DNA of 64,000 bases from Propionivibrio sp. (GTDB lineage Bacteria > Pseudomonadota > Gammaproteobacteria > Burkholderiales > Rhodocyclaceae). Below, piece after piece: positions 1-64,000 of this stretch; position 1 is the first letter of the stretch, and every line of letters begins with the position of its first letter. The notes beneath the pieces are model-generated. The model worked only from the letters and a program-made list of their open reading frames with translations. It had not been told where the DNA came from and made no database searches. The position numbers and the translations under genes are program-made. Location of the stretch: positions 310,001-374,000 of the forward strand of contig JADJLB010000002.1 of assembly GCA_016705685.1 (NCBI GenBank). The letters are read 5' to 3'.

Positions 1-782
1 TGCTCGACGGTGTTCGACAGTTGATCGCGTTGACTGCGGATCAACTGCGCTACCTCGGCGACCGGCATTTCGGGGTAGGTTGTGACCAGATTCTGCTGGT
101 TGAAACGACGGAGCATCCCGAAGCCGATTTTCGCTATCGTATCTTCAATTCGGATGGCGGCGAAGTCGAGCAGTGCGGCAACGGCGCGCGCTGCTTCGTC
201 CGCTTTGTCCATGACCAGGGTCTGACCGAGAAGAGCGAGATTCGCGTCGAAACACTGAGCGGGATCATCCGCCCCCGTCTGGAAACCGATGGGAGTGTCA
301 CGGTTGACATGGGCGTACCCGTCTTCGCACCGGAGAAGATCCCCTTCCTCAGTGAGGCCGACGAACTCGTTCAGCCACTCATGATTGGTGGTGAGGAGAT
401 CGCCATTACCGCAGTTTCGATGGGTAATCCTCACGCGGTGCAGATTGTCGCCGACATCGACACGGCACCGGTCGCATCGCAAGGACCGCTGATCGAGTCG
501 CACCCGCGTTTCCCGCATCGGGCCAATGCCGGGTTCATGCAGATTGCCGGACGGCAGGCGATTCGCCTGCGGGTCTACGAGCGCGGCGCCGGGGAAACGC
601 TATCCTGCGGCACGGGTGCCTGCGCTGCCGTGGTTTCGGGAGTTGCGCGCGGCCTGCTCGATTCGCCGGTGCGGGTGACGATGCATGGCGGCGATCTCAA
701 AATTGCCTGGAACGGTGAAGGAACGACCGTGCTGATGAACGGCCCCGCAGTGACTGTTTTTTCCGGAGAAATCGAGATATGA
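1..782 (+). CDS. dapF: Diaminopimelate epimerase, 5' end cut by window
   Basis: Converts LL- to meso-diaminopimelate in the cytosol, for lysine and peptidoglycan synthesis. The reading frame is open to the left edge (codons read [13 protein letters not shown] before the first apparent start), so about 20 N-terminal residues are missing. Both catalytic cysteines are visible: one in the motif CGNGARC and the other in SCGTGAC, the classic two-base epimerase signature. The stop codon overlaps the ATG of the DUF484 gene (ATGA), so the two are probably translationally coupled, and xerC follows in the same direction. This dapF-DUF484-xerC order is common in proteobacteria. Confidence 0.97.
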
Positions 783-1432
783 AATCAGAAGAAATTGCCA
801 GATATTTGCAGGACAATCCCCAGTTTTTCGAGGAACACGCGGACCTGGTCTCGCGTATCGTCATCCCGCACCCGCATGGTGGGCGAACCATTTCGATCAC
901 CGAGCGGCAGATGCTCAGCTTGCGTGACAAGAACAAGCTGCTTGAAGGCAAGATGGACGAGTTGCTTCAGTTTGGCGAGGAAAACGATTCGATCAGCGAA
1001 AAGATGCATCGTCTGGCGGTAGCGATGATCGCCGCATCGACCTTCCAGGCGGTGCTGCATATCCTCAATTTTCATCTGCGCGACGACTTTGCCATTCCCC
1101 ATGTTGCTCTGCGCCTGTGGAATCGACCGGAAAATATCGATGAGTTGCCGGAATTTGCCAACGTGAGCGAAGAGTTGCAAGTGTTTGCCGAGACATTGGG
1201 GCAGCCCTACTGTGGTTCAACTGCGGGGTTCGAAACGTCATCATGGTTCGGCGACGCCGCCAGTCACTTGCGTTCTCAGGCCTTGATCGCCATGCGCAAT
1301 GGAGGCGGCACCATCGGCATGATTGCACTCGGTAGCGAAGAAGCGCAACGGTTCTATGTGGGCATGGGCACTTTGTACCTCGAACGGCTTGGCGAGATGG
1401 CTTCGGCGGCGCTGGCGCGGGTCTTGCGCTGA
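779..1432 (+). CDS. DUF484 family protein
   Basis: 217 residues of the DUF484 family, cytoplasmic and GAF-like in its C-terminal half. The start [24 protein letters not shown] is the usual N-terminal helix of the family, followed by the conserved segment [16 protein letters not shown] and a coiled region. It overlaps dapF by 4 bp and precedes xerC by 6 bp. Its precise function is not established; the constant linkage to dapF and xerC is the main clue. No odd features. Confidence 0.92.
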
Positions 1433-1438
1433 ACTTTC

Positions 1439-2341
1439 ATGGACTCTTGCCGCGAGTCAGTCAGCGCTTACCTCGACGAACTTGCCCAGCAAAGGCGGCA
1501 GTCTCCCCATACGGTGAGCAACTATCGGCGTGACCTGGGTGTTCTCGACCGTCTGATCGACGAGTTGAACGACAATTTCAAATACGGCACGATCCAGACG
1601 CATCACATTCGCCGCTTCATCGCCCAGCTGCACGCCCGCGGTTTGGGTGGACGTTCTCTGGCCCGCATGCTTTCGGCATGGCGAGGGTTTTATCGCTGGC
1701 TTGGGCAGCACGGTATGGCGACAGTCAACCCGGTCGAAGGCGTACGCGCGCCGAAAACCGCGAAGGCTTTACCGAAGGTTTTGTCACCCGACGAAGCCAA
1801 TCGTCTCCTGGATTTTTCGAGTGATGTGGCTACGGAGCTTCGCGATCAGGCGATGTTCGAGCTTTTCTACTCGTCAGGCCTGCGTCTTGCCGAACTCGCC
1901 GCGCTGGATCTGGCCAATCTGGAAGATATTCTGGCTGGCGAGGTTCGAGTTCTCGGCAAACGCAACAAGCTGCGCCTGGTCCCGGTCGGGAGCAAGGCAC
2001 GCGATGCGGTCAGGCTGTGGTCGCAGCGCCGTGGCGAAGTGGCGCTTCCCGGGCAATCCGCGCTGTTCGTTGGGCAGCGCGGCGGAAGGATCAGCCCCAG
2101 AGTCGTTGAAGAGCGCCTGAAGCGTCGCGCGCTGGCCAAAGGCCTGCTGACCGGCGTGCATCCGCACATGCTGCGTCATTCGTTTGCCTCGCACGTTTTG
2201 CAATCCTCCGGCGACCTGCGCGCAGTGCAGGAGATGCTCGGCCATGCCAGCATCGCCTCCACGCAGGTCTATACCCATCTTGACTTCCAGCACCTGTCCA
2301 AGGTTTATGATTCGGCACATCCTCGTGCCAAGCGGAAATAG
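1439..2341 (+). CDS. xerC: Tyrosine recombinase XerC
   Basis: Site-specific recombinase that with XerD resolves chromosome dimers at dif. It has 300 residues, normal for the family. The N-terminal SAM-like core-binding domain covers about residues 1-95 and the catalytic domain about 110-295. All active-site residues are in place: R149 (SSGLRLAEL), K174 (LGKRNKLR), H243 and R246 (HMLRHSFA), H269 (LGHAS) and nucleophile Y278 (TQVYTHL). It is the third gene of the dapF-DUF484-xerC unit. The gene ends 7 bp from the convergent msrA stop. Confidence 0.97.
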   Translation: MDSCRESVSAYLDELAQQRRQSPHTVSNYRRDLGVLDRLIDELNDNFKYGTIQTHHIRRFIAQLHARGLGGRSLARMLSAWRGFYRWLGQHGMATVNPVEGVRAPKTAKALPKVLSPDEANRLLDFSSDVATELRDQAMFELFYSSGLRLAELAALDLANLEDILAGEVRVLGKRNKLRLVPVGSKARDAVRLWSQRRGEVALPGQSALFVGQRGGRISPRVVEERLKRRALAKGLLTGVHPHMLRHSFASHVLQSSGDLRAVQEMLGHASIASTQVYTHLDFQHLSKVYDSAHPRAKRK

Positions 2342-2348
2342 CAACAGC

Positions 2349-2972
2349 TCACTTCTTCCCCCAAAGCGCTTCCAGTCGCGCATCCCGGCCGCAACCATGC
2401 CGGTAATAGTTGTATCGGATGGGGTTCTTCTTGTAATAGTCCTGGTGGTACTCCTCGGCCGGATAGAACTTGCTTGCGGCAATAATTTCAGTATGGATTT
2501 CCTTGAATTTTCCGCTCGCCAATAGCGCGTCGCGGCTGCCTTCGGCAATTTTCCGTTCGGACTCGTTCTGCCAGTAGATACCGCTGCGATACTGATTGCC
2601 GCTGTCGCAGAACTGCCTGTCCTTGGCCGTCGGGTCGACGTTATGCCAAAAGTATTCAATCAACTGGGTATAGCTCACCTTGGACGGATCGTAGGTGACG
2701 CGAACGGCCTCCGTGTGTCCGGTGCCACCGGCGCTGACCTGTTCGTAGGTCGGGTTAACCGTCTTGCCGGCGGTGTAACCTGACTCGGCACCCGTCACTC
2801 CAGGCAGTTTTTCAAAATCGGACTCGGTACACCAGAAACAACCACCGGCAAAAATGGCGGTTGCCAGGTTTGCCGCCTTGCCGCTCGGTGCATCTGCCGC
2901 GACGGCTACGGTGCCGAAGCTGAAGATCTCGAGTGCGATCAAAGCGGCCGCAATGGCCAACCGGCGGATCAT
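2349..2972 (-). CDS. msrA: Peptide-methionine (S)-S-oxide reductase MsrA, exported
   Basis: Reduces the S epimer of methionine sulfoxide in proteins. The start chosen is MIRRLAIAAALIALE at 2972, whose ATG overlaps the msrB stop (ATGA). The frame is open further upstream, but that stretch overlaps msrB and has no family similarity. Residues 1-28 form a Sec-type signal peptide ending near AVAADA, so the enzyme is predicted to be periplasmic. The catalytic motif GCFWCTE and the conserved GNQYRSGIY are present. It is the last gene of the DUF1223-msrB-msrA unit, which suggests repair of oxidised envelope proteins. Confidence 0.93.
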   Translation of the reverse strand: MIRRLAIAAALIALEIFSFGTVAVAADAPSGKAANLATAIFAGGCFWCTESDFEKLPGVTGAESGYTAGKTVNPTYEQVSAGGTGHTEAVRVTYDPSKVSYTQLIEYFWHNVDPTAKDRQFCDSGNQYRSGIYWQNESERKIAEGSRDALLASGKFKEIHTEIIAASKFYPAEEYHQDYYKKNPIRYNYYRHGCGRDARLEALWGKK

Positions 2973-3481
2973 GTCCGTAACTCCGGAAGCTTGTCGGTTC
3001 GCGGTACGAACTGCAGCGCGACCCCGTTGTTGCAGTAGCGTTTGCCCGTCGGCTTCGGGCCGTCGTTGAATACGTGCCCCTGATGGCCGCCGCAACGTGC
3101 GCAATGGTATTCGGTCCGCGGATAGATCAGTTTGAAATCGGTCCTGGTTTCCAAGGCATTCGGAAGAAACTGCCAGAAACTCGGCCAGCCGGTACCGCTT
3201 TCATATTTCATGCTGCTGTCAAAGAGGGGCAGAAAGCATGCGGCGCAGACAAAGGTGCCTTCGCGCTTTTCGTTGTTTAGTGCGCTTGTTCCTGAGCGTT
3301 CCGTATCTTCCTCAAAGAGAACGCGATAAGCGGCCTGGGGCAGCAGAGCCGCCCATTCAGCCTTTGTCTTGACCAGTTGCATGCTGTTGCCCTCCTTGGC
3401 GATGACCATTTTCATGGCTGGAATGGGGAGGAAAAGGGTGGATAAGCCACCGAGCCATTTGAGCGATTGACGACGGTCCAT
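2969..3481 (-). CDS. msrB: Peptide-methionine (R)-S-oxide reductase MsrB, likely exported
   Basis: Reduces the R epimer of methionine sulfoxide. The start at 3481 has a good ribosome site (GGAG four bases from the ATG on the minus strand). The N-terminus MDRRQSLKWLGG followed by a hydrophobic run resembles a twin-arginine signal, so it is probably periplasmic like MsrA. Zinc-site CxxC pairs are visible in FVCAACFLPL and HCARCGGH. The catalytic cysteine lies in RYCNNGVAL; most relatives have RYCxNSAAL, so the Ser to Gly change next to the conserved Asn is mildly unusual. It overlaps msrA by 4 bp and follows DUF1223 by 34 bp. Confidence 0.93.
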   Translation of the reverse strand: MDRRQSLKWLGGLSTLFLPIPAMKMVIAKEGNSMQLVKTKAEWAALLPQAAYRVLFEEDTERSGTSALNNEKREGTFVCAACFLPLFDSSMKYESGTGWPSFWQFLPNALETRTDFKLIYPRTEYHCARCGGHQGHVFNDGPKPTGKRYCNNGVALQFVPRTDKLPELRT

Positions 3482-3515
3482 GATGTTCTCCAAAATCTTG
3501 TTAGTCGATAGATAG

Positions 3516-4328
3516 TTAAACACAGGCAGGCATTGAAACCGCCTGCAACACTTCACCCCCTTGAGCATCCTGAACCAAAGCCGCAATACCCAGGTTCTCG
3601 CGTTTCCATGCCGCAGGCAGGGTAACGACCTGTTTCCATTCCGCCTGACCGGTCTTGACGTCTATCGTGACCGGTTTGGACCAATAACGCACCACATTGT
3701 CGTGCCTCAATTTCGCGCCACGGTTCTCGCCGGCGCTGACCTCGCTGGATAACTGCTTCTCGTACACGATAACGATCCCCTGCGCCATTCGCCCCGGTCG
3801 CGCTGTTTCATCCAGGTCGAACCGTGCTGACAGATCGACATCAGCGCTGCCCGATGACCGCATCTGTACGGAAATTCTGGCACGGGCCGGCTGGCGGTTA
3901 ATCGTCTGGATGCGGTTCTCGAAGCTGTCCGGACTGCGCCATCCCCGAATTTCCTTCATTCCGACAAAAACTTCCGGTGTGTAGATGGTTGCGGTTGAGC
4001 CCAACTGACTCAGCCAGCGCTGACGTTCGGAAAAACGGGCTTGAGCGTAAGGGTCTTGCCAGCCGATATAGTCCCAGTAATCCACATGCAATGAAAGCGG
4101 TACCAGGCGGTCTGCGGCGTATCGCTGCGTCAGTTCGCCGAGCCAGCGGTCTGCGGGGGGGCAGCTGCTGCATCCTTCGGAAGTGTACAGCTCGACCAGC
4201 GCCACGGTATGCGCCGGGCTGCTTATGCTGCAGCTGGCGGCTTGAGCGGCCAGCACGGGCAGGACGAGGCTAAGCGCGACCGTTGCGCGAGAAAGCTTAT
4301 TCATTCGAGACACGGGGTTCTCCTGCAT
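3516..4328 (-). CDS. DUF1223 thioredoxin-fold protein, exported
   Basis: About 270 residues. The start MQENPVSRMNKL at 4328 is preceded by AAGGAA at a good distance; the alternative MNKLSRATV at 4304 has no such site. A signal peptide (SLVLPVLAAQA) precedes the mature domain. The conserved DUF1223 motif ELYTSEGCSSCPPADRW carries a CxxC-like redox pair and is followed by HVDYWDYIGWQDPY. It is the first gene of a three-gene minus-strand unit with msrB and msrA. A role as thiol partner of the periplasmic Msr pair is inference from linkage; the family itself is poorly characterised. Confidence 0.88.
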   Translation of the reverse strand: MQENPVSRMNKLSRATVALSLVLPVLAAQAASCSISSPAHTVALVELYTSEGCSSCPPADRWLGELTQRYAADRLVPLSLHVDYWDYIGWQDPYAQARFSERQRWLSQLGSTATIYTPEVFVGMKEIRGWRSPDSFENRIQTINRQPARARISVQMRSSGSADVDLSARFDLDETARPGRMAQGIVIVYEKQLSSEVSAGENRGAKLRHDNVVRYWSKPVTIDVKTGQAEWKQVVTLPAAWKRENLGIAALVQDAQGGEVLQAVSMPACV

Positions 4329-4598
4329 GAGGGTGTATTCCTTGGTCGTTTGAAGCGCCAAAAACTTACATTGAACAGCGGGACTGTGCATCAGAGGTGT
4401 TGCACCCGTTTTATCCATCATCACACCGTTCTTGGTCGGTACTGGCCTGGCGACCGTCGGCAAGGCAAACGTTCAACGGCAAGGCTGATGTGCCTGATTC
4501 ATGACCGCAGTCCGGGGATGCCGAACTGAAATTGCAGTGTGCAGGGTGATGTGTTAAAACCCATATTTGCTTTAGGTCTCGGAACGAACTGGTCGCTC

Positions 4599-5837
4599 AT
4601 GGTTTTCTCATTCTTCAGTAAGAAAACGCCGGAAAAGAAAATGGTTGCCAAGCCGGCTGCCGTTCCGCGTGGCAGAGACGTGCGTGAAGATGCGTTGCCG
4701 TCCGTTGATATGCAACCCGAGCCTTCCGACGAACCATTGCAGGCCGATTTGGTTTCTACCCCCGGCGGCGCCGCCGACGATTCGTCTTCACTTGATTTTA
4801 GCGGGTTCGAATTCAGTCAGAGTGCTCCGGATTTCCAGATCGAGCAAGATCTCGATCCGGTGGACGCCGAAGCTGAAGAAGCGGCGATTCTTTACGCCAA
4901 CGGTCAGGACGAAGCGGTGCGCGCTGTCCTGGAGAATGCGGTGCGCATTCATCATTTTGGACCGGGGGAACGTTTGTGGATGATGCTGTTTGACCTGTAC
5001 AGATTAACCGGCCAGAAGGCGGCTTTCGATGCGCTGGGAATAGATTATGCGCGCTCGTTTGAAAAGTCGCCTCCGGTTTGGCGCGACAAGTCTCCACGCC
5101 CGGCGAAGGCGAGTGAAGTGGTAGCGGGAAGCCTGCTGTTCAAGGGCGATCTGATTGCCGAGAACAACGCGGCGTTTGAAGCCGTCCGGCAGGCGCTGGT
5201 GAAGAATGCCAGGCTGCGCCTCGATATGTCCAAGGTGAATCAGATCGATGCGGTGGGTTGTGGCCGCCTGTTGAGCGTGTTGCAACAGGCGAGAAAATCC
5301 GGGCGTGAATTGGAATTGCTGGCCCGTGATACCCTGAGCGGTCTGGTTGAACAGCGGGTCGTCACCGGGAGCGCGGAAAACAGCGAATGCTGGTTGCTGC
5401 TTCTCGAACTTTGCCAGTTGCAGGGCCAACACGAGGCCTTTGAAGAATTGGCGATCAATTATGCCGTGACTTTTGAAGTTTCGCCGCCTTCATGGGAATC
5501 CGGCCGGGTGGCCGCTCCCGAACCGGTCGCGAGGGTCGCAACCCAGGCTTCCAGTGATGAAGAGGCCGCTGACGCCTATCGCGTGCAAGGGGATATCAAA
5601 GCCTCGCGTTTTGGCGACCTGAACGCACATGCCGATTTGCATGATCCTGTCGTTCTCGATTGCGCGGCGCTGGTACGTATGGATTTCATCAGTGCCGGCG
5701 CACTGCTCAATGTGTTGTCGACAATCCGGAAGCAAGGAAAACAGATCGTGTTTCGACACCCCAATCATCTGGTCGCCGAACTGTTCGGCGTTGTTGGCCT
5801 GCGTGCGGTAGCGGCCATCATTTTTGCAAAACACTAG
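4599..5837 (+). CDS. Tandem helical-repeat/STAS domain protein
   Basis: 412 residues from the ATG at 4599 ([14 protein letters not shown]); a GTG 60 bp upstream in frame is possible but less likely. After an acidic, low-complexity N-terminus (1-90) the protein has an internal duplication. A helical unit at about 124-161 ([14 protein letters not shown]...[12 protein letters not shown]) is echoed at 263-299 ([14 protein letters not shown]...[12 protein letters not shown]). Each copy is followed by a STAS-like segment (about 173-258 and 325-412). STAS domains bind nucleotides or anti-sigma partners; no kinase or transporter domain is present. No signal peptide. It sits 8 bp upstream of hslV. Function unknown. 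Confidence 0.85.
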
Positions 5838-5845
5838 GATCGCAC

Positions 5846-6382
5846 ATGGAGCAATACCACGGCACCACGATTCTGTCGGTGCGACGCGGCGACCGGGTGG
5901 CCATGGGCGGTGACGGCCAGGTGACTCTCGGTAATATCGTCATCAAGGCCAGCGCACGAAAAGTCAGGCGTATACATAAAGGTGAAATACTGGCCGGATT
6001 TGCCGGCGGGACGGCGGATGCATTCACGCTCTTCGAGCGCTTCGAGGCCAAGCTCGACAAGCATCAGGGCAATTTGTTGCGCGCTGCCGTGGAGCTGGCC
6101 AAGGACTGGCGCAGCGACCGCGCGTTGCGGCGGCTTGAGGCAATGCTTGCTGTAGCCGATCGGGAAAATTCACTGGTCATCACCGGAAACGGCGATGTCC
6201 TGGAGCCGGAGTACGGGATTGTGGCCATCGGCTCCGGTGGTGCTTTCGCCCAGTCTGCGGCGCGCGCACTCATCGAAAATACAGCGCTTGAACCGGCCGA
6301 AGTGATCCGCAAGTCGCTTGAAATCGCCGGAGACCTGTGCATCTATACCAATCACAGCGTCACCATTGAGACGCTGGATTGA
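5846..6382 (+). CDS. hslV: ATP-dependent protease subunit HslV
   Basis: Proteolytic subunit of the HslUV (ClpYQ) protease, a dodecameric cytoplasmic threonine peptidase. The start [15 protein letters not shown] at 5846 gives 178 residues; the propeptide MEQYHG precedes the catalytic N-terminal threonine T7. The conserved GDGQVTLGN and the proteasome-like [14 protein letters not shown] are visible. The frame is open upstream, but that part overlaps the STAS gene. hslU follows after 156 bp, a wider gap than is usual for this pair. Confidence 0.97.
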
Positions 6383-6538
6383 GTTAGCCGACGTCCCCGC
6401 ATTTTTCGGATGGCCTACCAGAGATCGAAGTAATTGGCATGCCCTGATCGTCGCCGCACATTCGCGCACGATAACGCCGATGTAGCGTCGACGGGGGCAT
6501 GAAGGATTTCAAATCATACTTACTAGCGCAGGATTCCC

Positions 6539-7870
6539 ATGTCGCAAATGACCCCGCAGGAGATTGTTCACGAACTCGATAAGCATATCGTTGGACAGGG
6601 AAAGGCCAAAAAGGCCGTTGCCATTGCTCTGCGCAACCGATGGCGCAGGGCGCAGGTTGAAGAACCGTTGCGCCAGGAGATTACCCCCAAAAACATTCTG
6701 ATGATCGGACCGACGGGGGTGGGCAAGACGGAGATCGCCCGACGTCTGGCTCGGCTGGCCAATGCGCCATTCATAAAGATCGAGGCTACCAAGTTTACCG
6801 AGGTCGGTTATGTCGGGCGCGATGTCGAAACGATTATTCGCGACCTGGCCGAGATTGCCATCAAGAACGGCCGGGATCACGCGATGAAGGGCGTTCGCGA
6901 ACGCGCGGCCGATGCCGCCGAAGAGCGCATTCTCGATGCCTTGCTGCCTCCGGCGCGTGGCAATTTTTTCAACGACACTCAGGCGGCGGAGGAGAATGCG
7001 ACGCGCCAGAAATTCCGCAAGAAGCTCCGCGAAGGCACGCTGGATGACAAGGAAATAGAAATTGAAGTGGCCGGGCCAGCGATGCAGGCCGAGATCTTCG
7101 CTCCGCCTGGTATGGAAGAACTGACGTCACAAATTCAGGGCATGTTCCAGAACATGGGTGGCGCGCGCAAGAAATCGAGAAAGCTGAAAATATCCGAAGC
7201 GCGTAAATTCTTGATCGATGAGGAAGCGGGAAAACTGGTCAACGATGATGAGGTCAAACTGAACGCGGTTCGCGACGTCGAGCAGAACGGCATCGTATTT
7301 CTTGATGAGATCGACAAGATTACTTCGCGCAGCGAGGCTCACGGTGCCGATGTCTCGCGTCAGGGAGTGCAGCGCGACCTGTTGCCGCTGGTCGAGGGGA
7401 CGACGGTATCTACAAAGTACGGCATGATCCGTACCGATCACATACTCTTCATCGCCAGCGGCGCTTTTCATCTGGCCAAGCCCTCGGATCTGATCCCCGA
7501 GTTGCAGGGCCGCTTTCCGATCCGGGTTGAACTGGATTCACTGCTCGTTGCCGATTTCGAGCAGATCCTGACCCAGACCGATGCCTGCCTGACCATGCAG
7601 TACCAGGCGCTGCTCGCCACCGAAGGAATGACGCTTGAATTCCAGCCGGATGGCATCCGGCGCTTGGCCGAAGTCGCCTGGTCGGTCAATGAGCGAACGG
7701 AGAATATCGGTGCACGCCGCCTCTATACCGTCATGGAACGTCTCCTGGAAGAGGTGTCGTTCAGTGGCGGGAGCGGGGTCGCTGAAACGATCCGGATCGA
7801 CGCGGCCTACGTCGATGGGCGGTTGAGCGAACTGGCCAGTAACGAAGATCTCTCGCGCTACGTGCTTTAA
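6539..7870 (+). CDS. hslU: HslUV protease ATPase subunit HslU
   Basis: AAA+ unfoldase that feeds substrates to HslV. It has 443 residues, the family length. Walker A GPTGVGKT is at residues 57-64 and Walker B near residue 255 ([10 protein letters not shown]). The pore-loop region [11 protein letters not shown] and the sensor segment [16 protein letters not shown] are also present. The I-domain lies between about 110 and 245. It is convergent with hemF, whose stop codon overlaps by 4 bp. Confidence 0.98.
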
Positions 7871-8832
7871 CTGCTAGCCCAGTCCCGCGGCCGAAGCGCC
7901 TCGTAGAGCTCTGCCTCCGGCGTTCCCGCATCGGGCTTCCAGTCGTAACGCCATTTGACGACCGGTGGCAGCGACATCAGGATCGACTCGGTGCGGCCGC
8001 CCGACTGCAGGCCGAACAGGGTGCCGCGATCCCAGACGAGGTTGAACTCGACGTAACGGCCGCGCCGGTAGGCCTGAAAATCGCGCTCGCGATCGCCAAA
8101 GGGGGTATTCCGGCGCTTCTCGATGATCGGCAGATAGGCTTCGGTAAATGCGTCGCCAACCGCGCGCGTCAGCGCGAAACAGCGCTCGTCGCCACCTTCG
8201 TTCAGGTCGTCGAAAAAGATGCCGCCCACACCGCGCGGCTCATTGCGATGCTTCAGAAAGAAATACTCATCGCACCATTTCTTGTAGCGCGCATGAACGT
8301 CGTCGCCGAAGGGCGCCAGCGCCGTCCGGCAGGTGGCGTGAAAGTGGCGAATATCCGCTTCGAAGGGATAGTAGGGTGTCAAATCCATACCGCCGCCAAA
8401 CCACCAGAGGGTAGCGTCCTTGGCAAATGCCGCCGTATCGCTGCGATTGGCGAGAACATCGTTGCCGGGATGCGCCAGCAGGCAGCGCACATTCATATGC
8501 GCTGTCGGACAGTAGGGGTTTTCCGGATGAAGGACCAGTGAAACGCCCATGGCTTCAAAGGGACGACCAGCCAGCTCGGGTCGTTTGGCGGTGGCCGAGG
8601 CCGGCAGGGCCGCTCCGCTCACGTGCGAGAAAGATACGCCGCCGCGTTCGAACACCCGGCCGCCTTCAATGATGCAGGTCAGCCCGTTGCCATCGAGCGG
8701 CTGACCGGCTTCCTTGTGCCACGGGTCGGCCCGGAAACGCGCCCCACACCCGCCTTCCAGCGCTTCGACGGCAGCGACGATACGCGACTGCAGGCCGGAA
8801 AAGTAGGCCCTGAGCGTGCCGGTCTCGATCAT
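7867..8832 (-). CDS. hemF: Oxygen-dependent coproporphyrinogen-III oxidase
   Basis: Converts coproporphyrinogen III to protoporphyrinogen IX with O2 in haem synthesis. 321 residues, slightly longer than the E. coli enzyme. Conserved stretches include [55 protein letters not shown] and [15 protein letters not shown]. Its start overlaps the purD stop by 4 bp (ATGA), so the two unrelated pathways appear coupled. Use of the aerobic enzyme fits the cbb3 oxidase elsewhere in the window. Confidence 0.97.
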
Positions 8833-10106
8833 CGCGACGTGGCGCGATGCCCGATGTCATGCCGGTATTGCATGCCATCGAAATGGATGCCGACGAGCGC
8901 ATCGTAGGCGTGCTTCTGTGCCTGTTTGACGTTGTCGCCCAAGGCGGTGACGCACAGCACGCGGCCGCCCGATGTCAGAATCTTTCCGTCCAGCGTCTGC
9001 GTTCCGGCGTGGAATACATGGACGTCCTCGTTCTCGTCTGGCAAACCGCTGACGACATCGCCCAGGCGTGGTGTGTTCGGGTAATTGGCTGCCGCCAATA
9101 CGACGCCCAGGGCAACCCGGCGATCCCATTCGGCATCGATCTGATCGAGCTTGCCGGCCACGGCGTGTTCGAGCAGCGTGAGCAGGTTGGACTTGAGGCG
9201 CATCAGGATCGGCTGCGTTTCCGGGTCGCCCATGCGACAGTTGAACTCCACCGTCTTGACCGATCCGTCCTTGCCGATCATCAATCCGGCATAAAGAAAT
9301 CCGGTATAGGGCAGGCCATCGGCGGCCATCCCGCGCACCGTCGGCAAGATGATCTCGCGCATGGTTTTGGCGTGGATCGCCGGGGTGACGACCGGGGCCG
9401 GTGAGTAGGCTCCCATGCCTCCGGTGTTGGGGCCGGTATCGCCGTCGCCGATGCGCTTGTGATCCTGGCTCGATGCAAGCGGCAAGACGTTTTTGCCATC
9501 GACCATAACGATGAAGCTGGCTTCTTCGCCCTCCAGGAATTCCTCGATGACAACGCGCCGGGCGCCTTGATTCCCCGCTCCTGCTTTGTTCCCGGATAGC
9601 ATATCGTCGATGGCGTTGTGTGCTTCATCCAGCGTCATGGCGACAACGACGCCTTTGCCGGCCGCCAGCCCGTCGGCTTTGACGACGATAGGCGCCCCCT
9701 GCTTGTCGACAAAGGCATGCGCGGCGGCGCTATCGGTGAAGCTGGCAAAATCCGCTGTGGGGATGTGATGACGGACCATGAAACGCTTGGCAAAATCCTT
9801 CGAGCTTTCAAGCTGGGCCGCTTCACGCGTCGGTCCGAATATCTTCAGCCCGCGAGCACGGAAGATGTTGACGACGCCGGCCGCCAGCGGGGCCTCAGGA
9901 CCGACGACGGTCAGATGAATGCCTTCCTTTTCCGCGAAATCGGCCAGTGCCTCCGGTTCGGTGATATGGATGTTCATGACTTCGGCTTCACGTGCCGTGC
10001 CGGCGTTGCCCGGCGCGACGAAAATACGTTGAATGCCGGAGAGTTTGGACAGGTGCCAAGCCAGCGCATGCTCGCGCCCGCCGGAGCCTATGACGAGTAA
10101 CTTCAT
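8829..10106 (-). CDS. purD: Phosphoribosylamine-glycine ligase
   Basis: Second step of de novo purine synthesis, ATP-dependent formation of GAR. 425 residues beginning [17 protein letters not shown], the standard N-terminus, with an AAGG ribosome site upstream. ATP-grasp features include [26 protein letters not shown] and [12 protein letters not shown]. It is 88 bp downstream of purH on the same strand, forming the common purH-purD pair, and overlaps hemF by 4 bp. Confidence 0.98.
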
Positions 10107-10194
10107 AAAAACCTTTTAGCTTAAAATCACCAAGACAGAGATAAGCCAAGAATTTTGGCAGCGGGTATTCCTGGCGCCCTGGGAGTGAGACAAA

Positions 10195-11760
10195 TCAATG
10201 CCTGAAGTGACGGGCGCCGGTAAACACCATCGCCAATCCGTGTTCGTTGGCCGCCGCAATGACTTCTTCGTCGCGCACCGAACCGCCAGGTTGTATGACG
10301 GATTTGGCGCCGGCTTCCGCGACCACATCGAGGCCATCACGGAACGGAAAGAACGCATCCGAAGCCACGCAGGAACCCGCCAGCGAAAGGCCGGCGTTCG
10401 ATGCCTTGGCGGCCGCGATACGCGTTGAATCGACCCGGCTCATCTGGCCCGCTCCGACGCCCAGCGTCATGCCGCCGCCGCAGAAGACAATGGCATTGGA
10501 TTTGACGAACTTGGCGACGCGCCAAGCAAAGAGCAGGTCGTCAAGTTGTGCGTCGGTCGGTGTGGCATGGGTTACCACCTTGAGGTCGGAGGCGAGAACG
10601 TTAAACATGTCCGGCGTCTGCAGCAATAGCCCACCGCCAACGCGTTTGAACTCGAAGGCGTGGTAGTTATTGGACAGCGGCAACTCAAGAACGCGGAGAT
10701 TCTGTTTGGACGCGAGCATGGCCTTGGCTTCTGGCGTATAAGCCGGAGCGATGAGGACTTCGACAAAATGCTTGCGTTCATTCATGGCCTTGACGACCTC
10801 AGTATCGACCGTGCCGTTGAACGCGATAATGCCGCCGAAAGCCGAGCTTGAATCCGTCTTGAAAGCCTTCTCGTAGGCAGAAAGCAAATCAACGTCGATG
10901 GCCACGCCGCAGGGGTTGGCGTGCTTGATAATGACGCAGCACGGCGCCTGGAAAGTCTTTACGCATTCCCATGCGGCATCGGCATCGGCAATGTTGTTAT
11001 ACGACAGTTCTTTGCCCTGTATTTGCTGGTAATCCGCGATGGTGCCGGGAGTCGGTATCGGGTCGCGGTAGAAGGCCGCCTTCTGGTGTGGATTTTCGCC
11101 GTAGCGCAAGGTTTCGACACAATCGAAGGCGAGCTGGAGTTTGTCGGGAAACAGTTTCGGTTTGTTGTCTTCGTCAAGCGCAGTCAGCCAGTTGGCAATC
11201 GCCGCGTCGTAGCGTGCCGTGTGGGTGAATGCCTTCTTGGCCAGCCCGAATCGCGTCGCTGGAGTCAGCGCACCGTCGTTGGCCTGCATTTCGGCGAGCA
11301 GCGCGGTGTAATCCTCCGGGTCGGTGACGACGGCGACGCTGGTGTAATTCTTCGCCGCCGAGCGGACCATGGCCGGCCCCCCGATATCAATGTTCTCGAT
11401 GGCCTCTTCGAGCGTCACGTCGGGCTTGGCGATGGTTTCGCGAAAGGGATAAAGATTCACGCAAACCAGATCGATGGTCGGGATGCCGTGCTTTTCGATC
11501 GTGGCCAGATGTTCGGGCAAATCGCGGCGGGCAAGGATGCCGCCGTGAACCTTCGGATGCAAGGTCTTGACACGGCCGTCCAGCATTTCCGGAAAGCCGG
11601 TGTAATCCCCAATGTCGGTGACCTCAAGACCTGCGTCACGCAGCTGTCTGGCCGTGCCGCCCGTGGAAAGCAGTTTGACTCCCTGGGCGGCGAGTCCCCG
11701 GGCGAACTCAAGCGCGCCGCGTTTGTCGGAAAGACTGATCAGGGCTTGACGGATTTTCAT
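10195..11760 (-). CDS. purH: Bifunctional AICAR formyltransferase/IMP cyclohydrolase
   Basis: Catalyses the last two steps of IMP synthesis. 521 residues. The N-terminal MGS-like IMP cyclohydrolase domain (about 1-200) starts [15 protein letters not shown] and contains [11 protein letters not shown] and [15 protein letters not shown]. The C-terminal AICAR transformylase domain carries KHANPCGVA, the active-site Lys-His, and [10 protein letters not shown]. Upstream lies fis (same strand, 140 bp away), matching the frequent dusB-fis-purH order. Confidence 0.98.
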
Positions 11761-11900
11761 GGAGAGCTTTCAGGTGTAATTAGTCAATGGCAAGGTCGCG
11801 GGACCCTCGAGTATGCCAAACGGGCAAGAAGTACAATTTTTCAATTTTCCATGCGCATTGCCCTATCGAAAGCATTACTTCCGGCAGAAAACAAACCGCT

Positions 11901-12137
11901 TCATACGAGCTTGTAATCGACCAGCTTCTTGCGCAAGGTATTGCGGTTGATGCCAAGCATTGCGGCGGCTTGTGTCTGGTTTCCGCCGGCCTGCCTGATG
12001 ATCACTTCAAACATCGGGCGTTCGACGCTTCTAATAACCATGTCATATATCGGGGCGGGCATTTCGCCATCCAGATTCTTGAAGTAGGTCTCCAGGGCAG
12101 CGTAAATACAGCTTGAAATATCATTGTGTTGTTTCAT
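11901..12137 (-). CDS. fis: Fis family DNA-binding protein
   Basis: Small nucleoid-associated regulator, 78 residues. The C-terminal helix-turn-helix reads GGNQTQAAAMLGINRNTLRKKL, and the N-terminal half is the dimerisation region. Its start overlaps the dusB stop by 4 bp, the conserved dusB-fis arrangement known from E. coli. The protein is shorter than the 98-residue E. coli Fis because the N-terminal beta-hairpin is reduced, as is usual in betaproteobacteria. Confidence 0.95.
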   Translation of the reverse strand: MKQHNDISSCIYAALETYFKNLDGEMPAPIYDMVIRSVERPMFEVIIRQAGGNQTQAAAMLGINRNTLRKKLVDYKLV

Positions 12138-13168
12138 GCGGCAAGCTCCTCCAAATTATTATTTTGATCCATCTGGATGTAGTTCAGGCGTTCGCTGTTT
12201 TCGGCAAGAGAGCAAAAGAAATCATTGACCGCCTGTTGTTGCTGGATGACGTCAGGCAGCCGGTTCATCTTGTGACGGAAAGCGGCAGAATCAGCCAGAC
12301 CTCGCGTGTACCAGGAGATGTGTTTGCGCGCGACACATACTCCGGTCTCGATTCCATAGAAGTCGTAAAGATCCTCAAGGTGTGCGAGCAGTATGGCGTG
12401 AATTTCGCTGACCCGGGGCGGTAGCAGGTGAGCGCCCGTTTTCAGAAAGTGTTCGATCTCGCGGAATAGCCAGGGGCGGCCTTGAGCGGCACGCCCGACC
12501 ATCAGCGCGTCCGCACCCGTGATTTCGAGCACATGCCTGGCCATTTCCGGTGTGTTGATGTCACCGTTGGCAATAATCGGGATGGCTGCCACCTGCTTTA
12601 CCATGGCGATGGTTTCGTATTCTGCTTTACCGGTGTAGCCGCAGGCGCGTGTCCTGCCGTGCAGGGCCAGGGCGCGGATACCGGAGTGCTCGGCGATCTT
12701 GAGAATCGACAGCGCATTGCGCGAAGACTGGTCCCAACCGGTGCGGATTTTGAGGGTCACCGGCGTGCCGGGCACGGCATTGACCACGGCTTCAAGAATC
12801 CGGCCAACCAGCGATTCGTCCTTGAGCAGAGCCGAACCCGCCATGACATTACAGATCTTCTTGGCCGGGCAGCCCATATTGATATCGATGATTTGTGCGC
12901 CGCGATCGACGTTGTAACGAGCGGCGTCAGCCATCATCGAAGGCACCGCACCGGCAATCTGGACTGAAATCGGTTCGGCTTCGCCATCGTGGTTGGCGCG
13001 CCGCTTTGTCTTGGCGCTGCCGTACAGAAGCGAGTTCGACGTGACCATCTCGGACACGGCCAGTCCGGCGCCCATCTTCTTGCACAACTGCCGAAAAGGA
13101 CGGTCAGTAACACCGGCCATCGGGGCGACAAACAAATTGTTTCGCAATGAAAAGCCGACGAAATCCAT
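12134..13168 (-). CDS. dusB: tRNA-dihydrouridine synthase B
   Basis: FMN-dependent reduction of uridine in the tRNA D-loop. 344 residues, starting MDFVGFSLRNNLFVAPMAGVTDRPFR, which is the DusB N-terminus. The catalytic cysteine is C100 in INMGCPAKKI. The FMN-binding TIM barrel continues with TLKIRTGWDQS, LHGRTRACGYTG and NGDINTPE. First gene of dusB-fis. The 107 bp upstream, before the hydroxylase gene, probably hold the promoter. Confidence 0.97.
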   Translation of the reverse strand: MDFVGFSLRNNLFVAPMAGVTDRPFRQLCKKMGAGLAVSEMVTSNSLLYGSAKTKRRANHDGEAEPISVQIAGAVPSMMADAARYNVDRGAQIIDINMGCPAKKICNVMAGSALLKDESLVGRILEAVVNAVPGTPVTLKIRTGWDQSSRNALSILKIAEHSGIRALALHGRTRACGYTGKAEYETIAMVKQVAAIPIIANGDINTPEMARHVLEITGADALMVGRAAQGRPWLFREIEHFLKTGAHLLPPRVSEIHAILLAHLEDLYDFYGIETGVCVARKHISWYTRGLADSAAFRHKMNRLPDVIQQQQAVNDFFCSLAENSERLNYIQMDQNNNLEELAA

Positions 13169-13275
13169 GGCAGTGGAGTGTGCAGGGTGTGGCTGGGGAA
13201 GGGGGAATTCTAACCTGAATGCCGCGCGATAAACAGTCGATTACCAAATCTGTGCTATAGCTTGATCTGAGCGGC

Positions 13276-14446
13276 TCAAGGCCACGCGCGCGCGCCCCAG
13301 ATCATGCGTTTGGCGACAAAATTCCGCAGGGGCGGGCAAAGGTCGAGCGCGAGCAGTCCGACGCCTCGGACCAGATTCAGCGGCGCCACGTTGTTGGAAA
13401 ACAGTCGGACGATGCCATCGGTAAACGCCATGCTTCCCCGCCGGTCGATTTGGCGGCCTCGAGCGTAAGCCTTTAGTGCCGAAGGGTCACCGGCATCGGC
13501 ACGATCGAACAGCGATTCGGCGAGTTCCCAGGCATCGCGCAGGCCAAGATTCAAACCCTGGCCTGAGACCGGATGCAGGGTTTGCGCGGTGTTGCCGATC
13601 CACACCTGGCGATGCTGCACAAGTTGCGTTCGATAACGCAGCGTCAGCGGGAAGCCGATGCGCGGTCCCGTAGCAATAAAATCGAGGCGCTGTCCAAACT
13701 GATCCCGTAGCGCGGCAAGGAAAGCTTCATCGTCGAGTGCGAGTAGTCGCGCAGCTTTCCCGGGCGGTACGGTGAATACGGTCGAATAGTCTTGATCGAG
13801 CGGTAGCAGGGCCAGCGGCCCGTCCGGTGTAAAACGTTCCCAGGCGCGGTTGTGGTGACCCGTCGCCGGGCGTACTTCGGCAACGATGGCGTGCTGATGG
13901 TAATCGCGGATCCGGATGTCGGGCCCGCGATCCGGCGTCCCTTCGGCATGCACGATCAGTTTGGTCTTGATGGTCCGCTTTTCGCCCAGGTGCGTGACCG
14001 TCACCGTGGCCACGTGCTCTTCCGTTTCGATCTTGTCGACGGTGCACAGCTCGATGCGCTGCTCTGGCGGGATGCGGGCAGAGAGGCCGGCGGCAAGGTC
14101 GCGGTAACGCATGACGTAGCCCAGTGCCGGCAAGCCGTAGTCCTCGCTGGAGATCAGGGTGCGTCCGAAACCGCCGCGTTGCGAAACGTGGATCTGCCGG
14201 ATCGCCGTGCCGGCAGTCGCCTGCCATGCATCCAGGCGTTCAAGCAGTTGCCGGCTGCCCTGCGAGAGCGCCAGCGCCCGCGGGTCGGTGGCCCATCCAC
14301 GCTGGCGGCTGTCGACAAGCAGCACGCGTTGCGCGCTGCCAGCCAATGCCGCTGTTAGCGCCATGCCAACCGGGCCGGCCCCGACAATGAGTATGTCAAT
14401 GTCAATAACGGCATTAGGTGCCATCGTCGGGGACTGTGCGGCGTGT

Positions 14447-14454
<8 letters not shown>
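13276..14454 (-). CDS. UbiH/UbiF/COQ6 family FAD-dependent hydroxylase
   Basis: Flavoprotein monooxygenase expected to hydroxylate a ubiquinone precursor at the inner membrane. The GTG at 14454 is chosen as start: GAGG lies nine bases upstream, and it overlaps pepP by 8 bp. An ATG at 14472 would lie deeper in pepP. FAD motifs are ILIVGAGPVGMALTAAL near the N-terminus and IGNTAQTLHPVSGQGLNLGLRDA near residue 300. The pepP-ubiH neighbourhood is classic, but which ring position it hydroxylates (UbiH, UbiF, UbiI or UbiM type) cannot be read from sequence alone. Confidence 0.92.
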
Positions 14455-17564
<3,110 letters not shown>

Positions 17565-17681
17565 GCCGCTACTCCTTGGTCTTAGGTGCTAAAATGCCGT
17601 GATTTTAACACTCGCTCCCAAGGCTTCTGCGCCAACGGAATCAAATCGGGTTTGCTACGCTTTTTGTATTGAAATTTCCGC

Positions 17682-20600
17682 ATGAATTTTTCCTGCCGGC
17701 GCAAAGTGCGCGCGCTGCTCATTTGCTACGGTGTGGTGTGCTTTCTATTTGGCGGTCCACCCGCTGAAGCGCAGGCGCCCGCGCCCCTTCGCGTAGATCC
17801 GGTGTTGCTTGGGCTGCCACCGGTCAAACCGGCTGAAATGCCGGCACCTGCTTCCGCTACCACGCCAGCCTCTCCCACGACACCCGCAGACAAGGCGCGC
17901 AGCGAAGCCAAGCCCGTAGAGGTCAAAGCTTTGGACGCTGATACCGTTGAGACGCGTCCTCTAACGAACGAGCAAGTGGCTAGCCCGCCGGCAACGGCCA
18001 GCCAGAAAGCTGTGCCGAAAATTCCGGAACGAACTGCTGCTCCTCCGTCGGCGCCCTCGGTATCGAAGCCGTTGCCTACAACCACGCCGCTTTCGCCAGT
18101 ACCCGTGATACCGATGCCTACGCCGCCAGCACCCGATCAGCGTGAGGAAGGACGTCAAGAAGCGAAACCGGCGCCTGTGCGGCAGGTGGAGAAACAGCCG
18201 GAGCCTGAAGCACAATCGCCAACGCAATCCACCAAGCCGGTTACCCGACAACAGGCACAGGTGGTATCGGCTTCGCCGAAAGCGTCTGCAACGCCTGTTG
18301 TGGTCTCGTCATCTGCACCCTTACGTGTCGATCCGGCCTTGCTCGGCCTTCCGCCCGCCGCAGTGACGGTGGCGCCCCAACAATCATCCGTCGTAACCGA
18401 GGCGGGTCGTTCCGCATCTGCCCCGAATGTGACAACGGAACGGTCGTCGGGGCGGAGAACTTCGACGTCTTCACCCGCCGCAAAATCTGCGGAAGCCGAC
18501 AGGTCCTGGTACCAGCGCGTGTGGCACCCGATTGCCAATGCCTACAACAATGGCGCGTTCGAGTTTTATCTACCACTGGAAACGTATCATCTGCGCAGCA
18601 AGTATTCCGCTGAAAAAATCGCGACCTTTCAGGAAAAACCTTTCGGTTTCGGTGTCGGTCGTGGCGGGTACAACGAACATGGGAACTGGGAGGGCGTCTA
18701 TGCGATGGGTTTCCAGGATTCACATTTCAAGCCGTCATATATAGCGGGGTACGGCTGGAAAGCCATCTGGCATCCAGCGGAGGACGTTCGTCTGGGCTTG
18801 GGGTATACCGCCGCTTTGATGACGCGGGCAGACATTGCAAACTACATACCATTCCCAGTCGTTTTGCCGATGGCATCATTGGCGTACAAGAATCTCAGTC
18901 TGGAGACGGTCTTTGTGCCGGGGGCTGCCGGGGCAGGCAATATCTTTTTCATCTGGGCAAAATGGGAGTTGGGGAAAAAGGGAGAAGCCATCGGCACGCC
19001 CGCGCAACCAGTGCAACAGAATCCGGCTGTCATGGCGAATACTTCTTTCGGCCCGTCTACGCCGGTGGCCCGACAGCGCGTGCCGTATGGCCCCGTTCTC
19101 GAGCCCGGCTCTACGCAACGCCTGGCTTCGTCAGCGCAAACCGAACCGCCGCGCGTGCCGGCAACAGGTCGTCGAGATGAGGAGGAGGTTCCCGATCCGC
19201 TGCCGCCCCTGGCTTTGCGTTATTCAAAGAAGATGGTGCCACCACCGAAAGAAAGCGCGGTCCCACGGCCGGTGTTTCTCAGCGCTTACCGCATGGGTGG
19301 AGAAGTCGATCGGGAATTTTCCGCCGAAGGGGAGGCCGAACTGCGCAAGATCGGCACCGTAGTTAATGCGGATCGTTTGACCTACTGGCCGATCGACGAT
19401 GAAGTCGAAGCCGAGGGCAATGCGCGTCTCGAGCAAGGCGAGGATCTGATTACCGGACCGAAGATGCGCATGAAGCTGGAAGATCAGGTGGGCTTTTTCG
19501 AGCAGCCGTCCTATACGCTCAAGCGGCAGCCGGCACCAGGCAGCAAAGCGGCAGCCGATAAGGCGTTCGCGGCCAGATATGCACAGCAACAGGACGAAAA
19601 TTCCTGGCTCACTTCGGGCTTTGCGGCGCCGCGAATGCTTGATATCAAGCCTGGGCAGACAAAGCTGAAAGACACCACGCACGTCCGAACGATGACCGAA
19701 GCACGGGGCGAGGCGGACCGAATCGATTTCGAGGGCGAGAATCAGGTTCGCATGACCAATGCCACCTATACGACGTGCGCTCCGGGCAATGACGACTGGT
19801 ATGCCAAGGTTGGCAGTCTCAAACTCGACTATGACCGCGAGGTCGCCGAGGGTACGGATGGCACCGTCTATTTTTTCGACACGCCCATTCTGTATTCGCC
19901 GTGGCTATCCTTCTCCCTCAACAACCAACGGAAATCCGGCCTTCTTGCACCGACATTCGGTACCAGCAGTGACAGCGGTATTGAGCTGTCATTGCCTTAT
20001 TACTGGAACATCGCGCCGAATATGGACGCGACAGTTACGCCGCGCGTGATGTCCAAACGTGGCCTTCAGGTCAGTAATGTATTCCGCTATCTCAATACGG
20101 GGTTGGGTGGTATGTATCGGGGACAGGTTAGTGCCGAGGTGCTTCCTGACGATAACTTGCGTAGTGGAGATACGCGCTACGGTTTCTCTGTTCAGCATAC
20201 CCAATCGACATCAAGCGGATTCGGTGGCCTGATCAATTACAGCAAGGTGTCGGACGACAAATACTTTACCGATCTGTCGAGTCATATCACCAATACCGCG
20301 AACACACAGCTCTTGCAGCAGGGGATGTTGACCTACGGCGGAGGCGGCTGGTGGAGCGCGACCGCGAATTTCCAGCAGTACCAGACCTTGCAGCCCGATA
20401 TCAAGAATCCTGTGCTGGAGCCGTACCGTTTGCTGCCGCAGATAACAGTCAATGCCCGCAAACCCGATTGGAACATGACCGACAGCAGTTTCTTCGGGCA
20501 GTACACCAATTTCACGATCAAGGATCGTATACAGAATGTCAATGGCGTTGCCAAAGTGTATCCGGATGCGCAGCGAACCATACTTTACCCGCAAGTCGCG

Positions 20601-21626
20601 CTGCCCTATGTGACGCCGGGTTGGTATGTCACGCCGAAGGTCGGCGTTAACGTCCGCAACTATTCCCTTTCGGGCCAGACGGTAGGCACGCCGGAATCCA
20701 TCAGCACGACGCTGCCGATCTTCAGTCTGGATTCCGGGATGACCTTCGAGCGGCCGAGCAACTGGTTTGGACGGGACTACACGCAGACGCTGGAACCGCG
20801 TCTTTACTACGTGAATATTCCATACAAGAATCAGGATCAGATTCCGATTTTCGATACGGCCCTGGCTGATTTCAACTTCGCGCAGATTTTCTCCGAGAAC
20901 CAGTTTTCCGGGTGGGATCGCGTCAACAATGCCAATCAGCTAACGGCCGCTGCGACGAGTCGGTTGCTTGAGCCCTCATCGGGTAACGAAATCATGCGCG
21001 CGATGCTTGGCCAGCGGTTTTACTTCTCGAGAAGCAAGGTTGGCCTGACGGCGAATTCACTTGCCGCCACCAATGATCGCAAATGGGACAAATCCGATTT
21101 CCTCGCCGCGTTCAGCGGGCAAATTCTGCCCAAGGTCTACGCCGATGCGGCCTGGCAATACAACTTGGGTGATCGCCAAGTCAAACGCTATTCGATGGGG
21201 GCGCGCTATCAACCGGAACCAGGCAAGGTTTTCAGCGCGAGCTATCGCTATAATCGCGATTCCAGTGCGCCGTTGGACCAGGTCGACTTTTCCGGCCAAT
21301 GGCCGATAACGGGGCGCTGGAATGCGGTCGGCCGGATCAACTACTCATTCAAGGACGACGCAACCAATGTCTCGTCGAACACCCAGGGCGGGCGTTTGAT
21401 CGAGTCGATCGCCGGTCTGGAATACAACGGCGGATGCTGGGTTCTTCGCGGAGTCGTGCAACGGATCGCCCTCACGCAAAACAATGCTTCAACTGCATTC
21501 TTCATCCAGCTTGAGCTGAATGATTTTTCGCGAATCGGTTCCAATCCGCTGAACCTTCTCAAGCGCAATATTCAGGGCTATAGCCTGATCAATCAGACGA
21601 CAGCTGACCCTGTCTTTGGTGAATAG
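17682..21626 (+). CDS. lptD: PagP-LptD fusion: lipid A palmitoyltransferase joined to LPS-assembly protein
   Basis: 1314 residues, against roughly 750-800 for ordinary LptD. A single signal peptide (1-30, ending PPAEA) is followed by a Pro/Ala/Ser/Thr-rich linker (about 32-273). A PagP-like domain covers about 274-433. The three PagP active-site residues align: H303 (ETYHLRSKY), D346 and S347 (GFQDSHF). GNWEGVYAM, IAGYGWKAIWHP and NYIPFPVVLPMASL also match PagP. A second linker (434-528) leads to the LptD jellyroll (about 529-690) and barrel (700-1314). Only two mature cysteines remain, C699 and C1252, corresponding to one of the two LptD disulfides. No internal start has a signal peptide, so LptD export depends on the fusion. 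surA, encoding the LptD chaperone, follows. Confidence 0.95.
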   Translation: MNFSCRRKVRALLICYGVVCFLFGGPPAEAQAPAPLRVDPVLLGLPPVKPAEMPAPASATTPASPTTPADKARSEAKPVEVKALDADTVETRPLTNEQVASPPATASQKAVPKIPERTAAPPSAPSVSKPLPTTTPLSPVPVIPMPTPPAPDQREEGRQEAKPAPVRQVEKQPEPEAQSPTQSTKPVTRQQAQVVSASPKASATPVVVSSSAPLRVDPALLGLPPAAVTVAPQQSSVVTEAGRSASAPNVTTERSSGRRTSTSSPAAKSAEADRSWYQRVWHPIANAYNNGAFEFYLPLETYHLRSKYSAEKIATFQEKPFGFGVGRGGYNEHGNWEGVYAMGFQDSHFKPSYIAGYGWKAIWHPAEDVRLGLGYTAALMTRADIANYIPFPVVLPMASLAYKNLSLETVFVPGAAGAGNIFFIWAKWELGKKGEAIGTPAQPVQQNPAVMANTSFGPSTPVARQRVPYGPVLEPGSTQRLASSAQTEPPRVPATGRRDEEEVPDPLPPLALRYSKKMVPPPKESAVPRPVFLSAYRMGGEVDREFSAEGEAELRKIGTVVNADRLTYWPIDDEVEAEGNARLEQGEDLITGPKMRMKLEDQVGFFEQPSYTLKRQPAPGSKAAADKAFAARYAQQQDENSWLTSGFAAPRMLDIKPGQTKLKDTTHVRTMTEARGEADRIDFEGENQVRMTNATYTTCAPGNDDWYAKVGSLKLDYDREVAEGTDGTVYFFDTPILYSPWLSFSLNNQRKSGLLAPTFGTSSDSGIELSLPYYWNIAPNMDATVTPRVMSKRGLQVSNVFRYLNTGLGGMYRGQVSAEVLPDDNLRSGDTRYGFSVQHTQSTSSGFGGLINYSKVSDDKYFTDLSSHITNTANTQLLQQGMLTYGGGGWWSATANFQQYQTLQPDIKNPVLEPYRLLPQITVNARKPDWNMTDSSFFGQYTNFTIKDRIQNVNGVAKVYPDAQRTILYPQVALPYVTPGWYVTPKVGVNVRNYSLSGQTVGTPESISTTLPIFSLDSGMTFERPSNWFGRDYTQTLEPRLYYVNIPYKNQDQIPIFDTALADFNFAQIFSENQFSGWDRVNNANQLTAAATSRLLEPSSGNEIMRAMLGQRFYFSRSKVGLTANSLAATNDRKWDKSDFLAAFSGQILPKVYADAAWQYNLGDRQVKRYSMGARYQPEPGKVFSASYRYNRDSSAPLDQVDFSGQWPITGRWNAVGRINYSFKDDATNVSSNTQGGRLIESIAGLEYNGGCWVLRGVVQRIALTQNNASTAFFIQLELNDFSRIGSNPLNLLKRNIQGYSLINQTTADPVFGE

Positions 21627-21637
21627 GAGGCTCGTCA

Positions 21638-22954
21638 ATGAAGCTAATGATGCTACGTACCTTGATCCTGTATTTTTTCTGTGCCGGACTGGCTTTGGCC
21701 CAATCACCCCGACGGCTGGCAGGGGAACCGTTGCCAGCTGATCGAATCGTCGCGGTTGTGAATGACGATGTAATTACACTGCACGAGTTGCGTACGCGAC
21801 TGGATATTGCGCTCAGTCAGCTCAAGCGGCAGGGCACCCCATTGCCACCACGCAATGTTCTCGAGCATCAGATGCTTGAGCGTCTGGTGACGGACAAGGT
21901 GCAACTTCAATTTGCACGCGAAACCGGTTTGCGTGTTGACGATGCGCAGCTTGAAAAGGCTCTGCAGCGCATAGCCGCCAACAACAAGATGTCGCTCTCC
22001 CAATTTCGCGAGGCACTGCAAAAGGACGGAATTCCATTCGCAAAGTTTCGCGAGGATATCCGTGACGAGATAATCCTGTCGCGTGTTCGTGAGCGTGAAG
22101 TGGAGAACAAGATCTCAATTTCGGAAGGTGAGATCGACAACTACCTTAGCGGCGATTCGACGAAGGGCGGAGCGGGTGAAGAATACGAAGTTGCCCACAT
22201 TCTTTTTCGTGCGCCCGAGTCGGCAAGCCCGGAGCAGCTTCAGAAGCTCAAGGCCAAGGCCGACGACGTTTTTGAGCGGGTGAAAAAGGGGGAGGATTTT
22301 GCTCAACTGGCCGCGGCTTATTCGGATGCGCCGGATGGCCTGAACGGTGGCAATCTGGGCCCGCGGACTCTGGACCGCCTGCCAGGAAGCTTTGCCGACG
22401 CTGTGACCAAGCTGCAGGCCGGCGAGGTTGCGCCTGTCCTGCGCAGTTCGAACGGGTTTCATATCATCAAACTGCTGACGAAACGCGGTGGTGCTTCGGC
22501 CATGCCGGCGGTACAACAAACGCATGTGCGGCATATTCTGATCAAGGTCAACGAGCTGGTTTCCGAATCTGATGCCAAGCATAAACTGGCCGGTTTGTAT
22601 GAGCGGATCAAGAATGGGGCGAGCTTTGCCGAGTTGGCCAGGCTCTTCTCGCAGGATGGTTCGGCCTCCAAAGGGGGTGATCTGGGCTGGATCTACCCCG
22701 GTGATACGGTTCCGGATTTTGAGCGGGCGATGAATGCGCTCAAACCAGGCGAAGTCAGCCAGCCGATTCAATCGCCTTTCGGTTTTCATCTGATTGAAGT
22801 GCTTGAACGTCGTGTGCAGGACGTTTCGGCCGATCGTCAGCGTGCTGTGGCGCGTCAGGCGCTTCGTGAACGCAAAATGGATGAGGCTTATCAGGACTGG
22901 TTGCGCCAGGCGCGGGATCGCGCCTATGTCGAAATTCGCCTCGAGGAGCCCTGA
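21638..22954 (+). CDS. surA: Periplasmic chaperone/peptidyl-prolyl isomerase SurA
   Basis: Escorts outer-membrane barrel proteins, including LptD, to the BAM complex. 438 residues, with an AGGAGG ribosome site and a signal peptide ending near GLALAQSP. The N-terminal chaperone domain (about 28-170) starts RIVAVVNDDVITLHELRTRL. Two parvulin domains follow, at about 183-285 (VAHILFRAP, GFHIIKLL) and 293-393 (VRHILIKVN, GFHLIEVLERR). It lies 11 bp after lptD and 3 bp before pdxA, the conserved lptD-surA-pdxA-rsmA operon. Confidence 0.98.
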   Translation: MKLMMLRTLILYFFCAGLALAQSPRRLAGEPLPADRIVAVVNDDVITLHELRTRLDIALSQLKRQGTPLPPRNVLEHQMLERLVTDKVQLQFARETGLRVDDAQLEKALQRIAANNKMSLSQFREALQKDGIPFAKFREDIRDEIILSRVREREVENKISISEGEIDNYLSGDSTKGGAGEEYEVAHILFRAPESASPEQLQKLKAKADDVFERVKKGEDFAQLAAAYSDAPDGLNGGNLGPRTLDRLPGSFADAVTKLQAGEVAPVLRSSNGFHIIKLLTKRGGASAMPAVQQTHVRHILIKVNELVSESDAKHKLAGLYERIKNGASFAELARLFSQDGSASKGGDLGWIYPGDTVPDFERAMNALKPGEVSQPIQSPFGFHLIEVLERRVQDVSADRQRAVARQALRERKMDEAYQDWLRQARDRAYVEIRLEEP

Positions 22955-22957
22955 GCC

Positions 22958-23947
22958 ATGTCGGGTCGGCCCCTGATTGCCGTAACCTCGGGTGAGCCGG
23001 CTGGGATAGGGCCGGAAATCTGTCTGCGCCTGATTGAATTCAATTCAGCCGCAGGCAACGCAGATCTGCTTATCCTTGCCGATCGAAAGCTGCTGGCCGA
23101 GCGTGCTGAAGCCGTCGGTTTCGCAGGCAAGTTACGCGAATGGACAAGCGGATTACATCCGGCACCAGGATGCCTCGATGTTCTGCACGTTCCACTGTCC
23201 GTGCCTTCACACCCTGGGCAGCTCGATCCGGCCAATGCGGACTATGTCCTTCAATTGCTCGATCGGGGTATCGAGGGTTGTTTGTCGGGAATCTATGCCG
23301 CCATTGTAACGGCGCCGGTCCATAAAGGCGTGATCAACGATTCCGGAATTCAATTTACCGGCCATACCGAATATCTGGCTGAAAAGACGGGTACGCCGCA
23401 TGTCGTGATGATGTTGGCAGGCGGTGGTCTGAAAGTCGCCTTGGCGACAACCCATCTGCCCCTGAAAGCGGTGTCACCGTCATTGACGCAGGAGTCGCTC
23501 GAACAGACAATACGCATTCTGCATGCGGAAATGGTCAGAAAATACGCCATCACAAAGCCGCGAATTCTGGTTGCCGGGCTGAACCCCCATGCCGGCGAAG
23601 GCGGTTATCTCGGGCATGAAGAAATCGAGGTCATCACGCCGGTGCTGGAGCGATTGCGTGCCGAGGGTCTGCAACTGATAGGCCCATTGCCTGCCGATAC
23701 GATGTTCACTCCACCGATGCTGGCGCAGGGTGATTGCATATTGGCGATGTACCACGATCAAGGGCTGACGGCGCTGAAGTATGCGAGTTTTGGCAACGGA
23801 ATCAACATAACGCTCGGTTTGCCGATCATCCGCACCTCGGTCGATCATGGCACCGCCCTCGAGTTGGCCGGAAGTGGACAGGCCGATCCGGGGAGTCTTT
23901 TCGCTGCTGTCGAACAAGCCATAGCGATGGCAAGCAGACACATGTGA
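22958..23947 (+). CDS. pdxA: 4-hydroxythreonine-4-phosphate dehydrogenase
   Basis: NAD-dependent step of pyridoxal phosphate synthesis. 329 residues with a GAGGAG ribosome site. Conserved segments are VTSGEPAGIGPEICL, IVTAPVHKGVIN, FTGHTEYLAE, GLNPHAGEGGYLGHEE and MYHDQGLTALKY, which include the metal-binding histidines. Third gene of the lptD-surA-pdxA-rsmA operon; rsmA follows after 80 bp. Confidence 0.98.
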   Translation: MSGRPLIAVTSGEPAGIGPEICLRLIEFNSAAGNADLLILADRKLLAERAEAVGFAGKLREWTSGLHPAPGCLDVLHVPLSVPSHPGQLDPANADYVLQLLDRGIEGCLSGIYAAIVTAPVHKGVINDSGIQFTGHTEYLAEKTGTPHVVMMLAGGGLKVALATTHLPLKAVSPSLTQESLEQTIRILHAEMVRKYAITKPRILVAGLNPHAGEGGYLGHEEIEVITPVLERLRAEGLQLIGPLPADTMFTPPMLAQGDCILAMYHDQGLTALKYASFGNGINITLGLPIIRTSVDHGTALELAGSGQADPGSLFAAVEQAIAMASRHM

Positions 23948-24027
23948 TGCGGAGAGTCCGGCATGCCGAACATGAAGATCATGTCATTTCGCGTTGAGGG
24001 AAAAGAACAAGCATCCGGGCCGGCAGG

Positions 24028-24864
24028 ATGAGCAAACACATTGCCCGCAAACGTTTTGGGCAGCATTTTCTGGTTGACCCGCAAGTGATCGCAGAAATCA
24101 TCAACGCCCTGGGGTTGAAGCGCGATGATTTTGTCATTGAGATCGGGCCGGGTCTGGGCGCGCTGACCGAGCCATTGCTAACACGGCTGGATCACTTGCA
24201 TGTCATCGAGATTGACCGCGACATCATATCCCGGCTCAAGCAGTGGTATGCACCTGAAAAACTCACCCTGCACGAAGGCGATGCCCTGACCTTCGACTTT
24301 TCTTCGCTTTCCCAGAACGCAACCCCAAGCCTACACATTGTCGGCAATTTGCCCTACAACATTTCGACGCCGCTCCTGTTTCATCTGGCGGGTTATGCGA
24401 AACATGTTACCGGCATGCATTTCATGCTTCAAAAAGAAGTCGTCGAGCGCATGGTAGCTGAACCCGGCACCAAGGATTTCGGGCGTCTGTCGGTCATGCT
24501 TCAGTATCGTTTTGTGATGGACTGGCTGTTTGACGTTCCTCCAGAGTCTTTTGACCCTCCGCCTAAGGTCGACTCTGCCGTGGTGCGCCTGATTCCCCGT
24601 CTTCCTGAGGAATTGTCGGCACGGGATGAGGCGATGTTTGCGGCGCTGGTTTCCGCCGCTTTCTCACATCGCCGCAAGATGTTGCGCAACAACTTGAAGG
24701 GGATTCTTGACTTGGCCGAATTCGAGCGACTTGGTGTGTCTTCATCGGCGAGAGCTGAGGAGCTGTCGGTCGAAGATTACATCCGCATGGCAAATAGGTT
24801 GACCGGGAATCCTGAGACACGTCAACGCCTAGTCCATGGCGCTAAGGAAACGACCCGCCTTTGA
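24028..24864 (+). CDS. rsmA: 16S rRNA dimethyladenosine transferase
   Basis: Dimethylates A1518 and A1519 of 16S rRNA (KsgA). 278 residues. The N-terminus [16 protein letters not shown] is typical. The SAM-binding motif is [15 protein letters not shown] and the catalytic motif is NLPYNIS. The C-terminal segment [17 protein letters not shown] is conserved. Last gene of the operon, convergent with the DUF2892 gene 33 bp away. Confidence 0.98.
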
Positions 24865-24897
24865 GGAGCGTCGCTTCTCAGGATCGGGCCTGTTCGT

Positions 24898-25095
24898 TCA
24901 GTGTTGTTTGTTGGTCGGACAGGTATTCATGCCGAGAAGCGGGTAAGCCGGGCACCAGCCGATCAACCCGGTCAAAAAGGGTACAACGCCGATCCAGCCC
25001 CAAACACCAATGATGCCCATCGCCGCAAGTGCCGTCAGGACAATGCCCACAGCAATGCGCAGGATCCGATCAATACCACCAACATTTGCTTTCAT
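24898..25095 (-). CDS. DUF2892 membrane protein
   Basis: 65 residues from the ATG at 25095 (MKANVGGIDRILRIAVG); a GTG four codons upstream is also open. Two hydrophobic segments (about 10-28 and 31-47) are followed by GWCPAYPLLGMNTCPTNK, whose two conserved cysteines mark the DUF2892 (YgaP C-terminal-like) family. Inner membrane. Its function is unsettled; relatives occur with rhodanese and sulfur-stress genes. It follows the Crp/Fnr gene and has a palindromic site and a -10 hexamer in front of it. Confidence 0.88.
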   Translation of the reverse strand: MKANVGGIDRILRIAVGIVLTALAAMGIIGVWGWIGVVPFLTGLIGWCPAYPLLGMNTCPTNKQH

Positions 25096-25122
25096 GATTG
25101 CAATCACTCAAGGAACGATGTG

Positions 25123-25171
25123 GGGTAGAGTCTATGTCCAGAATGTCGTGCTGTATGTAACCTAGGTCACA
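25123..25171 (-). promoter_or_regulatory. Crp/Fnr-type operator with class-II-spaced promoter for the DUF2892 gene
   Basis: Positions 25156-25171 read TGTAACCTAGGTCACA, a 16-bp near-perfect palindrome of the form TGTRA-N6-TYACA, the layout of Crp/Fnr-family sites. On the minus strand a -10-like TAGACT lies at 25134-25129. If transcription starts near 25122, the palindrome is centred at -41.5, the class II activator position. The site lies between the Crp/Fnr gene and the DUF2892 gene, so the neighbouring regulator is the natural candidate to bind it; that is inference. Confidence 0.6.
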
Positions 25172-25221
25172 GAACAAGAGTTTTGATAATTCGGTTGTGC
25201 TGTTGGGCGTGTTGCACGGCT

Positions 25222-25911
25222 CTACCCGTCAATCGGTGGTGGCCGATCGAGGCCTGCCACTTGCCTCAGTCCGTTGCGGTCAAGCACGCGGATCCGCTCA
25301 CGCCCCAGGGAAACGAGTCCTTGCGCGGCAAACCCTTTCAGCAGTCGGCTGATCATTTCCCTGACGCTGCCCAGTTCATCGGCCAGCAATTGATGCGTGG
25401 CCTGGATCGGTTCGGCCTTGGCGAGCAGCAGCTTTGCCAGTCGCTGGTCCAGACGGTGAAAGGCGACTTCCTCGAGGAGCAGCATCATATCGGCCAAGCG
25501 CTCGGCGAACAGCCGAAAAACGAAGTCGCGGAAGGCGGCATTCTGTGCGATCAAACACTCAAACACGCGTTCCGGCAGGACGACCATGCGCAGGGATGTC
25601 TCGGCAATGCCGCAGGCCGTATAAGTCACATGGCCAAGCAGACAGCTTGAAGTGATGACGCATGAATCACCCGGTTCGACACGGTAGAGCAGCATTTCGC
25701 GCCCGGCAGGCGTACATTTCACGATCTTGATGGTTCCCGATATCAGCAGGGGAAAGCCGTGACAGGGTTGTTGCTCGGCAAATAATTCCGCACCTTGGTT
25801 AACGCTGACCACAGCCTTCGGGTCGCACAATGCGGCAAGTACATCGCCATCAAGCGCACCAATCGCCGGGTAGAGCGCCAGCAGCTCGGTGGCCGGGAGA
25901 GACGGGCTCAT
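25222..25911 (-). CDS. Crp/Fnr family transcriptional regulator
   Basis: 229 residues from MSPSLPATELLALYP at 25911, an ATG that overlaps the xthA stop (ATGA); the frame extends upstream only inside xthA. The N-terminal cyclic-nucleotide-binding-like fold has GFPLLISGTIKIVKCTPAGREMLLYRVEPGDSC. The C-terminal winged helix recognition region is ADELGSVREMISRLLKGF. The FNR iron-sulfur cysteine cluster at the N-terminus is absent, though the core holds several cysteines (SCVITSSCLLGH, YTACG), so thiol or other sensing is possible. It probably acts on the palindrome 50 bp downstream of its own stop. Confidence 0.92.
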   Translation of the reverse strand: MSPSLPATELLALYPAIGALDGDVLAALCDPKAVVSVNQGAELFAEQQPCHGFPLLISGTIKIVKCTPAGREMLLYRVEPGDSCVITSSCLLGHVTYTACGIAETSLRMVVLPERVFECLIAQNAAFRDFVFRLFAERLADMMLLLEEVAFHRLDQRLAKLLLAKAEPIQATHQLLADELGSVREMISRLLKGFAAQGLVSLGRERIRVLDRNGLRQVAGLDRPPPIDG

Positions 25912-26678
25912 CCGCCGGATATTTCTGCCGTCACCGGCGCATGGTCGGAGGGGCGTTCGCGTTTGCGCATCGCACGGTCGATTCCAGCCGCATGGCACCG
26001 TTGCGCCAGCGGTTCGGTGAGCAGAATGTGGTCAATGCGCAACCCCTCATTCTTTTGGAAACCCAGCATCCGATAATCCCACCAGGAGAAGCTCTTTTCC
26101 GGTTGTTCAAAAAGACGGAAACTGTCTTTCAATCCTAATGCCAGCAAACGCCTGAAGGCGTCCCGTTCTGGATCGGAACAAAGAATCTGGCCAGCCCAGG
26201 CGGTTGGGTTATGGACATCGCGGTCGTCCGGAGCAATGTTGAAGTCGCCGGCCAGCGCCAACAGCGGGTCGGCTTGTAGCAGCTCGCCCAGCCAGACTTC
26301 CAAGCGGGCCAGCCAAGCGAGCTTGTAACCGTACTTGTCGCTGCCGACGGCCTGTCCGTTGGGTATATAGGCGCAAACGACACGAATGCCATTCACCTTG
26401 GCGGCGATCAGCCGTTTTTGCGGGTCGGGAAAATGAGGGTTGTCGCGAATGATATCGCTCAAAGGGTCGCGCGACAGCAAGGCCACGCCGTTGTATGTTT
26501 TTTGTCCGGAAAACTCAACCTGATAACCGGCCGCTTCAAGTTCCTTGCGTGGAAAATGCGGATCGTCCAGCTTGGTTTCCTGAAGGCAGACCACATCGGG
26601 ATTTTTTTCTGCCAGCCACTCAAGCAATTGCGGCAGGCGTACCTTCAGCGAATTGACGTTCCACGCCGCCAGTTTCAT
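25908..26678 (-). CDS. xthA: Exodeoxyribonuclease III
   Basis: AP endonuclease and 3'-5' exonuclease of base excision repair. 256 residues. Conserved EEP-fold motifs are WNVNSLKVRLP, LQETKLDD, LAGDFNIAPDDRDV, FSWWDYR, RIDHILLTEPL and the catalytic SDHAPV. It overlaps the Crp/Fnr gene at its 3' end by 4 bp and the DUF4124 gene at its 5' end by 4 bp, forming a tight minus-strand chain. Confidence 0.97.
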   Translation of the reverse strand: MKLAAWNVNSLKVRLPQLLEWLAEKNPDVVCLQETKLDDPHFPRKELEAAGYQVEFSGQKTYNGVALLSRDPLSDIIRDNPHFPDPQKRLIAAKVNGIRVVCAYIPNGQAVGSDKYGYKLAWLARLEVWLGELLQADPLLALAGDFNIAPDDRDVHNPTAWAGQILCSDPERDAFRRLLALGLKDSFRLFEQPEKSFSWWDYRMLGFQKNEGLRIDHILLTEPLAQRCHAAGIDRAMRKRERPSDHAPVTAEISGG

Positions 26679-27187
26679 TGGGCAAAAGTGCCCGACGGCT
26701 TGGCGCCATACGGCGCGGATTTAGGATAGCCGGCGAGATCGAGCAGGTTGTTCCAGGCACCAGGTTCGAACCCTTTGAAAGTCTGCAGACCGACGCTGAT
26801 GCTGGGAACGCCGGCCGCGCTGCCGAGCTGCCGTGAAAGATCGGCAATTTCCTCCTCGGTCTTGAGCATTTTTTCTGCGAAAGGAACAGCGCGCCCATTG
26901 AGCAGACCTCGTGCGGCATTGCATTCCTCGGTACAACTGGCAGTCGTATATAAGGTAACCGGAAACTTATCAGCCGCCTGGCGCGTCGCATACGGTAGCT
27001 GTCGATCCTCGGCGGCCCCGCGGCTTCCGACTTGAGTGACCTGTTTGGTGCCGGACGGTGGCGGCTTGTCGGAGAAGATGGTCTGCCCCGTCGTCTTGTC
27101 GATCCAACGGTATGTCGACGTTTGGGCATAGACAAATGAAGCACTGAACAACGCGATGAAAATTAGAATATGACGTAGCTTGAGCAT
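26675..27187 (-). CDS. DUF4124 and glutaredoxin-like domain protein, exported
   Basis: 170 residues. A signal peptide (ILIFIALFSASFVYAQ) is followed by a DUF4124 domain (TYRWIDKTTGQTIFSDKPPP) at about 24-50. A glutaredoxin-like region at about 75-150 contains VTLYTTASCTEECNAARGLL and ends with GFEPGAWNNLL. The cysteines are spaced C-x3-C (CTEEC) instead of CxxC, so redox activity is uncertain. Probably periplasmic. It overlaps xthA by 4 bp. Confidence 0.85.
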   Translation of the reverse strand: MLKLRHILIFIALFSASFVYAQTSTYRWIDKTTGQTIFSDKPPPSGTKQVTQVGSRGAAEDRQLPYATRQAADKFPVTLYTTASCTEECNAARGLLNGRAVPFAEKMLKTEEEIADLSRQLGSAAGVPSISVGLQTFKGFEPGAWNNLLDLAGYPKSAPYGAKPSGTFAQ

Positions 27188-27204
27188 GGCTAAATCCTCC
27201 GAAA

Positions 27205-29325
27205 TTACGCTGGGATCATACCACTGTGCCGCAGCAATGCTTCGACCTGTGGATCGCGGCCGCGAAATGCCCGAAAGTTTTCCAGTGCCGGTCGTGAGCC
27301 ACCGACCGACAGGATTTCATCGAGATAACGCTTGCCGGTGGCCGGGTCGAATGCATTGCCGGTTTCTTCGAAGGCCGCATAACAGTCGGCGGAGAGAACC
27401 TCGGCCCATTTGTAGCTGAAATATCCTGCACCGTAACCGCCCGCAAATATGTGCGAAAAGCTGTTCGGAAAACGGTTCCATTCCGGGGGCATCATGACGG
27501 CGACCTCGCGCCGCACTTCGTCAAGAAGGTCGAGCACGCCCGACCGGCCTACATCCGTTACCGTCGGATCGAATTCGCTATGCAAAAGCATGTCGAACAA
27601 GGAGAACTCGATCTGGCGAACGATCTGCAGCCCGCTCTGAAAGTTTCTGGCGGCCATCATCTTGTCGAACAGTTCCCGTGGCAGGGGAAGGCCGGTGTCG
27701 ATGTGCGCGGTCATTTCCTGCACAACGCTCCATTCCCAGCAATAGTTTTCCATGAACTGCGAGGGCAGTTCGACGGCATCCCACTCAACGCCATGGATGC
27801 CCGAAACGCCAAGTTCCTCGACCTGAGTCAGCAGGTGATGCAGGCCATGGCCTGCTTCATGAAACAGCGTGGTGACTTCGTCGTGCGTGAATGTGGCGGG
27901 CCGCGGCATTCCATCCTTTTCGCCGACTGGGCGCGAAAAGTTGCAGTTAAGGTAAGCGACCGGCTTCTGAATACTGTCGATCGAATTGTTGGAGAGACGT
28001 CGACGGGTAATCGCCTCGTCCATCCAGGCGCCGCCGCGTTTGGTTTCGCGGGCATAAAGGTCAAGGTAGAACTGGCCGATGAGCTGGCCGGCGTGGTCGC
28101 CGCTACCGGCTTCGATGCGGAAGAAACGCACATCCTCATGCCAAACGGGAGCGGTATCCGGCCTGATGCAGACACCGAACAGGGTTTCGATAACGTGGAA
28201 AAGGCCGGCCAGCACTTTGGCCTCGGTGAAATACTGCTTCACTTCCTGTTCGGAAAAAGCGTAGCGCGCCTGCAACAGCTTTTCGGAAGCGTAGCCGACA
28301 TCCCAGGGTTCGAGTGTTTCAATATCCAGTTCCAGGCGAGCAAATTCGCGCAATTCAGTCATGTCCTTTAGCGCGAAGGGCCTGGCCTTGACAGCCAGGT
28401 CGCGCAGGAAGGTGAGCACCTGGGGCACCGATTCGGCCATTTTTCGAACGAGTGACACCTCGGCGTAGTTAGCGTAACCGAGCAGTCGCGCTTCGTCTCG
28501 GCGAAGTTCGAGAATGCGCTGGATGAGTGGGGTATTGTCCCATTGGCTCGGGCCGAATTCAGAGGCACGGGTGGCACTGGCGCGGTACATTGCGGCACGA
28601 AGGCGTCGGCTATCGGCGTATTGCATTACCGGTAGATAGGACGGCATATGTAAGGTGAATTTCCATGCCGGAGCGGATTGGGATTCGTCATCCTGTGACG
28701 CCTTGAAGTGTTTTTCTGCGGTTTCCCGGGCGGCCTGTTTGACATCGTCAGGCAAGCCGGCGAGTTCGGCTTCGTCGGTCACGATTTCGCTAAAGGCATT
28801 GGTCGCATCGAGGATGTTTTCCGAAAACTTGGCAGCGAGGCTGGCCAGTTCTTCGGTGATCGCCTTGAAAAGCGGCTTCTTGTCCTCCGGCAGTTCGGCC
28901 CCGGCGAGGTGGAAATCGCGGATTTCGTGATCGACGATCCTGCGCTGAGCCATCGATAACTCGGCATATTCGCTGCTGTTCCGGAGTGCCTTGTATTTTG
29001 CAAACAGCCTGAGGTCTTGGCCAATCTCGGCATTGAAGCCTGAGACTTCCGGCAGCATGCGATTGTAAGCTTCCCGCCATTCGGGGATATCATTCACGGC
29101 ATGCAAATGACAAACGATTCCCCAGGCGCGTGTGAGCTTTTCGAAGCAATCACTTAAGGGCGCAGCAAAGGTCTCCCAACTGGCTTCGACAGCGTCATCG
29201 GTAAGCTGCTCGACGAGTGCGCGAGCTTGTGTCAGCAGTGCGCCAACCGCCGGATGAACATCGGCAGGGGTAACAGTATCGAAACGTGGCAAGCCGGAAA
29301 AATCGAGCAGAGCGTTGGTATGCAT
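27205..29325 (-). CDS. prlC: Oligopeptidase A (M3 metallopeptidase)
   Basis: Cytoplasmic zinc peptidase that degrades oligopeptides and cleaved signal peptides. 706 residues from MHTNALLDFSGLPRFD at 29325; longer readings overlap the DUF2189 gene. The zinc motif HEAGHGLHHLL (HExxH) and the downstream glutamate region DAVELPSQFMENYCWE are present, and the C-terminus GGSRPALENFRAFRGRDPQ is typical. It starts close after the DUF2189 gene on the same strand. Confidence 0.96.
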   Translation of the reverse strand: MHTNALLDFSGLPRFDTVTPADVHPAVGALLTQARALVEQLTDDAVEASWETFAAPLSDCFEKLTRAWGIVCHLHAVNDIPEWREAYNRMLPEVSGFNAEIGQDLRLFAKYKALRNSSEYAELSMAQRRIVDHEIRDFHLAGAELPEDKKPLFKAITEELASLAAKFSENILDATNAFSEIVTDEAELAGLPDDVKQAARETAEKHFKASQDDESQSAPAWKFTLHMPSYLPVMQYADSRRLRAAMYRASATRASEFGPSQWDNTPLIQRILELRRDEARLLGYANYAEVSLVRKMAESVPQVLTFLRDLAVKARPFALKDMTELREFARLELDIETLEPWDVGYASEKLLQARYAFSEQEVKQYFTEAKVLAGLFHVIETLFGVCIRPDTAPVWHEDVRFFRIEAGSGDHAGQLIGQFYLDLYARETKRGGAWMDEAITRRRLSNNSIDSIQKPVAYLNCNFSRPVGEKDGMPRPATFTHDEVTTLFHEAGHGLHHLLTQVEELGVSGIHGVEWDAVELPSQFMENYCWEWSVVQEMTAHIDTGLPLPRELFDKMMAARNFQSGLQIVRQIEFSLFDMLLHSEFDPTVTDVGRSGVLDLLDEVRREVAVMMPPEWNRFPNSFSHIFAGGYGAGYFSYKWAEVLSADCYAAFEETGNAFDPATGKRYLDEILSVGGSRPALENFRAFRGRDPQVEALLRHSGMIPA

Positions 29326-29389
29326 GGGAACCAGGGAAGTGTTGTTTAGAAAGCGGGTCGGGCACAGCCGTCCGCAAGATTCGTCAGGA

Positions 29390-30166
29390 TCATTTGTCCA
29401 CGAGATCGCGATAAGCGTGCCATGAGGCATGGCCAAGCAGCGGCATGGTCAATGCCAGGCCGAAGAGTACGGTGGCAAAACCAGCCAGCGTCAGAATTAC
29501 GACCAGCAGGGCCCATAACGCCATGACTTTCGGGTTGAGCACCGTGGCGCGAAGGCTGGTAATCATGGCGGTTACAAAGTCAACGTCGCGGTCGATCAAC
29601 ATCGGTATCGAGACGGCGCTGACGGCAAAAACAAGCATGGCCAGACAGCCTCCGACGACAAACCAGGCCAGGGTTACACCGGCAAATGCGGGATTAAGCA
29701 ACACGTCAAAAATGAAGGCCGAAAGATCCGGCGTTATGCCGGGTACGAGCAATGCGAATATCACCGCCGAGGTGCGCTCCCACACGATGGCTACAAGGGT
29801 TAGCAACAGGCCAAACATGGCCATCGACTGGCCATTGCGGCGCCAGCCGTCCAGGGATTCGTACAATGTCGTCGCTTTTCCTTCAGCTTGGCGCCGGCTA
29901 ATCTCATACAGCCCACCAGCGAGCAGAGGAGCGATCAGAATGAATCCGGAAACAGCGGCGGTGAAAAGATACGGCCTGCTCCAGGAAAAGATCAGCACCA
30001 AGGCGCCGGCCAAGGCGAACAACAGGCCATAAGTCATGCTGGTCACCGGGTTGGCGCGCACGTCCAGCCAGCTAGACTTGAGCCAGGCCAGTGGACGATT
30101 TAGTCCGACCCGACGCACGACAGGGAAGGAAAATCCCTGATCGATCGGGGGTTGTGAATCATTCAT
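29390..30166 (-). CDS. DUF2189 integral membrane protein
   Basis: 258 residues with six or so hydrophobic segments, for example MTYGLLFALAGALVLIFSW, LIAPLLAGGLYEISR and ALWALLVVILTLAGFATV. The N-terminal PVVRRVGLNRPLAWLKSSWLDVRANP and the central PMLIDRDVDFVTAMITSLRA are DUF2189 hallmarks. Inner membrane; function unknown. It precedes prlC with a short gap. Confidence 0.9.
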   Translation of the reverse strand: MNDSQPPIDQGFSFPVVRRVGLNRPLAWLKSSWLDVRANPVTSMTYGLLFALAGALVLIFSWSRPYLFTAAVSGFILIAPLLAGGLYEISRRQAEGKATTLYESLDGWRRNGQSMAMFGLLLTLVAIVWERTSAVIFALLVPGITPDLSAFIFDVLLNPAFAGVTLAWFVVGGCLAMLVFAVSAVSIPMLIDRDVDFVTAMITSLRATVLNPKVMALWALLVVILTLAGFATVLFGLALTMPLLGHASWHAYRDLVDK

Positions 30167-30339
30167 GCTCGCTACTCCGCAGGTCTTATTGAAGCCGTCC
30201 GACTACGAATTTGGGTGCAAGTTCGGGTGTACGAGTTCGCCTTGGGCGTAATTCAGGCGGTTCGGCAGAGCGCAGGCCTTCATATGCGGTGCCTGGGTTC
30301 CAGAATGATAGAAAACCAGCGAACTCGCGTGATTATGAA

Positions 30340-31668
30340 TCAATCGGCGTGGTTAGTGTCTTCGACTTCGAGCGCCAGGGCTTTTCGCATGCGCTTGATG
30401 CCGAAAAGCGCGAGGATCGCGATCAGGGGTATCGATAGGGCGGTGACGATTGGCGGGGAAATGCCGGGAAAAACGTGTTTGCCACCCTCGGCAAGATATA
30501 GCACAAGCTGCGCACCATAATTGGTGATGGCTACAATCGATAGCCCTTCAACGGTTTCCTGCAGGCGGAGCTGAACTCTTGCCCGCGTATTCATCTGGGT
30601 CAGTTGTTCTTGATTCTGCCGTTTGAGTTCGATATCGACCCGCGTGCGCAGTAACTGGCTATTGCGCGCAACGCGGCCAGACAGGTCTTCCTGTCGTTTG
30701 GCCATGGCGGCACAGGTGTTCATCGCCGGCAGGAATCTGCGCTGCATGAACTCATGCAGCGTTTGGTACCCTGAAACGCGAATCTCGCGCAATTCTTCGA
30801 TGCGTTGCCAGACGAGGCTGTTGAAAGCGCAGGAGGCGCCAAAGCGAACCGTGGTGCGCGCCACCGAATGCTCCACTTCTGCAGCCATCCTGGAAAGATC
30901 GGTCAGAACGGCACGTTCGTCATCGGGCGAATTGGCATGTACGATGTGGTCCATCAACTCGGCCAATCGGCTTTCCGCGCCGTTCAACCAGTGACCGACT
31001 TCGGTGGCAACCGGCAGTCCGAGCAAGGCCATCATGCGATAGGTCTCGATCTCGAACAGACGCTGAACCGCGCGGCCGGGCTGGCGACCGGCCAGGCTCT
31101 CATCGAGCAGGAGGAAGCGCGAAAATCCGTTGTCAAACATGAAATCGGTGAATACCCAGGCGGCCCCATTGGCAATTCGGGAAACGACCATTTGCCGCCC
31201 GGACTTTGGCGAAAGGCCGGCAAAAACGGACTCGGGCGAAAGGTCTGCCGTCGAGCGCAACTCGATATGCGTGGCCACAATCAGCTTGCCCGGAATCGAT
31301 GACACCCAGTCCGGGAATACGCTGTCAAACGCCGTGGCATCGGGGTCACGCGGCTCGCCGGCACGCAACGGACGAAAGAAAGTGTAACTCGAATATTCAG
31401 TATGCAGTTCCCAGCGCATCTGAAAAATTCCGGCATCCAGCATCAGATGTGTGGCCGAATTCTCGATAAATTTACAGGGACTGGTCTGGCAGATACGCAA
31501 GACGTTTTCGTGTTCTTCCTGAGCGGACAAACCGTCATGCTGAAAGGCAAGATGCGAGACCAGCGCTGGGCAACTCAGCGGGATGGGCGTACGTGCATGA
31601 AACTCGTTATTCAGATAATCACGTAAAGGGTGTTTCTCAATAGCGGAAAAATTGAATCGAACGTGCAT
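30340..31668 (-). CDS. DUF3422 family protein
   Basis: 442 residues starting MHVRFNFSAIEKHPLRDYLNNEFHAR, the family N-terminus, with a CCAGGAGAG ribosome site. The central part is soluble. Near the C-terminus two hydrophobic segments (about 370-390 and 400-420: GLSIVAITNYGAQLVLYL, ALSIPLIAILALFGI) suggest a membrane anchor, preceded by a coiled region rich in Arg and Gln. Function unknown. It lies 40 bp downstream of pyk on the same strand. Confidence 0.9.
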   Translation of the reverse strand: MHVRFNFSAIEKHPLRDYLNNEFHARTPIPLSCPALVSHLAFQHDGLSAQEEHENVLRICQTSPCKFIENSATHLMLDAGIFQMRWELHTEYSSYTFFRPLRAGEPRDPDATAFDSVFPDWVSSIPGKLIVATHIELRSTADLSPESVFAGLSPKSGRQMVVSRIANGAAWVFTDFMFDNGFSRFLLLDESLAGRQPGRAVQRLFEIETYRMMALLGLPVATEVGHWLNGAESRLAELMDHIVHANSPDDERAVLTDLSRMAAEVEHSVARTTVRFGASCAFNSLVWQRIEELREIRVSGYQTLHEFMQRRFLPAMNTCAAMAKRQEDLSGRVARNSQLLRTRVDIELKRQNQEQLTQMNTRARVQLRLQETVEGLSIVAITNYGAQLVLYLAEGGKHVFPGISPPIVTALSIPLIAILALFGIKRMRKALALEVEDTNHAD

Positions 31669-31708
31669 TAACTCTCCTGGAAATAAGAATCGCGATATAT
31701 GTTCCGGC

Positions 31709-33148
31709 TCACATTTTGGGTGCGGCTCGATCGCCGATACGCACGATGGTCAGCGTATTCGTTCCTCCGGTAAGCCCCATTTGGTCTCCGTAGGAAAGGA
31801 CGATCAAATCCCCCTTGGTGACGACGCCTGCCTCCACCAGTCGTTGTTCGGCCTCGTAGCGCAATACATCGGGATCCTGGTGCATTTCTTTCATCAGTAG
31901 CGGAAATACCTCGCGAAAGAGGGTCATCTTCGACTGGGCAACCGCATCGGGCGTCAGCGCGAAAATCGGTATGCCACAGTTCAGTCGGCTCATCCAGAGG
32001 GCCGTCGCGCCCGAGGAAGTCAGCGCGGCAACCGCTTTGACTTTAAGGTGATAGGCGGCAAAAATAGCCGCCATGGCAATCGACTGATCGATCCGCGTGA
32101 ATACGCGGTCGAGAAAGTCGCGGTCAAGGGTAATCAGTATGGATTTTTCGGCTTCCAGGCAGATCCGCGCCATCGACTCGACCGTCTGCACCGGATAGTT
32201 GCCCGCAGCTGTTTCGGCAGAAAGCATGACGGCGTCCGTGCCGTCGAGCACCGCATTTGCCACGTCCGAAACTTCGGCTCGTGTGGGTGTCGGAGAGAGA
32301 ATCATCGACTCCATCATCTGTGTCGCTGTAATCGCCAGCTTGTTCTTGGCTCGTGCGAGATGAATCATTCGCTTTTGTAATGCCGGCACAGCGGCATCAC
32401 CGACTTCAACAGCAAGGTCGCCGCGCGCAACCATGAGACCGTCTGATGCATCGAGGATTTCTTCTAGCGCAGCGACGGCTTCGACGCGTTCGATCTTGGC
32501 GATGGTCAGCGCATGCCCTCCGCAGGCCAACATCAATTGCCGCGCCATGTACATGTCGGGCGCGCCCTTGGGGAATGAGACAGCCAGGAAATCGGCCCCG
32601 ATTTGCGCGGCCGTCTTGATATCATCCATGTCCTTGGCGGTAAGCGCCGGCGCTGATAATCCGCCACCCTGGCGGTTGATCCCCTTGTTGTTTGAAAGTT
32701 CACCGCCGTGGCGCACCGTGGTGTGAATTTCCTGGCGGATGACGCGTTCAACGTCAAGAACGATGCGTCCGTCATCGAGCAACAGAACGTTGCCGGAGCT
32801 GACGTCGCTGGGCAGGTTTTTGTAGTCAAGGCCAACACGATCCTGATTTCCCAGTTCGCAATTGGCATCAAGAATGAAGTGATCGCCGCTCGCAAGCGTA
32901 ATTTTCCCCTCCGCGAATTTGCCGACACGAATCTTGGGACCCTGCAAGTCCGCGAGAATGCCGACCGGGCGACCGACCTGAGCAGCAATTTTTCGTACAC
33001 AGGCCGCGAGAGCGATATGATCGTCCTTGTTTCCGTGCGAAAAGTTAAGCCGCACGACATCTACGCCGGCACGGATCAAGGTTTCGATGATGACTGGGTC
33101 TCGTGAGGCTGGGCCGAGGGTAGCAACGATTTTTGTGTGGCGTGACAT
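31709..33148 (-). CDS. pyk: Pyruvate kinase
   Basis: Last step of glycolysis, PEP plus ADP to pyruvate plus ATP. 479 residues with a strong AAAGGAAG ribosome site. Key segments are TKIVATLGPASRD, RLNFSHGN, the catalytic lysine in LTIAKIERVEAV, MVARGDLAVEVG and ITATQMMESM. In many relatives pyk follows gap and pgk; here it is on the same strand but separated from pgk by the decarboxylase operon and an unknown gene. Confidence 0.98.
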   Translation of the reverse strand: MSRHTKIVATLGPASRDPVIIETLIRAGVDVVRLNFSHGNKDDHIALAACVRKIAAQVGRPVGILADLQGPKIRVGKFAEGKITLASGDHFILDANCELGNQDRVGLDYKNLPSDVSSGNVLLLDDGRIVLDVERVIRQEIHTTVRHGGELSNNKGINRQGGGLSAPALTAKDMDDIKTAAQIGADFLAVSFPKGAPDMYMARQLMLACGGHALTIAKIERVEAVAALEEILDASDGLMVARGDLAVEVGDAAVPALQKRMIHLARAKNKLAITATQMMESMILSPTPTRAEVSDVANAVLDGTDAVMLSAETAAGNYPVQTVESMARICLEAEKSILITLDRDFLDRVFTRIDQSIAMAAIFAAYHLKVKAVAALTSSGATALWMSRLNCGIPIFALTPDAVAQSKMTLFREVFPLLMKEMHQDPDVLRYEAEQRLVEAGVVTKGDLIVLSYGDQMGLTGGTNTLTIVRIGDRAAPKM

Positions 33149-33658
33149 TTACTTCCTTTGAGGAAACTGACCGAAAATACGGGTTCAAATCAGGTGCGGT
33201 TACGGTTTACAAGCGGGTCGCAGGGTGGCCGTGCGCCGGTGGTTGCGAGGCCAAAACTGTAAAGTCTGGCGCGAAATCGTATAATCCTACGCCGTTTTTG
33301 AGCAAAGAAAATAGCGGAAGAAAATCCCGAGTACACCTGGGGGAAGTCAACAGAGCACGAATTTACTTCGAGGATGTTGCAGAAAAATGACGCGATGTTC
33401 AGGAGGCGTTGCGTGATTGACCGGCCATCCAGTGGCCAAGCTGTATAGTGGGACCGCGCACGACGATCCGCTCCTTGCTGTCTTGTTCAGTTATTGGTGC
33501 AGGGCTTTGGGGGAAGTTAAGCAGTTAGGTAGATGTCGGCGATTCCGGACGGTGTCAAAGTCCGGAATCGCGATCATCAGCCGTCAACCCAGAAAACAGC
33601 TCATGGAAAAGCGACGGGCAAGCAGTCCAACGAAATCTAAAGCTCAAACGCAGGACGG
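33149..33658. other. 510-bp intergenic region upstream of pyk
   Basis: No open frame here resembles a protein; the longest (33417-33662, +) has no ribosome site or family pattern. An exact TATAAT occurs at 33280-33285 (+) with only a weak -35 (TGTAAA, 16 bp upstream), so a short unannotated transcript is possible but unsupported. The pyk promoter is presumably within the right-to-left reading of 33150-33260. Confidence 0.5.
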
Positions 33659-34441
33659 CTAAATATTGGCCGAGCGCCACCACTGGTTGTGGTTATCGCG
33701 AAGGACGCGATGATTAAGCATGGGATAAAAAGCCAGATCGGCGCCATTGCCAATATAGAAGCCCTTCTTGATCATGCGATAGGGGAACTCGAGGGAATGC
33801 ACGCGATGGACCATTTTGCTGTCTTTGGTCGTCGGCTTGTCGTCGGTTCTGGGTTTCAGCACCATCAAGGCTTCACGCAGGTGATGCATGAATGAGTAAG
33901 GAAGATTGTTGGCCTGGCCGTTTTCCGGATCGGTGGCCAATTCATCCAGCTCAAGTTCGACAAAGCACAGTGCCGGGAAACGGATGAACTTGGTCGGGCT
34001 GGTGGTCACGCTCTGGTAAAACGTGACGGGGTCCAGGTTGCTGACAACCAGACTGTTGGTTGGGGTGAGATCCTGGTACAGGTGAAGGACCGTGTCACTT
34101 TCCTGAATCAGTTCGCCACGGTCCAGCCCCAGCGTGTGACCGTAGGCGGTCGTCAGATAGAGTCTGCCGAGTGCGCTCAAAGGCAAGTGTTCCATGACCC
34201 GATAGACCGAAATGTAAACCGAGTGCTTCGGGGTTCCGTCGGCAGCAGGAACACAGCGCTCAACAGCGGTATCGATCTCAAAATAATCATTTCGGAAATT
34301 TGGATCGAGTTCGAAGAACAGGCTCTGCCCCTTCGACTTGTAGCCGCTGCCAGTCGAGTAATACTGCCCAAATTTCTCGGGTGGAAGATTTGAAGCAATC
34401 AGCGCCTCGGGAATGAGAGAAAAATAAAGATGAACGGTCAT
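33659..34441 (-). CDS. Hypothetical protein, no recognised family
   Basis: 260 residues, soluble, without signal peptide or membrane segment. The sequence is well ordered in appearance, rich in aromatic residues (MTVHLYFSLIPEALIASNLPP at the start, QWWRSANI at the end), and has coding-like composition. No catalytic motif is recognised. It lies downstream of mmdB on the same strand but beyond a hairpin and 322 bp, and upstream of pyk. A real gene by length and codon pattern; function unknown. Confidence 0.75.
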   Translation of the reverse strand: MTVHLYFSLIPEALIASNLPPEKFGQYYSTGSGYKSKGQSLFFELDPNFRNDYFEIDTAVERCVPAADGTPKHSVYISVYRVMEHLPLSALGRLYLTTAYGHTLGLDRGELIQESDTVLHLYQDLTPTNSLVVSNLDPVTFYQSVTTSPTKFIRFPALCFVELELDELATDPENGQANNLPYSFMHHLREALMVLKPRTDDKPTTKDSKMVHRVHSLEFPYRMIKKGFYIGNGADLAFYPMLNHRVLRDNHNQWWRSANI

Positions 34442-34763
34442 GGCTGCATACCCTTCCCACTATTGAATTGATAACAACTGAATGAATCGGACTAAACGAA
34501 AATCACGCTATAGAAATTGAGCTTGTTAACTTTATTAATGGGGCAATTATAGGGCGACAATGCGTCAATGTCATTGGGTAAACATGCGAAATGTCAATGC
34601 CGGGAAGAATAAGCTGGCAAACAGGATAAAGTGACGGCTCCGGGCAGCGTTCGGCGGCACACCGCGGCTTCGATTGAATCGCCGCTTCGGTCACAACACG
34701 GTCGAGGATTGCCAAAGAAGCGCCTGCTAGGGCGAAGGAGATGCCTCGCAGGCGGTCTTTCCC
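34442..34763. other. 322-bp intergenic region between decarboxylase operon A and the unknown gene
   Basis: Contains the likely operon terminator at its right end (34722-34754) and the leader of the 33659-34441 gene. Several short GC-rich inverted motifs occur around 34650-34690, including GCGGC and GCCGC flanking CGATTGAATCG. No coding frame is convincing. Confidence 0.5.
34722..34754 (-). terminator. Putative terminator of decarboxylase operon A
   Basis: Inverted arms CGCCTGC (34722-34728) and GCAGGCG (34748-34754) enclose a 19-base loop, 10 bp past the mmdB stop. On the minus strand the hairpin is followed by CTTCTTTGG, a modest T-rich tail. Moderate support. Confidence 0.45.
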
Positions 34764-35969
34764 TTAACGTAATAACGCGATATAAACCCCGGTAATGATG
34801 GCTGTAGTGATAACACCACTAATATTGGCGCCCAGGGCCTGCGGCAGGATGATCGCTGACGGGTTGACTCCCGATGCGATTTTCTGCACCACCTTTGCCG
34901 TTGTTGGTACACAACTTACGCCGGCGATACCGATCATCGGGTTGAACCTCTTCCCGGTTGCAAAGTACAGGACATAGCCGCCGAGAATGCCGCCCAGCGC
35001 GGAGATCAGTAATGCCAGTATGCCGAGCAGCAGAAGCTTGAGCACCGTCGGCTCAAGCAGGGTATTCGCTTCGCAGAGCACGCCCAAAGTCAAGCCAAGA
35101 AAAAACGTTGCGCCATACAGGAAAGTTTCACCAATGACATCGGCGAAGTTTTGCAGTCCACTTTCGCGGACTGCTACGCCGACAAAAAGGGAAAAGAAAA
35201 GGGGGGCGGCTACCGGAAACAGCAAACACAGCAGTGTACAGGCGACTACGGCAAAAATGAGTTTCTGAGAACGGTTGATGGTCGGACCCACATCGCCCGA
35301 CATATTGATCCCACGAAGCTTTTTCGGAATCAACCATTTGATAAGATAAGGGTAGCCGCCGTAAGTCAATCCGAGATACAGGTAGCCGACGACGGTGATC
35401 GGAACGAACAGGTGTTTGGCTAGAACGAGCGATGTGAAAAGCACCATCGGGCCGTCGGCCCCACCAATCGTGGCCACAGCAGCAGCTTCCTGTTCGGTTA
35501 AGCCAAGGCTGACAGCAATCGGGAATACGGCAATGGTTCCCAATTCGGCAAACAGGGCAATGATCATGCTCTGGAAAGGCCGTGCCATGACGTAGCCGAC
35601 ATCCAGCAACACGCCGATGCCCATGAAAACCAAACAAGCAATCAGACCGTTGCTGAATGTCAGCGTGTAGATCGGTTGCAGCCAGTTGATCTGCATGATG
35701 TTGACCAGGTCCGTCGGGTCGGACATCAATGGGTCGACGAATAGCGTGCCCATCTTCCCGCCGTCAAGAAACATGACGCCTGCATTGATTGTCGACATGC
35801 CCAGACCCATCGGAATCATCAACAGGGGTTCAAGGATATTTCGCGAACCGAGATACATCAAGAAAAAGCCAAGCAGCATGAGAAAGATGCGGCCGATCAT
35901 GATTTTCGGTTCGGAGGCAGCCAGGGTGGCTATGCCCTGAAAAAGGTCGAGAAAATTAATGGTTTCCAT
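34764..35969 (-). CDS. Na+-translocating decarboxylase beta subunit (operon A)
   Basis: 401-residue inner-membrane protein of the OadB/MmdB/GcdB family, which couples decarboxylation of carboxybiotin to Na+ export. Around ten hydrophobic segments. The Na+-site motif is present as IGGADGPMVLFTSL; operon B and most relatives have GADGPT, so this copy belongs to a divergent branch. The C-terminal GVNPSAIILPQALGANISGVI resembles the conserved end. Last gene of an A-D-C-B operon with the carboxyltransferase, OadG-like and biotin carrier subunits. Confidence 0.93.
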   Translation of the reverse strand: METINFLDLFQGIATLAASEPKIMIGRIFLMLLGFFLMYLGSRNILEPLLMIPMGLGMSTINAGVMFLDGGKMGTLFVDPLMSDPTDLVNIMQINWLQPIYTLTFSNGLIACLVFMGIGVLLDVGYVMARPFQSMIIALFAELGTIAVFPIAVSLGLTEQEAAAVATIGGADGPMVLFTSLVLAKHLFVPITVVGYLYLGLTYGGYPYLIKWLIPKKLRGINMSGDVGPTINRSQKLIFAVVACTLLCLLFPVAAPLFFSLFVGVAVRESGLQNFADVIGETFLYGATFFLGLTLGVLCEANTLLEPTVLKLLLLGILALLISALGGILGGYVLYFATGKRFNPMIGIAGVSCVPTTAKVVQKIASGVNPSAIILPQALGANISGVITTAIITGVYIALLR

Positions 35970-36066
35970 GGGATCCAGACCGGTAGGCGGGCGGTATCAT
36001 GCCTGCAATGTATTAATGCAAAAGCGCAAAAAGCGGGCGAGAGGGTAGAGGCCGAAGACGGCGCTG

Positions 36067-36462
36067 CTATGCAATGGTAATCAAGGGCTGTCCGTTTTCC
36101 ACGCCGTCGCCTACAGCGACAAGTATGCGGGTAACTTGTCCCGATCGGTTGGCGACGACTGGAACTTTCATTTTCATGGCTTCGAGTTCGACGACCACAT
36201 CGCCTTCGTTGACGCTTTGGCCTTGTTTGACGTGAATATACACAACCACCCCGCCCATCTGGGCGCATTGGTCGCCTGTGCCGGCGGCGGCAGGGGCCGT
36301 TGAGGTCGGGGCGGCTGCGGCGGCCGGAACCGAGCTTATCGGCGCCACCGCGGAAACGGTCGGGGTGTAAGCAGGCATGACTTGCGAGGTGCCTGCGCTG
36401 ATTTCAAGAACGTCAACGTCATAATCGACGTTATTGACGGTGATTTTAAATTTTCTTGGCAT
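36067..36462 (-). CDS. Biotin carrier subunit of Na+ decarboxylase (operon A)
   Basis: 131 residues. An N-terminal strand region (KFKITVNNVDYDVDVLE) and an Ala/Pro/Thr linker (about 38-62) lead to a biotinyl domain with the biotinylated lysine K97 in ELEAMKMKV. The usual PMPG motif of biotin carriers is replaced by QMGG (DQCAQMGGVVVYI), a notable difference from the operon B copy. It carries CO2 from the carboxyltransferase to the membrane beta subunit. Confidence 0.93.
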   Translation of the reverse strand: MPRKFKITVNNVDYDVDVLEISAGTSQVMPAYTPTVSAVAPISSVPAAAAAPTSTAPAAAGTGDQCAQMGGVVVYIHVKQGQSVNEGDVVVELEAMKMKVPVVANRSGQVTRILVAVGDGVENGQPLITIA

Positions 36463-36480
36463 GATGATTACCTTTGTCGA

Positions 36481-36798
36481 TTAGTGTCGTGGCTGATGGG
36501 AATGCTGGGCGATACGGCCTTCGCTGGCCCAGGAGCGTTTGCTTTCGGCGATACGTAAAACATGATGTGGTCCGGTGACAACTGATATCGCCGCCGAAAT
36601 TGCGGCGACCACCTCGGCGGGAACTCCCGCCGCCTTGACGGGTTCAGCAGTTTTGTGAACGGCGGTCACCGGTTTGGCAACGGGTTTGGCCCGGCTTGTA
36701 AGCACAACCATCAACTTGATCAGAACGGCAACAAGCATCGAGATGACGATGGCGATACCGTAAATCTGAAACGCTTTAATCGTGGCAAGGCTAAACAT
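36481..36798 (-). CDS. OadG-like small membrane subunit (operon A)
   Basis: 105 residues: one N-terminal membrane segment (IYGIAIVISMLVAVLIKLMVVL), a Lys/Pro/Ala linker and a C-terminal segment (VVAAISAAISVVTG...SWASEGRIAQH) shared with the operon B counterpart. Such subunits (OadG, MmdD) stabilise the complex and anchor the carboxyltransferase. Located between the A and C subunit genes. Confidence 0.87.
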   Translation of the reverse strand: MFSLATIKAFQIYGIAIVISMLVAVLIKLMVVLTSRAKPVAKPVTAVHKTAEPVKAAGVPAEVVAAISAAISVVTGPHHVLRIAESKRSWASEGRIAQHSHQPRH

Positions 36799-36818
36799 GT
36801 TTGTAGGCTCTCAAGAGT

Positions 36819-38387
36819 TTATAACGGCATGTTGCCATGCTTCTTGCTGGGTCGTAATTCTCGTTTGTTCAGTGTCTTTCGCAGCGCCAGTGCGATTGCC
36901 GCCCGGGTTTCGCAGGGTTCGATGACATCGGTGATATAGAAATTGGATGCGGCCTCGTAGGGTGAGGCAAACTCATCTCTGTACTCCTGAGCCAGTTCTG
37001 CGGCACGTGCGGTGCGATCTTCCGCCTTGTCGATTTCCTTGCGATAGAGAATTTTGACTGCGGCTTCGGATCCCATGACGGCAATTTCCGCAGTTGGCCA
37101 GGCAAACACCATATCGGCGCCCAATTCCTGGCTGCACATGGCGAGATAGGATCCGCCGTAGGATTTGCGCAATAGGATCGTAATCTTGGGTGTCGTGCAG
37201 GAGGCATAGGCGTGCAGCATCTTGGCGCCATGGCGGATAATGCCGCCACGTTCCTGCTCGACGCCAGGTAAAAAGCCCGGGACATCGACCAGCGTGACCA
37301 AGGGAATGTTGAACACGTTACAGGTACGTACGAAACGCGCCACCTTGTCTGCGGCATTAAGGTCAAGGGCTCCGGCCATTACCTTGGGTTGGTTGGCAAC
37401 GATGCCGACGATCACTCCGGAAAATCGGGCGAAACCAACGATGACGTTGCGCGCAAAGCTGGCATGTACCTCAAGCAACTCACCGTTGTCGACCAGACGC
37501 CGGATGATCGATTCCATGTCCAGTGGTTCGGATGGTGTTGCCGGAACCAGTTCCTCCATGCCGAAATCGGGTGAGAAATCAATCTCCGTGGCAAGATTGT
37601 GCGGCGGATCCTCGGTATTATTCGCCGGCAGAAATGAAAGTATGCGTTTGACCAGATCAATGGCCCCCTGATCGTCTTCGGCGATGAAGTGGACATTGCC
37701 ACTGACGGAAGCATGCATTTCAGCACTCCCGACCTCTTCCATGGTCGTCGTGCGACCCGTGACGGCCTTGATGACTTCGGGCCCGGTCAGGAACATGTGC
37801 GAATTCTTGCGAGTCATGATGACGAAGTCCATCAGCGCCGGCGAGTAGGCCGCACCTCCGGCACAGGGACCGCAGACGACAGCAATCTGGGGAACGACAC
37901 CGGATAGCATAACGTTGGCGTAAAAGACGTCGCCGTAGCCTGAGAGCGCATCGACGCCTTCCTGAATGCGCGCTCCGCCGGAGTCTTTGAAGGCGACCAC
38001 GGGTACGCCGGTTTTAAGGGCGTAACGCATGATGCGGGTAATCTTCCGCGCTTGCATTTTGCCAAGAGTGCCGGCGAGCACGTTGAAATCCTGACAGTAC
38101 GAGGCGACTTGCTCATCACCGATATAGCCCGACCCGGTGATTACGCCGTCGGCAGGGAGTTCCCGCGCCGCCATGCCGAAATGGACGGCATGGTGTTTCG
38201 CGTGCATGCCGACTTCCTGAAAGGTCCCCTCGTCAAAGAGCTCGTTAATCCGTTCGCGCGCCGAAAGAAGCCCTTTGGCGTGCAAGGACTCGAGTTTCTC
38301 TTGGCTAACGTGCTGGCTTATCTTTTCCCGCCTTTTGCGCAGGTTTTCTATCAGTTCGGGTTTGATTGTCATGGGAGTCTTTGCCAA
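36819..38387 (-). CDS. mmdA: Methylmalonyl-CoA decarboxylase-type carboxyltransferase subunit (operon A)
   Basis: 522 residues of the acyl-CoA carboxylase carboxyltransferase family. Both crotonase-like halves are present. Conserved signatures are KDSGGARIQEGVDALSGYG, CGPCAGGAAYSPALMDF, DVPGFLPGVEQERGGIIRHGAKMLHAY and the C-terminal RPSKKHGNMPL. With beta, biotin carrier and OadG-like genes beside it, it should act as a Na+-pumping decarboxylase and not a carboxylase. Methylmalonyl-CoA is the most likely substrate; another acyl-CoA cannot be excluded. Confidence 0.92.
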   Translation of the reverse strand: MAKTPMTIKPELIENLRKRREKISQHVSQEKLESLHAKGLLSARERINELFDEGTFQEVGMHAKHHAVHFGMAARELPADGVITGSGYIGDEQVASYCQDFNVLAGTLGKMQARKITRIMRYALKTGVPVVAFKDSGGARIQEGVDALSGYGDVFYANVMLSGVVPQIAVVCGPCAGGAAYSPALMDFVIMTRKNSHMFLTGPEVIKAVTGRTTTMEEVGSAEMHASVSGNVHFIAEDDQGAIDLVKRILSFLPANNTEDPPHNLATEIDFSPDFGMEELVPATPSEPLDMESIIRRLVDNGELLEVHASFARNVIVGFARFSGVIVGIVANQPKVMAGALDLNAADKVARFVRTCNVFNIPLVTLVDVPGFLPGVEQERGGIIRHGAKMLHAYASCTTPKITILLRKSYGGSYLAMCSQELGADMVFAWPTAEIAVMGSEAAVKILYRKEIDKAEDRTARAAELAQEYRDEFASPYEAASNFYITDVIEPCETRAAIALALRKTLNKRELRPSKKHGNMPL

Positions 38388-38517
38388 ATGGTCTTTAAAG
38401 TGGATACGTTCGGTGCGGTGTTGCCTGGCTACTTAAAACAATTGAAAATGAATATCGATAGAAAACACTGGTGCATCCCGTCAGATAACAGGGTTAATGA
38501 GCTACGCTGGTTAGATA

Positions 38518-38564
38518 GTCGGGGAAGATGTCGGGGAAGGCCGCGGTTGGTCAGCCTTCCCCGA
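38518..38564 (-). terminator. Hairpin with alternative arm between pgk and decarboxylase operon A
   Basis: Perfect 11-bp arms TCGGGGAAGGC (38531-38541) and GCCTTCCCCGA (38554-38564) around a 12-base loop. The outer sequence GTCGGGGAAG is repeated at 38518-38527 and 38530-38539, so the other arm could pair with either copy. It lies just past the pgk stop on the minus strand. The tail is C/T-rich but lacks a proper U-run, so it may terminate poorly or act as a processing or attenuation element. Confidence 0.5.
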
Positions 38565-38582
38565 GTTTCAGTGGACCAATGA

Positions 38583-39752
38583 TCAGTTGCTGAAGCGTGA
38601 TTCGAGGATGTCTACTGCCGGAAGCCGCTTGCCCTCGAGAAACTCGAGAAAGGCGCCACCTGCCGTTGAGATGTAACCAACTTTGTCTTCAATCTTGAAG
38701 ACATTGATTGCCGAAACCGTATCGCCGCCGCCCGCCAGGGTAAAGGCCTTGGAACTTGCCACTGCAGCAGCCAGCGCTTTGGTGCCATTGGCAAACGAGT
38801 CCATTTCAAACACGCCGACTGGGCCGTTCCATACAACCGTGCCCGCCTTGGCGATGATGTCGGCCAGAGCCTTCGCCGATTCCGGACCGATATCGAGGAT
38901 CATATCGTCATCGGCCACGTCATCGACGCTCTTGACCGTCGCCGTAGCGGTTGCCGCAAATTCCTTGGCGCACACCACATCGGTTGGAAGGGGCACCTTG
39001 ACCTTGGCCATCACAGCCTTGGCCTGGTCGACGAGATCGCGCTCGGCGAGTGATTTGCCGATATTCTTGCCGGAAGCGAGCAGGAAGGTGTTGGCAATGC
39101 CGCCGCCCACCACCAGTTGGTCAACTTTGGCCGAAAGGCTTTCAAGTACGGTCAGCTTGGTGGAAACCTTGGAGCCGCCGACGATGGCCACCATCGGGCG
39201 GGCCGGGCTGGCAAGCGCCTTGGTCAGGGCTTCGAGTTCGGAGGCGACGCAAGGTCCGGCGCAGGCGACCTTGGCATATTTTCCCATGCCGTAGGTAGTG
39301 GCTTCAGCGCGGTGCGCGGTGCCGAAAGCATCCATCACCCAGACATCGCAGAGCGCAGCCATTTTCTGCGAAAGTTCGTCATTGCTCTTTTTTTCGCCTT
39401 TGTTGCAACGGCTGTTTTCGAGCATGACCACCTCACCCGGCTTGACTTCGAAGCCGCCATCGACCCAATTCTGGACGAGGCGAACATTCTTGCCGAGCAG
39501 CTCAGACATGCGTTTGGCCACGGGCGCGAGGGAGTCATCGGGTTTGAACTCGCCCTCGGTGGGGCGGCCAAGGTGGGAGGTAACCATTACGGCGGCACCT
39601 TTCGAGAGCGCGTATTGGATGCCGGGAAGGGCAGCACGGATACGCGTGTCGTCGGTAATGGCGAGGTTGTCGTCTTGGGGGACATTCAGGTCGGCGCGAA
39701 TGAAAACCCGCTTGCCGGAGACGTCAAGGTCGGTGAGACGTTTGAAGGTCAT
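38583..39752 (-). CDS. pgk: Phosphoglycerate kinase
   Basis: Glycolytic enzyme making ATP from 1,3-bisphosphoglycerate. 389 residues. Signatures are [38 protein letters not shown] and, near the C-terminus, [12 protein letters not shown]. Co-directional with gap (72 bp upstream, with a hairpin between) and followed by the decarboxylase operon. Confidence 0.98.
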
Positions 39753-39790
39753 GGCGATTCTCGATTCAAAACTGTGGTTGTGTAAACGAA

Positions 39791-39814
39791 CAGGGGCACC
39801 CTGAAGTGCCCCTG
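39791..39814 (-). terminator. Hairpin between gap and pgk
   Basis: Perfect 9-bp arms CAGGGGCAC (39791-39799) and GTGCCCCTG (39806-39814) around a 6-base loop, 10 bp past the gap stop. On the minus strand TTCGTTT follows. It may be a weak terminator or a 3' stabilising element that makes gap message more abundant than pgk. Confidence 0.55.
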
Positions 39815-39824
39815 ACCCTGCGTA

Positions 39825-41772
<1,948 letters not shown>

Positions 41773-43320
41773 ATGGCAATACGCAAAGAACTGTTAGCAG
41801 AGTTGACCGCTCGCCGCGAAGAGGCGATGGCTGGAGGTGGTCTCGACAAGCTCGAGAAGCGCCGCAAGAAAGGACTACTTACTGCGCGCGAGCGTCTTGA
41901 TGATCTTTACGACAAGGGATCGTTTCAGGAACTCGGAATGCACGTTGACCATGACACTGCCGGCATCGATCACAAGAGATTGCCCGGCGATGGCGTGGTA
42001 ACCGGCATTGGAAACGTCGACGGGCGTCCGGTTGCCGCCTTCTCCCAGGACTTCACAGTATCAGGTGGCTCGCTGGGCCGCATGCATTCGGAAAAGATCT
42101 GCCACATGATGGAAACTGCGGCCAGTCTCGGGCTTCCCGTCGTGGCCATCAATGACTCGGGTGGCGCCCGCATCCAGGAAGGTGTTCTCTCGCTTTCGGG
42201 CTACGGCCAGGTGTTCTTCCGCAACGTCGAACTGTCCGGGCTGGTTCCCCAGATTGCCATCATTGCCGGCCCCTGTGCCGGTGGGGCGGCGTACAGTCCG
42301 GCGTTGATGGATTTTTTGATCATGACCCGCAAAGGCTCGCAGATGTTCATCTGCGGCCCGGACGTGATCAAGGCCGCGACCGGCCAGGAAGCACCGATCG
42401 AACAGTTCGGAACCGCAGATGCCCATGCCTCGGTGAGTGGCAACATTCATTTCGTGGCCAATGACGATAAGCATGCTCTGGAGATCACCCGCAGGCTGTT
42501 GTCCTTTTTGCCGCTGAACAACATGCAGGATCCACCGCATCGCATTCCTGACACCATCAAGGTCGAAGTGGATACCGCCATGAATGACCTCGTCCCGGAG
42601 GAAAACAGGACGCCGTTTGACGTAACCAAAGTGATCGCCCGCCTCGTCGATGGCGGCGATTTCCTCGAAGTTCAGCGCGATTTCGCGAAAAACATTGTTG
42701 TCGGATTTGCCCGTATTGACGGTATGGTGGTCGGCATCATCGCCAATCAGGCGCTGGTCAAGGCCGGCACCCTTGATTGCGATTCCTCCGATAAAGGCGC
42801 CCGTTTCATCCGCTTCTGCAACGCCTTTAACATACCGATCGTTACCCTCGTCGATATTCCGGGCTTCATGCCGGGGCTGGCCCAGGAACGCGGCGGCATT
42901 ATCCGCCACGGCGCCAAAATGTTGTTTTCCTACGCGTCGGCAACGGTTCCGAAGATCACGATCATCCTGCGCAAGGCCTACGGCGGTGCTTATCTCGCCA
43001 TGTGCTCCAAGGACTTGGGTGCCGATTTTGTATACGCGTGGCCTTCTGCGGAAATCGCCGTAATGGGGGCCGAAGGCGCCGTTCGGGTGATCTACAAAAG
43101 AGAAATCGATGCCGCCGAGGATCCGAAAGCGATGGAGGCCGAACTCAGAGCTCGCTACGTCAAGGAGTTTGCTTCGCCGTACCAGGCCGCCGAGCACGGT
43201 TTGATCACCGATGTGATTGCACCTTCCGAAACGCGTTCCAAAGTGGCGATGGCGCTACGCATCGCTCTGACCAAACGTGTTACCCGTCCACCCAAAAAAC
43301 ACGGACTGATCCCCTTATGA
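41773..43320 (+). CDS. mmdA: Methylmalonyl-CoA decarboxylase-type carboxyltransferase subunit (operon B)
   Basis: 515 residues from the ATG at 41773, five bases after AAGGAG; an upstream in-frame ATG lacks family similarity. Signatures are NDSGGARIQEGVLSLSGYG, AGPCAGGAAYSPALMDF, DIPGFMPGLAQERGGIIRHGAK and RPPKKHGLIPL. Clearly a paralogue of the operon A subunit but well diverged, so not a recent duplication. Expected to transfer the carboxyl group of methylmalonyl-CoA (or a similar acyl-CoA) to the biotin carrier. Confidence 0.93.
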   Translation: MAIRKELLAELTARREEAMAGGGLDKLEKRRKKGLLTARERLDDLYDKGSFQELGMHVDHDTAGIDHKRLPGDGVVTGIGNVDGRPVAAFSQDFTVSGGSLGRMHSEKICHMMETAASLGLPVVAINDSGGARIQEGVLSLSGYGQVFFRNVELSGLVPQIAIIAGPCAGGAAYSPALMDFLIMTRKGSQMFICGPDVIKAATGQEAPIEQFGTADAHASVSGNIHFVANDDKHALEITRRLLSFLPLNNMQDPPHRIPDTIKVEVDTAMNDLVPEENRTPFDVTKVIARLVDGGDFLEVQRDFAKNIVVGFARIDGMVVGIIANQALVKAGTLDCDSSDKGARFIRFCNAFNIPIVTLVDIPGFMPGLAQERGGIIRHGAKMLFSYASATVPKITIILRKAYGGAYLAMCSKDLGADFVYAWPSAEIAVMGAEGAVRVIYKREIDAAEDPKAMEAELRARYVKEFASPYQAAEHGLITDVIAPSETRSKVAMALRIALTKRVTRPPKKHGLIPL

Positions 43321-43850
43321 GCTTACATGACTCCTTCACTGGTGTGCTTGCCGTAGCCAAGGATACGGTGTTTGCCGTGGCCGACTCTGCCACGGTTCAG
43401 GACGCAGCGAAAGCGGTCTCTCAGGGTGCCGTAGCCACGGTCGCCGATGCTGTCGAGAATACCGGATTCACAGCCAAGGTGACACTTGGGCAGGTCGTCG
43501 AGTTTCAGTTGACCGGCTTGCTTGTGGTTTTCACCGTGCTTGGCGGGCTGACCCTGATGCTCTATCTGCTGGCCTGGCTTCTCAAGACCTTCGCGCCGGA
43601 TCAGTACCATTGCAGAAAAGCGGCTCCAGCTGCGCCGGCGGTGCGGGCGGTTGCGGCAAGCGCCCTGCCTGCCGTGGCGAGCATCCATCCCGGATTATCT
43701 GACGAAGAACTGGTCGTCATTCTGGCCGTGGCCGCTGCGGAAGGCATGGGGCATTCGGTAACCGTTGTCAAGTTTCGCCCCATGGACAGCATGGACTGGA
43801 CATGGTCGGTACAGGGCCGGGTAGGCCTTCACTCATCACGCAAACTCTGA
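43317..43850 (+). CDS. OadG-like membrane subunit, extended (operon B)
   Basis: 177 residues. The ATG overlaps the mmdA stop (ATGA). An unusual N-terminal extension of about 60 residues (SLHDSFTGVLAVAKDTVFAVADS and on, amphipathic and Ala/Val-rich) precedes the single membrane segment (LTGLLVVFTVLGGLTLMLYLLAWLL). An Ala/Pro linker follows. The C-terminal part (LSDEELVVILAVAAAEGMG...WSVQGRVGLHSSRKL) parallels that of the operon A subunit. Longer than typical OadG/MmdD. Confidence 0.87.
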   Translation: MSLHDSFTGVLAVAKDTVFAVADSATVQDAAKAVSQGAVATVADAVENTGFTAKVTLGQVVEFQLTGLLVVFTVLGGLTLMLYLLAWLLKTFAPDQYHCRKAAPAAPAVRAVAASALPAVASIHPGLSDEELVVILAVAAAEGMGHSVTVVKFRPMDSMDWTWSVQGRVGLHSSRKL

Positions 43851-43887
43851 GCCTCATCTCCGAGTCGAACCATAAAGGACGCTTAAC

Positions 43888-44286
43888 ATGAAAATGCTCA
43901 AAATTACCCTGCAAGGCAAGACCTATGAAGTGGGTGTCGAGGTCATTGATGGCGCCGCCCCTGCGGCGTCGGCTGCGGTTCCTGTTCAAGCAGCGTCTGT
44001 CGTTGCAGCGCCCGTTGCTGCGTCGGCGCCACCTCCTGCACCTGCGGTTGCGGCGCCAGTAGCGGCGGCCGGCGGCCAATCGGTGACCAGTCCGATGCCC
44101 GGTCTGGTCATGAAAATTCGCGTCGCCGTGGGTCAGCAGGTGACTGCTGACCAGGAAGTTCTCGTTCTGGAAGCCATGAAAATGGAATCTCCAGTTTATG
44201 CGCCCGGCGCGGGTACTGTTGCGTCGATCCTGGTCAAGGAAGGCGATGCCGTGTCCGAAGGCCAGGTTCTGATCCAACTAAGCTGA
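43888..44286 (+). CDS. mmdC: Biotin carrier subunit of Na+ decarboxylase (operon B)
   Basis: 132 residues: N-terminal MKMLKITLQGKTYEVGVEV, a long Ala/Pro/Val linker (about 24-62), and a canonical biotinyl domain with SPMPG and the biotinylated K98 in LEAMKMES. Compared with operon A, this copy keeps every standard motif. Lies 37 bp after the OadG-like gene and 7 bp before the beta subunit gene. Confidence 0.94.
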   Translation: MKMLKITLQGKTYEVGVEVIDGAAPAASAAVPVQAASVVAAPVAASAPPPAPAVAAPVAAAGGQSVTSPMPGLVMKIRVAVGQQVTADQEVLVLEAMKMESPVYAPGAGTVASILVKEGDAVSEGQVLIQLS

Positions 44287-44293
44287 GGTTCAT

Positions 44294-45454
44294 ATGTCCG
44301 GAATCTTTGAGCAGTTCATGTTGATGATGACCCATTCGACCGGGTTCTCACAACTTACGGGTGGTATGTTCATCATGTGGGCAATCTGCGTAGTTCTTTT
44401 CTACCTGGCGATTGTCAAAGAGTTTGAGCCCTTGTTGTTGTTGCCGATTACGTTCGGCGCCTTGCTGGCCAATATTCCGACCGAGGGCGTACTCAACGCG
44501 CCGACTGTCGATGGCCTGATAAACGTGCCGGGTGGTTTGTACTACTACATTTCTCAGGGTATCCATCTGGAGCTGTTTCCCCCCATCATCTTCCTTGGGG
44601 TCGGTGCACTGACGGATTTCGGTCCGCTGATCGCCAATCCGCGCACATTCTTGCTTGGTGCAGCGGCGCAACTGGGTATTTTCATTACCATGTTTGTTGC
44701 CGTGATGAGTGGTGTGTTTACGCCCGGAGAAGGCGCGTCAATCGGTATCATCGGCGGCGCCGATGGCCCAACGTCCATTTTTACGGCCAACAAGCTTGCG
44801 CCGCATCTGATCGGACCGATCGCCGTGGCGGCGTACACCTACATGTCCCTGGTTCCGCTGATTCAGCCGCCGATCATGAAGCTGCTGACTACTGACGCCG
44901 AACGTAAGATCCGCATGAAGACATTGCGTCCCGTGGGGAAACTGGAACGCATCCTATTTGCCATCGTTGTGATGGTGGCCGTGTGCCTGGTGGTGCCGCC
45001 GGCTTCCGCGCTGATTGCCATGCTCATGCTTGGTAACATCATGCGCGAATCGGGTGTCGTCGATCGTCTGACCAAGTCTACCCAGAATGAAATCATCAAT
45101 ATGACGACCATCTTTCTTGGAACGTCTGTGGGGTTGACCATGGGCGCAGAGAACTTTCTTCAACCCAAGACGCTGATGATCATCGTAATGGGCGTAGTGG
45201 CTTTCGGCTTCTCGACAGTAGGTGGTGTTTTGTTGGCCAAACTGATGAATAAGTTGTCGCCGGGCAATCCGATTAACCCGCTGATCGGGTCAGCCGGCGT
45301 ATCGGCAGTGCCGATGGCCGCTCGCGTTTCGCAAGTAGTCGGTGCGCAGTATGACAAGCAGAACTTCCTGCTGATGCACGCCATGGGGCCAAACGTGGCG
45401 GGTGTTATCGGCACGGCTGTTTGTGCCGGCTATTTCATCTCGCGTCTGGGTTGA
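44294..45454 (+). CDS. mmdB: Na+-translocating decarboxylase beta subunit (operon B)
   Basis: 386-residue polytopic membrane protein. The conserved Na+-site motif GIIGGADGPTSIFTANKLAPHL and the downstream SLVPLIQPPIMKLLT match the classic OadB/MmdB/GcdB family. The end GPNVAGVIGTAVCAGYF is also conserved. Last gene of operon B; a GC-rich hairpin follows at 45480-45507. Confidence 0.95.
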   Translation: MSGIFEQFMLMMTHSTGFSQLTGGMFIMWAICVVLFYLAIVKEFEPLLLLPITFGALLANIPTEGVLNAPTVDGLINVPGGLYYYISQGIHLELFPPIIFLGVGALTDFGPLIANPRTFLLGAAAQLGIFITMFVAVMSGVFTPGEGASIGIIGGADGPTSIFTANKLAPHLIGPIAVAAYTYMSLVPLIQPPIMKLLTTDAERKIRMKTLRPVGKLERILFAIVVMVAVCLVVPPASALIAMLMLGNIMRESGVVDRLTKSTQNEIINMTTIFLGTSVGLTMGAENFLQPKTLMIIVMGVVAFGFSTVGGVLLAKLMNKLSPGNPINPLIGSAGVSAVPMAARVSQVVGAQYDKQNFLLMHAMGPNVAGVIGTAVCAGYFISRLG

Positions 45455-45479
45455 CCCCTGAATGTGACTGTGAATGGAC

Positions 45480-45507
45480 GCGGCTCCAGCCTTGGGACTG
45501 GGGCCGC
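45480..45507 (+). terminator. Hairpin after decarboxylase operon B
   Basis: Arms GCGGCTCCAG (45480-45489) and CTGGGGCCGC (45498-45507) form a 10-bp stem with one G-U pair and an 8-base loop, 25 bp past the mmdB stop. The downstream GCCTCTCACAC is not U-rich, so intrinsic termination may be weak. Confidence 0.5.
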
Positions 45508-45615
45508 GCCTCTCACACGTATATTTGCCAACGAATAGAGCGTTTTGGTTGAATGCTGCCTTGAGCGAGCACTGGATATATCTCGGCTGATCTGATCAGG
45601 CATCGGAGCGAGTTG

Positions 45616-46518
45616 TCATCTAAAGTGCAAGGCAATCGTTAGCCAGACCGGTAAAGTGAGCATGGCGGCGAGGGTGTTCGCTGAAACCAGCCAGGCGACG
45701 CCGGGCCCATCGCCCCCCATGCGCACGGCCAGGATATAGGCGGATGTCGCCGTCGGAAGCGCGGCGAAGACTATCGCGGTATCCAGGTAAACACCGTACA
45801 AATTCAGGCTGGATGCTGCCCACAGCGCCGCTGCCGGAACCGCCAGCAACTTTACCGCCATCAAATACGAAGAGGCTGCAGGCCATCCGCCGGTGTGGCG
45901 CAGTCGAAGTGCTGCGCCTACTGCCAGCAACCCAAGCGCAACCGCGGCTTCACCCAGCCGGCTCAGGAAATGCGTGGCGGAATCCGGCAGGAAAATGCCG
46001 CCGATGCTGAACAGAAAACCAGCCAGCGTGGCCAGGATCAGCGGATTTCGTGCCATCTCGCGTATGGCATTGAGATTGCCGTGGCGGGCCAGCATCCAGA
46101 CCGAAGCAAGGTTTGCCAGCGGCACCATCGCGCCGATCAGGAGGCCCATCGCCACAATGCCTTCTGTGCCGTGCAGTTTGCCGATGACCGCCAGTCCGAT
46201 GTAGGAATTGAAGCGGAATGCACACTGGAAGCGTGAAGCGTACGCAGTCTTGTCGTGCCCGAAAAGCGGGCGAGAAAGATAGCCGAGAACGATGCCGCTG
46301 CTTATCGCGGCAGCGCCGCAAGCGAATAGCGGGGCCGTTGCGATGAAATCGATGCGTGTCCTGGCCAGCGCGTTGAACAACAGGGCCGGAAACAGGACGA
46401 AATAAACCAACTTTTCCAGCGAACTCCAGAATTGATCGGGAAGATCCATCCAGCGATACAGCGCCGCGCCCAGCAGGATCAAGCCGAAATCGGGAAGCAG
46501 CAGCAGGACGCCTTGCAT
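45616..46518 (-). CDS. AEC family transporter
   Basis: 300-residue membrane protein of the auxin efflux carrier/MdcF-like family, which includes malonate and other organic-acid carriers. Around ten hydrophobic segments; the family-like N-terminus is LLLLPDFGLILLGAALYRWMDLP, and the C-terminal half has PTATSAYILAVRMGGDGPGVAWLVSANTLAAMLTLPVW. Located between decarboxylase operon B and an AMACR-like gene on the opposite strand. A dicarboxylate substrate is only a guess. Confidence 0.88.
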   Translation of the reverse strand: MQGVLLLLPDFGLILLGAALYRWMDLPDQFWSSLEKLVYFVLFPALLFNALARTRIDFIATAPLFACGAAAISSGIVLGYLSRPLFGHDKTAYASRFQCAFRFNSYIGLAVIGKLHGTEGIVAMGLLIGAMVPLANLASVWMLARHGNLNAIREMARNPLILATLAGFLFSIGGIFLPDSATHFLSRLGEAAVALGLLAVGAALRLRHTGGWPAASSYLMAVKLLAVPAAALWAASSLNLYGVYLDTAIVFAALPTATSAYILAVRMGGDGPGVAWLVSANTLAAMLTLPVWLTIALHFR

Positions 46519-46542
46519 GCCTTGAGGCCCTGTCGGACTGGC

Positions 46543-47706
46543 TCAGATTGCTTTCCGGGATCGCAGGATGGCAATCTCGTCGGCACTGTAGCCCGCTTCC
46601 CGAAGGATGTCCTCGCCATGTTCACCCGCAGCTGGCGCCGGCAGGCGGACTTCGAACGGCATGTCGCTGATCTTGTAAGGCGGGGCGAATTGCTTGATGC
46701 CATCAGATTCAACGACCATCCCGCGCGCCAGCAATTGTTCATTCTTGAGGCTCTCCTCGAAACTCAACACCGGCGTGACGCAACAGTCTATGTCTTCGAA
46801 TAGGGTTGTCCATTGAGCGAAAGTGCGCCGGGCAAAAACGTTTTCAAGTTCGCCGCGGATACGCAAACCTTCGGCGCCCATCGCGTAGGCAAAGGGCTTG
46901 AGGTCCGGTCGGTTGATGGTCTCGCAAAAAAGTTGCCAGAATTTTGGCTCCAGGGCGCCAACGGCGAAATGGCGGCCGTCGCTTGTGGCATAAACGCCAT
47001 AGCAGGGCAGGCCGCCGGAGAGCACGTCATCCCCGCGGGGCGGGGCCTGCCCCAGACCGAGAGCAGCCAAAAAGGGGAACAGCGTGTGCGCGAATACGGC
47101 ATCGGTCATCGACACGTCGACGTAGCGGCCCCGGCCACTGGCGCGGGCATCGACGATAGCCGCGAGGATGCCGACCAGCGCGGTCATCGATCCGCCTAAC
47201 AGATCGCCGATCTGGAAGTTCGGCACGGCGGGAGCGCCGCCTGGCGTGCCGATCTGGTCGAGCAAGCCGCTGTAACCGAGATAATTCAGGTCATGGCCAG
47301 CACGCTCGCGGTACGGACCGTCCTGGCCGTAGCCGGTAATTGCGCAGTACACGATCTTTGGGTTGATCGACGATACGGTCCCGTATCCGATGCCAAGCTT
47401 GTCGACGACGCCGGGCCGAAAGCTTTCGATAATGACATCGGCGTTTGTGGCAAGACGCAAGAATACCTCGACGCCAGCGGCCTGTTTGAGGTCCACTCTC
47501 AGGCTGCGTTTGTTGCGATTGATGAGCTGAAAGTAGTTGATGCCGCCATGAACCGATGGCGCCGAACGCGCATAGTCGCCGGCGCCGGTGTCTTCGACCT
47601 TGATCACATCGGCGCCGAGATCGGCAAGATGCAGGGTGGCCATGGGCCCAGGCAATAGCCGCGTAAGATCAAGCACACGGAGGCCGGCGAGAGGGAGTGA
47701 GCGCAT
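46543..47706 (-). CDS. CaiB/BaiF family CoA enzyme, alpha-methylacyl-CoA racemase-like
   Basis: 387 residues. The N-terminal LAGLRVLDLTRLLPGPMATLHLADLGADVIKVE is the family III CoA-transferase signature. The features are nearer the racemase branch: RAGHDLNYLGYSGLLDQIG and IGDLLGGSMTALVGIL carry the His and Asp corresponding to the AMACR catalytic pair. It would racemise 2-methyl-branched acyl-CoAs; a CoA-transferase role is the alternative. It precedes the AEC transporter by 24 bp on the same strand. Confidence 0.87.
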   Translation of the reverse strand: MRSLPLAGLRVLDLTRLLPGPMATLHLADLGADVIKVEDTGAGDYARSAPSVHGGINYFQLINRNKRSLRVDLKQAAGVEVFLRLATNADVIIESFRPGVVDKLGIGYGTVSSINPKIVYCAITGYGQDGPYRERAGHDLNYLGYSGLLDQIGTPGGAPAVPNFQIGDLLGGSMTALVGILAAIVDARASGRGRYVDVSMTDAVFAHTLFPFLAALGLGQAPPRGDDVLSGGLPCYGVYATSDGRHFAVGALEPKFWQLFCETINRPDLKPFAYAMGAEGLRIRGELENVFARRTFAQWTTLFEDIDCCVTPVLSFEESLKNEQLLARGMVVESDGIKQFAPPYKISDMPFEVRLPAPAAGEHGEDILREAGYSADEIAILRSRKAI

Positions 47707-47920
47707 TGGAATGGTCTTTCGGGATGGTCAGAAAAGTTTGGCAGCGGGTGGTGATAGTTGGTGAGCTTATTTACCGTCATGAACGTCGGAGTGAAGCGTA
47801 CCGCATGCTGCAGGCAAGCAACTACGGATTTTATCGAAGTTCCCGGGGCTCACTTTGTTGGACACGCGCCGAGGAAAAATCTATCCGCACGGAACTGACT
47901 TATACTCATCCCCATCGGAG

Positions 47921-47950
47921 GGCGCTGGCGGGAGCCGGCGCTCTTTTTTT
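47921..47950 (+). terminator. Intrinsic terminator/attenuator in the ccoI leader
   Basis: Arms GGCGCTGGC (47921-47929) and GCCGGCGCT (47934-47942) form a 9-bp stem with two G-U pairs and a 4-base loop, followed by C and seven T. This is a textbook rho-independent terminator on the + strand, ending 23 bp before the likely ccoI start. No + strand gene lies upstream; the neighbour is divergent. It therefore sits in the ccoI leader. Confidence 0.7.
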
Positions 47951-47973
47951 ACGGGATGTCGAACCGAGTGGTA

Positions 47974-50421
47974 ATGAAACACGAAAATTGCTATCACTGC
48001 GGGCTACCGGTGCCATCCGAAGTCAAGTTGCCGGTGGTTATCGATGCGCAGCCGCGTGCCATGTGCTGCGTCGGTTGCCAGGCGGTGGCACAGGCGATCG
48101 TTGATCACGGTCTGGCCGATTATTACCGCCATCGCGACGCCTTGCCTGATTCCCCGCGCGAGGCGGTGCCAGCCTTTCTGGACGGGCTGATCTTTTACGA
48201 TCATGCCGATTTTCAGAAAAGCTTTGTGCGCGAACTCGATGAAAACGAGCGCGAAGCGTCGCTGATCATCGAAGGCATCACCTGTGCGGCTTGTATCTGG
48301 CTCAATGAGCGGCATGTGGCAAAGCTGGACGGCATCGTCGGAATGGAGATCAACTTCGCCACGCGGCGCGCCCGCGTGCGCTGGGACGAGCGCAGAATCA
48401 AGCTTTCCGCGATCCTGGCGGCCATCGCGGCCATTGGTTATCGCGCCTATCCGTACGATGCGGCGAAGAGCGAGGAGCTGGCGCAGCGGGAACGGAGACG
48501 AGCGCTGTGGCGCCTGTTTGTTGCGGGATTCGGCATGATGCAGGTGATGATGTATGCGATTCCTGCCTATCTTGCCGGCGACGGAGAGATAACGCCCGAT
48601 ATCGCATTGCTGTTGCGTTGGGCGAGCATGGCATTGACATTTCCGGTGGTCATGTATTCGGCGGCTCCATTCTTTCGTGGCGCCTGGCGCGATTTCCGAT
48701 TGCATAAGGTCGGCATGGATGTGCCGGTTGCTCTGGGCATCGGCGCGGCTTTTGCCGCCAGTGTGTGGGCAACATTGAGCGCGTCGGGCCAGGTCTATTT
48801 CGATTCGATCACCATGTTTGTTTTCTTCCTGCTCGGCGGGCGCTACCTCGAGATGACCGCCCGGCAGCGCGCCGTCAGCGTCACCGAAGCCCTGGCCAGA
48901 CTGCTTCCAGCGTTTACCACACGCGTTGCCGGCTATCCGCAGGGCCGATCGCTTGAGCGCGTGATGGTCGCCGATCTGGTCCCTGGCGATGTGGTGCTGG
49001 TCAGACCCGGAGAAACGATTCCGGCGGACGGCCAGGTCATCGAGGGCGTCAGTTGTGCCAACGAATCCTTGCTTACAGGCGAAAGTGTGCCCTTGCCAAA
49101 ACGCCCAGGGTCGACAGTGACTGGCGGCGCCATCAATGTGGAAAGTCCTCTGTTCATCGCGGTCGGCCAGGTCGGCGAAGCAACACGCTTGTCGGCGATC
49201 ATTCGTCTGATGGAACGTGCGGCGATGGTGAAGCCGCGCATCGTGGAAATCGCCGATCGAATCGCCGGCCGATTCATCGTTACCTTGCTCGGTGTTGCTT
49301 TGGGAGTCGCCGTGGCCTGGTGGTTTATTGACCCCAGCAAAGCCCTCTGGGTTACCGTTTCCGTCTTGGTCGTGACTTGCCCGTGCGCCTTGTCGCTGGC
49401 CACGCCGATTGCCCTGACCGTGGCCAGTGGCGTCATGGCCCGGGCCGGGCTATTGGTAACCCGCAGCCACGCCATCGAGTCTATGGCGCGGGCCACGCAT
49501 ATCGTCTTCGACAAGACCGGAACCTTGACCACCGGGCAGTTAGTCTTGCTGGATGTGTTGCCCATGGGCGGTCTCGACCGGGCGAGTTGCCTGTCGCTGG
49601 CCGCAAGCCTGGAGCAAGCTTCCGAGCATCCGATCGGGAAGGCGCTGCGTGCGGCGGACGCCGCTGGCGACCGACCCGCTGTGGGGGGGGGCGGCAACGT
49701 ACCGGGATGCGGCATCGAGGCGCGGCAAGCGGACAAAACCGTGCGCATTGGGCGCCCGGACTACGTGGCCGAGCTGCATGGCCAACCTCTGCCTGCATTG
49801 GCGGAGGCTTTCGCGGCAAGCAGCGATACCGTGGTGGCGCTGGCCAACGATACCGGCTGGCTGGCACTGTTTCGTTTCGGCGACGAGTTAAGGCCACAGG
49901 CCGCGGCGATGGTTCACGCTTTGCGTTCCGACGGGCTGCAGATCGTTCTGCTCACCGGGGATGCCGAGCCGGTAGCCTTCAAGGTGGCACAAGCTTTGGG
50001 CATCAAGGAGTGGCAGGCCGGCATGTCTCCGCAAGGCAAGCAGGATTATGTCAGTCGCCTGCAGGCCGCCGGAGCGATTGTCGCGATGGTCGGCGATGGG
50101 ATCAACGACGCGCCCGTGCTGGCTCAAGCGCAGGTGTCCGTGGCCATGGGAGGAGGATCGCAATTGGCGCGGACACAGGCCGATCTGGTGTTGTTGTCGG
50201 AGAATCTTGATCACCTGCGCCGGGGATTCGTTCTGGCGCGACGTTCGCTGCGGATAATCAGGCAAAACCTGCTGTGGTCCTTTGCCTACAATATCGTCGC
50301 GCTGCCCCTGGCGATGTCGGGTTTGATTACGCCCTGGATGGCCGGCATCGGCATGTCCGGCAGTTCGCTCCTGGTCGTGCTCAATTCGCTCAGGTTGCAG
50401 CGACCCACCGAATCCGGGTAA
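47974..50421 (+). CDS. ccoI: Copper-translocating P-type ATPase CcoI
   Basis: P1B ATPase that supplies copper for cbb3 oxidase assembly. The start is taken at MKHENCYHCGLPVP (47974), which has GAG six bases upstream; an ATG at 47956 is also open but has no ribosome site. 815 residues. An N-terminal Cys-rich segment (CYHCG, CCVGC) precedes the heavy-metal domain (IEGITCAACIW). Eight membrane segments follow, with the CPC motif (VTCPCALSLATPIAL), the phosphorylation motif VFDKTGTLTTG and GDGINDAPVLA. First gene of the cco cluster. Confidence 0.95.
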   Translation: MKHENCYHCGLPVPSEVKLPVVIDAQPRAMCCVGCQAVAQAIVDHGLADYYRHRDALPDSPREAVPAFLDGLIFYDHADFQKSFVRELDENEREASLIIEGITCAACIWLNERHVAKLDGIVGMEINFATRRARVRWDERRIKLSAILAAIAAIGYRAYPYDAAKSEELAQRERRRALWRLFVAGFGMMQVMMYAIPAYLAGDGEITPDIALLLRWASMALTFPVVMYSAAPFFRGAWRDFRLHKVGMDVPVALGIGAAFAASVWATLSASGQVYFDSITMFVFFLLGGRYLEMTARQRAVSVTEALARLLPAFTTRVAGYPQGRSLERVMVADLVPGDVVLVRPGETIPADGQVIEGVSCANESLLTGESVPLPKRPGSTVTGGAINVESPLFIAVGQVGEATRLSAIIRLMERAAMVKPRIVEIADRIAGRFIVTLLGVALGVAVAWWFIDPSKALWVTVSVLVVTCPCALSLATPIALTVASGVMARAGLLVTRSHAIESMARATHIVFDKTGTLTTGQLVLLDVLPMGGLDRASCLSLAASLEQASEHPIGKALRAADAAGDRPAVGGGGNVPGCGIEARQADKTVRIGRPDYVAELHGQPLPALAEAFAASSDTVVALANDTGWLALFRFGDELRPQAAAMVHALRSDGLQIVLLTGDAEPVAFKVAQALGIKEWQAGMSPQGKQDYVSRLQAAGAIVAMVGDGINDAPVLAQAQVSVAMGGGSQLARTQADLVLLSENLDHLRRGFVLARRSLRIIRQNLLWSFAYNIVALPLAMSGLITPWMAGIGMSGSSLLVVLNSLRLQRPTESG

Positions 50422-50445
50422 ATTTTTCGGTTACATTCTCCCATC

Positions 50446-50676
50446 ATGGAAAGTCTTTACCTGCTGATTCCGCTTTCAGTGCTGCTCGTTTTTCTGATCG
50501 GCATCGTTTTCTGGTGGTCGGTGCGCAGTGGCCAGTTCGACGATCTCGAAGGGCCGGGCTACCGGGTGCTGATGGACGACGACAAGCCGGTCGAAATTTC
50601 CGAATCGCTGCAAGTCGAGGATGCCAATCAAGCGCGCTCGACGAGCGGAATTGTGAAAACCGACACACTCCGTTAA
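50446..50676 (+). CDS. ccoS: cbb3 oxidase assembly protein CcoS
   Basis: 76-residue small membrane protein. One N-terminal membrane segment (LYLLIPLSVLLVFLIGIVFWW) is followed by the conserved SGQFDDLEGPGYRVLMDDD. CcoS is needed for cofactor insertion into cbb3 oxidase. It lies 24 bp after ccoI, the usual ccoI-ccoS pairing. Confidence 0.95.
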   Translation: MESLYLLIPLSVLLVFLIGIVFWWSVRSGQFDDLEGPGYRVLMDDDKPVEISESLQVEDANQARSTSGIVKTDTLR

Positions 50677-50708
50677 ACCTGTTTCGATAAAGTGAATCGG
50701 CCATGAAT

Positions 50709-50722
50709 TTGATGGCGATTTA
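50709..50722 (+). promoter_or_regulatory. Possible FNR-type half-site upstream of ccoN
   Basis: TTGATGGCGATTTA has a perfect left half (TTGAT) but only a partial right half compared with the FNR/ANR consensus TTGAT-N4-ATCAA. A TAAAAT -10-like hexamer follows at 50769-50774. Placement is compatible with a class I site for an O2-responsive ccoNOQP promoter, but the match is weak. Confidence 0.25.
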
Positions 50723-50865
50723 TCTTCTTTCGAAGGCGATTGCGCTATCGGGCGAAGGAGGCTTCGGTTAAAATATCGGGGTTTTCTAATGCAGCCGAAT
50801 CGTGCTTTTCGGAAGCGGGTTGTTTGTTGCGTCTGGTTTTCTTCTTCGACAAATGAGGTGTATTC

Positions 50866-52290
50866 ATGTCGCAAGCTTTGTCTACGTACAACTACAAGGT
50901 TGTGCGGCAATTCACAGTGATGTCTGTGATATGGGGCGTCGTCGGCATGCTGGTTGGTGTGATCATCGCCGCTCAGCTGGTCTGGCCTGAGTTAAATCTC
51001 GGCTTTCTTCATTTCGGGCGCTTACGGCCCTTGCACACGAACGCGGTCATTTTCGCCTTTGGCGGCTGCGCACTGATGGGGAGTTCGTATTATGTAGTGC
51101 AACGGACTTCGCATATCCGGCTTTTCTGCGACAAGCTGGCGGCATTCACTTTCTGGGGATGGCAGCTGGTCATTGTCCTTGCCGCCATCACTCTGCCTCT
51201 GGGTTATACGCAAGGTAAGGAATATGCCGAGCTCGAATGGCCGATCGACATCCTGATCGCTGTGGTTTGGGTCTGTTATGCGATTGTTTTCTTTGGCACC
51301 ATTGCCAAGCGCAAGGTAACGCATATTTATGTGGCCAACTGGTTCTACGGCAGCTTCATCCTGGCCGTTGCCTTGCTGCATATTGTCAATAGCGCGGCGA
51401 TTCCGGTGTCGCTGACCAAGTCCTACTCGGCGTATGCCGGCGTGCAGGACGCCATGATCCAGTGGTGGTATGGTCATAACGCCGTCGGTTTTTTCCTGAC
51501 TGCCGGTTTCCTCGGCATGATGTACTACTTTGTTCCCAAACAGGCCGATCGGCCGGTTTATTCGTACCGCTTGTCGGTCGTTCATTTCTGGGCGTTGATC
51601 TTCACCTACATGTGGGCGGGGCCGCATCACCTGCACTACACCGCCTTGCCGGACTGGACGCAATCGGTTGGCATGGTCTTCTCTCTGATTCTTCTGGCGC
51701 CTTCGTGGGGGGGTATGATCAACGGGATCATGACGGTATCCGGTGCCTGGCACAAATTGCGCGACGACCCGATCCTGAAATTTCTGATTACTTCGCTGTC
51801 GTTTTACGGCATGTCTACGTTCGAAGGGCCGATGATGTCGATCAAGACGGTTAACGCCTTGTCGCATTACACCGACTGGACGATCGGCCACGTACATTCC
51901 GGGGCGCTGGGCTGGGTCGCCATGGTGTCCATTGGCACGATTTACTATCTGTTGCCCCGTCTCTTCGGCAAGCAGGAAATGTACAGCATCAAGTTGATCA
52001 CGGTGCACTTCTGGGTGTCCACGATTGGCGTCGTCCTGTACATCGCTTCGATGTGGATTGCCGGCGTGATGCAGGGCCTGATGTGGCGGTCGGTGAACGC
52101 CGATGGCACGCTGGCCTACAGCTTTGTCGAGTCGGTGAAGGTGTCTTACCCGTTCTGGGGTATCCGTTTCCTTGGGGGAGTGCTCTTTCTGTCAGGTATG
52201 TTGATCATGACCTACAACATGTTCAAGACGATGGCCGGTGGCAACACGGAAGAAGCACCTGTGCTGGTTCCGACTGGTCAACACGCTTAA
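50866..52290 (+). CDS. ccoN: cbb3-type cytochrome c oxidase subunit I
   Basis: Catalytic subunit with low-spin haem b and the haem b3-CuB centre. 474 residues, twelve predicted membrane segments. Conserved His-bearing segments are [60 protein letters not shown] and [13 protein letters not shown]. First structural gene of ccoNOQP. Confidence 0.98.
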
Positions 52291-52303
52291 CAGGGAGGCA
52301 TTC

Positions 52304-52918
52304 ATGAAATTTACTCACGACTCGATCGAACGCAGCGTCGGCCTGTTGATCATACTGACCGTGTTGGTGGTCAGTATTGGCGGCCTGGTGGAAATCGTCC
52401 CGCTGTTTTTCCAGACTTCGACAACAACGCCGGTGGAGGGATTAAAACCGTATGACCCGGTTCGACTGACTGGTCGCGACATCTATATCCGCGAAGGCTG
52501 TTTTCTTTGTCACTCGCAGATGATCCGACCGTTTCGTGCCGAGACCGAGCGTTATGGCCCTTACTCGGTGGCGGGTGAGTTTGTCTATGACCATCCTTTC
52601 CAGTGGGGGTCGAAGCGAACGGGTCCGGACCTGCACCGCGTTGGCGGTCGATATTCCGACGAGTGGCATCGCGTTCACTTGAGCAATCCACGCGACGTGG
52701 TGCCCGATTCGAACATGCCGGCTTTTGCCTGGCTGGCCAAGAATCCGGCAGATGCGGCGGGCGTTGCCGCGAAAATGCGTGCTTTACGTAAAGTCGGCGT
52801 GCCCTATACCGATGAAGAAATCGCCGGAGCCAGCAAACAGTTGGAAGGTAAGAGCGAGATGGATGCGTTGATCGCTTATTTGCAAGGGATGGGACTCGAA
52901 AGGAAAGGCGCCAAGTAA
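52304..52918 (+). CDS. ccoO: cbb3-type cytochrome c oxidase subunit II
   Basis: Monohaem cytochrome c subunit. 204 residues from [15 protein letters not shown] at 52304, after GGGAGG; longer readings overlap ccoN. An N-terminal membrane anchor is followed by [21 protein letters not shown], the CxxCH haem site, and a distal methionine region ([11 protein letters not shown]). 13 bp after ccoN. Confidence 0.98.
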
Positions 52919-52922
52919 ATAT

Positions 52923-53120
52923 ATGGATATCAACGATTTGCGCTCCATCGTGACAGTTTTGTCCATGCTGAGCTTTCTGGGAATCGTGTGGTGGGCCTAT
53001 GGCGTCAAGAGCAACAAGAAGCGATTCGAAGAAGCCGCCAATTTGCCGTTTGCAGATGAGGAAACAGACCGAGCCGAACTTGGCCTTTCTTCCGGTGATG
53101 AACTAAGGAAAACATCATGA
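52923..53120 (+). CDS. ccoQ: cbb3-type oxidase small subunit CcoQ
   Basis: 65 residues with one membrane segment (SIVTVLSMLSFLGIVWWAYG) and a short charged cytoplasmic tail. Stabilises the cbb3 complex. Between ccoO (4 bp gap) and ccoP (4 bp overlap). Confidence 0.93.
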   Translation: MDINDLRSIVTVLSMLSFLGIVWWAYGVKSNKKRFEEAANLPFADEETDRAELGLSSGDELRKTS

Positions 53121-54049
53121 GCGATTTTGTCAATGAATTCTGGAACTGGTATGTCATTCTCGGCGTGCTGGCAAGTATTCTGGCTTGCGGCATCATTCTC
53201 TGGATCCAAAGCATTCACCACCCGGTACACGAGAAAACAACGGATACGACCGGGCATGTATGGGATGAGACGCTAGAAGAATTCAATAATCCGCTTCCCA
53301 AATGGTGGATGTGGCTGTTTTATGCCACTATTGTTTTTGCGTTGATTTACGCGGTGCTTTATCCGACCTTGGGCCGTTTTCAGGGTGTCCTTGGCTGGTC
53401 GACAGCCAGTGAGCATGCGCTGGAAGTTAAGACCGTCGAGGACCAGGTCAAGCCACTCTTTGACAAATACCTGAAAATGGATCTGAAGGCGGTAGCTGCC
53501 GACGAGAAGGCCATGGAAATGGGCGGGCGGCTATACCAGACCTATTGCATGCAATGCCACGGAGCGACAGCTCAGGGTTCGAAAGAACAGGGGTTTCCCA
53601 ACCTGACCGACAAGGATTGGCTGTGGGGAGGAGAACCGGAACAGATCGTGGAAACCATAGCGAATGGCCGCGCGGGAATGATGCCCCCTTACGGTGGCAA
53701 TCCGGACGCCATCGGTGGTGAAGCGGGTGCCAAGGAAGTGGCAAACTACGTTCGCTCGCTCTCAGGCTTGAGCCACGATAACGGCCTGGCCGCTAAGGGT
53801 AAAACCAAGTTCGAAAGCGTTTGTGTCGCCTGTCATGGTCAGGATGGAAAAGGAACGCAAGCCATGGGCGCACCCAACCTGACGGACAAAGTTTGGCTGT
53901 ACGGCAGTTCCGAGTCCAAGATCGTGGAAACCATCACCAAGGGGCGCACTAACCAAATGCCAGCCTGGAAGGGTTTCCTCGGTGAGGCCAAGGTTCATTT
54001 ATTGGCCGCCTATGTGCTCAATTTGAGCGCAGCCGTCGACAAGAAGTAA
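53117..54049 (+). CDS. ccoP: cbb3-type cytochrome c oxidase subunit III
   Basis: Dihaem cytochrome c subunit, 310 residues. Two N-terminal hydrophobic segments (about 10-30 and 60-82) precede two cytochrome c domains with CxxCH sites CMQCH and CVACH, each with a downstream methionine (MMPPYGG, QMPAWKG). Overlaps ccoQ by 4 bp. A terminator follows. Confidence 0.98.
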   Translation: MSDFVNEFWNWYVILGVLASILACGIILWIQSIHHPVHEKTTDTTGHVWDETLEEFNNPLPKWWMWLFYATIVFALIYAVLYPTLGRFQGVLGWSTASEHALEVKTVEDQVKPLFDKYLKMDLKAVAADEKAMEMGGRLYQTYCMQCHGATAQGSKEQGFPNLTDKDWLWGGEPEQIVETIANGRAGMMPPYGGNPDAIGGEAGAKEVANYVRSLSGLSHDNGLAAKGKTKFESVCVACHGQDGKGTQAMGAPNLTDKVWLYGSSESKIVETITKGRTNQMPAWKGFLGEAKVHLLAAYVLNLSAAVDKK

Positions 54050-54055
54050 TTTTCT

Positions 54056-54094
54056 AGTCACGGGCGAATGTCTTGCTCGTGACTCTTTCCTTTC
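54056..54094 (+). terminator. Terminator after ccoP
   Basis: Arms AGTCACGGGC (54056-54065) and GCTCGTGACT (54075-54084) form a 10-bp stem with one G-U pair and a 9-base loop, followed by the T-rich CTTTCCTTTC. It starts 7 bp past the ccoP stop and separates ccoNOQP from ccoG. Confidence 0.7.
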
Positions 54095-54141
54095 AGGGGG
54101 CGTCGGCTTCCGGCCTTTTTCGCAGATGCGGCGTTTCTTGC

Positions 54142-54170
54142 TTGGAATATTAGCGAAATATGTAATACTT
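54142..54170 (+). promoter_or_regulatory. Candidate ccoG promoter
   Basis: TTGGAA (54142-54147), a 17-bp spacer and AATACT (54165-54170) form a plausible sigma-70 promoter 23 bp before the ccoG start. Since a terminator lies just upstream, ccoG-ccoH would need its own promoter. The -10 alignment is ambiguous (TAATAC at 54163 is an alternative). Confidence 0.35.
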
Positions 54171-54192
54171 AAGTAGCTTAGGATTGGAAGTC

Positions 54193-55611
54193 ATGAACAA
54201 GGTGGTGAATACACCAAACCAGCCGATAGTGGTCGACTCCGACGGACTGTACGAGAAACACAAGACGGTTCATGCGCGAAGCGTAAAGGGGATTTTCAAC
54301 ACCTGGCGCTGGATCATGGTTTATTTTACCCAGGCCTTGTACTACGGACTTTGCTGGATCGATTGGGATGGTCGTCAGTCGGTTCTCTTTCATCTGGTCG
54401 AGCGAAAGTTTTATATTCTTGGCATGGTTTTCTGGCCTCAGGATGCCATCTATCTGGCGATCCTGTTGGTCATTTCGGCCTATGCCCTGTTCCTGGTGAC
54501 GGCTGTCGGTGGTCGTCTGTTCTGCGGTTATGCCTGTCCACAAACGGTTTATACCGAAATATTCATGTGGATTGAGAAAAAGATCGAGGGCGAACGGCCG
54601 GCGCGTATGAAGCTTGACGCGCAGCCGATGTCGATGCGCAAGTTCCGCCTGAAATTCATCAAGCATGTCATGTGGCTGATCGTTGCCCTTTGGACGGGTT
54701 TCACCTTCGTTGGCTATTTCACGCCGATCAAGGAATTGGGATTCTCGGTCGTATCATTCGCGCTGGGCTCCTGGGAATCATTCTGGATCCTTTTCTACGC
54801 CGGTTTTCTCTATATGATGGCCGGCTTCATGCGCGAGCAGGTGTGCAAGTATATGTGCCCCTATGCCCGTTTTCAGGGAGTGATGTTTGATCCCGATACT
54901 CTGATCATTACTTATGATGTCGATCGTGGCGAGCCACGTGGCCGACGCCGGAAGAATGCCGGGGCAGGGGCTCAAGAGACACTCGGAGATTGTGTCGATT
55001 GCAGTATCTGCGTTCAGGTCTGCCCGACCGGAATCGATATTCGGCACGGGTTGCAGCTGGAGTGTATTGCCTGTGCTGCGTGTATCGATGCTTGCGATGA
55101 AGTGATGGACAAGGTGGGGTCGCCACGTGGCCTGATTCGCTATTCCACCGAGAATGCTCTCGCCAAACATTACAAGGCGCACGACATACTGGCCCATCTG
55201 ATGCGGCCGCGCACAATTCTTTACGCGTCGATCCTAATGGCGGTCATTGTCGCCACAGCCTGGAATTTGACCACACGCATTCCACTCAAGGTTGATGTTC
55301 TGCGTGATCGCTCGACTTTGTACAGAGAAGCAGACGATGGACGTATCGAGAATGTCTTCATGTTACAGGTCAAGAATACGGACGAAGCTCCCCACCGCTA
55401 CCAGATCAGTGTCAGTGGAATCGACGGGATTGACATCGTGGGCGAGCGGATCACAGAAGTTCCAGCCGCTTCGAACAAAAGTATACTGGTCGTCGCATCG
55501 GTGAAGGAGGGAGTCGCGGGCAAGGGGTCCAACAAAATCAGTTTCGAGATCCGCTCGACAAGCAACGACAAGATTGCCGTGCACGAGAAAACGACTTTCT
55601 TCATGCCATGA
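54193..55611 (+). CDS. ccoG: cbb3 oxidase accessory protein CcoG (FixG/RdxA)
   Basis: Membrane polyferredoxin that acts in copper reduction for cbb3 assembly. 472 residues from the ATG at 54193, with AGGA nine bases upstream. An N-terminal FCGYACPQTVYTE segment and membrane segments precede two 4Fe-4S clusters (CVDCSICVQVCPTG and CIACAACIDACDEVM). The C-terminal Ig-like domain is periplasmic. Overlaps ccoH by 4 bp. Confidence 0.97.
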   Translation: MNKVVNTPNQPIVVDSDGLYEKHKTVHARSVKGIFNTWRWIMVYFTQALYYGLCWIDWDGRQSVLFHLVERKFYILGMVFWPQDAIYLAILLVISAYALFLVTAVGGRLFCGYACPQTVYTEIFMWIEKKIEGERPARMKLDAQPMSMRKFRLKFIKHVMWLIVALWTGFTFVGYFTPIKELGFSVVSFALGSWESFWILFYAGFLYMMAGFMREQVCKYMCPYARFQGVMFDPDTLIITYDVDRGEPRGRRRKNAGAGAQETLGDCVDCSICVQVCPTGIDIRHGLQLECIACAACIDACDEVMDKVGSPRGLIRYSTENALAKHYKAHDILAHLMRPRTILYASILMAVIVATAWNLTTRIPLKVDVLRDRSTLYREADDGRIENVFMLQVKNTDEAPHRYQISVSGIDGIDIVGERITEVPAASNKSILVVASVKEGVAGKGSNKISFEIRSTSNDKIAVHEKTTFFMP

Positions 55612-56162
55612 AAAATACGCCGACGTATCAAAATAAACCGTGGTACCGCTTCCCCTGGCCCTGGATGCTCATGGCAGGGCCTTTCATTGTAATTATCGCG
55701 GGAGTGGTTACCGCGTATTTGGCCATCCGTAGCAACGACGGTTTGGTCGATGAGGATTACTACAAACAGGGTTTGGCCATCAATCAAACGACAGCACACA
55801 TCCAAAATGCGATCAGATTGGGTTTGCGGGCCGAATTGCAACAGAATGACGATGGAACGCGTATCCGGATATTGCTGCATGGGAACCCGAGCACGGTATT
55901 GCCAGAAGTGCTGAAATTGCGCTTGGCCCATCCAACGCGTGCTGGAGTAGATCAGAATCTAATCATGCGAGCAGATGGTGCAGGATCTTATTCGGGGAAG
56001 CTGAGCGGCCGTCTTGACCATCGGTGGCATGTCACTTTGGAAGATGAGAAAAGTGAGTGGCGTTTGGTCGGCGACTGGATGGTTGTAAATGACAAATCGT
56101 TACAATTGCCAGTCGAGTTGAACGCAGCCCTCAGTACCTACTCCAGCGACAAGGGACGTTGA
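55608..56162 (+). CDS. ccoH: FixH family protein (CcoH)
   Basis: 184 residues. One N-terminal membrane segment (PWPWMLMAGPFIVIIAGVVTAY) is followed by the conserved NDGLVDEDYYKQGLAINQ and a periplasmic beta-rich domain ending WRLVGDWMV. Required for stable cbb3 assembly in relatives. Last gene of the cco cluster, overlapping ccoG by 4 bp. Confidence 0.93.
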   Translation: MKNTPTYQNKPWYRFPWPWMLMAGPFIVIIAGVVTAYLAIRSNDGLVDEDYYKQGLAINQTTAHIQNAIRLGLRAELQQNDDGTRIRILLHGNPSTVLPEVLKLRLAHPTRAGVDQNLIMRADGAGSYSGKLSGRLDHRWHVTLEDEKSEWRLVGDWMVVNDKSLQLPVELNAALSTYSSDKGR

Positions 56163-56476
56163 GTTTTGCCTTGGAAATGTCGTTTTCAGGTGCTTACGGG
56201 CTGTTCGGTCCCTTCGTCTCCCCACGTATCGTAGGCATCCGCGCAGGATTCGCGCACGGCGATTCCGAGGTATTGCGTGAGGCTGCCCTCGCCTGTTGAC
56301 CTTCTTAAGCCATCGGTTTGACACGTGCCGTTCCTGCTCAGAACCAATTCTGCCCGCGCTCGGGCCGGATCATGCCAAAGTAATTTATGTGCCGGCACTG
56401 AAAATTTTCAATACAATGGCAGCAAGTGGCTTGTGGAAACAGGTGCATGCATTTGATTTTCATTGAGGAGATTGGA
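56163..56476. other. 314-bp intergenic region before the phasin gene
   Basis: No convincing gene; a minus-strand frame (56186-56398) has no recognisable features. A TACAAT hexamer at 56412-56417 may be the -10 of the phasin promoter, but no good -35 accompanies it. Confidence 0.45.
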
Positions 56477-56974
56477 ATGGGCAAGAAACTTAAAGCACTG
56501 GCGGGAAGTTTGACCGAAAACCAATTCGCACAAACTGTCAAAGGTTCGGCGCAGCAGATCTGGCTTGCCGGTCTCGGAGCATTTGCCAAAGCGCAAGAAG
56601 AAGGCGGCAAGGTGTTTGATGTGCTGGTCAAGGAAGGCGAGTCCGTTCAGACCAAGACGCGCAAGATGACAGATGAGAAGCTGGCCAGCGTTGCCAGCAA
56701 AGCGGTCGGGACGTGGGATCGTCTCGAAAATGTCTTTGAGGACCGTGTTGCACGAGCACTGGGCAGTCTGGGCGTGCCCAGCCAGAAGGATCTCAACAAA
56801 CTCTCTCAGCGCATCGATGAGCTGACCGACATTGTGCTGAAGCTAAAGGAGGTCAAATCGGCTCCGCCAACGTCTGCCAAGCCGGCAGCCAAAACGTCCA
56901 CGAAGGCCGTAACCAAGAAACCGGTCGTCAGGAAATCCCCTGCAAAGGCCGTGGCGCAAAAATCGCAGTCCTAA
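56477..56974 (+). CDS. Phasin, polyhydroxyalkanoate granule-associated protein (PhaF/PhaI family)
   Basis: 165 residues from MGKKLKALAGSLTENQ at 56477, after GAGGAG. The N-terminal phasin domain includes IWLAGLGAFAKAQEEGGKVFDVLVKEGE, followed by a helix with a leucine-zipper look (LNKLSQRIDELTDIVLKLKE). The Lys/Ala/Pro tail (AKPAAKTSTKAVTKKPVVRK) resembles the DNA-binding tail of PhaF. It coats PHA granules and may tether them to the nucleoid. A second PHA-system gene lies 0.9 kb away. Confidence 0.92.
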   Translation: MGKKLKALAGSLTENQFAQTVKGSAQQIWLAGLGAFAKAQEEGGKVFDVLVKEGESVQTKTRKMTDEKLASVASKAVGTWDRLENVFEDRVARALGSLGVPSQKDLNKLSQRIDELTDIVLKLKEVKSAPPTSAKPAAKTSTKAVTKKPVVRKSPAKAVAQKSQS

Positions 56975-57302
56975 GTAAGCTGCTCCAGCAAGCGCGCCCA
57001 CCATTTTTCGTTCAATGGTCGCCGTCGCCAGGCAGGCAACCCCGGTTGGGCGACGCCATCTTCTTTGTGCGTGTGGCGAAGGGCCTGGCGTTGGATGAGT
57101 CGAGAGTCCCCGTGAACGGGGCTGTTGGGAATCGAACTCTTCGACCGAAGCAAAGCACCGGTTGGTTATCGTTCGAAATCCCTTTGTTTTTCAAGGTGTT
57201 TTTCCGGTTTGCTAAAGTATTGCCTGTGGAATACGTTATATCCGGGAGCAAGGGTGTTTGGCAGTGCCAAGCTTGCTCGTCGGATCGTCAAAGGACAATA
57301 CC
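56975..57302. other. 328-bp intergenic region after the phasin gene
   Basis: Contains a 6-bp hairpin CCCCGT-GA-ACGGGG at 57108-57121 and, on the minus strand, a T-loop-like stretch (GTTCGATTCC) that is not part of a foldable tRNA. Open frames here look spurious. The leader of the following gene lies at its right end. Confidence 0.45.
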
Positions 57303-57842
57303 GTGACAACTCGCAGTGAAGAGCCGGAAGTCGTCGTAGAGGAAAAGGCCGTCAAGTCGCGCCTCTCGATTGTCGTCATCTTGTCGATACTGCTGGGGAT
57401 ACTGCTGACGATTTTTGCCGCAGGTGTGTCGTTTCATTTCCAGCAGCGCAGGGCGATGGAAGCCGAAGTCACGGCGGCAAGAGTCGAACTCCAGGAAAAA
57501 GCCAAAGCGCTTGACGAGATGAAAGCGCAATTTGAAGTGCTGTCCAAACAGGTATATGCCCTTCGAGAATACTCGATTGCTCGTTCGCATAAAGCGGTTG
57601 ACGCAGACAAGACCAAGGCGACTGCCGGGGCTTCGGCTGATCCTGCAGCAAATTCGCCGCAGCCGTCTGTAGCCAGTGGAAAGTGCGACACCTCGGCCAC
57701 GCCGGACTCGCGCAAGCCAAAGAAGAAGCCCGACTCGGAGAACTGCGAACTGGTGGGCAAGACTCCGGAAGAACAGGCCGCAACGTTGAAACGATGCGTG
57801 GGCCTGATGGATTCACCCCGCGATAAGGCACGTTCTCGCTGA
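57303..57842 (+). CDS. Hypothetical membrane-anchored coiled-coil protein
   Basis: 179 residues from the GTG at 57303, which has AAGGAC seven bases upstream; a TTG at 57258 is less likely. A charged N-terminus (about 1-20), one membrane segment (LSIVVILSILLGILLTIFAAGVSF) and a coiled-coil (about 45-85: RRAMEAEVTAARVELQEKAK and on) are followed by a Ser/Pro/Lys-rich tail with three cysteines. No known family recognised. It lies between two PHA-associated genes; a link to granules or to the membrane is only inferred from position. Confidence 0.72.
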   Translation: MTTRSEEPEVVVEEKAVKSRLSIVVILSILLGILLTIFAAGVSFHFQQRRAMEAEVTAARVELQEKAKALDEMKAQFEVLSKQVYALREYSIARSHKAVDADKTKATAGASADPAANSPQPSVASGKCDTSATPDSRKPKKKPDSENCELVGKTPEEQAATLKRCVGLMDSPRDKARSR

Positions 57843-57854
57843 AGGGCAATGCAC

Positions 57855-58136
57855 TCAGCTGGCCTGGAAATTCTCGTCGAAATACTTGTGAACTTCGCGC
57901 TCTATGCTGGGTTTCAGCGCCGAAAGCAGCAAACCCAAACGGATTTTCAGGGCGACTTCCTGGTTGTCAAGGGTGAGCTCACCGGAAACGCCGGGACGCT
58001 TGAAGTGCATCACTTCGCCATCCCACGCGTAGTCGAGGTCAAACTCCGATTTGAGCTGGGCGGCCATGTTCTCGGCAGCGCTGCGAGCATCGGATGGGCT
58101 TTTTCCATGGTTGCGGCGGATGATAATTTCACTCAT
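57855..58136 (-). CDS. Polyhydroxyalkanoic acid system family protein
   Basis: 93 residues of the PHA_gran_rgn family, starting MSEIIIRRNHGKSPSDARSAAENMAAQL and containing FDLDYAWDGEVMHFKRPGVSGEL. Small cytoplasmic protein found next to PHA genes; its molecular role is not defined. It is 18 bp downstream of rsgA on the same strand. Confidence 0.9.
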   Translation of the reverse strand: MSEIIIRRNHGKSPSDARSAAENMAAQLKSEFDLDYAWDGEVMHFKRPGVSGELTLDNQEVALKIRLGLLLSALKPSIEREVHKYFDENFQAS

Positions 58137-58154
58137 GAGGAGATTCCTAAAGGA

Positions 58155-59021
58155 TCAGCCAGCTTCGCCAACCAACGAACGGAAAGCCGCGTAACGACGC
58201 GGGTCGATGTCGCCCTGTCGAACTGCGGAGAGGACCGCGCAACCCGGCTCGCGGTTGTGCAGGCAGTTGCGGAAACGGCATTGGCCGAGTAACGGCCTGA
58301 ATTCGAGGAAACCATGCTCAATCGTGCTCGGCGGGAGATGGCGCAAGCCAAACTCTTGCAGTCCTGGAGAGTCGATCAGCGATGATTGTGCATCAAAGCG
58401 GTAGAGCGTGGCATGCGTCGTGGTGTGCTTGCCGGATCTAAGCGCGACAGAGATCTCGCGCGTCGGCGTGTTGGCATCAGGAAAAAAAGCATTGATCAGG
58501 GTTGATTTCCCCATTCCGGACTGACCGACGAGAACACTTGTTCGACCGCTTAAATACGGCCGCAATGCGTCGACATCGTGGCGCGCTGAAATTCTAAGTA
58601 CCTGGTAGCCCAATTTTTCGAACGGCGCCAAAGCCATCATGCCCGGCTCAACACGGTCGGCCAGGTCGCATTTGTTGAACACAATGAGCGTCGCGACATT
58701 CTGGCTTTCTGCGGCGACAATGCAGCGGGTAACCAGTTCATCTGAAAACGGAGGGTCAGCCGCAACGACGACGATAATTTGTGCCACGTTGGCGGCGATC
58801 AGCTTCTGTTTGAATTCGTTCGAGCGATAAAGCAGCGAACTTCTCGGCATGATTGCCGTGATAACCCCCTGGGTATCGCTGCTACGCTCAACTTGAACGT
58901 GGTCGCCGCAGGCCAGTTCGCTTTTTTTCCCTCGTGGAAAGCAAAGCAACAATCCGCCTGACGCCAACTCGACCCGATATTGTCTTCCATGCACGGCAAC
59001 GATAGTGCCTTCGTGCATCAT
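58155..59021 (-). CDS. rsgA: Small ribosomal subunit biogenesis GTPase RsgA
   Basis: Circularly permuted GTPase that tests 30S maturation. 288 residues. An N-terminal OB fold precedes the permuted GTPase motifs: G4 FNKCD, G1 GQSGMGKSTLIN (most relatives have GQSGVGKS) and G3 DSPGLQEFG. The C-terminal zinc finger is CRFRNCLHNREPGC. Followed by the PHA-system gene and preceded by the M48 protease gene on the same strand, 7 bp away. Confidence 0.97.
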   Translation of the reverse strand: MMHEGTIVAVHGRQYRVELASGGLLLCFPRGKKSELACGDHVQVERSSDTQGVITAIMPRSSLLYRSNEFKQKLIAANVAQIIVVVAADPPFSDELVTRCIVAAESQNVATLIVFNKCDLADRVEPGMMALAPFEKLGYQVLRISARHDVDALRPYLSGRTSVLVGQSGMGKSTLINAFFPDANTPTREISVALRSGKHTTTHATLYRFDAQSSLIDSPGLQEFGLRHLPPSTIEHGFLEFRPLLGQCRFRNCLHNREPGCAVLSAVRQGDIDPRRYAAFRSLVGEAG

Positions 59022-59028
59022 GTACGAC

Positions 59029-60270
59029 TCAACATTCGTTCAGGCGTGCAATGCGCAGCGCGGCGGGGGGGTGGGAATCGTAGAACAGCGAATGCAGGGG
59101 GTCAGGCGTCAGCGTCGACGCATTGTCCTCATAAAGCTTGACCAGCGCCTCAATGAGGCTCGCCGCCGAGGCGTGATCGGCGGCGTAGCGGTCAGCTTCA
59201 TACTCGTGACGCCGCGAGATCAGGCTGGTCACCGGCGTAAATATGAAAGTGAACACGGGCACAACCAGAAAGAAAAGAATCAGCGCCAGGGCCATGTTTT
59301 TCGTTGTGACTCCAAGTCCGTAAAAGAACCAGTCCGCATCGATGGCCTGGCCGAGCGCGGCAAGAAATGCCAGCGACAAACCGAAGATCAGCACGATGCG
59401 TTTGATCACATGACGGTGTTTGAAATGACCGAGCTCGTGCGCCAGCACGGCTTCGACCTCAACCGGCTGCAGGCGGCCAAGCAAGGTATCGAAGAAGACA
59501 ATACGCTTGGTTTTGCCAAATCCGGTGAAGTAGGCGTTCCCATGGTTGGAGCGCTTGGAACCGTCCATGACAAACAAGCCGGAAGCGGCAAAGCCGCAGC
59601 GCTGCAGCAGGGCTTGAATGCGCGCTTTGAGCGGTTCATCGTCGAGCGGGGTGAATTTGTTGAACAAGGGCGCGATCCAGCTTGGATAGACAAAGAGGAT
59701 GAGCAGGTTGAAGCCGCACCAGAACAGCCAGACATGAAGCCACCAATAACTGCTTCTCTGCGCCATCAACCAGAGAACGGCGGTCAGCACCGGCGTGCCG
59801 ATGACCATGCCAAGCGCCGCTTGTTTGGCGAGATCGGCGACAAACAACCGCAACGTCATGCGGTTGAAGCCAAATTTTTCCTCGATGACAAATTGCGAAT
59901 ACAGCGAGAACGGAAGGTCGACGATGCCCGATACGAACATCACGCTGAAAACCAGCGCAATGTCATAGACCAGCCCGGATAACCTGAGCGACCAGAAGTC
60001 ATGAAGCGCCTGCAGTCCTCCGGCAAAGGTAAAGGCCAGCAGAAGCAATATCTCGACGGCCAGTCTCAGTACGCCAAAGCGCGTACGATCAATGGCGTAG
60101 TCAGCCGCCTTCTGATGCGCTGCAATCTCGACACGTCCGGCAAACTGCGTGGGAACTTCGCTGCGGTGACGCATGACATGGGAGATTTGTCGCCATGCCA
60201 GGATCAGGCGAAGCACGATCATCAGGGCAAGAGCGGCCAGAAATAGCAAGGAAAAATTATTGATCTTCAA
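59029..60270 (-). CDS. M48 family (Ste24-like) membrane metalloprotease
   Basis: 413 residues, about seven membrane segments. Zinc motif HELGHFKHRH and the third-ligand region RRHEYEADRYAADHA are present, followed by the C-terminal SLFYDSHPPAALRIARL, typical of CAAX-protease-like Ste24/HtpX relatives. It presumably degrades membrane proteins in the inner membrane. The M48-rsgA order with divergent orn is common in betaproteobacteria; the orn start is 40 bp away. Confidence 0.95.
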   Translation of the reverse strand: MKINNFSLLFLAALALMIVLRLILAWRQISHVMRHRSEVPTQFAGRVEIAAHQKAADYAIDRTRFGVLRLAVEILLLLAFTFAGGLQALHDFWSLRLSGLVYDIALVFSVMFVSGIVDLPFSLYSQFVIEEKFGFNRMTLRLFVADLAKQAALGMVIGTPVLTAVLWLMAQRSSYWWLHVWLFWCGFNLLILFVYPSWIAPLFNKFTPLDDEPLKARIQALLQRCGFAASGLFVMDGSKRSNHGNAYFTGFGKTKRIVFFDTLLGRLQPVEVEAVLAHELGHFKHRHVIKRIVLIFGLSLAFLAALGQAIDADWFFYGLGVTTKNMALALILFFLVVPVFTFIFTPVTSLISRRHEYEADRYAADHASAASLIEALVKLYEDNASTLTPDPLHSLFYDSHPPAALRIARLNEC

Positions 60271-60310
60271 GCTGTGACAGAATGGGGTTTTAAATGATTG
60301 GACAGATTAT

Positions 60311-60859
60311 ATGGCACAGGACGCAAATCGCCTTGTCTGGCTGGATATGGAAATGACCGGACTCGATCCCGAACGCGAGCGCATTATCGAACTGGCGATG
60401 ATCGTCACCGACAACGATCTGCAGACCGTTGTCGAATCGCCGGTGTGGGTTGTCCATCAGTCCGATACTCAGCTTGCCGCGATGGACGAATGGAACAAGC
60501 TCACGCACGGCCGCTCCGGCTTGGTCGACAAGGTCAAGAATTCGGTGCTTGACGAAGCCATGGTTGAGGTGGAAGCGCTGGCCTTCCTGAAGGATTTCGT
60601 GGCCAGGGAGGCCAGCCCGATGTGCGGCAATTCGATCGGCCAGGATCGCCGTTTCATGGTGCGCTACATGCCGCAGCTGGAATCCTGGTTCCATTACCGA
60701 AATCTTGATGTCAGCACGCTCAAGGAGCTTTGCCGGCGCTGGCGTCCGGAGCTGGCCAAGGGATTCACGAAGAAAGGCAATCACACGGCACTTGCCGATA
60801 TCCGTGAATCAATTGAAGAGATGAAGTACTACCGCGAACACTTCATCAAGATGTCGTGA
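60311..60859 (+). CDS. orn: Oligoribonuclease
   Basis: 3'-5' exoribonuclease that degrades di- to pentaribonucleotides, including pGpG from c-di-GMP turnover. 182 residues. DEDDh motifs are [31 protein letters not shown] and [13 protein letters not shown]. Divergent from the M48 gene. Confidence 0.98.
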
Positions 60860-60897
60860 GCGGGGTGCGTTGGAGACGTATGCCCATGTTTTGTTTG

Positions 60898-60929
60898 GCG
60901 AGCGAACGTTGGGAGGCATGTTCGCTTGC
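60898..60929. terminator. Inverted repeat between convergent orn and glycosyltransferase genes
   Basis: Arms GCGAGCGAAC (60898-60907) and GTTCGCTTGC (60920-60929) form a 10-bp stem with one G-U pair and a 12-base loop. It lies midway between the two convergent stops, so it may end either transcript, but neither side has a U-run. Confidence 0.4.
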
Positions 60930-60938
60930 CATCCCGTG

Positions 60939-62573
60939 TCACCTTCGGTATAGGTGAAACTTATCGCTTTCGTGGCGATCGCCAGGCCGTTTGCCTTCCC
61001 ATACCTGGCGCCATACTCCAGGCGAAATTTTGGCAGGGTTACGCGTTTCACCCTGGGCCAGAAGCCAATGACATTTAGCGGCTTCAGCGTTTTTCGGCGG
61101 CAGAGTGCGGATTCCGTCGAAGTAGTCCAATGACGCCAGAATGGAATCGGGAAGGTTGGCATTGACAATGCAGTCGAACCCGGCCGGAAGCGATCTGGCC
61201 AGCGAGGCGGAAAGCGGACGATACGATTTGCCATAGTCGATCCAGGGCATCCACAGCATGGCGATGAGCAGCCAGAACAGGGTCAGACCGGCCATCCAGT
61301 GCATGATGCCGCGCATCGGCGAACGAGGGCTGGTGACGATCAACCAAACCCATATCACCGTGACACACGCCGAGACAGCGAAGGAAAACAGGCCGAAGTG
61401 CCCAACGAAACCGGGTTCCAGTTGGACTGTCTGACGAGCCAGTCTTTCCGGCCAGCCGAAGACCATTGCGCTCCAGACGATCCAGGCGACGGCCGATAGG
61501 AAGGTGAAGGTCATCATGCCAAACCAGTCGAATGCGTTTGCCGCGCCACGGCGCAGTGTGGCGACGCCGGGTACGGCCAGCAGAACGAGCGGTGGCAACA
61601 GTAGCAAGGCCGCAGAACTACGCGTCTCGACATTCAGGCCCAGAATGAGCAGCACCATGACGAAAGAGAAAATTGGCAGCGCCAGCGCTTTGCTCCGCAG
61701 AACGCGACGTTTAGACCAAAGCGCCCATGCCGCCAACGGCAGCGCCGGCCAAGCGTACCAAAGCAACAAATTCAGGTAGCGCAGGGTGTTGGAAAGAGGG
61801 GGTACTCTTTGCGTCAAGGGGCTCCACTCGCCGTAGAAAAAGGCCTTGAAATTTTGTGGTGAGATCATCCACAGGGGAAACAACCACAATGCGGAAATAA
61901 CAAGCGCCAGGACGATGGCCAGGGCAAGCCGCAGCGCGCTTGCTATCCTGGATTCGGACTGCCATAGGGTATACACGGTAACCGGAAGCAAGGTCAGCAC
62001 GGGGAGCAGGCCATTGGCGAGAAAACCAATGGCGATGGCAACGCCCAGGGTCAGGGTCGCCAAGGCAGGCCGTCGCGGCAGCAAGCAAAGCGCACAATAG
62101 GCCGCCGTATGAGCCGTCAGCGCGGCCAGCATCGGCTGCGCTTCGTGGGCATGGAACAGGAAACCAATACTCCCGGCAAGGATCAGCGGCGCGGCGGCAG
62201 CGTGGTCTCGGCCATGCAGTTCCCGCGACGCGAGGAGGATGAATTCAAGCGCCAACAGAGTGAATATGCCGCTGGCAAGACGGGCGGCGTCATGTACCGG
62301 CAATAACCAGGAAAACAGACGGGCAGTGACTGCTGAAGTCCAGTAGTAGAGTGGCGCATCCGGATACGGGTTGCCAGCGAGGTGAGGTACGAGCCAGTTC
62401 CCGTTGTTGACCGTATCGAAGGCTATGCCGATCGAAACCGCGTCGTCGTGTTTCCAGGGGTCATGGCCGATCAGTCCAATGAAAATGTAGGTGACCAGCA
62501 ATAGGGCCAACACCCAGCCGCTGGGTGGCAAGGCTATCCCCTTGAAGCGCGGATGTTCAGGTAAGAATGGCAT
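60939..62573 (-). CDS. GT39/ArnT-like membrane glycosyltransferase
   Basis: 544 residues with about eleven membrane segments and a C-terminal periplasmic-looking domain. The first loop has GHDPWKHDDAVSIGIAFD followed by GNPYPDAPLYYWTSA, resembling the acidic catalytic loop of GT39/PMT-type enzymes that use lipid-linked sugars. The substrate cannot be assigned; transfer to lipid A (ArnT-like) or to another envelope acceptor is possible. Confidence 0.88.
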   Translation of the reverse strand: MPFLPEHPRFKGIALPPSGWVLALLLVTYIFIGLIGHDPWKHDDAVSIGIAFDTVNNGNWLVPHLAGNPYPDAPLYYWTSAVTARLFSWLLPVHDAARLASGIFTLLALEFILLASRELHGRDHAAAAPLILAGSIGFLFHAHEAQPMLAALTAHTAAYCALCLLPRRPALATLTLGVAIAIGFLANGLLPVLTLLPVTVYTLWQSESRIASALRLALAIVLALVISALWLFPLWMISPQNFKAFFYGEWSPLTQRVPPLSNTLRYLNLLLWYAWPALPLAAWALWSKRRVLRSKALALPIFSFVMVLLILGLNVETRSSAALLLLPPLVLLAVPGVATLRRGAANAFDWFGMMTFTFLSAVAWIVWSAMVFGWPERLARQTVQLEPGFVGHFGLFSFAVSACVTVIWVWLIVTSPRSPMRGIMHWMAGLTLFWLLIAMLWMPWIDYGKSYRPLSASLARSLPAGFDCIVNANLPDSILASLDYFDGIRTLPPKNAEAAKCHWLLAQGETRNPAKISPGVWRQVWEGKRPGDRHESDKFHLYRR

Positions 62574-62612
62574 GGCCAGACATAGTGATCGGCGTTTGAC
62601 TGTCGCTTAAAT

Positions 62613-62640
62613 AAAAAAGGCAGCCCTGCGGCTGCCCTTT
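62613..62640 (-). terminator. Rho-independent terminator after rpmE
   Basis: On the minus strand AAAGGGCAGC, CGCAGG and GCTGCCTTTTTTAT form a strong stem-loop (arms GGCAGCC and GGCTGCC) with a six-T tail at 62618-62613. It lies 30 bp past the rpmE stop and before the glycosyltransferase start. Confidence 0.85.
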
Positions 62641-62670
62641 CGTTGAGTCCGCATGAACTCGGTACGAGAC

Positions 62671-62886
62671 TCAGGCCGGCTTGTGCATAGCGCCATATTT
62701 CCGGTTGAATTTCTCGACGCGGCCGGCCGTGTCGATGATTTTCTGTTTGCCGGTGTAGAACGGATGGCAGGCGGAACACACTTCGACATGAAGCGCTTTC
62801 TTCATGGTCGATTGAGTCTTAAACACGTTGCCACAAGAGCAGGTGACCTCAATGTTTTGGTAAGCGGGGTGGATATCGGATTTCAT
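62671..62886 (-). CDS. rpmE: 50S ribosomal protein L31 (zinc-binding type)
   Basis: 71 residues. The four zinc cysteines C16, C18, C37 and C40 match the C+ (zinc-containing) form, with [10 protein letters not shown] and [11 protein letters not shown]. This form suggests a zinc-free paralogue may be kept elsewhere. It is downstream of rho on the same strand, a common order. Confidence 0.98.
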
Positions 62887-63025
62887 CTGGAGAAATTCCT
62901 GTGAGTCAAATCAAGCCGGTTCGGGGTAAAGCGCCGGAAATAAGTTTCCAGCTTTGAGCTTCCGGTAGTTCGGTTCCGGTTCCGGAGGACGGCGCATTAT
63001 CCTCGATTCCTCGCCAATTTGCAAA

Positions 63026-64000
63026 CTAGCGGCGCATCGAGTCGAAGAACTCACCGTTGTTTTTCGTGGCTTTGATCTTGTCGAGCAGAAATTCCATCGC
63101 CTCAAGATCGTCCATGTTGTAGAGCAACTTGCGCAGTACCCACATTTTTTGCAGTACGTCGGGCATCAGCAGAAGCTCTTCGCGTCGCGTTCCTGAACGA
63201 TTGACGTTGATCGCCGGATAGACGCGCTTCTCTGCCATGCGCCGATCCAGGTGGATCTCAAGGTTTCCGGTGCCCTTGAATTCTTCGTAGATCACATCGT
63301 CCATTCGGCTGCCCGTATCGATCAGGGCCGTGGCGATGATCGTCAGCGAACCGCCTTCCTCGATGTTGCGCGCCGCTCCGAAGAAGCGCTTCGGCTTCTG
63401 CAGCGCATTGGCATCGACACCGCCGGTCAGAACCTTGCCGGACGCCGGTTGAACCGTGTTGTAGGCGCGAGCCAGACGGGTGATCGAGTCGAGCAGGATG
63501 ACCACGTCTTTTTTATGTTCGACCAGACGCTTGGCCTTCTCGATGACCATCTCGGCGACCTGGACGTGGCGGGTCGCCGGTTCGTCAAAGGTCGACGCGA
63601 CCACTTCACCGCGTACCGAGCGCGTCATCTCGGTGACTTCTTCCGGGCGCTCGTCGATCAACAGCACGATGAGTGTAATGTCCGGATGGTTGGTGGTGAT
63701 GGCATGCGCGATATGTTGCATCATCACGGTTTTGCCGCTCTTCGGGCTGGAGACCAACAGTCCGCGCTGACCTTTCCCGATCGGCGCGATGATGTCGACG
63801 ATGCGGCTGGTGGTGTTTTCCTCGCCGCGCATATCGCGTTCGAGTTTGATGTGCTCGGCAGGATGTAACGGCGTCAGATTCTCAAAAAGGATCTTGTTTT
63901 TCGAAGCTTCCGGAGGCTCGCCATTGATCTTGTCGACTTTGACCAGCGCGAAATAACGTTCGCCGTCTTTGGGCGTGCGAATTTCACCTTCGACCGTGTC
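63026..64000 (-). CDS. rho: Transcription termination factor Rho, N-terminus beyond the window
   Basis: RNA-dependent hexameric helicase that ends transcription. The frame is open to the right edge: codons before the first internal Met read [23 protein letters not shown], homologous to the RNA-binding domain of E. coli Rho. The visible 325 residues include [10 protein letters not shown], the P-loop region [27 protein letters not shown] and the Q-loop/R-loop segments up to the C-terminus FDSMRR. The N-terminal part lies outside. Confidence 0.97.

Follow-up and report, generated by a model that had tools for sequence, protein, structure and literature searches.

Does the LPS exporter of a bacterium carry a lipid A-modifying enzyme within its own polypeptide chain, and what would such a union be for? 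The question is raised by one frame of the window (the whole 64,000-nucleotide stretch of Propionivibrio sp. DNA analysed here), which the original prediction, made from the sequence alone, had described as a 1314-codon fusion of the palmitoyltransferase PagP with LptD. We examined the domains of this frame, its distribution and locus, the residues and selection of its PagP part, its origin and its possible function.

Domain architecture of the fused protein

Read in order, the fused protein comprises a signal peptide, a low-complexity linker, PagP, a second linker and a complete LptD (Table 1). The fusion was borne out by Pfam and NCBIfam matches within the single frame, and the domain limits proposed at the outset (about 274-433 for PagP, about 529-1314 for LptD) are supported by these profile matches. 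Indeed, both Pfam models suggested as a check were matched: PagP (PF07017) at residues 284-427 with 172.6 bits (cut-off 24; E 4.3e-51; profile positions 2-144 of 144) and LptD (PF04453) at residues 831-1213 with 330.7 bits (profile positions 2-384 of 384). The NCBIfam equivalog PRK11045, lipid IV(A) palmitoyltransferase PagP, was matched at residues 266-429 with 185.9 bits (cut-off 155), and LptD_N (PF03968) at residues 561-703 with 24.6 bits against a whole-protein cut-off of 20.4, no single stretch passing alone. Two NCBIfam LptD equivalogs stayed under their cut-offs (354 against 683 bits and 335 against 944 bits); we take the two models to have been made for other lineages and do not count these scores against LptD, because of the Pfam match, the matches to solved structures and the locus.

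Table 1. Positions of the fused gene, its parts and its neighbours in the window
Feature	Position	Strand	Remarks
Divergent neighbours purD, purH, dusB, ubiH, pepP, murU, amgK	8832..17588	-	Names read from sequence
purH-purD junction, 82 bases	10116..10197	-	No pagP within; pagP site in many relatives
pagP-lptD fusion gene	17682..21626	+	Single ATG-to-stop frame, 1314 codons/aa
Signal peptide, residues about 1-32	17682..17777	+	n-region RRKVR, hydrophobic core, cleavage near AEAQA; read by eye
First LRVDPVLLG motif, residues 36-44	17787..17813	+	Close to mature N terminus
Low-complexity Pro/Ala/Ser-rich linker, residues 45-265	17814..18476	+	Contains the second motif
Second motif, LRVDPALLG, residues 214-222	18321..18347	+	Upstream of PagP
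PagP domain, residues about 266-432	18477..18977	+	N-terminal helix and 8-strand barrel, by homology
H303	18588..18590	+	Aligned with E. coli PagP His33
D346-S347	18717..18722	+	Aligned with E. coli PagP Asp76-Ser77
G358	18753..18755	+	Aligned with E. coli PagP Gly88
Second linker, residues 433-528 (~96 residues)	18978..19265	+	PagP to LptD
LptD	19266..21623	+	LptD_N 561-703, barrel PF04453 831-1213
surA, pdxA, ksgA	21638..24864	+	Downstream of fusion; names read from sequence

Both barrel domains match solved structures by sequence, the PagP domain aligning to the E. coli PagP structures (1mm4/1thq, 3gp6) with an E-value of 7e-35. Structure prediction of residues 262-1314 from a shallow alignment (4 sequences) gave a mean pLDDT of 26.9, and that of the PagP domain (5 sequences) a weak model (pLDDT 46.8), for which the top Foldseek matches were 3gp6 and 1thq (E 2.5e-6 and 8e-6; TM about 0.3). 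An 8-strand barrel is the fold implied for the PagP domain by its sequence homology, and profiles together with sequence matches to solved structures point to two complete barrel domains in one chain.

The first LRVDPVLLG motif occurs too in LptDs without PagP. Two copies of LRVDPxLLG were found in 8 of the 14 fused proteins described below and one in the remaining six, two of which have a cut or unclear N terminus. Past the signal peptide, the only cysteines of the window protein are C699 and C1252.

Distribution and genomic context

In the genome (3.46 Mb, 97% complete), this frame is the sole PagP match and the sole LptD match, neither a free PagP nor a second LptD being found elsewhere in the 3.46 Mb; a separate LptE match is present. 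The fusion was found in 14 genomes of three genera, namely 10 of 28 in the window's genus and 1/1 and 3/3 in two others. Each fused genome has one PagP match except G022, whose two matches are pieces of a split gene spread over two contigs and presumed, for counting, to be one; none of the 14 yielded a PagP copy apart from the fused one. The fused frames share the same domain order and have no internal stop, those of G007 and G005 ending at contig ends. A frameshift or assembly join between the two parts, named beforehand as what would overturn the prediction, is excluded because 13 other assemblies share the architecture. The probability that an assembly join or a gene-calling artefact produced the fusion is negligible: nothing was found in its favour beyond the divided G022 copy, and against it stand 14 genomes, including G009 and G026, each assembled in 4 contigs.

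No other fusion was detected in samples of 399 genomes of the order and 369 of the class, in which the longest remaining PagP frames have 539 and 279 codons. A 593-codon frame of G058 was considered as a further fusion and rejected, its part upstream of PagP overlapping the purH frame. PagP function is dispensable, since PagP matches are entirely absent from 18 of the 28 genomes of the window's genus.

The lptD-surA-pdxA-ksgA neighbourhood is common to the relatives fetched, and the fusion therefore occupies the native lptD locus. Our family sample included 36 standalone pagPs above the cut-off. For 20 of them the locus was retrieved: pagP is flanked by both purH and purD in 14, adjoins one of these two genes at a contig end in 2 and is located elsewhere in 4. 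In many relatives, the pagP at purH-purD is on the strand opposite to lptD. This junction is without pagP in 9/9 fused genomes where it is visible, and also in five PagP-less genomes of the genus, so that an empty junction alone is no proof that pagP moved.

Conserved residues and selection in the PagP domain

His33, Asp76 and Ser77 are, we assume, the catalytic residues of E. coli PagP. Alignment to 1mm4/1thq and 3gp6 confirmed the earlier placing of H303 and D346-S347 on this active site, and the equivalent residues are kept in 14/14 fused and 26/26 standalone PagPs aligned. Four prolines, which we take to line the lipid gates, are likewise kept in all 14 fused domains. Gly88, presumably the floor of the hydrocarbon ruler, corresponds to G in 9/14 fused and 16/26 standalone proteins; it is replaced in 5/14 fused ones, and the acyl-chain choice may for this reason differ among fused PagPs, G358 predicting C16 selectivity for that of the window. 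At the presumed lipid A-binding positions, Asp61 and His67, the fused proteins have N in 12/14 (against D in 19/26 standalone) and E or Q in 14/14 (against H in 16/26 standalone).

These altered lipid A-contact positions would suit a sentinel, in which PagP at LptD acts like a phospholipase, cleaning outer-leaflet phospholipids where LPS insertion falters, with palmitoylation secondary. Such a role would also agree with PMC7617971, according to which phospholipids are the palmitate donor of PagP and the enzyme shows slow phospholipase activity without acceptor. We nevertheless hold it to be improbable, given the unchanged catalytic residues and the equivalog-level PagP match.

The dN/dS analysis listed 11 genes, of which its filter retained six. 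For these six, among the 14 fused genes, the median dN/dS was 0.16 for PagP, 0.18 for LptD and 0.34 and 0.45 for the linkers, values of which only the order is safe because synonymous sites are near saturation. The PagP domain of these six genes is under purifying selection, with a constraint about as strong as that of LptD. A catalytically idle domain, giving LptD a second anchor in the membrane or helping its assembly, could be imagined from its absence from the LptD genes of relatives, in at least two lineages of the genus, and from the changed loop residues; the catalytic triad in 14/14 and a constraint equal to that of LptD in the six genes measured make it very improbable.

Origin of the fusion

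The fused PagPs group together in the PagP tree (90/85; 92% of bootstrap trees), nested among PagPs of the purH-purD type and joined with those of two genera (97/90). A flanking-gene tree, built on untrimmed alignments and having several weak forks and support labels that are approximate after re-rooting, places g26 within the genus and g99 outside, the same order as in the PagP tree, which it fits better than the LptD tree. The LptD tree rejected the fused LptDs as one vertically inherited clade (AU p 1e-58) and the PagP-less LptDs of the genus as one clade (p 9e-8), and it pairs fused g26 with G058, a g32 genome with a standalone pagP (98/94). For the PagP of G058, a position inside the fused group was disfavoured (p 0.025) and one as sister of the G052 PagP was rejected (p 5e-6). 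Owing to the conflict with the LptD tree, a single gain needs several losses, or else the module moved between lptD genes; the PagP domain was apparently lost on more than one occasion.

Compared with the PagP-proximal linker of the window, the linker of G006 scores 60, whereas shuffled sequences average 33 and 1/1000 of them reach 60. As a deletion scar of PagP this similarity is suggestive only, because the G027 linker also scores 60 (3/1000 shuffles), the comparison took in 15 relatives and the sequence is of low complexity; scored in this way, the linkers of the four proteins from g26 and g99 gave no match to that of the window. As to when and how the domain was gained and lost, we infer that the family's own pagP, found at purH-purD in many relatives, most likely moved into the disordered N-terminal linker of lptD, and that the domain would subsequently have been lost in some descendants.

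Proposed function

The N-terminal domain of LptD is periplasmic and the active site of E. coli PagP faces outward. According to PMC2887491, the N-terminal helix of PagP is on the periplasmic side, in support of the initial argument that the fusion is topologically reasonable. An 8-strand PagP barrel would bring the C terminus back to the periplasm, the side of the LptD N-terminal domain, and the fit of the fusion topology is thus supported.

We consider that the gene probably encodes an active palmitoyltransferase tethered as a second outer-membrane barrel to the only LptD of the cell. After secretion and assembly by BAM, the PagP barrel would be kept near LptD in the outer membrane by the second linker, on the periplasmic side, and would move palmitate from an outer-leaflet phospholipid onto lipid A newly delivered by LptD. 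The gains to be expected would be a 1:1 stoichiometry, the expression of a housekeeping gene and instant access to new LPS, which hardly moves once inserted. We infer PagP activity, its position beside LptD and this benefit, and our best reading is that lipid A may be palmitoylated at the point where LPS emerges. The surveillance role that the original prediction also envisaged is a conjecture. Only tentatively do we suggest a stricter version, co-translocational acylation, in which PagP docked at the lateral gate of LptD would palmitoylate each LPS on leaving the exporter; if true, this would be a two-barrel exporter-acyltransferase uniting LPS transport and outer-leaflet repair in one machine.

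The fusion might instead couple expression only, the amount of an active PagP being tied to LptD and proximity to the gate being irrelevant (or a protease freeing the barrels). The long, weakly constrained linkers and the persistence of standalone pagP elsewhere in the family speak for this, whereas one frame maintained across three genera, the lack of a separate PagP in the 14 fused genomes and the window's PagP-LptD linker, in which no second signal peptide was seen by eye, speak against it, and we judge it unlikely.

Comparison with known systems

The PagP of the window resembles that of E. coli in its full-length domain match, its aligned catalytic His/Asp/Ser and gate prolines and its N-terminal helix segment. 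It differs in that E. coli PagP is free-standing whereas the PagP described here is internal, its last strand running through a linker into LptD, and in the Asp61 and His67 positions, changed in fused PagPs. Judged by frame length, the other sampled PagPs are free-standing, the longer frames of family f20 being a possible exception. As an LptD, the protein is typical in its N-terminal domain and barrel, its native locus, its sole copy and the presence of LptE; it is distinguished by a long N-terminal extension of low complexity that bears two LRVDPxLLG motifs, by a complete second barrel domain inside this extension and by a single cysteine pair.

PMC7617971 describes free PagP as scarce in the outer membrane of E. 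coli and calls it unclear how the enzyme can encounter sufficient LPS where diffusivity is low. A natural PagP-exporter fusion would be an evolved answer to this problem of access, since the arrangement could allow modification of new LPS at its site of arrival. It would also be a case of a dispensable enzyme carried by the LPS exporter itself. The assembly of an internal barrel by BAM could be studied on this naturally occurring chain of two barrels, and species with the fusion can readily be compared with close relatives that lack the domain and with others whose pagP is free.

In the literature covered, mainly abstracts and selected passages, we found no report of a PagP-LptD fusion and none linking PagP with Rhodocyclales. 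Multi-barrel outer-membrane proteins are already known, reportedly from the work of Solan et al. in PNAS in 2021; it is the PagP-LptD pairing for which no report was found. GfcD and YjbH, which PMC11494523 and PMC9603273 tie to capsule or exopolysaccharide export, are similar in having two predicted transmembrane barrels in one polypeptide. In the protein of the window, by contrast, the barrel of an enzyme is linked to the LPS exporter from which that enzyme receives its substrate.

Architecture of the fusion gene

Profile searches with Pfam and NCBIfam models bore out the original prediction that a PagP-like domain (lipid A palmitoyltransferase) and the LPS exporter LptD share a single frame. 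Genome-wide, these searches returned one PagP and one LptD match, both inside this frame, and one LptE match. From the N- to the C-terminus, the protein is composed of a signal peptide (read by eye), about 230 Pro/Ala/Ser-rich residues, the PagP domain, a second linker, some 96 residues long, and finally LptD, which runs to the stop codon. Against solved structures, the PagP part matches PagP only (1mm4/1thq and 3gp6, E 7e-35) and the LptD part matches LptD entries. AlphaFold2 gave a pLDDT of 26.9 for the long model, built from a few-sequence alignment, and of 46.8 for the PagP domain, also from few sequences; the two best Foldseek hits of the latter are PagP structures.

Features of the fusion gene and of its surroundings
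Feature	Position	Strand	Remarks
pagP-lptD fusion frame	17682-21626	+	1314 codons, single frame
PagP domain in fusion	Pfam 284-427, NCBIfam 266-429 (residues)		profile matches
LRVDPxLLG nine-residue motif, two copies	17787-17813 and 18321-18347		within fusion gene
amgK-murU-pepP-ubiH-dusB-purH-purD			upstream of fusion, divergent; names from our own sequence reading
surA-pdxA-ksgA			downstream of fusion; names from our own sequence reading

The first copy of the LRVDPxLLG motif lies right behind the LptD signal peptide and the second about 180 residues on. Linkers carrying it are also present in LptDs without PagP. Among LptDs from other genera, the strict pattern occurs in 9 of the 31 examined and near variants in others. 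Elsewhere in the genome, a DNA pattern covering part of the possible codons gave two further loose matches, in which the motif is not kept. LRVDPxLLG may serve LptD as a short binding motif.

Conservation of the PagP domain

The catalytic His and Asp-Ser of E. coli PagP are kept in all 14 fused domains aligned, and also in 26/26 standalone ones. The four prolines that line the lipid gates are kept in 14/14 fused domains. At the position of Gly88, on which the acyl-chain ruler ends, 9/14 fused domains, the window's among them, have Gly; the five others have Thr (G052, locus L079), Ser (G012, L080; G013, L075), Gln (G022, L082) or Ala (G125, L084), and 10/26 standalone domains also deviate. Such variation would predict differing acyl-chain lengths across the fused PagPs. 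Two positions that touch lipid A differ from E. coli PagP: Asp61 is replaced by Asn in 12/14 fused domains (D in 19/26 standalone) and His67 by Glu or Gln in 14/14 (H in 16/26 standalone). Median dN/dS rises from PagP (0.16) through LptD (0.18) and the first linker (0.34) to the second linker (0.45) in the six fused genes kept by the script, with synonymous sites near saturation.

Distribution of the fusion

Within the genus of the window, the fusion was found in 10/28 genomes, and the other 18 are without any PagP match. LptD was matched in 16 of these 18 and not found in two (completeness 75% and 59%). Its N-terminal part is visible, with no PagP there, in 14 of the 16, and is lost at a contig end in G015 and G025. 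In two other genera of the family, the fusion is present in 1/1 and 3/3 genomes. Named records carrying it are a Propionivibrio MAG (L069), an Accumulibacter-labelled MAG (L071) and an uncultured betaproteobacterial MAG (L070).

The proposed survey of free pagP genes was carried out on non-exhaustive samples. PagP was above cut-off in 48 of 395 family genomes, 12 fused and 36 standalone, none of the latter in a frame longer than 593 codons. In the order (399 genomes) and class (369) samples, PagP was above cut-off in 57 and 15 genomes, respectively, with no fusion besides that of the window.

Genomic site and probable origin of the fused pagP

Among 20 standalone pagP loci fetched of the 36, 14 lie between purH and purD, two adjoin one of these genes at a contig end and four are elsewhere; in other families of the order, 2/6 fetched pagPs also lie between them. 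The purH-pagP-purD pairing (L104, L105 and others) is conserved: it recurs in several genera of the family and, within the order, in two further families. In the window, the purH-purD gap is 82 bases, without pagP. The junction was seen in nine of the 14 fused genomes: it is 14-94 bases in seven others and 1881 bases in L155 (G208), again without pagP. The L155 junction carries an insertion of unrelated frames (about 3954-5825): an AAA-type ATPase-like gene (by eye) is accompanied by a partner frame, and the two may form a defence pair. Among seven PagP-less genomes of the genus fetched, pagP is missing from the junction in 5/5 where it was seen.

The window's junction is about 7.5 kb from lptD, on the opposite strand. 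In G034, G048, G058, G130, G138, G148 and G192, standalone pagP and lptD are separated by about 9-13 kb; in G109 they are far apart, and in G117, G164 and G200 they are on different contigs. The PagP tree unites the fused PagPs in a single group (90/85) and connects it with PagPs of the purH-purD type from two genera (97/90). The most economical explanation is that pagP was moved locally, and inverted, into the linker of lptD.

In a tree of five flanking proteins, g26, one of the other genera with the fusion, stays with the window's genus, and two further genera, g32 and g19 (their fork is weak), are nearer to them than g99, the other fused genus. The PagP tree, too, places g99 outside g26 and the window's genus. 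One gain, loss towards g32 and g19 and more losses within the genus would fit. The LptD tree conflicts with this: fused g26 is next to G058 of g32 (98/94), a genome with free pagP, and a single clade of fused LptDs and a single clade of PagP-less LptDs within the genus were both rejected. Either several losses or module transfer between lptD genes would therefore have occurred.

Proposed working of the fusion

The N-terminal domain of LptD is periplasmic, and an even-stranded barrel brings its C terminus back to the same side. The N-terminal helix of PagP is on the periplasmic side, according to PMC2887491. With this helix and an even strand number, both linkers can therefore remain periplasmic, beside the LptD N-terminal domain. 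Judging from linker length, the tether would hold PagP within some nanometres of LptD. In E. coli, as described in PMC11912417, LPS and outer-membrane proteins are immobile after insertion and LptD is clustered; the authors of PMC7617971 find it unclear how PagP gets at enough LPS given low diffusivity. An exporter-attached PagP would encounter new LPS immediately. What the data show directly is the domain architecture, the single copies, the conserved residues, constraint on six of the genes and the absence of pagP from its usual site; from these we infer that the PagP domain is active, is so placed and is beneficial there.

Comparison with known two-barrel proteins

In f20, a family of the same order, a 539-codon frame (L019, minus strand) encodes a distant PagP-like domain followed by about 180 in-frame residues, which by eye resemble a second small beta-barrel ending in Phe, so that the protein is a further two-barrel candidate. 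Other f20 genomes contain PagP frames of 389-486 codons. A PagP-LptD fusion was not found among the matches listed from the open-access literature; a 2021 PNAS survey, cited by both PMC11494523 and PMC9603273, may list the pair. According to these two papers, two outer-membrane barrels in a single chain are a described class, with GfcD and YjbH as predicted examples.
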